From positions 1-47,773 of the IMG/VR virus record IMGVR_UViG_3300034980_000189: a DNA stretch of 47,773 nucleotides. One strand, written 5' to 3'. The notes below the pieces were generated by a model that had not been told where the DNA came from, did not search any database, and was given only the letters and a program-made list of their open reading frames with translations. Positions 1 to 47,773 of this stretch are shown here, piece after piece. The translations under genes were made by a program, and so were the position numbers. Origin of the DNA: a virus. How positions within the stretch are numbered: position 1 is the first letter of the stretch; every line of letters begins with the position of its first letter.

Positions 1-127
1 TCGTAATGGCGAAACAAGTAACATATACTGATATAGCAAACACGCGGGCTAAGGCTGAAGCTCTTGAAACTGTAAATGCTTATATGAGCAAAAGAAGAGA
101 CGCCAGAAGCACAATGAAGCAGGTAGA
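1..127. repeat. Left copy of 127-bp terminal direct repeat (genome closure)
   Basis: Bases 1-127 are identical to 47647-47773. The reading frame starting at base 6 is the same as the one starting at 47652, so the sequence closes into a 47,646-bp circle without breaking a gene. An exact 127-base overlap is the usual signature of a circular contig from a k=127 assembler. It is therefore evidence of completeness, or of circular permutation or concatemers, and not by itself a physical terminal repeat. Confidence 0.95.
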
Positions 128-1952
128 CGAGGGATATAAAAAGATAGAGGACTGGACAGATGATAAGGGAGATTACCATGTCACCTATGGACTGTTTGAC
201 GATACAACTGGAAAGTGGAGCAATTTAACAACAGAAACATACGAGGGGATAAGCAAACCAGCTGAACCTAAAAAAGTAGAACCCGAAAAAAGCATAGAAG
301 GAGCAAGACAGCTCTGGAATATATATAATAGAAACGAAGAATTTGAAGATAGGCTTACAGGATACGAGTCGATTGAAGATATGGACCCTACTGCTAAAGA
401 AGCTGCTTTAGATGACTTATATAGAGACGCAACTGCAAATGTAACAAAGGACGATAAAGCAAAATCATTAACTATAGAGGGACTTCGTACAGGAATTGGG
501 TTGTATCCCAATTTACCCCCTTCGTATGAAGCTCGACTAAATGAAATAGATACACAGGTAAAAGCAGGAACAGCAAATATAAATAGTCAGGAAGTCCAAG
601 CTGCTTTAGGAGATTTGCAAAAAGATTATCAGAGCTGGAAAAAACCATCGCCAAACGATAAAGCTGGACCCATTACAATAAACAATCTTAGAAATCTAGC
701 CAATCTTAGAAATGTATCGGATGTATTTACCCCTCAAATAGCTATACTGGCGGAATCTAACTTAGATGTTGGAGGTTTCGCTTGGCAAGAAGCAGCAAAA
801 GATATAAAAAAAGATATAACAAACTGGAGTGAAAAAACAAAGACTGAGCCAACTCTATACAATATGAATACTTTGCGAACTGGTATTAATTCAATGCCAG
901 AGGGCGCGGATAAAAAGACTGCTAATAGGCTATTTGGCTTAATGGAAAAGAATCCTGATGAAAATTCTAAAGAATATGCAGCGTATGGGGCAAGAATTGC
1001 GACTTTAACTGGGAAGACACCTGAAAAAACAAAGACCGAGCCTACTCTACATAATATAAATACTTTACAAACTGGCGTTGAATCAATGCCAGAGGGACCT
1101 GCTAAGAAGACAGCCACTAAACTAATTGACTTAATGGAAAATATTGAGGATGAAAAATCTAAAGAATATGCAGCGTATGGGGCAAGAGTTGCGACCTTAA
1201 TTGGGCAGACACCAAAAGCATCTTCCGAAAAAATTGTCTATACCAAAGAGAATGTTAAGAAAGCATTAGAGCTTTTTCCTGATAAAAAATCTGACGAATA
1301 TTTAAAGGCAGAGCGTTTATATAAATCAGGTTTAAATCTATCGGGAAAAGAACAGCAAAGAAGATTTGAGCAAGCAATGTCTATGGTTCCTGCGACTGCA
1401 ACTTCTGGCACTAGCGGCAGGGGAGAGTTCCCACACTTAGACAGAAGAGAATCAATAGCATATAATGATATGATGCGAGTTGCTTACCAAGCCTATCCTA
1501 ATTTTGGTGAACTTTCATTCGATAAGGACTATATAGTAACGCCAGATATGCAAACTGCCTTTAGAGTGTGGCAACACAGTAGGGTAGCCGAAGATGCCGC
1601 CAAGGATAAAAGAGAGTATACAGGGCAAGTGGTTCATGCCTCAGAACAAATAGTGTGGAATAAAAGTTTAGCAGAGAGTAAATTATTTAAAGATTTTAGT
1701 GCAAACCTAGAAATGAGAGAAAAAGCAAACAATATTATGTTAAAGTTTAGTGAAGAAGACATAAAGGCAAGGAAGCATCTCCCCGAGATGAAACAGCTTT
1801 TATTTAATTGGGTAAAGGAGCGAGGTCAAAGGATGGAGAACGACCCCGAGCTTTACTATACATTACTTGTTACGCAACCAGCTAGCAAGCACGATTTTGA
1901 TAGATTTAAACGTCAGAGTCTAGGCGAAGAATTAAAATTCTTGAGAGACTAA
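6..1952 (+). CDS. Putative internal virion (ejection) protein, 648 aa
   Basis: This is a hydrophilic, helix-rich protein with no recognised catalytic motif. Residues 277-340 and 341-404 are two tandem 64-residue repeats, each opening with KTKTEPTL and closing with a KEYAAYGAR block. The rest is charged and probably alpha-helical. Across the circular junction its ATG overlaps the stop of the upstream glycine-zipper gene (TAATG), and it abuts a 1,778-aa giant gene downstream. Between tail nozzle and fibre genes, podoviruses carry large internal or ejection proteins that enter the cell with the DNA, and that position is the main basis for the call. The exact role is not visible. Confidence 0.6.
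   Translation: MAKQVTYTDIANTRAKAEALETVNAYMSKRRDARSTMKQVDEGYKKIEDWTDDKGDYHVTYGLFDDTTGKWSNLTTETYEGISKPAEPKKVEPEKSIEGARQLWNIYNRNEEFEDRLTGYESIEDMDPTAKEAALDDLYRDATANVTKDDKAKSLTIEGLRTGIGLYPNLPPSYEARLNEIDTQVKAGTANINSQEVQAALGDLQKDYQSWKKPSPNDKAGPITINNLRNLANLRNVSDVFTPQIAILAESNLDVGGFAWQEAAKDIKKDITNWSEKTKTEPTLYNMNTLRTGINSMPEGADKKTANRLFGLMEKNPDENSKEYAAYGARIATLTGKTPEKTKTEPTLHNINTLQTGVESMPEGPAKKTATKLIDLMENIEDEKSKEYAAYGARVATLIGQTPKASSEKIVYTKENVKKALELFPDKKSDEYLKAERLYKSGLNLSGKEQQRRFEQAMSMVPATATSGTSGRGEFPHLDRRESIAYNDMMRVAYQAYPNFGELSFDKDYIVTPDMQTAFRVWQHSRVAEDAAKDKREYTGQVVHASEQIVWNKSLAESKLFKDFSANLEMREKANNIMLKFSEEDIKARKHLPEMKQLLFNWVKERGQRMENDPELYYTLLVTQPASKHDFDRFKRQSLGEELKFLRD
834..1217 (+). repeat. Tandem 192-bp in-frame repeat inside the 648-aa virion protein
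   Basis: Copy 1 is 834-1025 and copy 2 is 1026-1217, with a period of exactly 192 nt (64 codons). The copies are clearly homologous at DNA level but diverged at many positions, so the duplication is not recent and is not an assembly slip. Both copies keep the frame. Confidence 0.9.
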
Positions 1953-4900
1953 ATGGCTATGGGTCAAGAAAAGCAGTACTCAATGAGCCAAGCTTTTGGA
2001 GGATTCGAGAAAGAAGGCGAAGAATTATTAAGTATAGATAGCGTAGATGCGCCTCTTATTCCCGTAACAGCTGAAACTCCTCCCCCCCCAGTAGAGAACC
2101 AAAATAGTATGTCTGCTATTTTTGGGTCTTTTGATGGCTCTTACGAAGAAGAGGAAGAAGAAAAGATAGCCCCACCACCGAAAGTTCTAAGTTTTAGCCC
2201 AGAGGCTTTCAGTAAGAATATAGATTTAATTAGCAACGAACTAACTGGAGCTTTAAAAGATAGATATAATACTGATAATGTTAAGGTTATAGCAAATGCA
2301 AAAAAGAGGTCTTTAAAAGAGCAGGTAGCCTTAGCGAGCGCAGGAAAATCTGGAGGTAATATATCCCTTCATAACTTTGGAGCTGGCGCAGATTTTAGTA
2401 TATATATTGATGGGAAACAAATTACTGGGAGTAAAAAAGATAGTTCCTTTGAAGAAGGAACTGAGCCATTTCAAATATTGGGAGGAATCGCAAAGAAGCA
2501 TGGATATTTCTGGGGATGGAAAGATGATAGCGGTCATGTTGCTAAAACAAGATTTGTTCATCAATTTATTGAGCAAAATCCAGATTACGCATTTACAGAG
2601 GATGCAAAAGGATACTACAATCAGAATAAAGAAAAAGCTTCTTTAAAAGCAAAGTCTTTATTAGAGAAAATGGATGAAATATATGGGGTTGATAACTCTC
2701 AAAGACAATATTACGGAGGAGAGCTAACCGAAGACCCTCTTCTAGAGCCTCTCTTTGTAGGCGCTGAAAATAGACTAGAGGAAACTTCAACCGAAGAAAT
2801 TGCGCTAAATAGTGAGATTAGCAGAATAAAATCGGGTAATAGCAATATTGATGAAGAGAATGTCTCAACTTCTCTTCCCGTGTTTGATGTTGCAGGTAAT
2901 ATTGAAAAAATAGATGTAGACGCCTATGCAGAATCAACTGGCATTGATGAAGAAAGCGCTGAACTCGAAGCCCATGAAGTTGACCTCGAAAGAAAACGCA
3001 AAGAATTAAGAGATAAATTTCCTTTAACTGCTCAATTTCAATATTCGGAAGCTCTAAATCTCCCTCTATCTACAGTCGAAAAATTAGCCGATGATATTCG
3101 CACCAATGGAGCATATCCTTATCTTGAAAACTCTCAAAATCCCGAAATTGCCCCAGAGGCTTTGGTCGTAGCGCATATCAGAGCTACAAATCTGGAAATA
3201 AGTAATGCTCCAGCTAAAGATTCATGGAATGAATTTGCAACGATAGTAAGAGATGCAGTTGGAGATGATAGTTATGGGATTCCCGGGACAGGTTCTAATG
3301 CCTTAAAAGAAGTTTTCGCAAACTCTTTACTTGGAGCTGCTGAGCTTGGAGTTGGGATGTATGAGTTTGTTAAAGTTGGTGGAGAAGCTGTCTTTATGCC
3401 AGAAAAGATGCCTGAGTTTTTAGAGATGGTAGGTGGAATGATGCATATGATGGTTGATGAACCCGCAAATTTAATAGTAGCTACGGGGGTTCATCCGCAT
3501 CCTGAATGGAATCTATTATCTGAAAAAGGACGCCAAAGAGTAAGAGACTCTCGATTAAGAATTTGGGGGAACCCTGTCGCTCCCGTTGCTATCGCAGCAG
3601 GTTGGAAGCATGTGCCAAGGCAGTTTCATAACATGAAAGTAAAGATGGCTGAAAAGCTCAACCAAGCTGAAGGTGCTTTGAATTATTTAGAGTGGAAAAC
3701 TAAGTCTGGAGATATAGTGAGTTTAGACCCTAAGGTTAAATTCACACCAGAGATGGTTGAACTTGCTGAAAACCTATCTAAAACTAAACCTCCATTCAGA
3801 GAGGCTTTAAGAAACGCAATCGTAGAGGCAAAACAAATCGAATTAAATTTTCAAGAATCTATTGCAAAACCTGGTCCAAGAAAGCCGAGGACTACAAAAA
3901 CAGACCCTAATCATAAACTAGATTTTGATAAGCCTATCCCAACGAATAAAAAGGCTCCAACTAAGAATCAGATAAAAAAAGCAAAAACATTAGAAAAATC
4001 AAGATACGACAAAAGACGCGAGGCACAACTTTCGCAAGAGCAGAAATCTTTAGTTGAAAATATATCAAGTATAGAAAAACAATTAAAGTCTCAAAAGTCT
4101 GATTTAACCCCAAGGCAGATTGAGACTTTACAGAAAGCTTTAGATGCTAGCAGAAATTTAATCACTAAAACACAAGCAGAGATGGTTCAAAGGGGAATGA
4201 ATGTGGTGGAACATCTAGAGGCTGGGATAGGGCTTACTAAAGCACAAGCTAGATGGGTTAAAAATAGATTGATAAAAGGCGGAAAGCTAGGTGTAAGTAA
4301 ATTCAATAATTTTATAAGCAGAGGTATTGGAGAAGGACCTTATAGTTTCAGTAAGAATAATAAATTCTGGACACCTGAGGTTGAGAACTTAAATACGAGA
4401 CTAACTTGGCAAAATAATAAATTAAATCAATGGGCTTTTGATAGTAAATCTACCAAATGGGACTCTATGATGGAGAACTTTTTTGATTATAACTGGAAAG
4501 CTAGAAAAGCTATTATGAACTCAGATGCTACAAATCAAATGAAGGCTGATGCTATAGCTGGATTAGAGCTATTAAGAGGCGCTAACAGTAAGACTTGGTT
4601 TGAACTTGAAAAAGGGGTTGAAAGAATAGAAAAAGGTCTTAGTCAGACTGACATATCTAAGCTAGATGGTTATGTGCAATTTCATAGAGAAATTGAAATA
4701 TATAAAAGAAATCAGCAGACAATAATAGACAAATCTAAGGAGATAGTTGAGTTGCAGGGTGGGAAGCAAACTGCTGAGGTTAAGAAAACTATAAGAAAAT
4801 TAAAAAAAGAGGTAAAGAACGCAGAAAATTATAAATATTCTTTACAGTATATAGTAGACCCAGCGACAGGAAAGCGAGTTAAGTTAGAGAAAGATGGAAA

Positions 4901-7289
4901 ACTCGCGATGGATGACCCTAATATGCATATAAATAATATGACGAAATGGCTTGAAGCGACTAGACATGAGAATCCTAAAATACACGAAAGAGCTATGGAG
5001 GTTTTTGAACTCTATAGAAAGAACCTAGACGAAATGATGGAAATAGGTAAGGATAAAGAATACAGTATTTATACGCCAGAGTTTTATAGCACCCTTTCTA
5101 TGTATGATTACCAGAAGAAAAGATATATAAATAAAATGTCTAAATTAAGAGGTGATTATAGAGAGCTTGGCTCTGGGGTTGTAAAATTTATTGATAATTA
5201 TACACATGGATTAAAGGCTGGAAGCGCTGGACCTCTAAATAATAATTGGAAATCTCTTTATTCAGATGCTCTAACTGTAAAGAATAATATGATATTTGAG
5301 CAAAGAGCTAATGTTGGGCTTGCTAAATTTATTACAGAATCGCCCAATAATGGATTTGCTAGATTAATCAAAAAGGGAGATAAGGTTCCTCAAGATTGGG
5401 GAATAGTAGAATATAGGGAAAAGGGTATATCTAAAAGGATAGCACTAGACCCTCATTTTTATGAATCGTGGGTAAAGTCAGACCCTCAAATAACAAGCAT
5501 GGGTGCAAATCTAGTTTCTCATATGACTGGGGTTAAGATTACTAAAGCAATGGCGACGGGGTATAACCCCATGTTTGCTATTAAAAATATGGCTCGGGAT
5601 ATAGGGTATGTATATTTTAGAAGTAATGAGTACTCTTCGTTCTTACCTAAGTTTGTTGGGGAAATAGGAATGGATTATATGAAAACGGCAGCAGATGCTT
5701 TTGGAAGAAAGGGTGTATATAAAGATTACATAATGGAAGGTGGCGGAATGTCTTGGCTAACCCTCCAAGGGCAAACTAGGGTAAAAGGAATACATAAGCT
5801 TAATTCTCGCCTCGAGGCTACAAAAAAAGTTTTAGGGTATATTGGAGAGACTAGTGAGATATGGACAAGGCTAGCCGTAAGAAACAGGGCAATGAGAAGG
5901 GATGGAATGACAGGAAGACAGGCTACAGCGCATGCGAGAGGAATAATGGATTTTAATTCTGGAGGAAAGCTCTCAAAAATGATGGATAATGCAATTCCAT
6001 ATTTGAATGCTTCAATGGTTGCTTCAAGGGGAATGGCTCAATCTTTTTATCAGAATCCCGGGAAGTTTCTTGCAAAATCTGCTCAGGTTGCTGGAGTAAC
6101 GGCTTATCTATGGTATAAAAATGCAGAGAATGCCAAAGAAATGAGGCATCAAATAAACCCAAGAGAAAGATATGATTATCATATTGTTTTTATACCGGGG
6201 ACTGAGCATACTGATGAAAACGGACGCTCTGTGATGGATTACCTTAGAATACCGAAAGACTCAGCGTCAAAGCTAACGACTGCTATAACAGACTATATGA
6301 TGGAAAGCCAGTTTGGGGATGGAGAATATTCCGCTAAGATGCTAGACATCATAAAATGGTCAATCAATGAGATGTCACCTCTTGATGCATCAAAGTTTAT
6401 TCCTCCCAGCTTAGGTCTTTATTTAGGTTTTGAGTTTAATAAAAATTCTTATACAGGATATGATTTGCATAGTGTGAACAGAGCCGCTGATGCTAGCTTG
6501 CAGACCAACTACAAAGAAGATGAGTATGTAAGAGATTTCGCGGATGAATGGAATGGTCTGGTAAACGATAATTGGCATGTTAGCCCAGCAAAATTACAAA
6601 ACGGCTTAGACGAACTAGCTATATCCCATAATTTTTACGTCGATGTGGCTGCTGGCGCGTATAAACTCTCAAAGGAAAATAAAGATATAAAAAGCTATAA
6701 GGTAAGAAATGTAGCACCTACAGTAGAAGGACTGAGAGATGATATTATAAGACCCTTATATAGAACTACGTCATCAGTAAATCAGGAAGCTTATACTCAA
6801 ATAAAGGACGCCAGAAAGTTTCATTCTACTTATATAGCTTCAAATACGCATGCTTTTAACGATATAATTGCAAAGGCAGAGCGTGGGATATGGGACGCAG
6901 ACAGGGAGTTCATGAATTTCGTGAGGACGATTGAAGACACTAATGAACAAAATAGATTAATCGGTAAGTTTAAATATTATAAAAAAACAGGAGAATTTGT
7001 TACTACGGCTGAGAATTTGATATTGAAAAATAAAAACGACCAGCCTCCAGTTAAAGCTCTTGCTATTTTATCAGAGGTGGTAAGCACAAAGATGGATGAT
7101 GATGAGTTCGAAAATTTCTTAGCGCAGTTAAAAGCTGCTGAATTTTTAACTAAACAAACAGCTCTATGGTTGCACGTTTATCGGGATAATAAAGTTATGG
7201 ATAAGTTTTATGGAAAAACTTTCGGAGAAGAGGAACTTGAGACTATGAAAAAGAGAATGGAGCGAATAAAAGCAGTTGCCAAGAAGTAA
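1953..7289 (+). CDS. Giant internal virion/ejection protein, 1778 aa, LPD38-like region
   Basis: This is the largest gene of the genome and starts immediately after the stop of the 648-aa gene. The N-terminus carries two related short motifs (SMSQAFGGF near residue 11 and SMSAIFGSF near residue 52), then Pro/Glu-rich linker and a long helical, Lys-rich middle. Residues about 1200-1450 (GYNPMFAIKNMARD, then IMDFNSGGKLSKMMDNAIPY, then NPRERYDYHIVFIPG) resemble the 'large polyvalent protein-associated domain 38' found in giant ejection proteins of podoviruses. I see no peptidoglycan hydrolase motif. The likely role is release into the host envelope during DNA ejection. The family resemblance is from memory and needs a profile search. 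Confidence 0.65.
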   Translation: MAMGQEKQYSMSQAFGGFEKEGEELLSIDSVDAPLIPVTAETPPPPVENQNSMSAIFGSFDGSYEEEEEEKIAPPPKVLSFSPEAFSKNIDLISNELTGALKDRYNTDNVKVIANAKKRSLKEQVALASAGKSGGNISLHNFGAGADFSIYIDGKQITGSKKDSSFEEGTEPFQILGGIAKKHGYFWGWKDDSGHVAKTRFVHQFIEQNPDYAFTEDAKGYYNQNKEKASLKAKSLLEKMDEIYGVDNSQRQYYGGELTEDPLLEPLFVGAENRLEETSTEEIALNSEISRIKSGNSNIDEENVSTSLPVFDVAGNIEKIDVDAYAESTGIDEESAELEAHEVDLERKRKELRDKFPLTAQFQYSEALNLPLSTVEKLADDIRTNGAYPYLENSQNPEIAPEALVVAHIRATNLEISNAPAKDSWNEFATIVRDAVGDDSYGIPGTGSNALKEVFANSLLGAAELGVGMYEFVKVGGEAVFMPEKMPEFLEMVGGMMHMMVDEPANLIVATGVHPHPEWNLLSEKGRQRVRDSRLRIWGNPVAPVAIAAGWKHVPRQFHNMKVKMAEKLNQAEGALNYLEWKTKSGDIVSLDPKVKFTPEMVELAENLSKTKPPFREALRNAIVEAKQIELNFQESIAKPGPRKPRTTKTDPNHKLDFDKPIPTNKKAPTKNQIKKAKTLEKSRYDKRREAQLSQEQKSLVENISSIEKQLKSQKSDLTPRQIETLQKALDASRNLITKTQAEMVQRGMNVVEHLEAGIGLTKAQARWVKNRLIKGGKLGVSKFNNFISRGIGEGPYSFSKNNKFWTPEVENLNTRLTWQNNKLNQWAFDSKSTKWDSMMENFFDYNWKARKAIMNSDATNQMKADAIAGLELLRGANSKTWFELEKGVERIEKGLSQTDISKLDGYVQFHREIEIYKRNQQTIIDKSKEIVELQGGKQTAEVKKTIRKLKKEVKNAENYKYSLQYIVDPATGKRVKLEKDGKLAMDDPNMHINNMTKWLEATRHENPKIHERAMEVFELYRKNLDEMMEIGKDKEYSIYTPEFYSTLSMYDYQKKRYINKMSKLRGDYRELGSGVVKFIDNYTHGLKAGSAGPLNNNWKSLYSDALTVKNNMIFEQRANVGLAKFITESPNNGFARLIKKGDKVPQDWGIVEYREKGISKRIALDPHFYESWVKSDPQITSMGANLVSHMTGVKITKAMATGYNPMFAIKNMARDIGYVYFRSNEYSSFLPKFVGEIGMDYMKTAADAFGRKGVYKDYIMEGGGMSWLTLQGQTRVKGIHKLNSRLEATKKVLGYIGETSEIWTRLAVRNRAMRRDGMTGRQATAHARGIMDFNSGGKLSKMMDNAIPYLNASMVASRGMAQSFYQNPGKFLAKSAQVAGVTAYLWYKNAENAKEMRHQINPRERYDYHIVFIPGTEHTDENGRSVMDYLRIPKDSASKLTTAITDYMMESQFGDGEYSAKMLDIIKWSINEMSPLDASKFIPPSLGLYLGFEFNKNSYTGYDLHSVNRAADASLQTNYKEDEYVRDFADEWNGLVNDNWHVSPAKLQNGLDELAISHNFYVDVAAGAYKLSKENKDIKSYKVRNVAPTVEGLRDDIIRPLYRTTSSVNQEAYTQIKDARKFHSTYIASNTHAFNDIIAKAERGIWDADREFMNFVRTIEDTNEQNRLIGKFKYYKKTGEFVTTAENLILKNKNDQPPVKALAILSEVVSTKMDDDEFENFLAQLKAAEFLTKQTALWLHVYRDNKVMDKFYGKTFGEEELETMKKRMERIKAVAKK

Positions 7290-10200
7290 ATACACAAACG
7301 CAAACTTAGGACAATCTCCCGTTACAGGACCTTTTGGGTTTCCTCTAAGAAATAATGAGGGTTCTGAAAATGAAATCCGTGTAGCTAAGAAATCTGGAAG
7401 ATATACGCTAGCAATTAAAGCTGACAATGCATGGCGCTATTTTGATGAGAACTTAAAAGTTGCTACTGCTAGCACGCTAGGTGCAATGAAAGTTGGTTCA
7501 GGATTAGCTATAACAGGAGATGGAACTTTATCTGCAACTGGCGGAGGCGGTGGTGGAAGTGGTGATATTACTGGAGTTACGCTTACTAGTGATTCTGGTA
7601 CTGCGTCGGATACTACAGCTAATGTAGACTTAACTATAGCTGGTGGTAATGCTATCGGGACTACAGCGACAGGGACGACTGTTACGATTAATCATACTGA
7701 CACTTCGTCTCAGGCATCTGTGGACAATAGTGGTAGAACTTATATACAAGATATAACGCTTGACACATACGGTCATATAACGGCGATTACTTCCGCAACT
7801 GAGTCAGTAACTAATACTGATGTAGATGTTTCTGTCGCCAATCTGAAGACAAGACTCGCTGGTGGATTTGGCAGTAATGCTGTAACTATTGGAGATAGTG
7901 ATGATGTGGTTACTATTGCAGGCAATTTAGTTGTCTCAGGCACATACATAACCGCAGATGTTGAAACAATCTCCGTAGAAGACCCTCTCATACAGCTAGC
8001 AAAAGCTAATCCAGCTGATTTGCTCGATGTTGGGTTCTATGCTAAGTACGTCGATAGCGGAACTAAATATACAGGTCTATTCAGAGATGCTAGCGATTCT
8101 GATAAATGGAAACTATTTGATTCTACTGGCAATTCACACGAAGCTCCAACTACTACTGTAAACACAACTTCAGGTTTTGCTCTTGGATATTTGATAGCCG
8201 CTACTTTTGAAGGAGCTTTAGTTGGAAACGCTACTACAGCAACAACCGCTACTAATGTAACTGTTGCAGATGAATCTTCTGACACTACTTGTTTTCCATT
8301 GTTTTCTACTGCTGCGACTGGCAATCTTCCGCCAAAAAGCGGAACTAATTTAACATTTAATTCTAACACAGGAATGCTAACGGCTACAGGATTCACAGGA
8401 CCATTAACAGGTACTGCTAGTAAAACAACAGTAACAGATTCAACTGCCGATACAGCTTTTGCTGTAGTATTTCACGATGGGTCAGATGCTCTATTGGATG
8501 ATACTGGTACATTAACATATAATCCTAACGATGGAGCTTTTACAGCCCATACTTTAAAGATTGATGCCTCGTCAACATCTAGAATATATGTAGCAAATGA
8601 AGCTGGGGGTACAACTCCTAGTGTTGGAACTTCTGGACAAGCGATAATAAGTTATGCAGCTAGTGGCGCTCCTTATTGGGGGAATCCAATACCATCTTCA
8701 AGCGGTAGTGAGGGGAGAATACAATTATCTGGTGATAGTGGAGTAATTACCTCATCGTCATATTTTGGGTTTGGAGCTTTAGACGCAAGCCCTCTTGTCC
8801 TAACATACGCTGGCAATATGAATATAACTGGAGCTTTTGAAGTAAAAAATGGAAGTACGAGTGCTGGATATATAAATTTTTATGAAGATAGTAGCAATGG
8901 CACTAATAAAGTCACTCTTATTGGTCCAGCTTCAACTGCTGACATAACTCTTACCTTACCTTCTGCGGCTGGTACAATTATTGGGACAGGAAACTCGACT
9001 TCTATAACATCAGTTGGAACAATTACGGCAGGTGTTTGGAATAGTTCAACAGTAATTGCATCTGCTTATCTTGATGCAGACACAGCTCATCTTTCTGGAA
9101 CACAAACATTTAGCGGAGCAAAGACTTTTAGTTCCAATCTTACATTGGCGGCGAATCTAGTAATTACAGGATATAAAATTACTGCAAATACTTCTGCTGG
9201 GGCTGGGGCTGGAGTCGGTACTGCTGGGAATGCATTATTATCTTATGGGGCTGGTGGTGGAGTATACTGGGGAACCCCAACTTCAGGTCCTGCTGGTAGC
9301 ACCGAGCATGTTCAGTATAATGCTAGTGGAGCAATGGCTGGAGAAGCAAATTTTAAATGGGAATATGCTGAAAATAATTTAGCGATTGATGGGACGATTG
9401 GGGTTACTGGCGCAGTAACTTGGGCTAGTGGTGGTTCTGCAAATGCTAATACGGCTTATACCCATAGTCAAGTAAGTGGTGGAGTTCACGCAACAGACTG
9501 GTCTACTTTGGCTTTAGGTGCAACAAGTAGTACCGCATATAGGGGCGATAGGGGAACGACTGCATACGACCACAGTCAAACTTCTCACGCTCCTTCAGGA
9601 GCAGAGGCAAATGTTTCTGGTAATAGTGGTAATGCCGCTGTTTATGATAATGGAGGTACACCAACATTAAAGTCTGGTATAACCGCAGCAGAGATGAGAA
9701 CTGCTATCGGAGCAGGAACTTCAAGTTTAGTAGTAGGGACTTCTGGCGGAACTGCTCTTGAAGGGGATACTACTATTATATCATTAGGCTCTACAAGTTC
9801 TACTGCTCATAGAGGCGACCACGGAGCAACTGCCTATACTCATTCGCAAGCTTCGCACGCACCTTCCGATGCTAATAATTACACATTACCAAGCACAGTA
9901 ATTCACGAAAGTGAATTGTCAAATGCAGTTGATTCAACAAGTACCACAACAGGTGCTAATGTAGCTGGGGTTAAGTTGGCTTACGATAGGGCTTGGGCTA
10001 CAGTAGACCACGCTCACAACGCCAGCACTTTAACTGGCTCAACCCTTGCAAGTGGAGTAACTGCAAGTTCCCTTACTTCAGTTGGTACTCTTACTTCATT
10101 GACCAGTTCAGGTGACATTACTACATCTGCTGATAAAAGATTAAGTATAGGAACTTGGGATAATGCAGCTTTTTCAGGGAGTGCTATGTATGGGTTAAGT

Positions 10201-11448
10201 ATTACTTCCTCGGCTCCGATAGTACATCTTGCAGAATCTGACGAAAGTGGTAAAAAAGCATATTTTGGAATGTCAGGGGGTAGTGCTTATTTAGGTGGAA
10301 ACAGTATAACAAGTTTAGTATTTCAAACAGGAAGCGGTACTTCTGCCTTAACTCTTGACTCCTCTCAAAACGCCACATTTGCTGGGGCAATTACTTCTTC
10401 TCATTCAACTACAGGTGCTGCTGCTGCGACAATATCAAATACTCACGCTGACGGTTTAGGTTTGTATGTAAGAGCTGCAAGTGGAACGAATAGAGCATTC
10501 AATATTAGGGATTACACGAATGGTAATGATTTGTTTTATGTGAGGGGAAATGGTGATGTTGCTATAGGAGCAACTAAAAAATTATATCTTGATGGTGGGG
10601 GTAATAGTTATATATCAGAAATTGCAGGAGATGATATTGATATAGTGGCAGGTGGGAATCAATCAATTCAGGTGCGTGGAATTAATACCACATTTGCTGG
10701 GGCTGTAACTGTTAATAATTCAAGCCATTCTTCATTAACAATAAATTCACCTTCTGATGCAACTGCTGCTTGGACTTATTATAAACAGAATGGAACATTG
10801 AGGTGGGCTACTGGAAGGGAAGGAAATTCAACTAACTATCAAATTGCGAATGGTTCTTGGGGCGTAATGATGGATATGGAGCAAGATGGTGATGTCAAAT
10901 TTGCTGGGAAGGTTGATATTATCAAAGATATTGGTGGCTTTATCGGATATATATATAATGATAATGGTACAGGTGAAGGTTTAAATATAAAAGTTAAAAG
11001 CAATGATGCAGGACAAACAGGTAGATACTTAATTAAAGCAGAAGGCTATGGTAGTTCAGGGGCATTTACAAATAATTTCTTAGTTGATATAGATGGCAAC
11101 GCCACATTTGCTGGAACTGTAAATGCAGGTGCTGATGTAGTCGCATATTATTCATCTGACCCTACTTTAAAAGAAAATAAAGAATTAATATCAAATCCTT
11201 TGGATAAGATTGATAGTATTGGTGGATACTCATTTGACTGGAAAGAATCCGCTGAGGAATATGCTCCTCATTTAAAAGGACATGATTATGGAGTAATGGC
11301 AGATGAAATACAAGAATTATTCCCAGAGCTAGTGCAAACAAGAGATAATGGAATTAGAGCGGTAAAATATGATAAATTAGTACCACTATTAATTGAAGGA
11401 ATTAAAGAATTGAAAACAGAAATTAATCAATTGAAAGGAATAGTATAA
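7276..11448 (+). CDS. Tail fibre/spike with C-terminal S74 intramolecular chaperone, 1390 aa
   Basis: This is a Thr/Ser/Gly/Ala-rich, low-complexity fibre. It has a poly-Gly hinge near residue 90 and repeated modules of the kind LG(A/S)TSSTA(Y/H)RGD (near residues 755 and 840) and the ATFAG(A/T) motif three times in the last third. From about residue 1293 it ends in a peptidase S74 (endosialidase-type) chaperone: SSDPTLKEN with the predicted cleavage Ser at 1294, then GHDYGVMADEIQELFPE and a helical tail. In this family the chaperone drives trimerisation and cuts itself off just before that Ser-Asp. The start overlaps the preceding gene by 14 bp. The probable role is receptor binding. Confidence 0.9.
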   Translation: MPRSKYTNANLGQSPVTGPFGFPLRNNEGSENEIRVAKKSGRYTLAIKADNAWRYFDENLKVATASTLGAMKVGSGLAITGDGTLSATGGGGGGSGDITGVTLTSDSGTASDTTANVDLTIAGGNAIGTTATGTTVTINHTDTSSQASVDNSGRTYIQDITLDTYGHITAITSATESVTNTDVDVSVANLKTRLAGGFGSNAVTIGDSDDVVTIAGNLVVSGTYITADVETISVEDPLIQLAKANPADLLDVGFYAKYVDSGTKYTGLFRDASDSDKWKLFDSTGNSHEAPTTTVNTTSGFALGYLIAATFEGALVGNATTATTATNVTVADESSDTTCFPLFSTAATGNLPPKSGTNLTFNSNTGMLTATGFTGPLTGTASKTTVTDSTADTAFAVVFHDGSDALLDDTGTLTYNPNDGAFTAHTLKIDASSTSRIYVANEAGGTTPSVGTSGQAIISYAASGAPYWGNPIPSSSGSEGRIQLSGDSGVITSSSYFGFGALDASPLVLTYAGNMNITGAFEVKNGSTSAGYINFYEDSSNGTNKVTLIGPASTADITLTLPSAAGTIIGTGNSTSITSVGTITAGVWNSSTVIASAYLDADTAHLSGTQTFSGAKTFSSNLTLAANLVITGYKITANTSAGAGAGVGTAGNALLSYGAGGGVYWGTPTSGPAGSTEHVQYNASGAMAGEANFKWEYAENNLAIDGTIGVTGAVTWASGGSANANTAYTHSQVSGGVHATDWSTLALGATSSTAYRGDRGTTAYDHSQTSHAPSGAEANVSGNSGNAAVYDNGGTPTLKSGITAAEMRTAIGAGTSSLVVGTSGGTALEGDTTIISLGSTSSTAHRGDHGATAYTHSQASHAPSDANNYTLPSTVIHESELSNAVDSTSTTTGANVAGVKLAYDRAWATVDHAHNASTLTGSTLASGVTASSLTSVGTLTSLTSSGDITTSADKRLSIGTWDNAAFSGSAMYGLSITSSAPIVHLAESDESGKKAYFGMSGGSAYLGGNSITSLVFQTGSGTSALTLDSSQNATFAGAITSSHSTTGAAAATISNTHADGLGLYVRAASGTNRAFNIRDYTNGNDLFYVRGNGDVAIGATKKLYLDGGGNSYISEIAGDDIDIVAGGNQSIQVRGINTTFAGAVTVNNSSHSSLTINSPSDATAAWTYYKQNGTLRWATGREGNSTNYQIANGSWGVMMDMEQDGDVKFAGKVDIIKDIGGFIGYIYNDNGTGEGLNIKVKSNDAGQTGRYLIKAEGYGSSGAFTNNFLVDIDGNATFAGTVNAGADVVAYYSSDPTLKENKELISNPLDKIDSIGGYSFDWKESAEEYAPHLKGHDYGVMADEIQELFPELVQTRDNGIRAVKYDKLVPLLIEGIKELKTEINQLKGIV

Positions 11449-11690
11449 TGAATGGATATAAAGCTGCAAAGGAGGCAGGTAAGACATCAGTATCTAAAAC
11501 AGGTGATAAATATTTTACAATTAGAAAGAAATACGACCCTGATACTGGTATAGAATTAGATGAATTAACACAAGAGCATTATATTAGTAATATATCGCTA
11601 AGGATTACTGATATTGAAGCTCATATTACTGAATTGACCTCTGAAAAAGAAGATTATGAACAGCTAAAAACTGATTTAGAGGCATTGTAA
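11448..11690 (+). CDS. Small coiled-coil protein following the main fibre, 80 aa
   Basis: The ATG overlaps the fibre stop (TAATG), so translation is coupled to the fibre. The sequence is charged. Its C-terminal 40 residues (from SNISLRITDIEAHITEL onward) form a predicted coiled coil. Position and size suggest a fibre-assembly helper or a small fibre-attached subunit, but I recognise no family. Confidence 0.6.
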   Translation: MNGYKAAKEAGKTSVSKTGDKYFTIRKKYDPDTGIELDELTQEHYISNISLRITDIEAHITELTSEKEDYEQLKTDLEAL

Positions 11691-11691
11691 T

Positions 11692-11934
11692 ATGGCGATG
11701 CCATCCAGCGGTGCGATTAGTTTGGCTAATGTAGAGAGTGAACATTTTCACGATGACCCAGACCATAGTGTCCCAACGATTCAAGTATCGTTGACTGATT
11801 TTAGTAAATCAGCCGCTGGAGAAGCTGGTGGTAGCTACGAAGAATGGGATAGAATCCCGAATATGACTTCTGGTGCGCCATACGCATTATCAGAATTTTA
11901 TAGCGCACATCACGAGTTTGGTGGTGGGGCATAA
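11692..11934 (+). CDS. Small virion-associated protein with SGAISL motif, 80 aa
   Basis: It begins with MAMPSSGAISLANVESEHF and later has IQVSLTDFSKS and YALSEFYSAHHEF. The pattern 'SGAISL..V..E ... ISL.DF ... LS.FY' is one I associate with small structural proteins encoded beside tail fibres in many aquatic phages. It starts two bases after the preceding stop. The function is unknown; a minor tail or fibre-base component is the best guess. Confidence 0.65.
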   Translation: MAMPSSGAISLANVESEHFHDDPDHSVPTIQVSLTDFSKSAAGEAGGSYEEWDRIPNMTSGAPYALSEFYSAHHEFGGGA

Positions 11935-11971
11935 TAATAATGATTGATAGTAATTATTCTCTTTTGGTAAG

Positions 11972-12000
11972 TTGAAACGCTATATACACATAAATATATC
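11972..12000 (+). promoter_or_regulatory. Weak candidate sigma70-like promoter
   Basis: TTGAAA (11972-11977), 17 nt, then TATATC (11995-12000) lies in the 81-bp gap before the 118-aa gene at 12016. The -35 match is good and the -10 is only partial. The gap is A+T-rich, so a chance match is possible. It is listed because it is the only sizeable gap inside the fibre region. Confidence 0.25.
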
Positions 12001-12015
12001 AAATAAGGAGTACGA

Positions 12016-12372
12016 ATGAAAATTCAACTAGCAATGCTTATTCAAAATGAAGCATTAAAAGAATTAGTAAATCAGCCAATGCCAAGCGCAACGGCGTTTA
12101 GAGTCTCTATGGCGGTAAAAGTTATCCAGCCTCATCTGGAAGCCTTTGAAGAAGCTAGGGCGAAAATAATCGAGAAGTATGGAACTGACGGCGAAAACGG
12201 CAAAGAGATGAAAGAAGACAATAAAAATTGGGAAAAATTTGTGAATGAGTACAATTCTCTAGTGAACGAAGAAGTAGATATTAAAGTGAAAAAGATAAAA
12301 GCCTCAACTTTATCAAAGATTGAGATTAAACCTGCTCACTTAATGTCGCTAGAGTGGCTTATTGAAGAATAA
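12016..12372 (+). CDS. Conserved-type phage protein of unknown function, 118 aa
   Basis: It is preceded by AAGGAG (12005-12010) at good spacing. The protein is charged and helical: an N-terminal segment with NEALKELVNQPMPSATAFRV, a middle FEEARAKIIEKYG motif and an acidic NEYNSLVNEEVDIKVKKI region. The order 'L..L...p.p...a..l...i......f.e.r..l..kyG' resembles small phage proteins of the DUF1617 kind, but this is a weak impression. It stands alone between two gaps, unlike its overlapping neighbours. Confidence 0.7.
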   Translation: MKIQLAMLIQNEALKELVNQPMPSATAFRVSMAVKVIQPHLEAFEEARAKIIEKYGTDGENGKEMKEDNKNWEKFVNEYNSLVNEEVDIKVKKIKASTLSKIEIKPAHLMSLEWLIEE

Positions 12373-12380
12373 ATAACAAC

Positions 12381-12423
12381 TAATATGCCCATGTCAGCTA
12401 TCTTCGGGCGGTAAGGCATATTA
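12381..12423 (+). other. Intergenic hairpin with perfect 9-bp stem
   Basis: TAATATGCC (12381-12389) pairs perfectly with GGCATATTA (12415-12423) across a 25-nt loop that contains TCTTCGGGCGG. It sits between the 118-aa gene and the next RBS (AAGGAAG, 12431-12437). There is no U-tract, so it is not an intrinsic terminator. It could be an RNA-processing or stability element. Confidence 0.5.
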
Positions 12424-12441
12424 AATAACAAGGAAGATAAT

Positions 12442-12744
12442 ATGAGTATTGACAATTTATCAGTAAAAGAAGCAGCAAATGTTTCTTTAGGTGGTGTTGG
12501 ATGCTTTCTCGAAGACGGGACAACCGCAATAACGGGAAAAAATATTGTAGCAATCCAATTCATCACAGACTCTACCTTTACTACCTTAATTCCTAACAGC
12601 ACATCTTTTGTCGGTTCATCTGGCGGAAGCGGTGATGCCATTGACTCCAATAATACATTTCCAACTGGATTAACATTATTTGGTCAATGGACAGGGTTTA
12701 CGCTAGCGACAGGTTCTGTAATTGCTTACGAAGGTAATTTCTAA
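12442..12744 (+). CDS. Small beta-rich protein, probably virion-associated, 100 aa
   Basis: It is preceded by an AAGGAAG-type RBS. The protein is rich in Gly, Thr, Ser, Phe and Ile, with a central SFVGSSGGSGDAI turn and alternating hydrophobic stretches (NIVAIQFITDSTF, LTLFGQWTGFTLA). This suggests a small beta-sandwich. Position inside the fibre cluster points to a fibre or decoration component. No specific family is recognised. Confidence 0.65.
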   Translation: MSIDNLSVKEAANVSLGGVGCFLEDGTTAITGKNIVAIQFITDSTFTTLIPNSTSFVGSSGGSGDAIDSNNTFPTGLTLFGQWTGFTLATGSVIAYEGNF

Positions 12745-12881
12745 TGGTCATAATGTCTTTAAGCTTAGGGCTAGGGCTTATAAGCGAAATATCAAAAGTA
12801 AAAGACCTTTTATTTGGAAACCTTCATACAGAAGATGCTAGAAATCTCGTCTCTGAAGATGGCGGGTATTTAATATTATAG
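12744..12881 (+). CDS. Small coupled ORF, 45 aa
   Basis: The ATG overlaps the stop of the preceding gene (TAATG at 12742-12746) and the frame runs to TAG at 12879-12881. The product begins MVIMSLSLGLGL and ends SEDGGYLIL. The segment ENL/GNLHTEDARNLVSEDGG resembles short 'TEDG' motifs seen in small marine-phage structural proteins. The next fibre gene starts 8 bp downstream. Tight packing and coupling support it as a real gene. Confidence 0.6.
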   Translation: MVIMSLSLGLGLISEISKVKDLLFGNLHTEDARNLVSEDGGYLIL

Positions 12882-12889
12882 GATAGATT

Positions 12890-14578
12890 ATGGCAGATGT
12901 CAAGATTAGTGAATTAACCGCCTTAGCGAGTGCTAGCGTAGACGTAGCAGGAGATGTACTTGCGGTTGTAGATACAAGTGCTACGCAAACAAAGAAAATA
13001 GCTGTAGAGAATCTTCTTTCCCCAATAACAATAAATAAAGCAACCGATGTTATAACTAACCTAGGTGCAGTAACCACTTGCGATATAAACGGCGGAACAA
13101 TAGATGGGATTACATCCCTCACAGGTGGTACAGGAGATTTAAACTGGGATTCTAATACTTTGGTTGTTGATTCATCTGCAAACTCTGTTGGAATTGGTGT
13201 CGCAGCTCCTGCTGAGATTTTACACTTGAAAAAGACTGCAACTGACAGCAATGTAATCCTTAAATATGGAAATGATGCAAGAGACTGGATGCTTGGAGTT
13301 CACGGAGATGATTCAGATAAGTTTAAATTAGAAACACACGACAAAACAGATGTGGTTGTTGTTACCTCAGCAGGCAATGTCGGAATTGGTATCTCGGCAC
13401 CAGCCTACGCTCTTGATATTTTAAACTCTACCACTCCACAGTTAAATATTAGTAATGTAACAACAGACAATACTGTAAAAGTCGCTCAGATTACTTGCTC
13501 ACACTATGACAATGAAGATAAACCAATGACAATGATGGAGGGAAGAGTAGATGGGACTAATAATTATGTAAGACTTGGTGGTGGTAGGTCTGAAGGTACT
13601 TCCATGAATATAATGGAATGGTATTTTGGAACTGGTATATCTCATGATGGTGGAGATAAGAAAAGCTCTTTTGATAAAGACAATGTTTATTTTGCTCAAA
13701 ATGTCGGAATTGGAGACTCCGACCCATCAGAAGCAAAGTTAAGTATTGATAATGTATTGGCAGGTGATAGGGGTCTAAATATTGTTCAATCCCAAAATAG
13801 CGAAGCTTTATTTATTGACATGAATGGTAATAATACTGCCCTTTATGTTGATACAACTGGAAGCACGGGCAGAGCATTATATTGCTATAGTAACCAAGGT
13901 GCAAGTCAAGGCGACCCATTGGTTTCATTTACAGTAGACGATTCAGGTTTTGACCATTCTGCATTGGCAGTCACAAATACTGGTGTTCATAATGCCATAA
14001 CAATATTAAACACAGGAACGGGTACAGCTTTTTATACCAGTCAGACAGGGAGCGGGGCAACTGCCCATTTTGAAACAAATGCGAGTAATTCGGTTTCGGG
14101 AATGGTCTTAATGCAAAATTCTCATGGGAGCGACCCGTTTGGACTGAAAATAGATTTTTCAAATGCGGCTCCAAACAATACTGGGACAGAATGGTTTATT
14201 TATGGGGAAGATTCAGAAGGTAGTGAATTTAATATTTGGGCTGATGGGTCTTTTGTTCAAACTTCAGACAGAAGAAGAAAAGAAAATATAGCAGATTCCT
14301 CAAATAAACTCAACCAAATAAATCAACTGCGTGTTGTTGATTATAATAGAATTGGAGATACACACCAACATCTTGGATTGATTTCACAAGAGGTTGAAGA
14401 AATTTTCCCACACTTAGTCAGTATTGCTCCTGATGAAGATAAATACCCAGAAGGAGAAGGTGGAACAAAGATGCTTTATAAAATTGGATTGATTCCTATT
14501 TTAGTAAAAGCAGTCCAAGAATTATCTGACAAACTTGATACAGCAAACGCTAAGATTACAGCATTGGAGAACGCATAA
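12890..14578 (+). CDS. Second tail fibre with S74 chaperone, 562 aa
   Basis: The N-terminal 75 residues (MADVKISELTALASASVDV and on) are nearly the same as those of the next gene and probably form the attachment module. The shaft contains VGIG..AP motifs near residues 100 and 165, typical of trimeric adhesin-like fibre heads. The C-terminus from TSDRRRKEN is a peptidase S74 chaperone: predicted cleavage Ser 459 before Asp 460, then HQHLGLISQEVEEIFPHLV and a helical tail ending ITALENA. It is likely a host-recognition fibre, or one arm of a branched set with the 1,390-aa fibre. Its stop overlaps the next ATG (TAATG). Confidence 0.88.
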   Translation: MADVKISELTALASASVDVAGDVLAVVDTSATQTKKIAVENLLSPITINKATDVITNLGAVTTCDINGGTIDGITSLTGGTGDLNWDSNTLVVDSSANSVGIGVAAPAEILHLKKTATDSNVILKYGNDARDWMLGVHGDDSDKFKLETHDKTDVVVVTSAGNVGIGISAPAYALDILNSTTPQLNISNVTTDNTVKVAQITCSHYDNEDKPMTMMEGRVDGTNNYVRLGGGRSEGTSMNIMEWYFGTGISHDGGDKKSSFDKDNVYFAQNVGIGDSDPSEAKLSIDNVLAGDRGLNIVQSQNSEALFIDMNGNNTALYVDTTGSTGRALYCYSNQGASQGDPLVSFTVDDSGFDHSALAVTNTGVHNAITILNTGTGTAFYTSQTGSGATAHFETNASNSVSGMVLMQNSHGSDPFGLKIDFSNAAPNNTGTEWFIYGEDSEGSEFNIWADGSFVQTSDRRRKENIADSSNKLNQINQLRVVDYNRIGDTHQHLGLISQEVEEIFPHLVSIAPDEDKYPEGEGGTKMLYKIGLIPILVKAVQELSDKLDTANAKITALENA

Positions 14579-14580
14579 TG
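14565..14580 (+). repeat. 16-nt junction repeat, copy 1 (end of S74 fibre gene)
   Basis: TGGAGAACGCATAATG occurs here, where it encodes the last residues of the fibre (ENA, stop) and includes the next ATG, and again at 15942-15957 just after the third fibre gene. In both places it also supplies a GGAG ribosome-binding site for the following ATG. Copy 2 is not in frame with any long ORF and looks like a leftover gene end. Confidence 0.85.
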
Positions 14581-15939
14581 GCAGACGTCAAGATTAGTCA
14601 GCTCACGGCGCTAGCTTCGGCAAGCGTGGATGTTGCCGCTGATGTTTTAGCTGTAGTAGACACTAGTGTACCGCAGACTAAGAAACTTAGCGTAGAAAAC
14701 CTTTTAGCACCGATAACCATAAATAAAGCATCTGGTGTCATAACCAATTTAGGTACAGTTACCACCGCTGATATAAATGGTGGGACTTGGCAAGGGACGA
14801 TAGACGGAGCTTGGACAGCATCAGGAGTAACTTGTGCTAACTTAGGCACAGTATCAGCCGCTACCTCGATTACCTCTACTGCGTTCGTGGGAAACATAGC
14901 GGGGAATCTAACTGGAACCGTACTAACTGCATCTCAATCTGCTATTACTTCAGTAGGTACTCTTACTACACTAACAGTAGATGATATTACTTTAAATGGT
15001 TCTACTATATCTGATAGTGGTGATTTGACTATAGATTCAGGTGGCAGACTAGATTTAAGTGCAGATGATAATGGAGAAATACGATTATATGATGGCAGTT
15101 CAATGTATGCACAATTCAAAGATGATAGCGACCGATTATCCATTGAAGGTTTAATTTCAGATGCCGATATGTTGTTTGTCATCAATGATGGTGGTTCTGC
15201 AACAACAGCTATGAAATTTGATGCGGCAAGTGGCGGTGATGCTACGTTTTATGGCTCTGTCGGAATTGGGACTGCGAGTCCTTTATCTGCTGGTCTTGAT
15301 ATTTCTTGGGGAGGATATACTCAAGCACAAACTCACGCACTAACTATTGGTGCAAATATTGGGGACAATACAACAAGAACTGACAATGGCAGAAAAATGG
15401 GACAAATCTCTGGCTTCCATTACGACAATCAAGAAGATAGAATATCATTAATGAGATATGATGCAGATTCAAGCACAACAGAATTATTAATAGGTGGAAC
15501 TAGTGAATTATGTGGAGTAACTACATTAAAATTTTTAACAGCTTCTAGCATTACCGCAACTCCTGTTGAAAGAATGCAGATTGATTCACACGGGACTCTA
15601 ACTCTCAACGAACACACGACTGACGCTGATAAATCTGCAATGCTTTTTAAATCAACTAAATCATACGCAGATGACGAGTATGAGAACTTTAATTTAGTCG
15701 GTACTTCTTCCTTAATAATAATTAGCGATACTACAAGTAATGATGGAGGAGTATTTTTTGCCTCTTATAATAGTGGTACTGTTACTTTAATTGCAGACCC
15801 TCAAGGAGAATTTAGAAATACAGATACCGATAATTATATCAACTGTTGGAAGTCTTCTGATACAAGTGAGTTTCATGTAAAGAATAGACGAGGAAGCACA
15901 AAAAACCTTTCAGTCGCAGTAATAGGATGCGGTAGTTAG
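14578..15939 (+). CDS. Third fibre paralogue lacking the S74 domain, 453 aa
   Basis: The first 75 residues match the preceding fibre (MADVKISQLTALASASVDV and on), and the shaft has SVGIGTASPLSAGLDISWGG. It then diverges and ends ...SEFHVKNRRGSTKNLSVAVIGCGS with no S74 chaperone. Directly after its stop lies the 16-nt sequence that ends the S74-bearing gene upstream, which suggests its chaperone-coding 3' end was lost by deletion or module exchange. It may still be a fibre that trimerises unaided, or a decaying copy. Both ATG and coupling are intact. Confidence 0.82.
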   Translation: MADVKISQLTALASASVDVAADVLAVVDTSVPQTKKLSVENLLAPITINKASGVITNLGTVTTADINGGTWQGTIDGAWTASGVTCANLGTVSAATSITSTAFVGNIAGNLTGTVLTASQSAITSVGTLTTLTVDDITLNGSTISDSGDLTIDSGGRLDLSADDNGEIRLYDGSSMYAQFKDDSDRLSIEGLISDADMLFVINDGGSATTAMKFDAASGGDATFYGSVGIGTASPLSAGLDISWGGYTQAQTHALTIGANIGDNTTRTDNGRKMGQISGFHYDNQEDRISLMRYDADSSTTELLIGGTSELCGVTTLKFLTASSITATPVERMQIDSHGTLTLNEHTTDADKSAMLFKSTKSYADDEYENFNLVGTSSLIIISDTTSNDGGVFFASYNSGTVTLIADPQGEFRNTDTDNYINCWKSSDTSEFHVKNRRGSTKNLSVAVIGCGS

Positions 15940-15941
15940 AA

Positions 15942-15957
15942 TGGAGAACGCATAATG
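15942..15957 (+). repeat. 16-nt junction repeat, copy 2 (scar after third fibre)
   Basis: This is identical to 14565-14580. Here it follows the stop of the S74-less fibre and provides GGAG plus the ATG of the 107-aa membrane protein. It is best read as the remnant of an S74 gene end, although a conserved ribosome-binding junction is an alternative. Confidence 0.8.
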
Positions 15958-16278
15958 CACAAATCAGTAGCATATTTCTTCATAGGATTTATAACAGGAC
16001 TTGCTGTGGTGGAACTTACCAACGGTAAGCCACCAGTTAAGATTAATCATTCTGTTAATGGCTATCCTATTGGATATGATTATCACTTTAGACCATTGTT
16101 TTACAGGAGTGGTGTATATCATTACAATCCTTACAGTCAAGGAAACAATAGTGGCTCAAGAGCTAATACCAGTAATAGTGGCGAGAACAGAGGTGGGGGA
16201 AGTAATAGCAATGCAGGAACCAAGTCATTTAACCATACAGCACAGGAAAGAACAGAATCTTGGGGAACTAAAAACTAA
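15955..16278 (+). CDS. Signal-anchored small protein with Asn/Ser/Gly-rich tail, 107 aa
   Basis: It has an N-terminal hydrophobic segment (residues 4-21, SVAYFFIGFITGLAVVEL), then a Tyr/Pro-rich stretch and a low-complexity Ser/Asn/Gly tail ending RTESWGTKN. This fits a membrane-anchored protein with an extracytoplasmic disordered domain. It opens the run of small membrane proteins before the endolysin, so a lysis or superinfection-exclusion role is possible. The stop overlaps the next ATG (TAATG). Confidence 0.65.
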   Translation: MHKSVAYFFIGFITGLAVVELTNGKPPVKINHSVNGYPIGYDYHFRPLFYRSGVYHYNPYSQGNNSGSRANTSNSGENRGGGSNSNAGTKSFNHTAQERTESWGTKN

Positions 16279-16628
16279 TGGCTAAAGAAATAAGCGAAGA
16301 AAAGATATTGGGTTCAAAATTTACCTTATCTTTGCAGACGATGATAGCTGCTGGTACTGGCTTAGCATCTTTAATTGGGATGTGGTTTGCCTTACAAGCA
16401 GATATACAAGAGGCAAAAGAATTACCAGTACCCATGTCTATTTATTCAGAGGAGTATCCGAGTAAACCTGAGGGCTACAACTGGAGTCCTTCCTATGAGC
16501 AGTATAAACAGCAGGTGGGCAATCTTCAAGATGACATGGATGAATTGTATGAACTTTTTGAAAAGATACAAGAAGAAATCAATGTTATAGAGCGTAAAAT
16601 CGTTGAACTAAGGATTCAAGTACAATGA
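16278..16628 (+). CDS. Membrane protein with one TM and C-terminal coiled coil, 116 aa
   Basis: One transmembrane segment (about residues 21-40, TMIAAGTGLASLIGMWFAL) is followed by an acidic linker and a heptad-patterned helix (residues 75-116, with LQDDMDELYELFEKIQEE). The topology of TM then periplasmic coiled coil recalls inner-membrane spanins or holin-accessory proteins, but no family is certain. It overlaps the next gene by 4 bp (ATGA). Confidence 0.65.
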   Translation: MAKEISEEKILGSKFTLSLQTMIAAGTGLASLIGMWFALQADIQEAKELPVPMSIYSEEYPSKPEGYNWSPSYEQYKQQVGNLQDDMDELYELFEKIQEEINVIERKIVELRIQVQ

Positions 16629-17005
16629 GGTGGTTGCTATTATTATCATTGGCATTTGGACAGCCAGTACAACAAGAAGTAAATGATGACAATTTTTATG
16701 GGGCTATCTACAAGGGGATGTGGTTAGTGAGGGTAACCAGTTCTTGGGCAACGGATAATACACAAAACTTCTATATGGGGAAATTTATCGTGGAGGGAGA
16801 TTCTGCTCATATGGGGACACAAATGATGATTTTACCTTCAAAAAAAGTTCCTCAAGTTGTTAGAAAACTAAGATTAAGAAATTTTCCAAGTGTAGTTTTG
16901 TTTAAAAACGGCAAGAAAGTAAAGATGTGGAAAGCAGATTTTGATGGGAACTTAGAGCTTGGCAGGGATGATGTTGTAAAAGCTATTAATTGGTATTCAC
17001 GATGA
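16625..17005 (+). CDS. Exported thioredoxin-fold protein without active-site cysteines, 126 aa
   Basis: A short hydrophobic leader (MRWLLLLSLAFGQP) is followed by a sequence laid out like thioredoxin: KGMWLVRVTSSWATDN where the WCGPC site would be, and LRNFPSVVLFKNGKKVKMW matching the cis-Pro/FKNG region. No cysteine occurs anywhere in the protein, so it cannot be a redox enzyme. Within the lysis-like cassette it may be an envelope-located binding or regulatory protein. The fold assignment is an inference from the motif order. Confidence 0.6.
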   Translation: MRWLLLLSLAFGQPVQQEVNDDNFYGAIYKGMWLVRVTSSWATDNTQNFYMGKFIVEGDSAHMGTQMMILPSKKVPQVVRKLRLRNFPSVVLFKNGKKVKMWKADFDGNLELGRDDVVKAINWYSR

Positions 17006-17145
17006 TAAGCTTTTATCTGCATTGCGTAGTAGCAATAGTTATTGTGATTGCGGATGCAAGAGGAACCCTTGAGCCAACAGTAAAAGCTTGGGAAAAGAAG
17101 TTGGGCATACCAGTACCAGAGGCTCAGGATGTCGAAGGGGATTAA
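17002..17145 (+). CDS. Small membrane protein, 47 aa
   Basis: The ATG overlaps the stop of the thioredoxin-like gene (ATGA) and TAA is at 17143-17145. An N-terminal hydrophobic stretch (MISFYLHCVVAIVIVIADA) precedes a short soluble tail with LEPTVKAWEKKLGIPVPE. It could be a one-TM peptide or a cleaved export signal. It overlaps the next gene by 17 bp. Function unknown. Confidence 0.6.
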   Translation: MISFYLHCVVAIVIVIADARGTLEPTVKAWEKKLGIPVPEAQDVEGD

Positions 17146-17413
17146 TGCAGATAGTCAAGTACACATATCTATAGCTTTTTTAATAAAGGCTATGGTTGCT
17201 ATCTCTATGATGATAGCAGCATACTATCAGATACAAATGAAGTTTGCAAGTATGGACAGAAGTATAGGAGATATGCACGAAGAATTAGTGGTGCTAACTT
17301 CTAAAATGCACGATATGGAAAAACAGCACTTAGAAGAGCTTGAGCATCATAACGAAGAATTAGTAGAAGAGAATAAGAGCCTATTAGAGAAAATGGGCTT
17401 GAAAAAACGCTAG
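17129..17413 (+). CDS. Membrane protein with TM and long coiled coil, 94 aa
   Basis: TM is at about residues 14-31 (AFLIKAMVAISMMIAAYY). Residues 45-90 form a His/Glu/Leu-rich coiled coil (including MEKQHLEELEHHNEEL). A cytoplasmic N-terminus with a coiled coil on the other side resembles i-spanin/Rz-like or holin-accessory topology. It ends in TAG that overlaps the GTG start of the next gene. Confidence 0.65.
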   Translation: MSKGINADSQVHISIAFLIKAMVAISMMIAAYYQIQMKFASMDRSIGDMHEELVVLTSKMHDMEKQHLEELEHHNEELVEENKSLLEKMGLKKR

Positions 17414-17667
17414 TGGAGAACAAAGATATAGATAAGTGGCGGTACGATGTTAATTCTCGTCTTGAAGAATTAACAGTTATGAACGCAAAGCAAAGTAGCG
17501 AGCTAGCTCACATAAAAGATTCAACAACAGAAATAAAGAATTTGGTTAGAGAGCAAAATGGTAGAGTTAGAAGATTGGAACAATCTAACTCGGCAATTAA
17601 AGCTATCGGCTCAATTATAACTGTTGTATTTTCAACCATTATAGCTTGGCTATTTAAAGTAGATTAA
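17413..17667 (+). CDS. XhlA-like holin-associated protein, 84 aa, GTG start
   Basis: It starts with GTG inside the TAGTG overlap with the previous stop; GGAG around the overlap fits coupled re-initiation. Residues 5-58 are a charged coiled coil (RLEELTVMNAKQSSELAHI) and residues 62-81 are a C-terminal TM (AIKAIGSIITVVFSTIIAWL). This order (coiled coil, then membrane anchor at the end) is the architecture of the XhlA haemolysin/holin family. A role in lysis or in holin assembly is likely. Confidence 0.65.
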   Translation: MENKDIDKWRYDVNSRLEELTVMNAKQSSELAHIKDSTTEIKNLVREQNGRVRRLEQSNSAIKAIGSIITVVFSTIIAWLFKVD

Positions 17668-17677
17668 GGATGTAAAT

Positions 17678-17839
17678 ATGTACGAATTTGTTGATATGTT
17701 AGTAGCAAACTGGGAGCTGGTTTTAATTTTTGTCCTCACAATAGACAAAATTGTTGCCTTGAGTCCTACTAAGTGGGATGATTTGCTGTGGACATCAATT
17801 AAGAAGGCGCTCTATAAATTAACAGGAAAAGGTAAATAG
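17678..17839 (+). CDS. Small holin-like membrane protein, 53 aa
   Basis: ATG is at 17678 after AGGATGTAA and TAG at 17837-17839. It has one TM (residues 9-21, VANWELVLIFVLT) followed by a conserved-looking amphipathic segment (IDKIVALSPTKWDDLLWTSI) and a basic end. Very similar short 'D.IVALTPT..DD' proteins occur beside lysis genes in aquatic phages. It is a candidate pinholin or holin partner. Confidence 0.6.
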   Translation: MYEFVDMLVANWELVLIFVLTIDKIVALSPTKWDDLLWTSIKKALYKLTGKGK

Positions 17840-17840
17840 C

Positions 17841-17996
17841 ATGTTAAAGAGAATAGTATCAAGATTGGTAAGAAAGCATGGAATGGTCGGATTGCTTCTT
17901 ATGATTGGCGACCATGCAGTAAGAGCAACAAAGTCTAAAAAAGATGACGAAATTTGGGAAGAGGTAAAGTCGCTCCTTAAAGGTTTTGAAGCCTAG
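17841..17996 (+). CDS. Small basic amphipathic protein, 51 aa
   Basis: It starts 2 bp after the previous stop and ends TAG at 17994-17996. The Arg/Lys-rich N-terminus (MLKRIVSRLVRKHGMV) is followed by a hydrophobic helix (GLLLMIGDHAV) and an acidic C-terminus (KKDDEIWEEVKSLLKGF). It closes the small-membrane-protein cluster. No family is known to me. Confidence 0.6.
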   Translation: MLKRIVSRLVRKHGMVGLLLMIGDHAVRATKSKKDDEIWEEVKSLLKGFEA

Positions 17997-18012
17997 CTTT
18001 ATTTAATATATA

Positions 18013-19140
18013 ATGCCAGAACCACCTATTAAGTGGTCGGTTGAAGAAAGAATAAGAGCGGAGAATTTACTGTCGGAAGGATATTCTTACGAAGCCACCG
18101 CAAAAATCCTAAACAAAGAATTTCAAAATAGCAGAACAAAGAGTGGAATCCGCTCCCAAGTAAGAAGTGGGAGGGTGAACCCCGTTAAAAAAGACGAAAA
18201 CCCTATAATCTCTATAAGCAATGTAAACTCGCGGGTTGGAGAATCTGATGAGTTTGAAAAAGAAGGCATGGATGAGATTCTGCCTGTAGATGACTTAATA
18301 GAAGAGCGCATTAAAAAGTTCGGTAGAAAAAAAATCAGTTATGAATACCGAAAACTAATAAATATAAAGATAAAGATAGATGGTCCGATTGGAATTGCCC
18401 ATTTTGGCGACCCCCATGTAGACGATGATGGGACAGATTTGGCTAAATTATATCACGATGCTAGCACAGTTAATGAAACAGCGGGAATGTTTGCTGGGAA
18501 CGTGGGTGATATGCAAAATAATTGGGTTGGAAGGCTTACGCATTTGTGGTCTGCTCAAAGCACAAGCGCAAAAGAGGCGTGGGTACTTACTGAACACTTC
18601 ATAAATAGCGTTCCTTGGCTCTATTTGATAGCTGGAAACCACGATTGTTGGAGTGGCAACGGTGACCCCCTTGATTGGATAATGCGAGGACATGAGGGCG
18701 TATACGACCAACACGGCGCTCGTATCAATTTAATATTCCCAAATGGGAAACAAGTACGAATCAACTCTAGACACGATTTTAAAGGGCATAGTATGTGGAA
18801 TACTGCTCATGGAGTATCAAAGGCTATTCAAATGGGTTGGAAAGACCATATTTTGACATGCGGACATACTCATGTTAGCGGGTATCAAGTGCTAAAAGAC
18901 CCAATGTCAGGATTGATTAGTCACGCTATAAGGTGCGGAAGCTATAAAACCTATGATAGATATGCAGATGAGAAGGGATTAGATGATAAAAACGTATTTA
19001 ACTGCCCTGTTACAATTATTGACCCGTATTACGAAGACGATGACAACAGGCTTATCACCACGATATTCAATCCCCAAGAAGGAGCAGAATATCTCAAATG
19101 GAAGAGACATCAACATGAAAGTTCTAAAAGAGCAACTTAA
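18013..19140 (+). CDS. HTH-metallophosphoesterase fusion, 375 aa
   Basis: Residues 7-50 form a homeodomain/Myb-like helix-turn-helix (WSVEERIRAENLLSEGYSYE..AKILN). From about residue 127 there is a calcineurin-type phosphoesterase with the metal-binding order intact: GDPHVDD (D133, H135), GNVGDM, GNHD (208-211), a conserved His in the HDFKGHS block, and GHTH (284-287). The enzyme should hydrolyse phosphomonoester or phosphodiester bonds with two metal ions, but the substrate cannot be read from sequence. There is no SD before its ATG, unlike the neighbours. The 3' end overlaps the endolysin-like gene by 26 bp. Confidence 0.85.
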   Translation: MPEPPIKWSVEERIRAENLLSEGYSYEATAKILNKEFQNSRTKSGIRSQVRSGRVNPVKKDENPIISISNVNSRVGESDEFEKEGMDEILPVDDLIEERIKKFGRKKISYEYRKLINIKIKIDGPIGIAHFGDPHVDDDGTDLAKLYHDASTVNETAGMFAGNVGDMQNNWVGRLTHLWSAQSTSAKEAWVLTEHFINSVPWLYLIAGNHDCWSGNGDPLDWIMRGHEGVYDQHGARINLIFPNGKQVRINSRHDFKGHSMWNTAHGVSKAIQMGWKDHILTCGHTHVSGYQVLKDPMSGLISHAIRCGSYKTYDRYADEKGLDDKNVFNCPVTIIDPYYEDDDNRLITTIFNPQEGAEYLKWKRHQHESSKRAT

Positions 19141-19600
19141 AACACTTATCAAGAGGGTGCTAAAGGATGCTAGCTTATATAGCGAGCCAGCGGCGGAGCT
19201 AGTTTTTAATACTGGCTGCGTAGAAAGTAATTATCGTGCTATAAAACAGTACCCCAGAGGACCAGCTACCTCCTTCTGGCAATGCGAACCTTTTACAGCT
19301 TGCGATATTTGGAAAAATTATTTAGTTTACAGGTCATCGCTGAGAGCTAAAGTCGTGAGTGCTTGCCAAATACCCGAAAGGTACTTGAAAGAGCTTCCGA
19401 CAATAGACGAATGTGAAGAATTACTGCACGCTAACTTGGCGTTCGCAATATTAATGGCTAGATTGGTTTACAGAAGAGTACCAAAGGCACTCCCAAAAGT
19501 GGGCGACATGAACGCGCAAGCTAAGTATTGGGTGAAGTATTATAACGCGGGTGGTAAAGGAACTGTGGATAAGTTCCTTACTGCTACTGCGATAAAATAG
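19115..19600 (+). CDS. Putative endolysin (lysozyme/transglycosylase-like), 161 aa
   Basis: I place the start at ATG 19115. The open frame extends upstream only inside the phosphoesterase gene. The sequence FNTGCVESNYR (candidate catalytic Glu 37), then GPATSFWQCEPFTACDIW, then YWVKYYNAGGKGTV follows the pattern 'E-S.YR...Q..GPA...Q.EP.T..DIW ... W...YN..GKG' seen in phage proteins annotated as lysozyme-like hydrolases. No signal peptide is present, which agrees with holin-dependent release. The following gap holds an early promoter, so this is the last late gene. Confidence 0.65.
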   Translation: MKVLKEQLKTLIKRVLKDASLYSEPAAELVFNTGCVESNYRAIKQYPRGPATSFWQCEPFTACDIWKNYLVYRSSLRAKVVSACQIPERYLKELPTIDECEELLHANLAFAILMARLVYRRVPKALPKVGDMNAQAKYWVKYYNAGGKGTVDKFLTATAIK

Positions 19601-19618
19601 TCTATATATAATTAATCC

Positions 19619-19648
19619 TTGACATATATAGTTATACGTTGCTATATT
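19619..19648 (+). promoter_or_regulatory. Early promoter, sigma70-like
   Basis: TTGACA (19619-19624) is a perfect -35. After an 18-nt spacer TATATT (19643-19648) is a one-mismatch -10. This is the best promoter match noticed in the window. It lies right after the last late gene and before the right-going early genes. The predicted transcript start near 19655 is only 1-2 nt before the ATG at 19657. Confidence 0.75.
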
Positions 19649-19656
19649 CAGCGTAT

Positions 19657-19779
19657 ATGGTAGATGCTTTAATAAAAATTTCGGGAAGTATTTTTATGAG
19701 TGGGCTAGGTTTGTTTTTATTTGGCATAGGCATGGTAATAGTTTTTTTAATGTATGACGAAGCTAAAAAAAGGTGGTAG
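19657..19779 (+). CDS. Small membrane protein at head of early arm, 40 aa
   Basis: The frame from ATG 19657 to TAG 19777-19779 encodes one TM (SGLGLFLFGIGMVIVFLMY) and a basic end (DEAKKRW). If transcription starts near 19655 this ATG would be leaderless. An alternative start at ATG 19696 (27 aa) has GGGAAG at good spacing and keeps the whole TM. I favour 19696 slightly but give the longer frame. As the first gene after the early promoter it may act on the host membrane soon after infection. Confidence 0.5.
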   Translation: MVDALIKISGSIFMSGLGLFLFGIGMVIVFLMYDEAKKRW

Positions 19780-19787
19780 TTAATCAG

Positions 19788-19967
19788 ATGACAGATGGTT
19801 TTTATTCTCCAAAAGAAATGGCAAAATTATTAAGCGTAAGCGAATATACAGTTCGCAAGTGGATAAGAGACGGGAAAATAAAAAACTCAGTAAAGCTTGG
19901 TCATAAGACCATTAGAGTTCCGCGCTCTGCTTATGAAAGTTTCGTAGCCGAAAGTAAATATAAATAG
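19788..19967 (+). CDS. Excisionase-type HTH_17 DNA-binding protein, 59 aa
   Basis: The preferred start is ATG 19788, preceded by AGGTGG; the open frame also runs from GTG 19773. The protein is one winged/MerR-type HTH: FYSPKEMAKLLSVSEYTVRK, then WIRDGKIK, then LGHKTIRVPRSAYESF. This is the pattern of Xis-like HTH_17 proteins. No integrase is present in the genome, so a transcriptional or replication role is more likely than excision. Confidence 0.8.
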   Translation: MTDGFYSPKEMAKLLSVSEYTVRKWIRDGKIKNSVKLGHKTIRVPRSAYESFVAESKYK

Positions 19968-20114
19968 AAGGTACGCTCTACCTTCCCCTAAAGATGGGGT
20001 TGGTGTTGAGGTTTATTTCTCTCCTCGATATGACCTTTTAGTCGCTTTCAAGGTCGTAGCTGACCCCCATCTCTTTAATAATTGTTCTTGAACTGTAAGT
20101 GAAAGAACAATTAT
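19967..20114 (+). ncRNA. Candidate structured RNA leader with a three-way junction
   Basis: Almost every base is accounted for by helices. H1: GAAGGTA (19967-19973) with TACCTTC (19979-19985). P1: TAAAGATGGGG (19989-19999) with 20065-20077, 11 bp and a 2-nt bulge. P2: 20006-20011 with 20023-20028, 6 bp. P3: 20029-20037 with 20050-20058, 9 bp. H3: ATAATTGTTCTT (20078-20089) with AAGAACAATTAT (20103-20114), 12 bp. CCCC at 19985-19988 could alternatively pair with GGGG at 19996-19999. The next RBS, AAGGAG (20125-20130), follows directly, and TCTCCT (20020-20025) could pair with AGGAGA there. A cis-regulatory RNA or riboswitch is possible; no known class matched. Confidence 0.5.
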
Positions 20115-20137
20115 AAAGAAAGAAAAGGAGAACCGAT

Positions 20138-20548
20138 GTGGAAAAAAGTAAAAGTTGGTATAAAAAGTATGGAATACGCGGGAAGCCCAAGTCGAGCAAG
20201 GGTCGTCGCTTCCTCTGTGATTTACCTGTCGGGTCTATATTTGGAATATCTAGCATTAATTATACGGGGTATCTCTTACAAATCTCTACAGGTAGTTGTA
20301 CTGTTCTGCATAAGGACAGTCTTAAATATACTAAGATGGGCGAGATTATCGGTAAAGCAGACAGACGAGAATATATCGGGAGGAGAACAGAGGTAGATGT
20401 TTGGGGAGAAACTATTGATACGGACAGATTTATTAAACGAAGAAAAACGTTTAGAGACAATTCAAGCGATAGTATCGGTGCTAGAAAGGACAAACGTCTC
20501 ATACGAATGGCGAAAAAAGGACGAGGAAAAAGAAGAAAAAAGAAGTGA
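20138..20548 (+). CDS. Unknown basic early protein, 136 aa, GTG start
   Basis: GTG (20138) lies 7 nt after AAGGAG. The product begins MEKSKSWYKKYGIRGKPKSS, has a folded-looking core with LPVGSIFGISSINYTGYLLQ and ISTGSCTVLHK, and ends in a very basic tail (GRGKRRKKK) suggestive of nucleic-acid binding. An ATG at 20136 shares the same RBS in another frame (86 codons), but that product looks less protein-like. The last 152 nt overlap the next gene in a different frame. Confidence 0.6.
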   Translation: MEKSKSWYKKYGIRGKPKSSKGRRFLCDLPVGSIFGISSINYTGYLLQISTGSCTVLHKDSLKYTKMGEIIGKADRREYIGRRTEVDVWGETIDTDRFIKRRKTFRDNSSDSIGARKDKRLIRMAKKGRGKRRKKK

Positions 20549-20621
20549 TTGTAAAATGTGCGGTAAGGAACTAGAGGACACAAGCGAAGATGTGTGTGTC
20601 GAATGTTTTAGGAGCAATTAA
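20397..20621 (+). CDS. Small zinc-ribbon protein, 74 aa
   Basis: ATG 20397 follows AGAGG and GGAGG. The N-terminal 45 residues form a charged helix (LNEEKRLETIQAIVSVLERT). The C-terminus holds a compact zinc site, CKMCGKELEDTSEDVCVEC (two CxxC pairs). The 5' two-thirds of the gene is shared out of frame with the 136-aa gene. A regulatory or nucleic-acid-binding role is plausible. Confidence 0.65.
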   Translation: MFGEKLLIRTDLLNEEKRLETIQAIVSVLERTNVSYEWRKKDEEKEEKRSDCKMCGKELEDTSEDVCVECFRSN

Positions 20622-20633
20622 AGGAGAATAATA

Positions 20634-21131
20634 ATGGATGATAAAACTCCCCTTGAAAATGAATTTTCAAGACTAGAAGAATTTGAGGGAGAAGCAACAT
20701 ACGATAGCGAGCCATTCGAACAACCCGTTCTTATGGATAGGTTATTGTGGAAAATCAAAAAGCTAGAAGAAGAGATTGCCAAGTACGAAGATAAAAAGCA
20801 ATCTAGCGTAAGCTTTTATGATAGATGCCAAGAGAAGTTGCAGAAGCAGATAGATTATAGGGGCGGTATATTAAAACAATACATGCAACATCATGGATTA
20901 AAGACAGAAAAATTTAGCAACGGAACCCTATCTGTCAGAAAAAGGACGAAAATAAATTGGGATAATTCAACAGTCGAGGATTTGGTAGAATACTCTGACT
21001 TAAACGAAATCCCTAAGAAGATAGATGTAAAGCCTAATAAATCTCTAATTAAAAAGCGCATGATGGAAACAGGGGAGTTTCCTAGCGGTGTAGAGGTGGA
21101 AGAGGTAGAAGATTTTAACTTTAAAACTTAA
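20634..21131 (+). CDS. Siphovirus Gp157-like protein, 165 aa
   Basis: It has a strong RBS (AAAGGAGAATAATAATG). Residues 34-80 form a coiled coil (LLWKIKKLEEEIAKYEDKK). They are followed by YMQHHGLKTEKFSNGTLSVR and IPKKIDVKPNKSLIKKRMME then TGEFPSGVEVE. This is the layout of the Gp157 family, usually encoded beside phage ssDNA-annealing proteins, as here. Related Gam-like proteins bind DNA ends and block host nucleases, but that activity is not established for this family. Confidence 0.75.
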   Translation: MDDKTPLENEFSRLEEFEGEATYDSEPFEQPVLMDRLLWKIKKLEEEIAKYEDKKQSSVSFYDRCQEKLQKQIDYRGGILKQYMQHHGLKTEKFSNGTLSVRKRTKINWDNSTVEDLVEYSDLNEIPKKIDVKPNKSLIKKRMMETGEFPSGVEVEEVEDFNFKT

Positions 21132-21146
21132 ATAAAGGAGAATAAC

Positions 21147-22004
21147 ATGCCTGTTAATATATTCGGCAAAGAGTACAAAACTGTCGCAGAGCGATTAGAC
21201 GAACTCTATAAATCGGGTAAAGACTACTCGTTAAACACCGAACTAATCAGTTGGGAAAATGGTGTTGTCATTATGAAAGCTACTCTTCAAATTGGAGAGA
21301 ACACCTACACAGGACACGCTTACGAGGTCGAAGGCTCTACTCAGATAAACAACACTTCTGCACTTGAAAACTGCGAGACAAGTTGTATCGGTAGAAGTCT
21401 AGCTAGTGCGGGAATGGGCGGAAGCGAGTTCGCTTCAGCCGACGAGTTGGCAAACGCCCTAGGACAACAGAAAGCTAGCACGTCGCCGCAGGTACGCAGC
21501 CAAGCTAGCGAAAGCGTATTCCCGACGACCAATACATCCGTGTCTTCTAAGCTAGTTTGGAGCAAGTCCAATAGAACCATTACTCCGATTCACTTTGGCA
21601 AGCACAAGGGAACAAGTTGGTCTGAAGTAACCGCGAACTATCTTGATTGGCTTGCCCATAAGTCTAGCTTGGGAGAAGAGTTGAAGAAGTATGCAACCGA
21701 TGAATTGGATTACAGAAACACCTCACAAGATTATGAGCGCCCCAAAAACGAATCGGGAGTTATCGGAGTAGATGACCCGAAGGCATATAACAAGGCGGTT
21801 GAGAAAAATAAGGGGGGCGATGATTTAAAAGAAAAGGCGGAAGGTATCATTAAAAAGATGGAAGAAAAGGCGGATAAAGAGGAAAAAAAGAAGCCTAGAG
21901 GTAAAGCAAAGTCTAAGGCTACCGCTAAAAAGGAAGAAAAGAAGCAAATGGCTTGGGATGATATAGCAAAGGCAGAGGAGTTAGACGACGAACTACCATT
22001 CTAA
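21147..22004 (+). CDS. ssDNA-annealing (ERF/Sak-like) protein with SSB-type C-terminal tail, 285 aa
   Basis: It has the RBS AAAGGAGAATAAC. Residues about 40-110 contain NTSALENCETSCIGRSLASA then GGSEFASADELANAL, the signature of phage recombination-annealing proteins of the ERF/Rad52-like group. Residues 145-190 (PIHFGKHKGTSWSEVTANYL) match the 'FGKHKG..W.EV...YL.W' module also seen in DUF3820-type proteins. A Lys/Glu/Ala-rich linker leads to the C-terminal DDELPF, which mimics the SSB tail (DDDIPF) that recruits host repair and replication proteins. It lies between Gp157-like and resolvase-like genes. Confidence 0.75.
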   Translation: MPVNIFGKEYKTVAERLDELYKSGKDYSLNTELISWENGVVIMKATLQIGENTYTGHAYEVEGSTQINNTSALENCETSCIGRSLASAGMGGSEFASADELANALGQQKASTSPQVRSQASESVFPTTNTSVSSKLVWSKSNRTITPIHFGKHKGTSWSEVTANYLDWLAHKSSLGEELKKYATDELDYRNTSQDYERPKNESGVIGVDDPKAYNKAVEKNKGGDDLKEKAEGIIKKMEEKADKEEKKKPRGKAKSKATAKKEEKKQMAWDDIAKAEELDDELPF

Positions 22005-22028
22005 ATTTTAATAAACAAAGGAGTTAAA

Positions 22029-22370
22029 ATGGAATCTAAAGCAGTTTTCATAAGAAGCGGTAAGGTTGTTGGTAATGTAATAGGGGAGACATTCCACAAG
22101 AAAATGGATAGTAGAAAACATTTTCTACGAAAACCACCCGCAATAGCGTTTGACGTAAAGTCTATCGAGAAGGCAGAAAGATATGGCGCAAAAAGAGTAT
22201 TAGTCTTTGACACTCACAAACATGAGACTTATACTGCAACGATTGACCAAATCTACAATAAGGGGATGGATGTCAATAGAGGGTTTGGAAAGCAGATAGC
22301 ACTTCCCTTATCGTATTGGAAAATAGAATCAGCCAATGCAACACAGTTGGAGTTGTTAAATGTCGCCTAA
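22029..22370 (+). CDS. Early phage protein of unknown function, 113 aa
   Basis: It has a clear RBS (AAAGGAGTTAAAATG). Basic N-terminal half, then FDVKSIEKAERYGAKRVLVF and a C-terminal GFGKQIALPLSYW block with alternating strands. It is compact and probably a single alpha/beta domain. It overlaps the resolvase-like gene by 11 bp and lies inside the recombination cluster, which suggests DNA metabolism, but no family is recognised. Confidence 0.7.
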   Translation: MESKAVFIRSGKVVGNVIGETFHKKMDSRKHFLRKPPAIAFDVKSIEKAERYGAKRVLVFDTHKHETYTATIDQIYNKGMDVNRGFGKQIALPLSYWKIESANATQLELLNVA

Positions 22371-22683
22371 TCCATCTAAGCAAAAAGGAAATCGTCTAGA
22401 GCGCGCGGTTGTTAATGCTCTCAAAGAGCATGAAGTTAAAGCTACACGGAGTTGGGGAAGCGACGGGAGAAGCATGGGTCTAGCAGAGGAAGTCGATGTC
22501 CTTATCGACCACGAAGGTCTAAAGCTAGCATGCCAAGTAAAAGCTCGTAAGAAGCTCGGTAAATTAGTGAAGCCCGACACCAATGTTGTAGATTGTCAAG
22601 TAATCAAAGAGGATAGAGGAGATGTTTTCTTTATCGTAACATTAAATAAATTTGTGGAGATTTTAAAAAATGGTAGTAAGTAA
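22360..22683 (+). CDS. Holliday-junction-resolvase-like PD-(D/E)XK nuclease, 107 aa
   Basis: Motifs appear in the nuclease order: KGNRLERAVVNAL (E14), then GSDGRSMGLAEEVDVLID (D46), then LACQVKARKK (Q59-V-K61, the QxK variant of ExK). The length is right for archaeal-Hjc- or RecU-like phage resolvases. It probably cleaves branched DNA before packaging or during recombination, together with the annealing protein two genes upstream. It overlaps both neighbours. Confidence 0.7.
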   Translation: MSPNPSKQKGNRLERAVVNALKEHEVKATRSWGSDGRSMGLAEEVDVLIDHEGLKLACQVKARKKLGKLVKPDTNVVDCQVIKEDRGDVFFIVTLNKFVEILKNGSK

Positions 22684-22948
22684 ATTAGACCCCACTTTAT
22701 TGCAAAGTAATACTTGTAAGCAGATGAATAGAGTTATTAAATCTTTAATGACTATAATTAATAAGAGAGGCTCAGAAATTGACTATACCGATAACGACGA
22801 GATTGTTTTGAAAGAGGCAAGACAAGTCCTTAAATCATGTCGTGTTGCAAACGCTAAGATATTTGGCGGTGCAATAGCTAAACGTAAAAGAGAAGCGGAA
22901 GCAAAGTTGAGGGGATATGACCGATATGGTAGAACTAGCGGTAGGTGA
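22670..22948 (+). CDS. Unknown basic helical protein, 92 aa
   Basis: The start overlaps the previous gene by 14 bp. The alpha-helical, Lys/Arg-rich sequence includes CKQMNRVIKSLMTIINKRG and a basic C-terminal tail (KRKREAEAKLRGYDRYGRTS). There is no RBS beyond coupling. The basic tail suggests nucleic-acid contact. Function unknown. Confidence 0.6.
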   Translation: MVVSKLDPTLLQSNTCKQMNRVIKSLMTIINKRGSEIDYTDNDEIVLKEARQVLKSCRVANAKIFGGAIAKRKREAEAKLRGYDRYGRTSGR

Positions 22949-23120
22949 TAGAGTATCCTATGTAATTGACGAGGATGTTCATGGTTGGGAAACTAAGGGA
23001 TATGGGGAAATAGTATCAATTTCTCACAATGGTAATAAAATATTTATTAGAGATGCAACCGCTAGTAAATACGTTTGTGTAGAAAAGGGTATAGTAACAA
23101 TACAAAAAAAAGGAGAATAA
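22917..23120 (+). CDS. Small beta-barrel-like protein, 67 aa
   Basis: It overlaps the preceding gene by 32 bp. VELAVGDRVSYVIDEDVHGW then GYGEIVSISHNGNKIFIRD reads like a small SH3/KOW-type barrel ('VGDrV.y......G.I..I..n...V'). Such domains occur in phage regulators, but the role is unknown. The 3' end contains the RBS of the next gene. Confidence 0.6.
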   Translation: MTDMVELAVGDRVSYVIDEDVHGWETKGYGEIVSISHNGNKIFIRDATASKYVCVEKGIVTIQKKGE

Positions 23121-23122
23121 CT

Positions 23123-23986
23123 ATGGGGAAAGCACCCGCATTTCAGTTTTATGCGAGCGATTTTTTAAGCGACATGAAAGTCGCTACAATGAGTATGGAA
23201 GAGCGCGGAGTTTATATCACACTACTTTCGTATGCTTGGCTAGAGAACGGGTTACCACCTGTCGAACAAAAGCTAGCAAGACTGTGCGGAAACCCAGAAA
23301 ACTGGGAAGCTATCTGGGAAGTTGTTAGCGAGTGTTTTTATACCGACGATGATAACAAGCTAAAGAACGCTAAGATGGAAGAAATTAGAGAAACGCTAAC
23401 TTCATATAAGCAAAAAATGAGCGAAGCGGGTAAAAAAGGCATGGAAGCTAGGTGGAAAAATAACCAAGTTAAGGCTAGGTTAAAGCAAAGCTATAACTCT
23501 TCGTCTCCTACTTCAACTACTACTTCAAATACACATATAAAAGCAAAAGATAAAATTGATTGGGTAGAATTTATGAATAAATGGAATAGTATTTGTGGTC
23601 ATAATTTACCGCAAATAAAGAAATTAACCGACAGTAGAAAGAGAGCCATAAGAAAATTCATAAAACAAGACGTTGATGTTACAGCGTTCTTCCTTAGGGT
23701 GTCTGATTCTAGTTTTTTAAGTGGAGTATCAGAAAATAGCAGTTGGATTGCTGATTTTGATTGGGTCTTAAAAGAATCTAACTATATAAAGATATTAGAG
23801 GGAGTTTATGATGATAAGAAAGAAAAGAAAAAAGAAAAAAAGAAGAATACTCCTGTCATTTGTAGTGAATGTAGTTATAAATTCATCACAATAGAGCCAC
23901 AGCTTACAAAACTAAAGTGTGAAAAGTGTGGCGAATATGGAGTTATTTCACAGAATGAATACAACTATATATACAACAAAAAATAA
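23123..23986 (+). CDS. DUF1376-type replication-initiator-like protein with zinc ribbon, 287 aa
   Basis: I choose ATG 23123, which has AAAGGAG at correct spacing. The open frame upstream (from 23075) overlaps the previous gene and lacks an RBS. The N-terminus (FQFYASDFLSDMKVATMSME, then ERGVYITLLSYAWLENGLP) is the DUF1376/YdaU fold of phage O-like initiators. A Ser/Thr linker follows, then a middle domain with WVEFMNKWNSICGHNLPQIK. The C-terminus has two CxxC pairs (CSECSYKF, CEKCGEYG). With no phage polymerase or helicase present, it probably recruits host replication proteins. Confidence 0.75.
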   Translation: MGKAPAFQFYASDFLSDMKVATMSMEERGVYITLLSYAWLENGLPPVEQKLARLCGNPENWEAIWEVVSECFYTDDDNKLKNAKMEEIRETLTSYKQKMSEAGKKGMEARWKNNQVKARLKQSYNSSSPTSTTTSNTHIKAKDKIDWVEFMNKWNSICGHNLPQIKKLTDSRKRAIRKFIKQDVDVTAFFLRVSDSSFLSGVSENSSWIADFDWVLKESNYIKILEGVYDDKKEKKKEKKKNTPVICSECSYKFITIEPQLTKLKCEKCGEYGVISQNEYNYIYNKK

Positions 23987-23991
23987 AGAAG

Positions 23992-24060
23992 TGGGTTTGG
24001 CATTTGAAAAAGTGATAATAGGTTGGCAAATCTTCTCACCTTTCTCTAGTGTTAAACCCA
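23992..24060 (+). other. Hairpin in the 3' non-coding block (first element)
   Basis: The region 23987-24252 (266 bp) holds no convincing gene. Its first element is TGGGTTT (23992-23998) pairing with AAACCCA (24054-24060), extendable by two G-U pairs. An inner ATTTG/CAAAT (24002-24006 with 24027-24031) can also form. It starts 6 nt after the DUF1376 gene stop, so it is part of that mRNA's 3' end. Confidence 0.45.
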
Positions 24061-24073
24061 AAATATTACAAAC

Positions 24074-24176
24074 TTAGGTCTAGCGTTATCCCTTTTACTA
24101 TCATAATCCCCTCGGTTGTCATCTATCAAAAGGGGTGTGGCTTGTTTACCTCCTTTGTCAAGCCCGCTAGACCTGA
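24074..24176 (+). ncRNA. Candidate three-way-junction RNA with an anti-Shine-Dalgarno loop
   Basis: P1 is 24074-24085 with 24165-24176: 12 bp with one G-U, core GGTCTAGCG/CGCTAGACC. P2 is 24087-24096 with 24128-24137: 10 bp, core CCCTTTT/AAAAGGG, with a 31-nt loop containing CCCCTC. P3 is GGCTTG (24139-24144) with CAAGCC (24159-24164). Its 14-nt loop displays ACCTCCTTT (24148-24156), complementary to the AAAGGAG-type ribosome-binding sites of this phage and identical to the 16S rRNA 3'-end core. No promoter is obvious just upstream, so it may be processed from the early mRNA. This is inferred from pairing only. Confidence 0.45.
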
Positions 24177-24198
24177 AATTAAACCTGAATTAACAAAA

Positions 24199-24230
24199 GC
24201 TAGCACGACGCCACATTTGCTGGGGCGCTA
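24199..24230 (+). repeat. Hairpin enclosing a 19-nt word shared with the main tail-fibre gene
   Basis: CTAGC (24200-24204) and GCTAG (24226-24230) flank a loop in which 24208-24226 (ACGCCACATTTGCTGGGGC) is identical to 10370-10388 in the 1,390-aa fibre gene, on the same strand. In the fibre this encodes the recurrent ATFAG motif. Here no long frame covers it. Confidence 0.5.
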
Positions 24231-24252
24231 GTACCAACTCCGACATTACCAC

Positions 24253-24459
24253 ATGAGTAAAAAAAAAGAACATTATCACGCGATAAAGAAAGAAATATTG
24301 CACGAAATCATAGATAATTTTTTAAGGGGGAAGGGAATAGATAGCGCGAAAAGTGTAATGTACCTTACAACTGATATTTTAAACGCGCTACATAATATCG
24401 AAGATAAAATTAATAAAAATAATTATTTAGAAAGTATAAGTAATAACGATATAAGTTAA
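24253..24459 (+). CDS. Small helical protein, last gene of right-going early arm, 68 aa
   Basis: ATG 24253 has no SD. The product is Lys/Asn-rich and helical (HYHAIKKEILHEIIDNFLRG, then DSAKSVMYLTTDILNALHN). It is followed by about 80 bp with a short hairpin (AGTAAT/ATTACT) and the bidirectional terminator. Amino-acid composition looks coding, but the missing RBS lowers confidence. Confidence 0.5.
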   Translation: MSKKKEHYHAIKKEILHEIIDNFLRGKGIDSAKSVMYLTTDILNALHNIEDKINKNNYLESISNNDIS

Positions 24460-24539
24460 AGCGCTACTTTTTGGTGTATTGTGTGTATTAAGTAGTGTTT
24501 TGATTGGTGTGAGAAGTAATCTCATAAATTACTACCAAG

Positions 24540-24579
24540 AAAAATGGGGTGCTAGGATTGCCTAGCTCCCCATTTTTTT
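24540..24579. terminator. Bidirectional intrinsic terminator between convergent early arms
   Basis: AAAAATGGGG (24540-24549), T, GCTAGG (24551-24556), loop ATTG, CCTAGC (24561-24566), T, CCCCATTTTT (24568-24577). The stem is 16 bp with a single T-T mismatch and T or A runs on both flanks, so it can stop transcription arriving from either side. It lies exactly between the + early genes and the last - strand gene. Confidence 0.92.
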
Positions 24580-24593
24580 GTGTGGAAGGGGCG

Positions 24594-24824
24594 CTAGGCT
24601 TCTGCCTTACCCTTGTCGGAGTCGGATTGCAACTTAGCAAAAGCCTCAACTATTGCCTCGGTCTTATCCAAGGTAAAAGCTACTCCTTTTTTTGTGGGAA
24701 CTAAATCCCCGCTAGCTTTGTCTTCCGTCCACAGTCTAATCTGTCCGAATGTGTTGCCATTAACAATATCCTTGCTAATTTTGATTACGGATTTATTGCC
24801 CGACTTTATTTCTGCATATATCAT
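24594..24824 (-). CDS. PC4/p15-like ssDNA-binding protein, 76 aa
   Basis: The start is taken at ATG 24824 with AAAGGAG about 12 nt upstream. A longer frame would overlap the previous gene. The C-terminal part, GQIRLWTEDKASGDLVPTKK then GVAFTLDKTEAIVEAF, matches the transcriptional coactivator PC4/p15 domain ('IR.w..d..G.l.PTkKGv.l...'). Phage and bacterial relatives bind ssDNA and may affect replication or transcription. It is the last gene of the left-going arm, just before the shared terminator. The protein is slightly short but covers the whole domain. Confidence 0.8.
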   Translation of the reverse strand: MIYAEIKSGNKSVIKISKDIVNGNTFGQIRLWTEDKASGDLVPTKKGVAFTLDKTEAIVEAFAKLQSDSDKGKAEA

Positions 24825-24849
24825 TTTTATAATATGCTCCTTTCTTATC

Positions 24850-25344
24850 TTAGTTAAGTTTAAACTTATCAAGTTGATTGTATTCGCCTTCTAGCGAGAT
24901 AGCAAAGCCATCTAGCGACTTCATTAGGTCTTCGGAGTCCACATTTCCTAGCATAGCCTTATCTTTTATAAGTTCAGCCATTTTCTCCGCCCTACGTCTT
25001 ATGTTTTTTACACGCTCACACAATCCGCTATACTCTTCGCACCGCACACTATCAACAGATTCCCAACCTCTAACTAGCTTGTCTAGTCGTACGCTTGGGA
25101 TTGAATCGCTACGATAGTGATTAGTTTCTAGTTGCTTTTTCATCTCGCCTATTAGAGCGACTTCAAGCAAGTCCAAAGATAGCGCGGTAGCTTTATTCCC
25201 TTTTACATACTCAAGGAATCTTGTGCCTTTATCTCTGTATGGGTCGGTAAACTTCTTGTCGCAAAGCCTATTAACCCTAGTCTGAAACTCAGACAAGCGC
25301 TCATCTACTTTATTAGAGAAATACTTTCTCTGTTGTTGGTTCAT
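24850..25344 (-). CDS. Unknown early protein, 164 aa
   Basis: It has the RBS AAAGGAG. The charged helical protein begins MNQQQRKYFSNKVDERLSEF and has a basic patch (ERVKNIRRRAEKMAELI) in the C-terminal half. No motif is recognised. It is separated from the PC4-like start by only 25 bp and so is in the same transcript. Confidence 0.72.
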   Translation of the reverse strand: MNQQQRKYFSNKVDERLSEFQTRVNRLCDKKFTDPYRDKGTRFLEYVKGNKATALSLDLLEVALIGEMKKQLETNHYRSDSIPSVRLDKLVRGWESVDSVRCEEYSGLCERVKNIRRRAEKMAELIKDKAMLGNVDSEDLMKSLDGFAISLEGEYNQLDKFKLN

Positions 25345-25372
25345 GATAACTCCTTTATTTAGTTAAGTTTTA

Positions 25373-25840
25373 CTACCAACTCGCATGGTAGTAGTATTCC
25401 GCACCGCCCTGTTCGGCAATAAGTTTCCCTATTAACTCAAGGGTATATCTACAATCCTCAAAATAACCTTCGTCATAGTTTTGCCCACCGAAAAAGAACC
25501 CTTCCGATGTCGGCAAGGCATCTTCGGGCTTAGTTTTTCCCCCTAGCACATCTCTGATGGTGCTAGCTAGCTTTGTTAAGTCGTCTTTTGAGACATACAA
25601 GTCTCTACAATCATCGACTCCCTCTGCTGAACAATTTTCTATGAACCACCTGTGAATATGGTTAGCTTTTCTCCAATATCCAACCTCCTCTGTAATATAG
25701 CCTATTCTTTCTAGCTTTATTTTGTTCTTATCGACGAAATCGCCACCTATATTTAGGTTATGTCCTTCGTCGTGCCAATCTTTTCCTCGATATTGACCGC
25801 CATAATAGTGCTTTTTGACCATATACATATCTAATCCCAT
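25373..25840 (-). CDS. Conserved-type phage protein beginning MGLDMY, 155 aa
   Basis: It has the RBS AAAAGGAG. The N-terminus MGLDMYMVKKHYYGG, the following VGYWRKANHIHRWF block and the C-terminal half with GFFFGGQNYDEGYFEDCRYT are the hallmarks of a widespread phage hypothetical family ('MGLDMYL...GYWRKAN.IH.WF'). The biochemical function is unknown. It is rich in Tyr, Trp, His and Gly. It sits in the left-going early arm. Confidence 0.8.
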   Translation of the reverse strand: MGLDMYMVKKHYYGGQYRGKDWHDEGHNLNIGGDFVDKNKIKLERIGYITEEVGYWRKANHIHRWFIENCSAEGVDDCRDLYVSKDDLTKLASTIRDVLGGKTKPEDALPTSEGFFFGGQNYDEGYFEDCRYTLELIGKLIAEQGGAEYYYHASW

Positions 25841-25887
25841 GACTACACTCCTTTTATTATTTAAGTTTTATGTTAGGCTCAATAGTT

Positions 25888-26024
25888 TTATTTGTCTGCG
25901 TTCTCCACCTCGTGAGATACGTCCACTTTAATGCTATCGAGCCTATCTGAACTAAAAAAGTCGGGCAAAAGAGAAAAAACAAAAACTCTTTTACCCTCGC
26001 CATCAAAAAAAACCTAGAAACCAT
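25888..26024 (-). pseudogene. Possible frameshifted small gene at an 8-T run
   Basis: On the - strand an ATG (26024) reads MVSRFF into a run of eight T (26005-26012). Shifting frame by one there gives a protein-like continuation (FDGEGKRVFVFSLLPDFFSS and on to HEVENADK, stop 25888-25890). Without the shift a different 49-codon frame follows. There is no SD before this ATG. It could be a decayed gene, a slippage site, a sequencing error in the homopolymer, or chance. Confidence 0.22.
25963..25996 (-). other. Terminator-like hairpin in the 214-bp gap 25841-26054
   Basis: GGGCAAAAGAG (25963-25973) pairs with CTCTTTTACCC (25986-25996), 10 of 11 positions, loop 12 nt. Read on the - strand it is followed by GACTTTTTT, so it could act as an attenuator between the 106-aa and 155-aa genes. 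It overlaps the possible frameshifted gene. Confidence 0.4.
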
Positions 26025-26054
26025 ACTAGGACAACAAATTGATGACTAAAATTC

Positions 26055-26375
26055 TCACTCACAAATCTCCTTTACCGATTTTAATGTTTTTTTAGATAAA
26101 TTCAAAACATTTTTCAATTCTTTTTCTTCACTAAATATGAACTCCTTGATTTCATTATCTACGGAAACTAAACTCTGAAAAATAGAGGATAATTCGGGGT
26201 TTTCGCTCACTTCTTTTAATGACATCCTGTCCATACTGCCCTTCATTGATGTGATTGAGCATGATATATTAAATACCATGTCGCCAAACCTAGCAACTGT
26301 CTCTGCTAGCATCTTCGCTTGGTCTGATATGCCACTCAATTCACTAAGCAATTCTTTTGGTGCGGTTTTTGACAT
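26055..26375 (-). CDS. Unknown helical protein, 106 aa
   Basis: It has the RBS AGGAG (GAACAGGAGAAAGAAGATG). The protein is mostly helical, Ser/Leu/Lys/Glu-rich and coiled-coil-like (KELLSELSGISDQAKMLAE at the N-terminus; EEKELKNVLNLSKKTLKSVK at the C-terminus). No family is recognised. The start lies within the 3' end of a small upstream ORF. Confidence 0.68.
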   Translation of the reverse strand: MSKTAPKELLSELSGISDQAKMLAETVARFGDMVFNISCSITSMKGSMDRMSLKEVSENPELSSIFQSLVSVDNEIKEFIFSEEKELKNVLNLSKKTLKSVKEICE

Positions 26376-26481
26376 CTTCTTTCTCCTGTTCTGTTTTAAT
26401 GCCCTTTAGAGGAAACTTTTTTCTATGAGTTTTCTTTTTTAGGGCGCTTTTCTTGTTACTAAAATGCGACTTCCAATTCAC
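26344..26481 (-). CDS. Small basic protein, 45 aa, GTG start
   Basis: GTG (26481-26479) follows GGAGAGG and lies 1 nt after the stop of the 174-aa gene. The frame ends TAG (26344-26346), overlapping the next gene start by 32 bp. The product is Lys-rich (SNKKSALKKKTHRKKFPLKG) and looks like a small nucleic-acid-binding or ribosomal-type peptide. Coupling and a good RBS support it; it is short. Confidence 0.5.
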   Translation of the reverse strand: MNWKSHFSNKKSALKKKTHRKKFPLKGIKTEQEKEDVKNRTKRIA

Positions 26482-26482
26482 G

Positions 26483-27007
26483 CTAGCCCTCTCCTATAAT
26501 ATCATCTAGGCTCAAGTTAGAATCTTTCATCAATTTCTTAACCGCCTTACCAACATCTTTATTGTCGGCAAACTTGCCATCGGTCTTTTCTATCTTGCTA
26601 ATAATATCCTCAGCCATGCTTTTCATCTTATCGTCTAGCGCCTTTTGGTCATATTCACGCTTGGTAATTTGCACTCCATACCCGCCTTTTCCGTTGCTTT
26701 CCCTAAACTCAGTAATCACAAAGCTATGTTCCCTGTCGAGACAACCCGACTCCTCTGCTAGCGCATCAATATGTGCTTGCCAACCCACTCCGCTAGGCTT
26801 AGTTCCCGCAGTTTTAAAGATAAAATCTTTCAACTGCATCACAAAAAACCCGAAAATTCTAACTTTTGCATCCAAGTTGTCCTCTTGGCTTATTGAATTA
26901 CACACTATCGAAGTAAAGTGTGTCATAATTACCGCAAAGCCTTCTCTTGCTTTTTCTGTGTCGCAAATCTCTGACACTCTAGGGATATTGTCTAAAATTG
27001 AAGTCAT
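26483..27007 (-). CDS. Unknown early protein, 174 aa
   Basis: It has the RBS AAGGAGTGGAATTATG. The N-terminal 60 residues are mixed helix (EKAREGFAVIMTHFTSIVCN). The middle has GVGWQAHIDALAEESGCLDR and FRESNGKGGYGVQITKREYD. The C-terminus is a charged helix ending LSLDDIIGEG. No known domain is recognised. It belongs to the left-going arm. Confidence 0.72.
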   Translation of the reverse strand: MTSILDNIPRVSEICDTEKAREGFAVIMTHFTSIVCNSISQEDNLDAKVRIFGFFVMQLKDFIFKTAGTKPSGVGWQAHIDALAEESGCLDREHSFVITEFRESNGKGGYGVQITKREYDQKALDDKMKSMAEDIISKIEKTDGKFADNKDVGKAVKKLMKDSNLSLDDIIGEG

Positions 27008-27039
27008 AATTCCACTCCTTGTTGGTTTCCGTTTGTTTT

Positions 27040-27078
27040 ATTATTTATATCTATACTTCGTATAGAGATATAAATAAT
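27040..27078 (-). other. Strong A+T-rich hairpin in leader of the 174-aa gene
   Basis: ATTATTTATAT plus CTATAC (27040-27056) pairs with GTATAG (27060-27065) and ATATAAATAAT (27068-27078): 17 bp, 2-nt bulge, 3-nt loop. A second perfect palindrome, TAATTAAA-GT-TTTAATTA (27075-27092), overlaps it. There is no G+C-rich stem plus U-run, so this is more likely an RNA-stability or protein-binding element than a terminator. Confidence 0.6.
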
Positions 27079-27089
27079 TAAAGTTTTAA

Positions 27090-27413
27090 TTACTCGCTTG
27101 CGCCAATCCACCCTTCTTCTTCTTCGTCATAAAAGCTTTTTGGGTCTAATTCGTCTCTAATTATGTCGCTGATAGCGACATCTGAAAGGTTAAAGCACCA
27201 TTCACACACATAAGTCTTTCCTTGTAGTCCGCATGAATCTATGAATCTATAATCCCTACTCTTGACCTCGTGTTTTCTGCAAATTTCACACCCCCATTTC
27301 ATTTTTTTAGCCACTACCCCACCTTCATCTTTAATTATTGACATAATAAGCCCTATGCCTACAACGGCAATAATTAGAATTAATCCGAATAAATGATTAT
27401 TACATATATCCAT
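27090..27413 (-). CDS. Membrane-anchored zinc-ribbon protein, 107 aa
   Basis: The start ATG (27413) overlaps the stop of the upstream 58-aa gene (TAATG). TM is at residues 8-27 (LFGLILIIAVVGIGLIMSII). Then comes a treble-clef/ribbon-like region with CEICRKHEV and YVCEWCFN (two CxxC pairs) and an acidic tail (EEEEGWIGASE). A cytosolic zinc domain tethered to the membrane is unusual. If the ATG at codon 38 were used instead, the TM would be lost. The RBS and coupling favour the longer form. Confidence 0.65.
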   Translation of the reverse strand: MDICNNHLFGLILIIAVVGIGLIMSIIKDEGGVVAKKMKWGCEICRKHEVKSRDYRFIDSCGLQGKTYVCEWCFNLSDVAISDIIRDELDPKSFYDEEEEGWIGASE

Positions 27414-27589
27414 TACTTCTCCTTTTTATTTTTTAGGTATTCAAACACCCCATCGTACTCTGTGTAGATGTCTCTATCCTGTTGTTCCCAATGTTCTTTT
27501 ACTTCTTTTAATAACCACTCTATTTCATCAATAGGCTCATCACTTTCGTGATAAATCCATTTAGCTATTCTTTCATAATCATCATCCAT
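27413..27589 (-). CDS. Small acidic protein, 58 aa
   Basis: ATG 27589 follows GAGAGGTGGAGTG, a good SD, and the stop overlaps the next start. The product begins MDDDYERIAKWIYHE, is helical and acidic (DEIEWLLKEVKEHWEQQD), and ends EYLKNKKEK. Composition and coupling make it a real gene. Function unknown. Confidence 0.7.
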   Translation of the reverse strand: MDDDYERIAKWIYHESDEPIDEIEWLLKEVKEHWEQQDRDIYTEYDGVFEYLKNKKEK

Positions 27590-27631
27590 CACTCCACCTC
27601 TCTTTCTTATTCGTTTATGCGTTCATCATAT

Positions 27632-27709
27632 ACCGACGCTAGGGTTACGCGCTCGGCTTGCTCTAAAACTTAAATGCAGTTTTAGAGACTTGTTTACTTT
27701 CATGTCGGT
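27632..27709. other. Structured gap upstream of the VWA-like gene end
   Basis: In the 139-bp gap 27590-27728, CTCTAAAACT (27661-27670) and AGTTTTAGAG (27678-27687) form a perfect 10-bp hairpin with a 7-nt loop, enclosed by ACCGAC (27632-27637) and GTCGGT (27704-27709). It follows the - strand VWA-like gene. It may separate transcripts, but neither strand shows a convincing U-run. Confidence 0.5.
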
Positions 27710-27728
27710 TAAGTCTATGCTAGCACCC

Positions 27729-28607
27729 TCAACCCCTTTGCCACGCTTGGACTTCCACCAAGTCTGTTATTACACCCTCGAAAAAGTCCATCTGCTTTTG
27801 GTCGTCGTTCACATCACTTTGCTCGATGACGTAGTTTAAGTTTAGGTGTTGCTTTAGTCCATCATGCATCTTATCTTGGTAGCCTTGACAGTTACTAATC
27901 TCTAGTTCATCTCCTACCCCAAACTCCCAATCTCTCAATAATCCTTGCAATCCCATGCTTAGAAGTCGTTGTATATCTAGCCTCTCACCCGCGCCCTTGA
28001 ATTTTATAGCCGAGCATATCTGAGAATAGTTACGCTTTCCTCTGTAACCTCGGCAATTCACTCCGATAACCTCTGTCGCGAAGCCTAGTTTAGTTAGCAT
28101 GTCGGTTAAGACCGCTAGCACCGAGACAAGTTTTGCGAAATTCCTCTCGTTATTTGAGCATGACAGTCCAAAGTTCATACCAATTCGTATGTTTTTTGCT
28201 TTCTTGTTACGCTTATGGGTTATCCAAGTGTTATCCGCGCCTCCAAGATAGCGGTCTATGTCTATCTCATCTCCCTCGTCCATGAACCTTCTTGTCCTCA
28301 TACAAGACAAGCCTTGCTGATAAAACTTCGAGACATTGAGGCTACTCTCAATAGAAGTGCGCATCTTTTGATAACTGTCCAGCATCATCTTGCTAGCTTT
28401 ACCCATTTTTAGAGCGTTATAATGCTCTCTTTTCGTCGGGAAAGCTAACCCATACCGCCACTTGTTTTTATGCGAGCCACTTTTATCTTTAGTCTTATGG
28501 TAAAGCCACCCATTTTCGGTAATGACATCGAAGTAGTCATATAGGTTAGCGAACTCCATATAAGCGTAATGATTATCGTCGAGCGTTATTTCTGTATGTT
28601 GTCTCAT
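27729..28607 (-). CDS. Probable VWA-like partner of the MoxR ATPase, 292 aa
   Basis: It overlaps the MoxR gene by 4 bp (ATGA), so the two are co-translated. The N-terminal half is rich in Tyr, His and Lys (ITENGWLYHKTKDKSGSHKN). The C-terminal half, IRIGMNFGLSCSNNERNFAK then LVSVLAVLTDMLTKLGFATE, follows the VWA pattern with a degenerate metal site: Asn in place of the first Asp of D-x-S-x-S. MoxR ATPases normally work with VWA proteins in metal-centre insertion or complex remodelling. The assignment rests mainly on gene order and this weak pattern. Confidence 0.6.
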   Translation of the reverse strand: MRQHTEITLDDNHYAYMEFANLYDYFDVITENGWLYHKTKDKSGSHKNKWRYGLAFPTKREHYNALKMGKASKMMLDSYQKMRTSIESSLNVSKFYQQGLSCMRTRRFMDEGDEIDIDRYLGGADNTWITHKRNKKAKNIRIGMNFGLSCSNNERNFAKLVSVLAVLTDMLTKLGFATEVIGVNCRGYRGKRNYSQICSAIKFKGAGERLDIQRLLSMGLQGLLRDWEFGVGDELEISNCQGYQDKMHDGLKQHLNLNYVIEQSDVNDDQKQMDFFEGVITDLVEVQAWQRG

Positions 28608-29821
28608 GCATAACTCCTTAACATTCTATCCCAATTCAATTTACCTTTTTCTTCGTCGGTAAAATCGGTGCATATTCGTTCCAAAAACCAAGGCTTACTC
28701 TTGCCCGCCTCTGCCCAAACATGAGCATCGTAGAATCGTCTCGTCGAAACGAAACGTCTATCTAAGCTAGCTTTTTTAAGCTCTGCCCTTAAATCCCATA
28801 ACATGCTCGCCCAATCAACATACACTCCGACGAGTTGTCTCTCAAGATTCCTGTCATAATCTACCCATATTTTAACATCTCCAAACCTGTCCAACTTAGC
28901 ACCATCTTGTTGCATCCTTCCCGAATATGAGAAATCCATTCCATCGCCCCATGTATTAGCTACCTCGGCATGGTAGTAGTGGTCATGTTTGAAAGCCATA
29001 GGGTCATCGGTTCTATTAGGGAGCGCAATAAAGCCTTGATTGTCGGTCATGGCATGAGTAATAAGGGCAACATTAGGGTCAAACCCATCAGACTCGTCGA
29101 ACAAATTAAGACCACCATTCTCAAACTTGTCCACCACTAGACCCTCATGGTAGTCTCCATTAGCATCCATCTTACCTAGCAACTGCGCCTCTGAGAGTCC
29201 GCCACTACAAGCAATATATTGCATTGAGGTCGAAGGGTCAAATCGGTGGTTTTTTGCTATGCCCTTCCAAGCATCTTTAATGAGGGTTGATTTACCCGTA
29301 CCTGCGGGGCCAACTAACAACACCTTCTGTTTGTAGTGCAAACATTCAAAAACGTCGTTAAGTTTTTCATGGGTTACCTTATCACTCGTCTCAATAACGG
29401 GCTTATCCTTGACGTTTATAATAATCGGTTTCCTTAGCGTGCTAATTCGCTCATCAACTTTTTCTATTAAACCATCGGATAATCCCACCATTTCTAGCGA
29501 GAGGCTTTCCTTGGTAGTTTTGATAGCCTTATTAATCGTGTCCTTGACCTCGTTACCCAATGATGACTTGATATGTTTTATAAGCACACCTTCTAGTGAG
29601 TCGGAAGTCAAGGGTTTATTCTCGCTAGGTTTGGGTTGATTTTCACTTGGTCTGTGTTCGTCGTTTGGAAGTGTTCCATTGACTAGGAACTGAATCCGTT
29701 GCTCATTAACACAAGTTTGTACCCATGATGAGAGCATATTTAACTCTCTGCATTTTCGAATACAATGCCTTTTTAGATAGGACGTTGGTTTATCTCGTAA
29801 TTCGTTTATTTTGTAGTCCAA
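28604..29821 (-). CDS. MoxR-type AAA+ ATPase, 405 aa, TTG start
   Basis: It starts with TTG, 7 nt after AAAAGGAG. Residues 1-130 form an N-terminal extension with a Pro/Ser/Asn-rich linker. The AAA+ core has Walker A GPAGTGKST (171-179), Walker B LNLFDE (238-243), a sensor-like ANTWGDGMD segment and a DRF motif (LDRFGDV) typical of MoxR arginine-finger regions. It is expected to be a hexameric chaperone-like ATPase that remodels a partner, here the VWA-like protein from the overlapping gene. The target in infection is unknown. The 5' leader carries a strong hairpin. Confidence 0.88.
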   Translation of the reverse strand: MDYKINELRDKPTSYLKRHCIRKCRELNMLSSWVQTCVNEQRIQFLVNGTLPNDEHRPSENQPKPSENKPLTSDSLEGVLIKHIKSSLGNEVKDTINKAIKTTKESLSLEMVGLSDGLIEKVDERISTLRKPIIINVKDKPVIETSDKVTHEKLNDVFECLHYKQKVLLVGPAGTGKSTLIKDAWKGIAKNHRFDPSTSMQYIACSGGLSEAQLLGKMDANGDYHEGLVVDKFENGGLNLFDESDGFDPNVALITHAMTDNQGFIALPNRTDDPMAFKHDHYYHAEVANTWGDGMDFSYSGRMQQDGAKLDRFGDVKIWVDYDRNLERQLVGVYVDWASMLWDLRAELKKASLDRRFVSTRRFYDAHVWAEAGKSKPWFLERICTDFTDEEKGKLNWDRMLRSYA

Positions 29822-29862
29822 AATTGAACTCCTTTTCGTTTTTGGTTTCGGTTTTGTTGTGC

Positions 29863-29906
29863 TAGCCTTTTATACTTCACATTGCATTTAGAAGTATAAA
29901 ATGCTA
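29863..29906 (-). other. Hairpin in the MoxR-gene leader
   Basis: TTTTATACTTC (29868-29878) pairs with GAAGTATAAAA (29891-29901), 11 bp. After one mismatch TAGC/GCTA (29863-29866 with 29903-29906) extends it; the loop is 12 nt. It lies 42 nt upstream of the TTG start, directly after a small membrane gene. Possible roles are attenuation or mRNA processing before the MoxR operon. Confidence 0.6.
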
Positions 29907-29911
29907 ACCAT

Positions 29912-30025
29912 TTAAGATTGTAATAGTATTATTAGGAACGCTGATATACCTAAGATTATGCCTGTGCAAAACAATCCACAGAAGACTGCAAGCGCTAGCT
30001 TGTCTATTAATGTGTTTTTTCCCAC
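29912..30025 (-). CDS. Small membrane protein, 37 aa, GTG start
   Basis: GTG overlaps the previous stop as TAGTG, the same coupling arrangement as at 17411-17415. The product begins MGKNTLIDKLALAVFC and is mostly one TM helix (LFCTGIILGISAFLIILL). Short length limits confidence, but the hydrophobic pattern, coupling and clean stop support it. Confidence 0.5.
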   Translation of the reverse strand: MGKNTLIDKLALAVFCGLFCTGIILGISAFLIILLQS

Positions 30026-30384
30026 TATTTACCCCTTTCTAATTCTTCTTCTAACGATAGAACCATTCTTGCCATAAACTCCCAATAACCCTCAATTATT
30101 CTATCTTCTTGCTTTTCTGTTAATTCACTATCAACTGACCCCATAGCTTTAGCAAATTCTATAATATCACCATTACAGAATGGAATATTAATCGCTAATC
30201 CACTCAACCACTCAGCCAAAGCCTTACGCTTGCCTAATCTTTTAATATTAAAGCCATATTCTTTATTAAATCTATTAAATAGATATTCTATTTTCTCCTC
30301 TCTTGATGTCTTTTTATCAACATCTAGGCAACCAAGAATAAAATTCTTGTAATTTGCTTTATATTTTGTATGATGAAGTTTCAT
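30025..30384 (-). CDS. Unknown early protein, 119 aa
   Basis: The ATG overlaps the upstream stop (ATGA) and GGAG lies in the end of that gene. The protein is basic at the N-terminus (MKLHHTKYKANYKNFILGCL). It has a globular helical core with LGKRKALAEWLSGLAINIPF and ends in acidic coiled-coil-like helix (MVLSLEEELERGK). No known family is recognised. Confidence 0.7.
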   Translation of the reverse strand: MKLHHTKYKANYKNFILGCLDVDKKTSREEKIEYLFNRFNKEYGFNIKRLGKRKALAEWLSGLAINIPFCNGDIIEFAKAMGSVDSELTEKQEDRIIEGYWEFMARMVLSLEEELERGK

Positions 30385-30647
30385 GCGCTGAATTTCTCCT
30401 TTAGTTCGTTGGTTAAAGTGGTCATTTCTGATTCCTCGGTCTTGTGCTTTTTCTCCATAGCTGACCCTATATGGAATCGTTTCCCATATAATCTCTGACG
30501 GCTATTAACTTGCCGTATATACTTGCTAGCACGCTTCTTGCTATTAAACTTTTTGTGTCGGTCAAAGCCAACACCCTCGCTAGCTGATACCTTTACCGAG
30601 ATGAATTTGCCATCTTTTTTAGTCTCTTGATTCTCGACAGTAATCAC
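30381..30647 (-). CDS. Unknown basic early protein, 88 aa, GTG start
   Basis: GTG 30647 overlaps the stop of the upstream 37-aa gene (GTGA). The protein has a beta-like start (KKDGKFISVKVSASEGVGF), then a very basic stretch (HKKFNSKKRASKYIRQVNSR) and a charged helix. The basic centre suggests nucleic-acid binding. It is followed by a coupled gene. Confidence 0.65.
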   Translation of the reverse strand: MITVENQETKKDGKFISVKVSASEGVGFDRHKKFNSKKRASKYIRQVNSRQRLYGKRFHIGSAMEKKHKTEESEMTTLTNELKEKFSA

Positions 30648-30757
30648 GATGTTACTCCGATGCTGATTGCTGTTAGCATAAAGGCTAAAGCTGAACCCTT
30701 CAGTATTAGTGAGGGTATAGGGTTGAAAATTAGGAAAATTCGGATTTGTTGTTTCAT
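30644..30757 (-). CDS. Small membrane protein, 37 aa
   Basis: ATG 30757 follows AGAGGTAGAA, a reasonable SD. The stop TGA overlaps the next GTG (GTGA). The product has a basic start (MKQQIRIFLIFNP) and one TM near the C-terminus (GSALAFMLTAISIGV). An opposite-strand open frame over the same DNA (30627-30869) lacks these signals and is rejected. Confidence 0.5.
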   Translation of the reverse strand: MKQQIRIFLIFNPIPSLILKGSALAFMLTAISIGVTS

Positions 30758-30767
30758 TTCTACCTCT

Positions 30768-30811
30768 AGTCTTATTATGGGTTATAGTTCCTATAAACCC
30801 ATAATTAGACT
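30768..30811. promoter_or_regulatory. Long inverted repeat at head of the left-going operon
   Basis: The arms 30768-30787 and 30791-30811 pair over 19 of 20 positions with one mismatch and one bulged base (core ATTATGGGTT / AACCCATAAT), loop of 3 nt. It lies 11 bp upstream of the first small gene of the main left-going operon. It is suitable as an operator or as a 5' mRNA-stabilising hairpin. Confidence 0.6.
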
Positions 30812-30902
30812 GAGTGGAGGTTCTGGTCTAGCTTGGCATGATGGCTTAGTCTATTCTCTTGGCTCTTAGTGAGGGCTAGAGGTCTAAATCCTAGTGTATT
30901 AG

Positions 30903-30927
30903 CTAGGTTATAGCTTGGTTATAACCT
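30903..30927. repeat. Inverted pair of the CTAGGTTATAA motif
   Basis: CTAGGTTATA (30903-30912) and its inverse TTATAACCT (30919-30927) form a hairpin or dyad. The same motif is tandemly repeated at 31567-31598 on the other side of the acidic gene. On the - strand, TATAAC here could serve as a -10 with TTTACC about 16 nt upstream. Listed as a shared regulatory motif. Confidence 0.5.
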
Positions 30928-30969
30928 GACTTTATCGAGGGTAAAGCTACCCCTCGCGGGAAATAGGGC

Positions 30970-31010
30970 AAAAAAAAACCCCGACCCTCTCCGCGAAGAG
31001 AGAGCCGAGG
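30970..31010 (-). terminator. Intrinsic terminator of the acidic-protein gene (- strand)
   Basis: On the - strand CCTCGGCTCTCTC (31010-30998) pairs with GAGAGGGTCGGGG (30991-30979): 13 bp including three G-U pairs, loop of 6 nt, followed by nine T (30978-30970). This is a clear Rho-independent terminator that separates the 95-aa gene from the rest of the left-going arm, so the two are separately transcribed. Confidence 0.88.
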
Positions 31011-31035
31011 CTCTTTCGTTAGCTAACTCTGTTAG

Positions 31036-31323
31036 CTACGCTTCGTATCTATCGAAGCCGTCGGCTTCGTACTCCCAACCTCGAGGCATAGTATCGAGCA
31101 TTGCCATCCATTCCTCGTCGGTGTCCTTCGCATGGCTTGGTGCGTTAATATCGCTCGTGAAAGCTAGGTAAGCGCTCTCGTCATGCTCTATCGTCGCGAC
31201 TCCTTCGCGTTCGATGAAGGCATCAATCAGCGAGATTTGACCCGTAGGGTCAATCGTTGCTGTTTGGGTTGGTGTTTCGTGGTTTCGTTCAACAGCTACG
31301 CTGTTGGTTTGTTGTTCAATCAT
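31036..31323 (-). CDS. Very acidic small protein in a G+C-richer island, 95 aa
   Basis: It has AAAGGAAAATGTC before the ATG. About 21 Asp/Glu against 5 Arg/Lys give a net charge near -16. The C-terminal half is the most acidic (DTDEEWMAMLDTMPRGWEYE). No known domain is recognised. The DNA is richer in G+C (64 of 120 bases in 31021-31140, about 53%) than the late genes (for example 19 of 60 in 34561-34620). Its own terminator and first position in the left-going direction suggest an immediate-early host-takeover or DNA-mimic-type protein, but that is only inference. Confidence 0.72.
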   Translation of the reverse strand: MIEQQTNSVAVERNHETPTQTATIDPTGQISLIDAFIEREGVATIEHDESAYLAFTSDINAPSHAKDTDEEWMAMLDTMPRGWEYEADGFDRYEA

Positions 31324-31566
31324 GACATTTTCCTTTGTCGTTAGTTAAGCCCCGACCCCTCGTCGAGACATGACCCTAATTTAGGTACGAACTGCAACAC
31401 ATAGCAAGGAATTTCATCACTATACCGACGGCATAGCACGAGCTAGCTTTGCTCAACCTCGACGAAAAAACCGAACTCAACGCGAAACGCATGAACCGAA
31501 CGCATATGCGTGGGGGCGCCCGTTTATAATGTACCCTCCATAGAAATTTTACACTATTTTCTAAAA

Positions 31567-31598
31567 CTAGGTTATAACTAGGTTATAACTCTTTATAA
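31567..31598 (+). repeat. Tandem 11-bp iteron-like repeats
   Basis: CTAGGTTATAA occurs at 31567-31577 and 31578-31588, followed by a degenerate third unit (CTCTTTATAA, 31589-31598). Helical-turn spacing suggests a protein-binding array. Related copies are at 30903-30927. Confidence 0.75.
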
Positions 31599-31645
31599 CT
31601 CTTCTTCTTCCTCTTCTTCTTCTACTTCTACTTCTACTTCATCTT
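31599..31645 (+). repeat. Pyrimidine-biased triplet tract (CTT/TAC repeats)
   Basis: A run built of CTT and CTA/TTC triplets covers about 45 nt. The + strand is almost all pyrimidine, with periodic A only in the right half (CTTCTACTTCTACTTC). It is non-coding here and directly follows the 11-bp repeats. It could ease duplex opening or bind a strand-specific protein. Confidence 0.7.
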
Positions 31646-31661
31646 ATATTATATTATAGCT

Positions 31662-31697
31662 AAAGAAACTTGTCAGTTTCTTTGAAGAGTGTATAAG
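31662..31697 (+). promoter_or_regulatory. Candidate late promoter with overlapping operator
   Basis: TTGTCA (31670-31675), 16 nt, TATAAG (31692-31697) is a reasonable sigma70 promoter 38 bp upstream of the first late gene. A perfect inverted repeat, AAAGAAACT-TGTC-AGTTTCTTT (31662-31683), covers the -35, an ideal position for a repressor or activator. Confidence 0.6.
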
Positions 31698-31735
31698 TTT
31701 GAAGTAACTTAGCTTACATAAATAAAGGAATTATT

Positions 31736-31936
31736 ATGCCATTTGAAATACGCGAAGGTTCTGGCTCTATATTCGAGAATGATAATAAAAAGAGCGAGAA
31801 TGCACCCGACTATACGGGAACTGTGAAGCTACATGGGGAGTTATACTCATTAGCGCTTTGGAATAAAATTGGTAAATCAGGCAGACATTATCAAAGTGTC
31901 AAGATTCAACCAAAAATGGAAAAAGCACCCTTTTAA
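31736..31936 (+). CDS. DUF736-like small protein, 66 aa
   Basis: It has the RBS AAAGGAATTATT. The sequence MPFEIREGSGSIFENDNKKS, then PDYTGTVKLHGELYSLALW and a final YQSVKIQPKMEKAPF follows the 'f.iR.gsGsiF.N..K....pdy.G.v...g..y..a.W.k' pattern of small DUF736-like proteins, probably ssDNA- or nucleic-acid-associated. It is the first gene after the candidate late promoter. Confidence 0.72.
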   Translation: MPFEIREGSGSIFENDNKKSENAPDYTGTVKLHGELYSLALWNKIGKSGRHYQSVKIQPKMEKAPF

Positions 31937-31945
31937 ATAATTGTT

Positions 31946-32194
31946 ATGATGGAACTATGGATGGAGTATGGAATAACGGGCGTGGTTGTAGCGCTCTTTG
32001 TGGGAATGATTGGCTTTCTTCAAAAAGCCTTGATGGGAAAATTGAACGAGATAGAGCAGATTTGTATAAAACTTATTGATAGATGGAATCGGTCAGACGA
32101 AGCTAGGGACAGAAGACATGAAGACCTAGTTAAAGAGATGAATGATATATCTGACGATTTAAACTGGCTTAAGGGGAAATCCGATAAATCATAG
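31946..32194 (+). CDS. Small membrane protein with coiled coil, 82 aa
   Basis: TM is at residues 8-26 (YGITGVVVALFVGMIGFLQ). It is followed by a coiled coil (GKLNEIEQICIKLIDRWN and a charged repeat with RHEDLVKEMNDISDDLNWL). It has the same TM-plus-coiled-coil architecture as the lysis-region proteins, yet lies beside the packaging genes. Function unknown. Confidence 0.65.
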   Translation: MMELWMEYGITGVVVALFVGMIGFLQKALMGKLNEIEQICIKLIDRWNRSDEARDRRHEDLVKEMNDISDDLNWLKGKSDKS

Positions 32195-32239
32195 AGTAAT
32201 AGCACAATTACTCAATATAATTCATGTTTTCAGGCGTGG

Positions 32240-32374
32240 ATGGAACTCCGCGAACTATTAGTGCCTAATCGCAAAGCTAAAGCAAGGAAAATGCTAAAAC
32301 GTAGGCTTGCGCGCGAAAATAAGCGTAGAAAACGAGAGCAAAAAAAGAGGTTAAAGCGTGAAAGTCTCCTGTAG
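32240..32374 (+). CDS. Very basic small protein, 44 aa
   Basis: ATG 32240 to TAG 32372-32374. Begins MELRELLVPNRKAKARKMLK and is then almost entirely Arg/Lys/Glu (RRLARENKRRKREQKKRLKR). It overlaps the GTG start of the next gene by 17 bp. Nucleic-acid binding is likely from charge alone. It has no classical SD, so confidence is moderate. Confidence 0.5.
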   Translation: MELRELLVPNRKAKARKMLKRRLARENKRRKREQKKRLKRESLL

Positions 32375-33200
32375 AAATAGAATTTTTGATATATATTCCT
32401 TAGAAGAGTACAATAATAGCGATTGGAAAGGTCCGTCTGCTGTTTCAAACTGGAGAAAGGCTGAAAAAGGCGATTGGGTCGTTACGAAGGATGGATTTGT
32501 GCTGGAAATCATTGGAAAGAGGAAAAGACACCCTAAAACTCATAAAAAACCCTTTTATATGTTAAAAAGCGGTTTTGGAGAGCATCCTACCTATAAAAAA
32601 AATATTTATGCCCGAGAACAGGCAGATTATGCTGATAATCAATATAAGGGTAAAAATTTAGTAAAAAGCGTCAATGCGACGACTTTGCAGCAGTCTTTTG
32701 CTGATAAATTGACAATGGATTTTAAACCAGATAATAAAGGGCAATTTAATTCTGAAGATATTGTAAATTGCTATATGTCTACATATATGGACAATAACCC
32801 TACGCAAGCTTTACGGCGGGGTACTAACTTATTGAAAAGAGATTATATTAAGGAGCGAATCAGTATGAATCTGCGCGATAAACTTATTGAACAGGGTTTG
32901 AATGATGAATATGTTGTAGAAAAGTATAAAAATCTTATAGATGGAGATACTCCACACAATACTAAGCTTCATGCATTAAATAGAGTTTCAGAATTACTTG
33001 GACACGCGGTAAAAGAAAAAGAAACTAAGAGTCAAAGCATAATAATGATAAGTGAAGGTGATAAAAAATTATTAGCTCAAGTTCGTAAAGAATTAAGTGA
33101 TAAAGAGCTTAACAAATTGATGGGGAAGGTAAAAAAAGAAGGTATAGATGGCATTGTCGAGTCAAAAAATGGTAAAAGCCCAGTACAAACTAGAGATTGA
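32358..33200 (+). CDS. Terminase small subunit-like protein, 280 aa, GTG start
   Basis: It starts with GTG inside the previous ORF. The N-terminal 90 residues are basic and not recognised. The C-terminal half has FNSEDIVNCYMSTYMDNNPT then QALRRGTNLLKRDYIKERIS and LHALNRVSELLGH, matching the small-terminase pattern (HTH-like 'N.tqA.rr...', helical oligomerisation segment, 'k..al..l.ellG'). It would recognise the packaging site and load the large subunit encoded four genes downstream. The unusual N-terminal extension could be the DNA-site reader. Confidence 0.68.
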   Translation: MKVSCRNRIFDIYSLEEYNNSDWKGPSAVSNWRKAEKGDWVVTKDGFVLEIIGKRKRHPKTHKKPFYMLKSGFGEHPTYKKNIYAREQADYADNQYKGKNLVKSVNATTLQQSFADKLTMDFKPDNKGQFNSEDIVNCYMSTYMDNNPTQALRRGTNLLKRDYIKERISMNLRDKLIEQGLNDEYVVEKYKNLIDGDTPHNTKLHALNRVSELLGHAVKEKETKSQSIIMISEGDKKLLAQVRKELSDKELNKLMGKVKKEGIDGIVESKNGKSPVQTRD

Positions 33201-33360
33201 CACAAATCAGGAAGGTGTCTTGGTTTTAGATGGTAATACTTATTCTATAGATGGGGACGTTGTTCAATTTATATCAGATATTATGGAAGAATTAAAAGAT
33301 TTGCGAAATAAGGTTGATGTGTACGAAAATAAAATAATATTAATACAGGGAGAAGCCTAA
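33148..33360 (+). CDS. Small protein of unknown function, 70 aa
   Basis: ATG 33148 has AGAAGG at good spacing; ATG 33169 (63 aa) is an alternative. It overlaps the preceding gene by 53 bp. A beta-like first half (YKLEIDTNQEGVLVLDGNTY) is followed by a coiled coil (DIMEELKDLRNKVDVYENK). It ends in TAATG overlap with the next ORF. The role is unclear. Confidence 0.6.
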   Translation: MALSSQKMVKAQYKLEIDTNQEGVLVLDGNTYSIDGDVVQFISDIMEELKDLRNKVDVYENKIILIQGEA

Positions 33361-33488
33361 TGTCTAAGTATGGAACAGGAGCGTCTAAATATTCCGATGG
33401 AAGCTCAAAATTAAAAAATACATTAAAACGGACTAAGAAATGGAAAACAAAAAAGAAAAAGGCATCAACGAAGAAATCAAAAAAATGA
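33360..33488 (+). CDS. Lys-rich small protein, 42 aa
   Basis: The ATG is in the TAATG overlap with the previous stop and TGA is at 33486-33488. Product MSKYGTGASKYSDGSSKLKN followed by a Lys/Thr-rich tail (KKWKTKKKKASTKKSKK) resembles small virion or DNA-condensing tails. It overlaps the next gene by 49 bp. Supported by coupling, but composition bias calls for caution. Confidence 0.45.
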   Translation: MSKYGTGASKYSDGSSKLKNTLKRTKKWKTKKKKASTKKSKK

Positions 33489-33649
33489 TTTCCGATAGAT
33501 TAGATTTTGGACAAGGTAAATATAATCAAGATGTACCAATAAATGACAATAGGGACTTTACACAAGAGGCTCTAGAGGAATTACTTGATGGTTGTGTATA
33601 TCTAGCTGCGGAAATATTGAGATTGAAAAATAATAAGGACAATGGTTAA
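33440..33649 (+). CDS. MazG-like/phage pyrophosphohydrolase-like small protein, 69 aa
   Basis: The key stretch ISDRLDFGQGKYNQDVPIND then FTQEALEELLDGCVYLAAEI has the 'EALEELLD..vYla' helix seen in the MazG-like/dUTPase-type all-alpha NTP pyrophosphohydrolase superfamily, and in many short phage proteins next to terminase. The usual second metal-binding helix is not evident in this short form, so catalysis is uncertain. The stop overlaps the terminase start. Confidence 0.6.
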   Translation: MENKKEKGINEEIKKMISDRLDFGQGKYNQDVPINDNRDFTQEALEELLDGCVYLAAEILRLKNNKDNG

Positions 33650-35283
33650 TGGAACTCTCGTATACCATCGAAGAAAGAGAGGCTCTACTGAAAAGAATGT
33701 ATATGGATATATTTTTTTTCGCGAGGTTTATATTAGGAGACAATGAGCAACCTATGCATTACCATATCCGAAAACCGAGTCCTCCCTTTCACAAGGAGAT
33801 AGTTAATGAGTTGCTAAAGCTCAAACGAGGGGATAAAATGGCGGTAGTAGCTCCTCGTGGACATGCTAAGTCTACATTGATTAACTTAGTATATCCATTA
33901 CATAGGATGTTGTTTGATGAAGAGAAGTTCATCTTATTAATATCAGAGTCAGAAAGACAGTCAAAATTTTACTTGGAGACATTAGGAAATGAAATTGAAC
34001 ACAATGAAAAACTCATTTATTTTTTTGGGGACAGGAGAGGAAAAACTTGGGGAAAAGAGGAAAAAGATTTTGTCACAGGCTTTGATGAAAAGGGCGAGCC
34101 AAATAGTTGGTGTAAGGTACTCGTTCGCGGAACGGGGCAAAAAGTAAGAGGTTTAAAATATGGAGCCTATAGACCAACCCTTACAGTTATTGACGATGGA
34201 GAGGGTGAAAAGAACACAGCAACAGAAGCGTTGAGAGACAATTTTAGAGGATGGTTGAACGGAGCAGTTATAGCAGGTTCAGCAGATGCAAAATTAATTT
34301 TCATTGGAACTATCGTAGATGAGGAAAGTTACCTCAATAGAATCGCTGGTCCTTTATCTTATAATAAAAATAGAACTAGAAAAGTAAAAGGGTGGAAATC
34401 ATTATTTTATCAAGCAATCATTCAAGATACGGAGGTAGGAGAGTTCATAGCCAGCGGTAAAGAGATAAAAGATAAAAATGGCAACCCTAAAGTATTGTGG
34501 GAAGAGTATAGAGGACACGATTGGCTTGTAGCTGAGAGAGAAAGGCTAGTATCAGAGGGAGATGTAGCTTATTTTTATCAGGAATATCAAAATATACCAA
34601 TGGATGATAGTTTTCGTGTATTTAAAAAAGAAGACATGCAGTATTGGGAAGGAATTTATTCTTATAGCCAAAATCACTCTTTTGTTATCGTGGATAAGGG
34701 TGGTGAGAAAGTGGAAACCCCGATAAATGTATTTATAGGAGTAGACCCAGCGGCTAGTGAGAATGTAAAAGCAGACTATACTGTTATTATGGTGGTAGGT
34801 GTAGATAAAGAAAATAATATATATGTTCTTGACTATTTTAGAGGTCAAGTAACTCCAATGACCTGCGCTGATAAATTATTTGAAATGATGGAGTTTTATA
34901 ACCCTCGAGAAACAAAGATTGAGGAAACGGGGCATATCATGTTAAGTGAATATGTTATACAAAAATCAAAGAAAGATGGACATTTTTATAATATTAACCC
35001 TAAAAAAGCTATTAAGTCTAAGTATTATAGAATTAAACAAATGCAACCATATTTTGCATCAAAGGCAATTTTCTTAAAAGAGAATCATTGGGAATTAGAA
35101 AGTGAACTATTGAACTTTAAGGAACATGGAACATTTAAGAAGGATACTCTCGATGCATTGAGATGGGCTTTAGACGATGTTTTTGTTCCTAGAGTCAAGT
35201 ATGACGATGAGGGTAATATCCTTCAGTATCATTCTAAGGTAACTGGAATGGATTGGGAAACGGGGCAGTTAATTTATGCGTAG
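33649..35283 (+). CDS. terL: Terminase large subunit, 544 aa
   Basis: The ATPase domain has Walker A-like APRGHAKST (68-76), then ISESERQS and Walker B LTVIDDGE. The nuclease domain has FIGVDPAASENVKADYTVIM (Asp 366), KIEETGHIMLSEYVI (acidic middle residue) and a final Asp in DTLDALRWAL (502). All hallmarks of the packaging motor are intact. It should translocate and cut DNA at the portal. It is encoded directly before portal, scaffold and capsid, the standard order. Confidence 0.96.
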   Translation: MELSYTIEEREALLKRMYMDIFFFARFILGDNEQPMHYHIRKPSPPFHKEIVNELLKLKRGDKMAVVAPRGHAKSTLINLVYPLHRMLFDEEKFILLISESERQSKFYLETLGNEIEHNEKLIYFFGDRRGKTWGKEEKDFVTGFDEKGEPNSWCKVLVRGTGQKVRGLKYGAYRPTLTVIDDGEGEKNTATEALRDNFRGWLNGAVIAGSADAKLIFIGTIVDEESYLNRIAGPLSYNKNRTRKVKGWKSLFYQAIIQDTEVGEFIASGKEIKDKNGNPKVLWEEYRGHDWLVAERERLVSEGDVAYFYQEYQNIPMDDSFRVFKKEDMQYWEGIYSYSQNHSFVIVDKGGEKVETPINVFIGVDPAASENVKADYTVIMVVGVDKENNIYVLDYFRGQVTPMTCADKLFEMMEFYNPRETKIEETGHIMLSEYVIQKSKKDGHFYNINPKKAIKSKYYRIKQMQPYFASKAIFLKENHWELESELLNFKEHGTFKKDTLDALRWALDDVFVPRVKYDDEGNILQYHSKVTGMDWETGQLIYA

Positions 35284-35322
35284 TATTATATTATAATAAT
35301 TAATTAATATCTCCGATAGAAT

Positions 35323-37335
35323 ATGATTAAAATAAAAGAATTATCTCTAGAAGAACTTGATGCACGCGATATAAGAGATGAATATACTAAATATTCTTCA
35401 GATGCGTCAGATTGGCGATACCAAGTAGCAGAAGACGAAGAGTTTTTCCTTGGTATGCAATTAACAGTCAATCAAAAAGATTATTTGTTAAGTATAGGAC
35501 AGCCACCAGAGGCTAATAATAAAATAAGACCTGCCGTAGAGCAGGTTTTGGCTAATGTAGCAAGTTCATCTCCCGAATGGGACGTTATTGCAACAGGTCA
35601 AACTGATAATGATATTGCGAATGTATATAATGCTCTATTGGATAAAATATGGAACGATTCAGGCGGGGATAGACATTTTAGGAATATTTGTAGAGACTAT
35701 ATAGTTAAAGGTGTCGGGTATATGTATGTATATCCAGATTGGCAGGCAGAGCAAGGGGCTGGCGGTATTAGAATAAAAAGAATAGCCCCAGAATGTGTAT
35801 TTGTAGACCCTAACTCGACTGATTCTCATTATTCTGATGCTGGGAGTATAATTTTATCTGATTTACACACCAAAGAGTCTCTAAAAATTCATTTTCCCGA
35901 ATATGCGAAAATAATTGATGACGCAAGGGAAGATTCTGCAACTAATTTTGATTCTACAGATAAATATAATAGGGATACTAAAAGTTTACGCTCGAGCAAT
36001 ATTCCGACTGATGGACAGCCAATGGTTAGAAAATTTGTTCGCTGGTCTAAAGTTAATGTCCCAAAAGTTATGATTACTGATAATCTAACTGGTTTATATC
36101 AAATCATAGATAAAGAAGAATATAAAAAAGCTCAAAAAGAGGAAAGATATAAAGAATATTTAAAAGGTGGGCAAATATTAGAACAATTAGTCCATGAAAC
36201 TCAAATAAGAGAAACATTTGTAATTGGCGAGACTATTGTATACGATGAAGTCCTCCCAATGAATAGATACCCAATTATTCCAGCTTGCAATGAGCATAAT
36301 GGGACTCCTTATCCAGCTGGAGATGTTAGGCATGCAAAAACTCCGCAGAGAATGTTAAATCGCGTCGAAGCTTTACTTATAAGCCATGCAACAAGTACAG
36401 CAAGCTTTAAATTACTATATGAAGACGGAGCTATTGACAATGAAGAGATTGAGAAGTGGTATGTCCCGAATGCTATTATAAGAGCAAATCCCGGAGCATT
36501 AAGAGAAGGAAAAATAAAAGAATTTGCTCCTCCAGCTATTAGTGGACAATTATATAGCGAAAAACAAAGATATGAAGTAGATATAGAAACAATTTTTGGT
36601 GCTTATAAATTTCAACAGGGCAACCCTCAAGGAGCTGTTGGGACTGTAGGAGAAGCACAAATTATAGATGAAGCAGCTGCTAGAAAGCAGAATTGGAAAA
36701 TATTACCAATATATGACATGCTAACTGAAGCTGGAAGATGTGCGTCAATGTATATCCCATTTGTCTATAATAAAGGAAGAGTATTAAGAATTTTAAATCC
36801 CATCGGTACTGAAAAAGAAGTTACGATTAACACTCCCGGAATTAACAACTATACTCAAGCAGTAGAAATGCTTTATGACGTTACATCAGCTAATGTTGAT
36901 ATAAAGGTTGTAATGGGAAGCACAAGAGCAAAGACTCCAAGTGCAGACCTAGCGAGAGATATAGGATTATTGCAAGCGGGCATATATGATAAAACTCAGG
37001 TTATTATGAATATGCAAGCGGATGTTGATAAAACTGCATTAGTACAAAGAATGGGTGAGATTTCCCAGTTATCTGCTGAAAACGAACAGTTAAAACAGCA
37101 GCTAGAGAACCTATCTGGTGACCTCCAGACTAGGGAAAGGGAACTGTTCCATACCCGAATGCGCGCTGAAGTTGCAGAGGCTACAAAACCCGTTCAGAAG
37201 GCTGTAAGCAATCTGCAAGCAACCGCAAAGGCGGAACAGGATAAACAGAAGGAACTCACGCGGCAAACAGCCGATGATTTGAGTTTCATGTCAAAACAAT
37301 CTATAAACTCGGAAACCGAAGCCCCGTCAGCATAG
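35323..37335 (+). CDS. Portal protein, 670 aa
   Basis: It follows terL after a 39-bp A+T-rich gap without a clear SD. The portal pattern is visible: N-terminal DIRDEYTKYSSDASDWRYQV, then DYLLSIGQPPEANNKIRPAV and LLDKIWNDSGGDRHFRNICR, then a conserved core with NRYPIIPACNEHNGTPYPAG. The last 120 residues are a Gln/Glu-rich coiled coil (SQLSAENEQLKQQLENLSGD), plausibly a barrel extension or accessory tail. It forms the dodecameric DNA channel of the head. Confidence 0.88.
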   Translation: MIKIKELSLEELDARDIRDEYTKYSSDASDWRYQVAEDEEFFLGMQLTVNQKDYLLSIGQPPEANNKIRPAVEQVLANVASSSPEWDVIATGQTDNDIANVYNALLDKIWNDSGGDRHFRNICRDYIVKGVGYMYVYPDWQAEQGAGGIRIKRIAPECVFVDPNSTDSHYSDAGSIILSDLHTKESLKIHFPEYAKIIDDAREDSATNFDSTDKYNRDTKSLRSSNIPTDGQPMVRKFVRWSKVNVPKVMITDNLTGLYQIIDKEEYKKAQKEERYKEYLKGGQILEQLVHETQIRETFVIGETIVYDEVLPMNRYPIIPACNEHNGTPYPAGDVRHAKTPQRMLNRVEALLISHATSTASFKLLYEDGAIDNEEIEKWYVPNAIIRANPGALREGKIKEFAPPAISGQLYSEKQRYEVDIETIFGAYKFQQGNPQGAVGTVGEAQIIDEAAARKQNWKILPIYDMLTEAGRCASMYIPFVYNKGRVLRILNPIGTEKEVTINTPGINNYTQAVEMLYDVTSANVDIKVVMGSTRAKTPSADLARDIGLLQAGIYDKTQVIMNMQADVDKTALVQRMGEISQLSAENEQLKQQLENLSGDLQTRERELFHTRMRAEVAEATKPVQKAVSNLQATAKAEQDKQKELTRQTADDLSFMSKQSINSETEAPSA

Positions 37336-37366
37336 ATGGGTAACTTCAAATAGTTAGGAGCATAGA

Positions 37367-38281
37367 ATGAGTGATAAAGAAGTACAGAAGACAGAAGAAT
37401 CAGGTTCTGATAACCAGAAAGACGTTATGGATTCATTAAAGGAATTTAATAATCCAAGCGCAGAAGGCTCAGAAGAGATGGAAGCCAAAGAAGCTGAAAC
37501 CAAGGCAAAGCCTCAGCCTGAAGAAAAGTCAGACGTCAAAGAAAGTCCAAAAGAAACCGAAGAATCAAATGTTAATTGGCTTATTGAGAATAAATTTCGC
37601 AATGATGATGAAGGAAGGCAGAAATTGGCAGACTCTTATAAAAACATGCAAAGCATGAAAGATAAAGCTGAAAAGACGCTAAAATCACAGGAAGTCGAAT
37701 ACGACAGATTAAAACAACTTGACCAATTCCTACAAGAGAATCCAAATGTGGTTAATACTCTTAAAAGTGAAGTTAAGAAAGTTGCTAAAACTGAAGATTC
37801 ACCCCCTGTTAAACCTGAAGATTACGATATTTTAGATGAGCAAATTGATGGTTCTAGTTCTCAAGAATGGAGAGGACAGCACGATAAATGGTTAATAAAG
37901 CAAGGGGCGGCACAAGCGATGCAGTATGTAGACGATATTCGTCAAAAAGATGCCAATACCCAAGCTTTACAATCAGAAGTCAATGAGCTAAAATCTCTTG
38001 GCATGTCAGACGATGAAATTAACAGCTATTATGGCTGGATGGATAGTCCTGAGAATGTCACTACTGAGAATAAAGTTAAGATTTATCGGATTTTGAATGG
38101 ACAGGTCAGTCAAGAAAGCATAGGTGCTGAGGCACAAAGCAATTCTTCTGATACTGATATTAAAGAAATGTCTAAGAATGTTAGCGCGGGAGCCGTAGAA
38201 GGCAAAGCGCCAGCAACTAAGACAAGTTTTGAGAAAGAGCAGGATAATTGGGTGTCTAGCATTATGCAATTTTCGAAATAG
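37367..38281 (+). CDS. Capsid scaffolding protein, 304 aa
   Basis: It has the RBS AGGAGC. The protein is highly charged and low-complexity (KEFNNPSAEGSEEMEAKEAE at the N-terminus), with helices around DNTQ/QALQSEVNELKS and a C-terminal helix (SFEKEQDNWVSSIMQFSK) of the sort that contacts the capsid protein. Size, composition and place between portal and major capsid are those of podovirus scaffolds. Confidence 0.82.
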   Translation: MSDKEVQKTEESGSDNQKDVMDSLKEFNNPSAEGSEEMEAKEAETKAKPQPEEKSDVKESPKETEESNVNWLIENKFRNDDEGRQKLADSYKNMQSMKDKAEKTLKSQEVEYDRLKQLDQFLQENPNVVNTLKSEVKKVAKTEDSPPVKPEDYDILDEQIDGSSSQEWRGQHDKWLIKQGAAQAMQYVDDIRQKDANTQALQSEVNELKSLGMSDDEINSYYGWMDSPENVTTENKVKIYRILNGQVSQESIGAEAQSNSSDTDIKEMSKNVSAGAVEGKAPATKTSFEKEQDNWVSSIMQFSK

Positions 38282-38304
38282 TAAACTACATGGAGTAGTA
38301 AATT

Positions 38305-39738
38305 ATGGCACAAACTTATGGAGCTGGGACAACTACCCAGTTTAGTGATGGTACGCAACGTCAAGTTCTAGAACTTGGGTCGCAAATTCACTATTACAAT
38401 CCAAGTGTTACTCCTATTCTGACTGTATCTGGGCGCGCTTCTATGAATGGCACACCAGTACCTATCTTTGAATGGATGGAAGACGAATATTACGTCAAGC
38501 GTTCTACAATTATAGCAGCAGCAGATATGGTAGCTGACACAGATGTTGTCGATTCCCAAACTGGCGGAATTGGTGGACATCAAAGTATTATTCGCTTACA
38601 ACGCCAAGCTCAAATGGAGCTTTTCGAAGTAGGTGGGGTATATACTATTGCTGGCTCAAGCGGTCAAGGTGAATCAAACACTCATTTTATCTGCATTAAT
38701 GTTGGTAAAGACGTAAATCTTGCGTCTCCCGGAGATAAAGACGTTCAATTTGTTGGTGGTACTTATTCAAGTGGCACTTTTACTTTGAATGATGTTGCAG
38801 ACGCGACTGATATGATTACTGCTGCTCAAGAAACTACAATTACTTTTATTGGTACAGTTTCTGGCGCAGGCAGTTCAAGCAGTAAGTACGCTTGGCAAGG
38901 CGGTACTGATGGTAATTCATTTACCACTACTGAAACTTTTGCAGTTCGTGGTCCAGCCACAGGTATTGCAGAGGGTGCAGCAGTCGGTAAAGAAACACGG
39001 AAAAAAGTACGCAGGTTGAAAAACTGTACTCAAATTTTCCGTGAGCCTTACGAGATTACTCGTACAGCTCGAGTTTCTAAGCAGTACGGCGGACCTGAAC
39101 TTGCAAGATTGCAAGCTCGCAAGCTAGCAGCTATCAAGGTTAATGTTGAACACGCTTTGCTCTTTAACGGAGCAATCTCTCTAGATGCAACTTCATCTGC
39201 CCCAACAAGGACTTTTGCTGGACTTGGAGTAGGTGGAACAGCTGGCGTTGTTCAAACTAATAATGGCGATGCTAATACAGCATATCAGCTAAATAACTCA
39301 AGCGGAACTCAAGCTAATTTTGATGACGTTTTAGAAGCTGTCTTCCAAGATATGGTAGATGGTTCAATGCATAAAACAGTTTATGCGTCGAACAAATGGC
39401 TAACTAAAATGGTTAAAATGGTTAGAGCCGATACCTCTGGGCAAATGAATGCCACAATGGGTACTGAGCAAAAAGCTGGTCTTCGCGTAATGGAATATAT
39501 GGGACCTGTTGGTTCTGTAGATTTTGTTCCTCATCCTCTTTTAAAAGGTGGATACGAAGATTATGCAGTAGCTATCGACCATGCTAACTTTGAAGTTCGC
39601 CCACTTAGCGAATCTGGTTTCCAACTTAGACGAGATATTGTCAAAGATGGTTCAGATGGACAAGTAGACGAATGGTTAGTGGAACTTGGACCTGAGATTC
39701 GTCAGGAACAGACTCACGCTATCTTAAAGCTAGTCTAA
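38305..39738 (+). CDS. Major capsid protein, SU10/DUF5309-like, 477 aa
   Basis: N-terminal arm MAQTYGAGTTTQFSDGTQRQ, then TPVPIFEWMEDEYYVKRSTI. In the middle KNCTQIFREPYEITRTARVS and YGGPELARLQARKLAAIKVN then EHALLFNG match the SU10/DUF5309 HK97-fold capsid family. An inserted Ser/Thr/Gly-rich segment (about residues 140-215) could be a surface loop. It follows the scaffold and is followed by a strong hairpin. Confidence 0.85.
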   Translation: MAQTYGAGTTTQFSDGTQRQVLELGSQIHYYNPSVTPILTVSGRASMNGTPVPIFEWMEDEYYVKRSTIIAAADMVADTDVVDSQTGGIGGHQSIIRLQRQAQMELFEVGGVYTIAGSSGQGESNTHFICINVGKDVNLASPGDKDVQFVGGTYSSGTFTLNDVADATDMITAAQETTITFIGTVSGAGSSSSKYAWQGGTDGNSFTTTETFAVRGPATGIAEGAAVGKETRKKVRRLKNCTQIFREPYEITRTARVSKQYGGPELARLQARKLAAIKVNVEHALLFNGAISLDATSSAPTRTFAGLGVGGTAGVVQTNNGDANTAYQLNNSSGTQANFDDVLEAVFQDMVDGSMHKTVYASNKWLTKMVKMVRADTSGQMNATMGTEQKAGLRVMEYMGPVGSVDFVPHPLLKGGYEDYAVAIDHANFEVRPLSESGFQLRRDIVKDGSDGQVDEWLVELGPEIRQEQTHAILKLV

Positions 39739-39752
39739 ATGGTAAATGGTTT

Positions 39753-39778
39753 TCGAGGGGGCAGCAATGTCCCCTCGA
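39753..39778 (+). terminator. Hairpin after the capsid gene (attenuator-like)
   Basis: TCGAGGGG (39753-39760) and CCCCTCGA (39771-39778) form a perfect 8-bp G+C-rich stem with a 10-nt loop, 15 bp after the capsid stop. There is no U-run, so it is more likely a partial terminator or 3'-end stabiliser that raises capsid mRNA relative to downstream genes. Confidence 0.6.
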
Positions 39779-39802
39779 TACATAATATGAAAGGAAAATG
39801 AA

Positions 39803-40360
39803 ATGGCAGGAAAACTAAGATACGCTATTAGCGTGACGCCATTAGAAACAGTAACTGAGCATTACGGATATACAGCATCTGAAGAAACGAATATTTTGAC
39901 AGACGCAACAACTCGTAGCGTTGATGTTGTTATGACTGAAGTACAAGAGACGCTAGGATGCTCTAGTGCAGATTTTACAATAGCTACAACTGCTTTAGTA
40001 AACTCTACTAATGGATATGCAGATGGAACTGGATACATACTATCAGCTCCGGGTCATGCTACAGCAGTAGTGTTACCTACTCTTGCGGCTTGCGACGCTT
40101 TGTATATTGAGAACACAGGTTACCGACAGTCTTCAAGTGGAGCAAAGCAAACGGCTACTGCAAATACTACTGATTATTTAGTGGTTGCGACTGCTGCTAC
40201 AGGTGGAGTTATAGTAGCTTCTTTAAAAGCAAATGAAGGAGTTTTTCTTCCTTTAAGAGGAACGGGAACTGCTCAACAGTTTTTTATAAGGTCAGCTGCT
40301 CTTGACGGGACTACTGGTGGAGGAAATACATTAGGCGCTAAGTTTCTATCGGTAACATAG
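39803..40360 (+). CDS. Probable head decoration or minor capsid protein, 185 aa
   Basis: It has AAAGGAAAATGAA before the ATG. The protein is Ala/Thr/Gly/Ser-rich, beta-type (HATAVVLPTLAACDALYIEN, then DYLVVATAATGGVIVASLKA) and ends FIRSAALDGTTGGGNTLGAK. Position right after the major capsid gene and the composition suggest a decoration protein. No family is recognised with certainty. Confidence 0.65.
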   Translation: MAGKLRYAISVTPLETVTEHYGYTASEETNILTDATTRSVDVVMTEVQETLGCSSADFTIATTALVNSTNGYADGTGYILSAPGHATAVVLPTLAACDALYIENTGYRQSSSGAKQTATANTTDYLVVATAATGGVIVASLKANEGVFLPLRGTGTAQQFFIRSAALDGTTGGGNTLGAKFLSVT

Positions 40361-40364
40361 ATAA

Positions 40365-41018
40365 ATGAAATATAAAGCAGCATTTGAAGTTATAGACGCT
40401 GGGCTTATTAAAGCTCAACTCGGGTTTCCTCCGATTGAAACATTGAAAAAGGAATTTTTTAATTCCAAAGTTCAAGAAGTTGGATTAAGAGCAGATAAGA
40501 AGAAGAATTCTGAAGCATTTACAACTACCGCAACAAATAGCTACACATTTACAAATACAGACGTTACTCCAAGAATATTTAAAGTTCAACTAGATACTTC
40601 GCTTGTCCCTTTTGTTAGCGAAAAAAGATATATAGACAACTTAGATGAGTCTAAAATTGATAATATTGGATTTTTTTATAAAGAGACAGTAACTGGACCA
40701 GAGAACGCAGCGAGAAGTGTGGTAAAAAAGATTTATTTTACAAAAGATACTGAATCGGGTAAAACTCTTACAGTTTCATACTATGCAAGTCCAGCAGCTT
40801 ATACTGACTTAGATAGTTATATAGATTTACCAAACCAATTAATTCCCTCAGTTATCCACTATACGCTAGGTCATTTCTTAGCTTTAGATGGGCAAATGCA
40901 AATGGCATCAGGACATAGAGGGTTAGCAAGGCAGATTGAAGAAGAATATACTGCAACAATCAACACAAGAGAGGCAAAGCCAGATATTATACCATTGCCA
41001 TTACAGGATTTCTTATAA
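40365..41018 (+). CDS. Head-tail adaptor-like protein, 217 aa
   Basis: It starts 4 bp after the preceding stop and overlaps the next ATG (TAATG). N-terminal YKAAFEVIDAGLIKAQLGFP is helical. The middle is beta-rich (SYTFTNTDVTPRIFKVQLDT). The C-terminal half has IDLPNQLIPSVIHYTLGHFL then helical QMASGHRGLARQIEEEY, as in neck/adaptor proteins that dock on the portal. The assignment is from position and the helical C-terminus. Confidence 0.6.
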   Translation: MKYKAAFEVIDAGLIKAQLGFPPIETLKKEFFNSKVQEVGLRADKKKNSEAFTTTATNSYTFTNTDVTPRIFKVQLDTSLVPFVSEKRYIDNLDESKIDNIGFFYKETVTGPENAARSVVKKIYFTKDTESGKTLTVSYYASPAAYTDLDSYIDLPNQLIPSVIHYTLGHFLALDGQMQMASGHRGLARQIEEEYTATINTREAKPDIIPLPLQDFL

Positions 41019-43012
41019 TGAGTACATTTAAAGTAGAAATTGAAGATTTAATTGGTTCAGTAGGTGATGATACTTTTTTAACCGATTCTGTACTAACTAC
41101 AGCTAAAGAGGTTATAAAAGCATTACCAATAGATAAATTATGGAGTGTTTCTGAAACTAGTTCAGAAATAACATCCCAAGCTCATGATGTCGGAGAAGCT
41201 AAGGTTATAAAGGTTCAAAGAGAGACAGGTTCAAACGGAACTTTTGCTAATTGCACAGAAGTGTCTATGGATTATGAGGATAGAGTGCAAGATTCGGATA
41301 GTATGTTTTATCCAAGTGTTACTAATCCTGTTTATTTGTTAAAAAATGCAAATGTCTGGGTTTATCCAGCTCCAGAGAACTCTCCAAATAGCATGAAAAT
41401 AACTACTGTTGCCTATCCTTCTTCTATTACTATAGGGAGTGCTAGCGTAGGAAGTGGTATAAGTTCATTCCCCAATGAGCATGAGCCTTTAGTGGTTCTA
41501 GGGGCAGCTACAAAAGGATTGCAATATCTAATGGCTAGAGTTAAAGACAATTTTTCTGGACTTGCTCCTACATTTGTAGCGCCTACAATGGGGACAGTTG
41601 GTGCATTAACACTACCAGACCCACCTACTGTTCCAAGCTTGACGTCTACAACAGTAATTTTTGGTCAAACTGTTCCTACTTATTCAAAACCGACAGTTAG
41701 CATAGCTAGCTTTCCAACATTAACATGGGTTTTCCCAGTATCTCCAACCGCACCATCTTTGCAGGCAACTACAATAAGCTTCAGTCAAACGGCGCCGACC
41801 TACGTTAAGCCAGTATTTTCTGAGCCATCATTCCCAACAATTAGCGCGATGAGTTTACCAAACACTTCTATAGCTCCCCCTGAGCCGTCTTTTACAATCC
41901 CAGATATAGCTGCTGGCACAATAGGTTCTTTAGGAACAGCGCCAACATATACAAAACCAGTACAATCTTTTGACATTGGACAACTAGAAACATTTTTAGA
42001 AACAAACGAAGACCCAGAATTAGCCCAAGTACAGATTGGTAGACTATCTCAAGAGCTTGGTCAATATCAAGCCGATATGCAAAACGCGCTGAATGATTTC
42101 AATAAAGAAAATGCATTATATCAATCGACAGTCCAAGAAGCTATCCAAAATGCTCAGATAAAATCGAGAGAGAACGAAGGGGAAGCAAATTTAAAACTAT
42201 CTAAAGAACAACAGGAGTATTCAGCTAGGTTGTCAAAATATCAAAATGATGTTGGAAATTATCAAGCTCAAGTTAATAAAGAAGTGCAGAGGTGGACATC
42301 GGAGGAGTTTAATAAAAAGATACAAGAATGGCAGACTAAATACAATAACAGGCTTGGTCAATATTCTTCAGACATTCAAAATGCTCTAAATGTGTTTAAT
42401 AAAGAAAACGTAGAATATCAAGCACAGCTTCAAATTTCTATTCAGAATGCCCAGCAAGAGGGAAGCGATGATGTCCAAAAACTTCAGAAATACCAGAACG
42501 AGATTTCTACTTATCAGTCTGAGGTTGGGAAAGTCGTTCAGAATAACCAAGGTCAGGCTAGCGAGTGGCAGGTAAAACACAATTTATTACTACAACAATA
42601 CAATTCTGATATTCAAAATGAGTTAAATGAGTTTAATAAGGAATCGGCTATCTATCAGGCTCAATTACAAGTATCACTACAGAATGCTCAGTTAAATTCA
42701 GAAGATGATGCTCAAAAATTACAGAAGTATAATGCTGAAGTAACTTCTTATCAAACTCAAACTTCAGCGACTGTTCAGAAATGGGCGCAAGAAGAGTGGG
42801 GACAAAATTTTGAAAAATATAGTTCAGACTATGTTAGAACTGTAGAAAAATATAATGCGGATGTTCAGAAGTATGGAGCTGATTTACAGAAATATAATTC
42901 TGAATACCAATGGTATCAAGACCAATATGCTAGATTAGACAGTCAATACAAACAAGGATTACAGCTTATATTAGCGGGGAGTGTGCCTCAAGATGCCCAA
43001 GCAGGTGTATAA
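41018..43012 (+). CDS. Neck/tail protein with Pro-rich spacer and coiled-coil repeats, 664 aa
   Basis: Residues 1-185 look like a head-tail connector (VEIEDLIGSVGDDTFLTDSV; FPNEHEPLVVLGAATKGLQY). Residues 190-320 are a Pro/Thr-rich spacer with repeats like QT(V/A)PTY(S/V)KP. Residues 330-640 are a Gln-rich coiled coil with three long repeats, each containing 'Y..D(M/I)QN.LN.FNKE...YQ' (nucleotides near 42063, 42360 and 42597). Connector fused to a rope-like region is unusual. It may line the head or tail, act as a whisker, or be a tape-measure-like internal component. Confidence 0.65.
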   Translation: MSTFKVEIEDLIGSVGDDTFLTDSVLTTAKEVIKALPIDKLWSVSETSSEITSQAHDVGEAKVIKVQRETGSNGTFANCTEVSMDYEDRVQDSDSMFYPSVTNPVYLLKNANVWVYPAPENSPNSMKITTVAYPSSITIGSASVGSGISSFPNEHEPLVVLGAATKGLQYLMARVKDNFSGLAPTFVAPTMGTVGALTLPDPPTVPSLTSTTVIFGQTVPTYSKPTVSIASFPTLTWVFPVSPTAPSLQATTISFSQTAPTYVKPVFSEPSFPTISAMSLPNTSIAPPEPSFTIPDIAAGTIGSLGTAPTYTKPVQSFDIGQLETFLETNEDPELAQVQIGRLSQELGQYQADMQNALNDFNKENALYQSTVQEAIQNAQIKSRENEGEANLKLSKEQQEYSARLSKYQNDVGNYQAQVNKEVQRWTSEEFNKKIQEWQTKYNNRLGQYSSDIQNALNVFNKENVEYQAQLQISIQNAQQEGSDDVQKLQKYQNEISTYQSEVGKVVQNNQGQASEWQVKHNLLLQQYNSDIQNELNEFNKESAIYQAQLQVSLQNAQLNSEDDAQKLQKYNAEVTSYQTQTSATVQKWAQEEWGQNFEKYSSDYVRTVEKYNADVQKYGADLQKYNSEYQWYQDQYARLDSQYKQGLQLILAGSVPQDAQAGV

Positions 43013-46000
43013 ATTAGAAAGATTTGATGGCGGGACTAACGACCATTCAAGCCCAAGAGACATTGGGGACAATGAAGTTGTTTCTATTGTCAATGGATTT
43101 GTTGATTCTGTCGGGAAAGTAAGAACTGCCCCATTGTCAAATACGATTTTATTAACTACAGATGGTGGTACACCAAATTCTTCTAGCGCAAATAGGATGA
43201 ATATATTAGACGGGGAAGTTATTAATGGCGATGGTTTGTTTCTCTTTAGTTCCGATTGGCGAGGGGGACAAATTAAAACCACAGGCACACATACTGGAAG
43301 TAACGGAGCTTCTATTTTAGAGGACGATACAAACCAATTTGTTGAAGATATATTGAATAGTGCAAAGGTTTACAATCTTACTGATGGCAGTAGCGCTTCT
43401 ATTAGTGATACATATAATGGTTCGGCAGCTGGAACTGGCGATGGGAAATTGGTTGGCACTTTAGCGGGTGGAACTGATACAGATTGGGATACTGGTGACT
43501 CTTATAGAGTATATGGTATGTCTGGAGCTAGTTCTGTCACGGAAACTGGAGAAGATTATCTGTGTATACCTAGGCAGAAAGCAACTGGTGGCGGGGTATA
43601 TATAAAATCAAGGAATGGCGGGAATTCTGCTGTAGCGATTATTGAATTTAATTCTAATGTAAATATTCTTCCTCAGTATTATTCAGTTGATGGTGTATTA
43701 AGGGTCTGTGACTCTGCTATTACAACAAATTATGAATCTACAAATGTCAATAAATGGTATGGTTATATTAACAGAACTTTATTTGAAGGGTTTCCGTCTG
43801 CATATCAGCATACAATAGATGGTTGGATTACAGAAAATTCTGAGCCAGCATCTCCAGCAGAGGGTTCAGATTTAACTGCTGGGGCTGAAATCACAGGAGA
43901 CTCTGGGTTTTATACCGATACTACCGATGTGGCTAGTACGGGGACCAACAATGATACTGGGTATACTTCTGCTACTGACGCTATATCAACTGCTAGCGGA
44001 GATACTTTGACAAATAAAGCCGCTGGCACATTGCAGGGCGGCACTTTTTCGGGGAATACAGTATCCTCAGCCGCTGTTCATATCAAATTAAATGCTAATA
44101 ATAACGCAAACTGGAATGCTCAAGTTGTCGTTAGGATAGGACAGGCTAATAGCACAACTCAATTTCAGACTAGTGGTTATCAATATAAAATATTGGATTT
44201 CTATAATTTAAAAGGTTTTGGCGGGGAAGACCCCGATACAAGAGATAATCTTACTGCAGAGTTTACATTCAGCGGAACTGAATTTGATGTAACCTCTAAT
44301 AATGCTAGAGTTAGCCTGAGGGTTCTATCTAACAGTTCTGGTGTTGCTCCGACAATAGATTATATGACATTCTTTAGCGGTTCAAATGGGGCAGAGGCAT
44401 TTAGCTCAATAGACAATGGAGTTTCTGTTGTGGTGGGGGATTCGTATACGGCTTCTACAGATTGGGCTGGAGAATGGAATGTCGGGGTATCGTATGTATA
44501 TGACGGAAAGCAAGAATCTTTAGTCAGACCATTATCTGTTGCTGGTGTAAAAACAGTAACATTAACAAAGGCTCCTTATACAAATGTTGGATTTAGGTAT
44601 ACTCCGAGATGGAATCAGCGCATCACAGGCATAAATGTTTATATGAAAAAAGAATCTGATTCTGATTGGCTACTTCATGCTTTATGTGATTTAAAGGTTG
44701 GGGAAATATATAGATACGGAGATTCTGAAAAAATTGTAGGTGCAGTTTCGGGAACTGCAGCAGATAAAACATATTTATTTAGTTTGGGTGGGGAATTAAG
44801 TTCTGATTTGCCTATTGCCACTTACGAATCTTATTCTGGAATACCGCAAGATACTAAATCTTTAACAGCCAGATTTAAAACAGCAGTTGTTGCTAATAGG
44901 CGCGTATATATAGGCAATGTTAAGATGCAAGACGAGCTTGGGACTACAAGAGTATTTGCTGACAGAATTATAAAAAGTCCGGTAAATAGATTTGACACTT
45001 TTCCAATACACAACTCTGTCGAGGCAGCGGTTAATGATGGGGAATCTATTGTTGAGCTGGTTGCTTTTGGCGACAGATTATTACAATTCAAAGAAAGAAC
45101 ATTATATATCCTTAATATAGCAGGAAAATATGAGTCTCTTGAAAGCACACATCAGTTTAGAGGCGTTACCCATAAGGGGGCAGTCGCAAAGATGGAGATT
45201 GGCGTAGCTTGGGTTAATAAACATGGTTGTTTTTTCTTTGATGGCAATACAATTAAAAATTTATTAGAGAAAAGAGGTATCCGAGCAATTAGCGAGTCTA
45301 CTTGGACCGCTTTTATCACAGACGAGGCTTGCGTCTCCTATATCCCAAGCACAAGACAGCTTGTTGTTGTTTCATCTTATGCGGCAGGTGCAAATACAGG
45401 GGATGCCTATATATTTGATTTTGTTACAAATTCGTGGGTAAAAACTACAGATTTTACTAGTTCAACTTATTCTATTAGTAATATCACCCATTTATGGGAT
45501 GGTTCTTTAGTCTGGATTGAGAATGGAGCTACAAATGTATTTTTGAAGAGGAAGGATTTATCGGCTCCTACAGCAACAATCACAGCCGCAACGATTGCTT
45601 TTGTTGACAGTAACCCAGATACAATAACTGATTCTGGGAATGGTTTTTTAACAGCAGGGTTTGAAGCTGGAATGAAAATTGTAGTTACAGGAGCAAGTGA
45701 GAGTGGGAATAATGCCACTTTTACTATTGCTTCCGTAGTCGCAGGGACAATCACCTTGGGCGGGAGCGACGCGCTTACAGCAGAAAGCGCGAGTCAGTCT
45801 GTTACGATACAATCTGGTACACCAAATTTTGAATTAATAACAAAAGAAGTTGATTTTGGCAACCCTGCTAGTAAAAAGAATATTTATAAAATAATAGCAA
45901 CATATAAAGGTGGTTCCGCTCAATTAATTACTCCTACCTATGGAGTCGACGGCGCTACTCCAAGTTCGGCTTTTAATGCCGGAGTATTGAGTGTTACCGC

Positions 46001-46148
46001 CAATAGCAACCAGAATGTTTTAGAGATAACTCCATCGTCCTCAATTAAAAATGTTAAAAGTTTTCAGTTAAAACTAGCTGGTGTAGCGGCAAATACATTT
46101 GAGCTAAATGATTTAGGAATAGTCTATAGAGAGAAAAGGGTAGTATAA
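42993..46148 (+). CDS. Tail nozzle (tail tubular protein B-like), 1051 aa
   Basis: I choose ATG 42993 (MPKQVYKLERFDGGTNDHSS) over a GTG at 42981, whose upstream GGGGAG is too close. N-terminal 'fdGG.n..s.p.di.d.E....' is the start pattern of podovirus nozzle proteins. A beta-propeller-like middle follows, with DRLLQFKERTLYILNIAG, VAWVNKHGCFFFDGNTIKNL and VSYIPSTRQLVVVSSY. The C-terminal beta domains include a Ser/Ala/Thr-rich segment and GGSAQLITPTYGVDGATPS. It would close the distal end of the short tail. Confidence 0.75.
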   Translation: MPKQVYKLERFDGGTNDHSSPRDIGDNEVVSIVNGFVDSVGKVRTAPLSNTILLTTDGGTPNSSSANRMNILDGEVINGDGLFLFSSDWRGGQIKTTGTHTGSNGASILEDDTNQFVEDILNSAKVYNLTDGSSASISDTYNGSAAGTGDGKLVGTLAGGTDTDWDTGDSYRVYGMSGASSVTETGEDYLCIPRQKATGGGVYIKSRNGGNSAVAIIEFNSNVNILPQYYSVDGVLRVCDSAITTNYESTNVNKWYGYINRTLFEGFPSAYQHTIDGWITENSEPASPAEGSDLTAGAEITGDSGFYTDTTDVASTGTNNDTGYTSATDAISTASGDTLTNKAAGTLQGGTFSGNTVSSAAVHIKLNANNNANWNAQVVVRIGQANSTTQFQTSGYQYKILDFYNLKGFGGEDPDTRDNLTAEFTFSGTEFDVTSNNARVSLRVLSNSSGVAPTIDYMTFFSGSNGAEAFSSIDNGVSVVVGDSYTASTDWAGEWNVGVSYVYDGKQESLVRPLSVAGVKTVTLTKAPYTNVGFRYTPRWNQRITGINVYMKKESDSDWLLHALCDLKVGEIYRYGDSEKIVGAVSGTAADKTYLFSLGGELSSDLPIATYESYSGIPQDTKSLTARFKTAVVANRRVYIGNVKMQDELGTTRVFADRIIKSPVNRFDTFPIHNSVEAAVNDGESIVELVAFGDRLLQFKERTLYILNIAGKYESLESTHQFRGVTHKGAVAKMEIGVAWVNKHGCFFFDGNTIKNLLEKRGIRAISESTWTAFITDEACVSYIPSTRQLVVVSSYAAGANTGDAYIFDFVTNSWVKTTDFTSSTYSISNITHLWDGSLVWIENGATNVFLKRKDLSAPTATITAATIAFVDSNPDTITDSGNGFLTAGFEAGMKIVVTGASESGNNATFTIASVVAGTITLGGSDALTAESASQSVTIQSGTPNFELITKEVDFGNPASKKNIYKIIATYKGGSAQLITPTYGVDGATPSSAFNAGVLSVTANSNQNVLEITPSSSIKNVKSFQLKLAGVAANTFELNDLGIVYREKRVV

Positions 46149-47086
46149 TGGCAACGCCATCATTTTTATTAAACAGATATCAAAGAACTTTAGGAAACAA
46201 ACCTCGCTTATTACAGAGAAGGATTGCCATAGAGAAGGATATAGAGGATAAAAAATATGCCGCAGATATTGATTTGATGAATCAAAAAATAAAAATAGGC
46301 GGTGCTGCTGTTGGGACTGGCGTAGACTATATGTTGGCTAAAAAAGGCGGATATACTGAAGGCTTTAAAGCATTTTTAGAAGAAAGAATGAAAGAAAAAC
46401 AGGGGGGCAATACAACATACTCAATGAATAAAGACGGCACAATGTCTCCATCTTCAAGAGGCGGAGTAGTAGACCCTACAAAAAGTTACAGAACCTTTAT
46501 GGAAGCTGGGCGGAAACAGGTGGGAGAAGATATTAAAAAAGGATGGGAGAATATAAAAGGTCTAATGCCTACTAAAGATAGTTTTTCAAAAATGTTTGAA
46601 AAAAGCTCGGGCGTCAAAACTCCAACTTTGCTGCATAATTTGGTAACAGGTGGTACTGATACTGATAAGTACAATCCTCAGCCAACATTGCAAGGCGGTG
46701 AGTCGCTTATATCCAAAGGAGAGCAGCATGCTAATATACAGAGAAAAAATGCAGAAAAATTTTTAGCGCAATATGAAGAAGGAGAGAAAGAAAGATATAA
46801 CCAATTATTATATCCAGACAACTCGCCATCTGATTTAGCTCCTCAATATGCAACAACTATGCATGAAGCTGATATGTATGCAAGCTCTGGACGGCTTACG
46901 CCTACTGTAACGGAATCAGAATCTGCTCCAAATTATAAATATATAAATGAGAAGCCTGTAATGATTACTCCTCAGAAATATCGGGTTGCTCCAAAACCTA
47001 CTCCGCTCTCATCTCCGCCTATTTATGGTGATGCCAAATCTCAGTCCTTAGGGTATAATGAAGCCCTAAACTGGTGGAAAAGATAA
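46148..47086 (+). CDS. Probable internal virion protein, 312 aa
   Basis: The ATG overlaps the nozzle stop. The N-terminus is basic and helical (SFLLNRYQRTLGNKPRLLQR) with a possible membrane-active segment (KIGGAAVGTGVDYMLAKKGG). The remainder is disordered, rich in Lys, Gly, Ser and Pro, ending in a Pro-rich tail (VAPKPTPLSSPPIYGD). It overlaps the next gene (TAATG). It is placed among the ejection proteins by order only. Confidence 0.58.
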   Translation: MATPSFLLNRYQRTLGNKPRLLQRRIAIEKDIEDKKYAADIDLMNQKIKIGGAAVGTGVDYMLAKKGGYTEGFKAFLEERMKEKQGGNTTYSMNKDGTMSPSSRGGVVDPTKSYRTFMEAGRKQVGEDIKKGWENIKGLMPTKDSFSKMFEKSSGVKTPTLLHNLVTGGTDTDKYNPQPTLQGGESLISKGEQHANIQRKNAEKFLAQYEEGEKERYNQLLYPDNSPSDLAPQYATTMHEADMYASSGRLTPTVTESESAPNYKYINEKPVMITPQKYRVAPKPTPLSSPPIYGDAKSQSLGYNEALNWWKR

Positions 47087-47652
47087 TGCCGAATACAGCA
47101 GGACAACACTCTTCTGGAATGGCAGGCGCAACTGCCGGGGCTACAGTAGGGGCTGCCTTTGGAGTACCCGGAGCTATAGTTGGAGGAGTAATTGGGGGGA
47201 TTGGAGGTTGGTTACTTGGCAAGTCAAGAGATACAAAAAAAGATAGGCGAGACAAAAGAATAGTGGGAGAGCTTGGAGACATGCAGAACACGCTAAGAGG
47301 TAGAGTGCCAGAAATATTAGAATACTATGCAAATTTAGAATCGCAATCTATGGCGCAAGATGAATTGACATCAAAATCAATGGTCGATGAATTTATTACT
47401 GGAAGTAATCAGTTGTTTAATTCAGGACAACAAGCAGTACAGCAAGGGAATCTTGCGTTCGGCGGGTCATTGGCAAAGGATATGGCAGATAATTGGGATA
47501 ATATGTTTGATAAATATAAAACGCAACGCGGATTGCAAGATATTACTCAATCTAGGGACATGGCTAGTATTAATCTCTCAAAAACTGAGTCAGTAGAAAA
47601 AGTCGATGATTTAATATCAAGTTTAGAAATAGATAAATTGGAATTATCGTAA
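47086..47652 (+). CDS. Glycine-zipper membrane-active internal virion protein, 188 aa
   Basis: I place the start at ATG 47086, coupled to the previous stop; an upstream in-frame ATG exists at 47074. Residues 11-45 are a Gly/Ala-rich segment (GATAGATVGAAFGVPGAIVG then GVIGGIGGWLLGK), a glycine zipper able to insert in or span a membrane. The C-terminal 100 residues are helical (DELTSKSMVDEFITGSNQLF). It is likely to help form the DNA-ejection conduit. Its stop overlaps the ATG of the 648-aa gene across the circular junction. Confidence 0.68.
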   Translation: MPNTAGQHSSGMAGATAGATVGAAFGVPGAIVGGVIGGIGGWLLGKSRDTKKDRRDKRIVGELGDMQNTLRGRVPEILEYYANLESQSMAQDELTSKSMVDEFITGSNQLFNSGQQAVQQGNLAFGGSLAKDMADNWDNMFDKYKTQRGLQDITQSRDMASINLSKTESVEKVDDLISSLEIDKLELS

Positions 47653-47773
47653 TGGCGAAACAAGTAACATATACTGATATAGCAAACACGCGGGCTAAGG
47701 CTGAAGCTCTTGAAACTGTAAATGCTTATATGAGCAAAAGAAGAGACGCCAGAAGCACAATGAAGCAGGTAGA
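47647..47773. repeat. Right copy of 127-bp terminal direct repeat
   Basis: Identical to 1-127. It contains the start of the 648-aa gene (ATG at 47652), so that gene is complete on the circle. Its last base ends mid-gene, as expected for a contig overlap. Confidence 0.95.

Follow-up and report, generated by a model that had tools for sequence, protein, structure and literature searches.

A candidate three-way-junction RNA with an anti-Shine-Dalgarno loop behind the replication initiation gene of a marine-type phage

Introduction

The α-r14 ("cuckoo") RNA NfeR1 silences mRNAs through anti-Shine-Dalgarno motifs that it carries in its loops, while its stems are free to vary (PMC10746234). In the phages P1 and P7 the antisense RNA c4 (RF01695) blocks a ribosome-binding site (PMC12197685), and in phage T4 the shut-off of early mRNAs by RegB acts via the GGAG Shine-Dalgarno sequences of the early genes (PMC3014915). 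Here we describe a locus in phage DNA where a predicted RNA fold holds an anti-Shine-Dalgarno sequence in one of its loops, and we compare it with a relative, with more distant phages, and finally with these known systems.

Results and Discussion

Genome context of the junction

The window, by which we mean the whole stretch of DNA analysed (47,773 nucleotides), is a 47.8-kb virus record of a marine-type phage with a GC content of 38.6% and with terminase, portal and tail genes. Its small genes form two convergent arms. The rightward arm is closed by a replication initiation gene with a DUF1376 domain, followed by a non-coding stretch (23987-24252) in which a long hairpin (domain A) precedes the junction; beyond a small ORF and a second hairpin, the leftward arm opens with a PC4-domain gene (24597-24824). 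This second hairpin (24540-24577), set between A/T-runs, is a probable bidirectional terminator serving both arms. A consensus scan found neither promoter nor terminator flanking 24074-24176, so that a junction RNA would need to be processed from a longer transcript. No tRNA or tmRNA was found, and a weak Rfam score for RsaA at 24462-24575 was discarded as lying far under the gathering score. The coordinates are collected in Table 1.

Table 1. Features of the junction locus and the best predicted target of the P3 loop (positions in the window).
Feature	Position	Strand	Basis and remarks
Ribosome-binding site of gene 22029-22370, best predicted target	22005..22031	+	Duplex -13.9 kcal/mol, 1st of 69 starts
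Replication initiation gene (DUF1376)	23123..23986	+	Pfam PF07120 E 6.9e-12; PHROG replication initiation; upstream neighbour of junction
Domain A, separate long hairpin upstream of junction	23992..24062	+	Fold; GAAAAAGT-N8-GTTGGCAA shared with L087 and L093
P1 5' arm, TTAGGTCTAGCG	24074..24085	+	Fold; L087 P1 pairs with different sequence
P2 5' arm	24087..24096	+	Fold; P2 has 10 pairs; L087 P2 at equivalent place
Apical hairpin within P2 loop, CCCCTC at 24108-24113	24103..24119	+	Fold; CCCCTC not in L087
P2 3' arm	24128..24137	+	Fold
P3 5' arm	24139..24144	+	Fold; P3 has 6 pairs
P3 loop TTTACCTCCTTTGT, 14 nt, with anti-Shine-Dalgarno ACCTCCTTT at 24148-24156	24145..24158	+	12/14 nt kept in L087
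P3 3' arm	24159..24164	+	Fold
P1 3' arm, CGCTAGACCTGA	24165..24176	+	Fold; P1 has 12 pairs, one G-U
Small ORF, 68 aa, without Shine-Dalgarno	24253..24459	+	Downstream of junction
Strong 17-bp hairpin between A/T-runs	24540..24577		Inverted repeat and fold

Several other features of the window were recorded in passing. An exact 19-nt repeat links the spacer (24208-24226) with a tail gene (10370-10388). The minus strand of the spacer reads GNVGVGTSAP, which is tail-fibre-like, and codons for strings such as GNVGIGT or GKVGVGT occur at the same place in L087 and L093, two relatives described below; these strings are possibly remnants of tail-fibre sequence. Another three-way-junction fold (P1 of at least 9 bp, -25.7 kcal/mol) lies at 19996-20067 (+), in the spacer before the early rightward operon start at 20136, and the intergenic stretch 25949-26052 (-) in the leftward arm folds strongly (z about -3.9 vs the genome). 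GCTAGC occurs 39 times in the window where base composition predicts 6, an excess that a high-order Markov model explains for the most part.

Fold of the junction

Folding reproduced the stems P1, P2 and P3, of 12, 10 and 6 bp, and the 14-nt P3 loop with its anti-Shine-Dalgarno sequence, all as proposed in the first-pass annotation. The same annotation had called the stretch gene-free, which is nearly right, but a 60-codon frame with a GTG start (24049-24231) does cross the junction, without conservation as a protein. The minimum free energy of 24074-24176 amounts to -36.3 kcal/mol (z -5.33), a value as low as which was found in none of 200 shuffles, and dinucleotide shuffling of the 190-nt spacer reached the stability of the junction in 2 of 4000 cases. 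On the scale of a whole genome such folds are less exceptional: a P1 of at least 9 bp together with an energy of -36 or below was seen 59 times in 300 shuffled strands (about 0.2 per strand), and stability alone is therefore unconvincing. What makes the junction convincing is its location together with the comparative evidence. Within the P2 loop, a predicted 6-bp apical hairpin (24103-24108/24114-24119) takes in part of the CCCCTC motif.

A relative that keeps fold and loop

A terminase search of IMG/VR returned 65 loci, some of them 92-98% identical, among which one 17.2-kb contig (L087) extends to the junction locus. Compared with the window, identity is 56% for the replication protein and 70% for the PC4 protein, and the order of elements is the same (replication gene, domain A, junction, small ORF, hairpin, PC4). 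Taken alone, the L087 region folds into a three-way junction with a P1 of 11 bp, a P2, and a P3 with a 15-nt loop; its energy is -41.1 kcal/mol, and none of 4000 spacer shuffles is as stable. The first-pass annotation had suggested looking for covariation in relatives, and L087 provides it: its stems differ in sequence, yet it keeps both fold and loop. When P1 of the window and P1 of L087 are aligned from the junction outwards, both bases have changed at 8 of 11 pairs and pairing is kept throughout. Identity outside the P3 loop lies at or below the shuffled level (35/68 vs 38.8 expected; 6/18 vs 9.4), whereas the P3 loops, TTTACCTCCTTTGT in the window and TTTTCCTCCTTTATC in L087, agree at 12 of 14 positions, CCTCCTTT included (P 0.0012 vs shuffled loops). 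Since loop and pairing are retained against an otherwise shuffled background, the fold and the P3 loop appear to be what selection kept, as read from the sequences of two genomes, the window and L087. L087 is the only other genome found with the same P3 loop. The CCCCTC motif of the second loop is absent from it, and the role first suggested for that motif was dropped on this account.

These comparisons bear on two other explanations. The first is that frames of 60-66 codons, which span the element in the window and in L087, encode a short peptide and that the fold is incidental. CCTCCTTT is indeed read in the same frame in the window and in L087, where the end of the frame and the following ORF overlap in ATGA; against this, the two proteins have no more than 8 aligned residues in common, near the loop (E 0.059), the GTG start has no Shine-Dalgarno sequence, and the stems carry compensatory changes, so that we leave this explanation only a slight chance. 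The second, a chance fold that happens to hold a chance anti-Shine-Dalgarno sequence, could appeal to the rate of about 0.2 such junctions per strand of this genome, but is barely credible given that shuffling either spacer by itself seldom or never yields so stable a junction (2/4000 for the window, 0/4000 for L087) and that the loop is conserved at the same position. An RNA element is well supported, and 24074-24176 very probably forms a real structure at the level of RNA. In the modelled fold the P3 loop is presumed to be the seed of the RNA, and it is likely to be its functional core.

L093, domain A and further searches

The contig L093 is close to L087, and its replication protein is 56-57% identical. 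Here the junction module is absent, and domain A leads straight into the small ORF. Domain A itself is present, the sequence of its inner stem being visibly changed with respect to L087, and between it and the replication gene sits a Mom-type DNA-modification gene (3883-4572, +; Pfam E 1.9e-36, PHROG E 8.8e-52). With the junction missing and a Mom-type gene present, this segment of the spacer is a variable island in which the RNA of the junction is dispensable.

A scan with the PC4 alignment gave no further close relatives, the 24 matches of a domain A motif scan included no relatives but L087 and L093 (both already known), a GTDB scan found no close relative, and a DNA search of the RNA against phage and plasmid collections gave no match. 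A DNA-pattern match to P1/P2 in L066 was rejected as chance: the contig is unrelated, richer in GC and lacks the element. The apical loop of domain A that is common to L087 and L093, AAAGGTATGTGGTAG, has a Shine-Dalgarno-like string followed directly by ATG TGG TAG; with a spacing of one base, a translated minigene is unlikely.

Structured elements in more distant DUF1376 phages

Distant loci were collected by DUF1376 alignment. In most of the related phages a single stem element stands out, 130-475 nt beyond the DUF1376 stop, and these elements fall into two classes. Class 1, represented by 18 distinct sequences (among L101-L141 and L232, L233, L240), is likewise a three-way junction, 74-83 nt in length, with the fixed loop segments TACYCACAACTAC and CTCCGCAT. 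Its covariation score is 0.206 vs 0.139 for shuffled alignments (none of 500 reach it; slid and reshuffled alignments served as controls), and 8 pairs have changed on two sides. Class 2 (L096, L097, L100, L104, L105) is a long hairpin whose tetraloop is CTCC, within CTCCTCC. Many counterparts have CTCC in loops or joints. Pattern matches to class 1 in L228 and L239 lie inside coding genes and were rejected. In most of the related phages (L096-L141) the motif GGTTGGCRC follows the DUF1376 stop within 30 nt; in the window, L087 and L093, domain A holds GTTGGCAA. The reading of GGTTGGCRC as a short peptide was set aside, because frame-shifting indels between L100 and L105 speak for a nucleotide motif.

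Across the class-1 alignment, cells with G-U outnumber those with A-C by 33 to 4, which identifies the structure as a rightward RNA rather than DNA or the other strand. This count also weighs on the possibility that the window element works as DNA, for instance as a replication origin or a single-strand initiation hairpin beside the initiator gene. Such a role would suit its place downstream of the DUF1376 replication gene, and the opposite strand of the window element folds almost equally well (-35.8; z -4.9 as DNA); L087, on the other hand, clearly favours the rightward strand (-41.1 vs -33.9), and L093 has the replication gene without any junction. We hold a DNA-level element to be very improbable.

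Like class 1, the window junction follows the DUF1376 gene within a rightward operon, and what it has in common with class 1 is this position and the general architecture only. CCTCCTTT is not presented by the counterparts in more distant phages, and the class-1 covariance model R1 detected neither the window nor the L087 element, its matches on the window being at chance level; on this result the kinship is positional only. The conservation expected among relatives holds for L087 and fails for L093, and the distant counterparts have loops of their own (CTCCGCAT, CTCCTCC). None of the 4227 Rfam families matched in the window or its relatives. Whatever their function, the DUF1376 locus of these uncultivated phages thus harbours covarying structured RNAs that stand outside every Rfam family. 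That the window RNA and classes 1 and 2 belong, as rapidly diverging members, to a single phage RNA system fixed at a locus behind the replication initiator, directing CUCC-type loops to ribosome-binding sites and ending early translation as an RNA counterpart of T4 RegB, seems to us rather unlikely.

The distant elements are also relevant to the main rival of an action in trans, namely a cis element in the early mRNA: an intercistronic site for processing, stability or protein binding (for instance bound by a phage protein, or cut by RNase III or RNase E), the loop of which serves a protein or local pairing. The junction lies inside a transcription unit without a promoter or terminator of its own, and the distant counterparts are often found 10-30 nt ahead of the following start codon, immediately in front of the Shine-Dalgarno sequence of that gene, with highly conserved loops that are unlike a plain anti-Shine-Dalgarno. 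The gene after the element, however, varies among the distant phages while an element persists, which disfavours control of one particular neighbour. The ORF that follows the element in the window and in L087 lacks a Shine-Dalgarno sequence that could be controlled, so that a cis switch on ORF 24253 is unlikely, and a cis role leaves the near-exact retention of the 8-nt anti-Shine-Dalgarno unexplained. Overall we judge a cis element somewhat unlikely.

Predicted pairing with ribosome-binding sites

Pairing energies were computed between the P3 loop and the 25 nt around each predicted start, the genes being labelled early or late from their position and strand. The mean is about -9.3 kcal/mol for early starts (n=20), -5.9 for late ones (n=23) and -4.3 for random 25-mers, a difference that is partly trivial, since Shine-Dalgarno sites are generally stronger in early genes. 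The early sites do fit best, and the complementarity to the early AAAGGAG sites pointed out in the first-pass annotation is borne out to that extent. At the best predicted target, the start site of a gene of unknown function (22029-22370), 13 of the 14 loop positions are complementary to acaaaggagttaaaATG (22005-22031). In the early part of L087 that is covered, the best predicted target is the replication gene itself (-12.0); the best targets are thus early in both phages, but they are different genes.

The P3 loop might, on the other hand, be a decoy of the 16S rRNA 3' end that titrates mRNAs or initiation components globally and so favours late transcripts with weak Shine-Dalgarno sites. 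ACCTCCTTT corresponds to the consensus 16S tail, all strong early sites fit it, and no single target is common to both phages; a decoy would nevertheless demand a very high copy number of the RNA, and we consider it improbable.

Proposed mechanism

The reading we prefer, with a probability of roughly 0.4, is that of a phage antisense-type RNA which would occlude early ribosome-binding sites in trans, by analogy with α-r14 or c4. The rightward early transcript would include the RNA of 24074-24176 close to its 3' end, ahead of the terminator hairpin, and this RNA would be cut out of the end of that transcript. The rigid three-way junction of P1, P2 and P3 would hold the P3 loop UUUACCUCCUUUGU open for pairing with the AAAGGAG-type ribosome-binding sites of early mRNAs, mainly those of the phage itself, and this pairing would block 30S binding. 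Early translation would then be damped after transcription has reached the end of the operon. What the sequences themselves show is the fold, its retention despite divergence, the conserved loop and a better predicted pairing with early than with late starts; production of a stable RNA and its action in trans on ribosome-binding sites are inferences.

Comparison with known systems

Like the α-r14 RNAs, the window RNA combines a compact fold with an anti-Shine-Dalgarno sequence unpaired in a hairpin loop, and the loop is conserved while the stems vary. The α-r14 RNAs silence mRNAs at the translation start, a likeness that for the window RNA is only proposed. The exposure of the anti-Shine-Dalgarno in a loop is seen in the predicted folds of both the window and L087. 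To our knowledge, α-r14 has no phage members. The α-r14 RNAs are encoded by alphaproteobacterial genes and consist of three separate hairpins, each with an unpaired CCUCCUCCC, and not of a three-way junction (PMC10746234). The window RNA departs from that definition, having a single loop with ACCUCCUUU set in a three-way junction.

With c4 it has in common that it is a structured RNA encoded by a phage, and the loops of c4 are believed to base-pair in the vicinity of a ribosome-binding site and so to block translation (PMC12197685, PMC2864571). c4, in contrast, controls immunity through the single target ant, whereas the seed of the window RNA is a generic anti-Shine-Dalgarno; the covariance model of c4 (RF01695) gave no match in the window. 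By the features tested, the window RNA is a member of neither the α-r14 nor the c4 family.

RegB is a protein nuclease, and the agent proposed here is an RNA, but the outcome would be alike in that early translation is turned off. If the proposal is true, this phage masks the ribosome-binding sites of its early genes with a folded RNA instead of a protein, and its early-late translational switch would be accessible to simple reporters.
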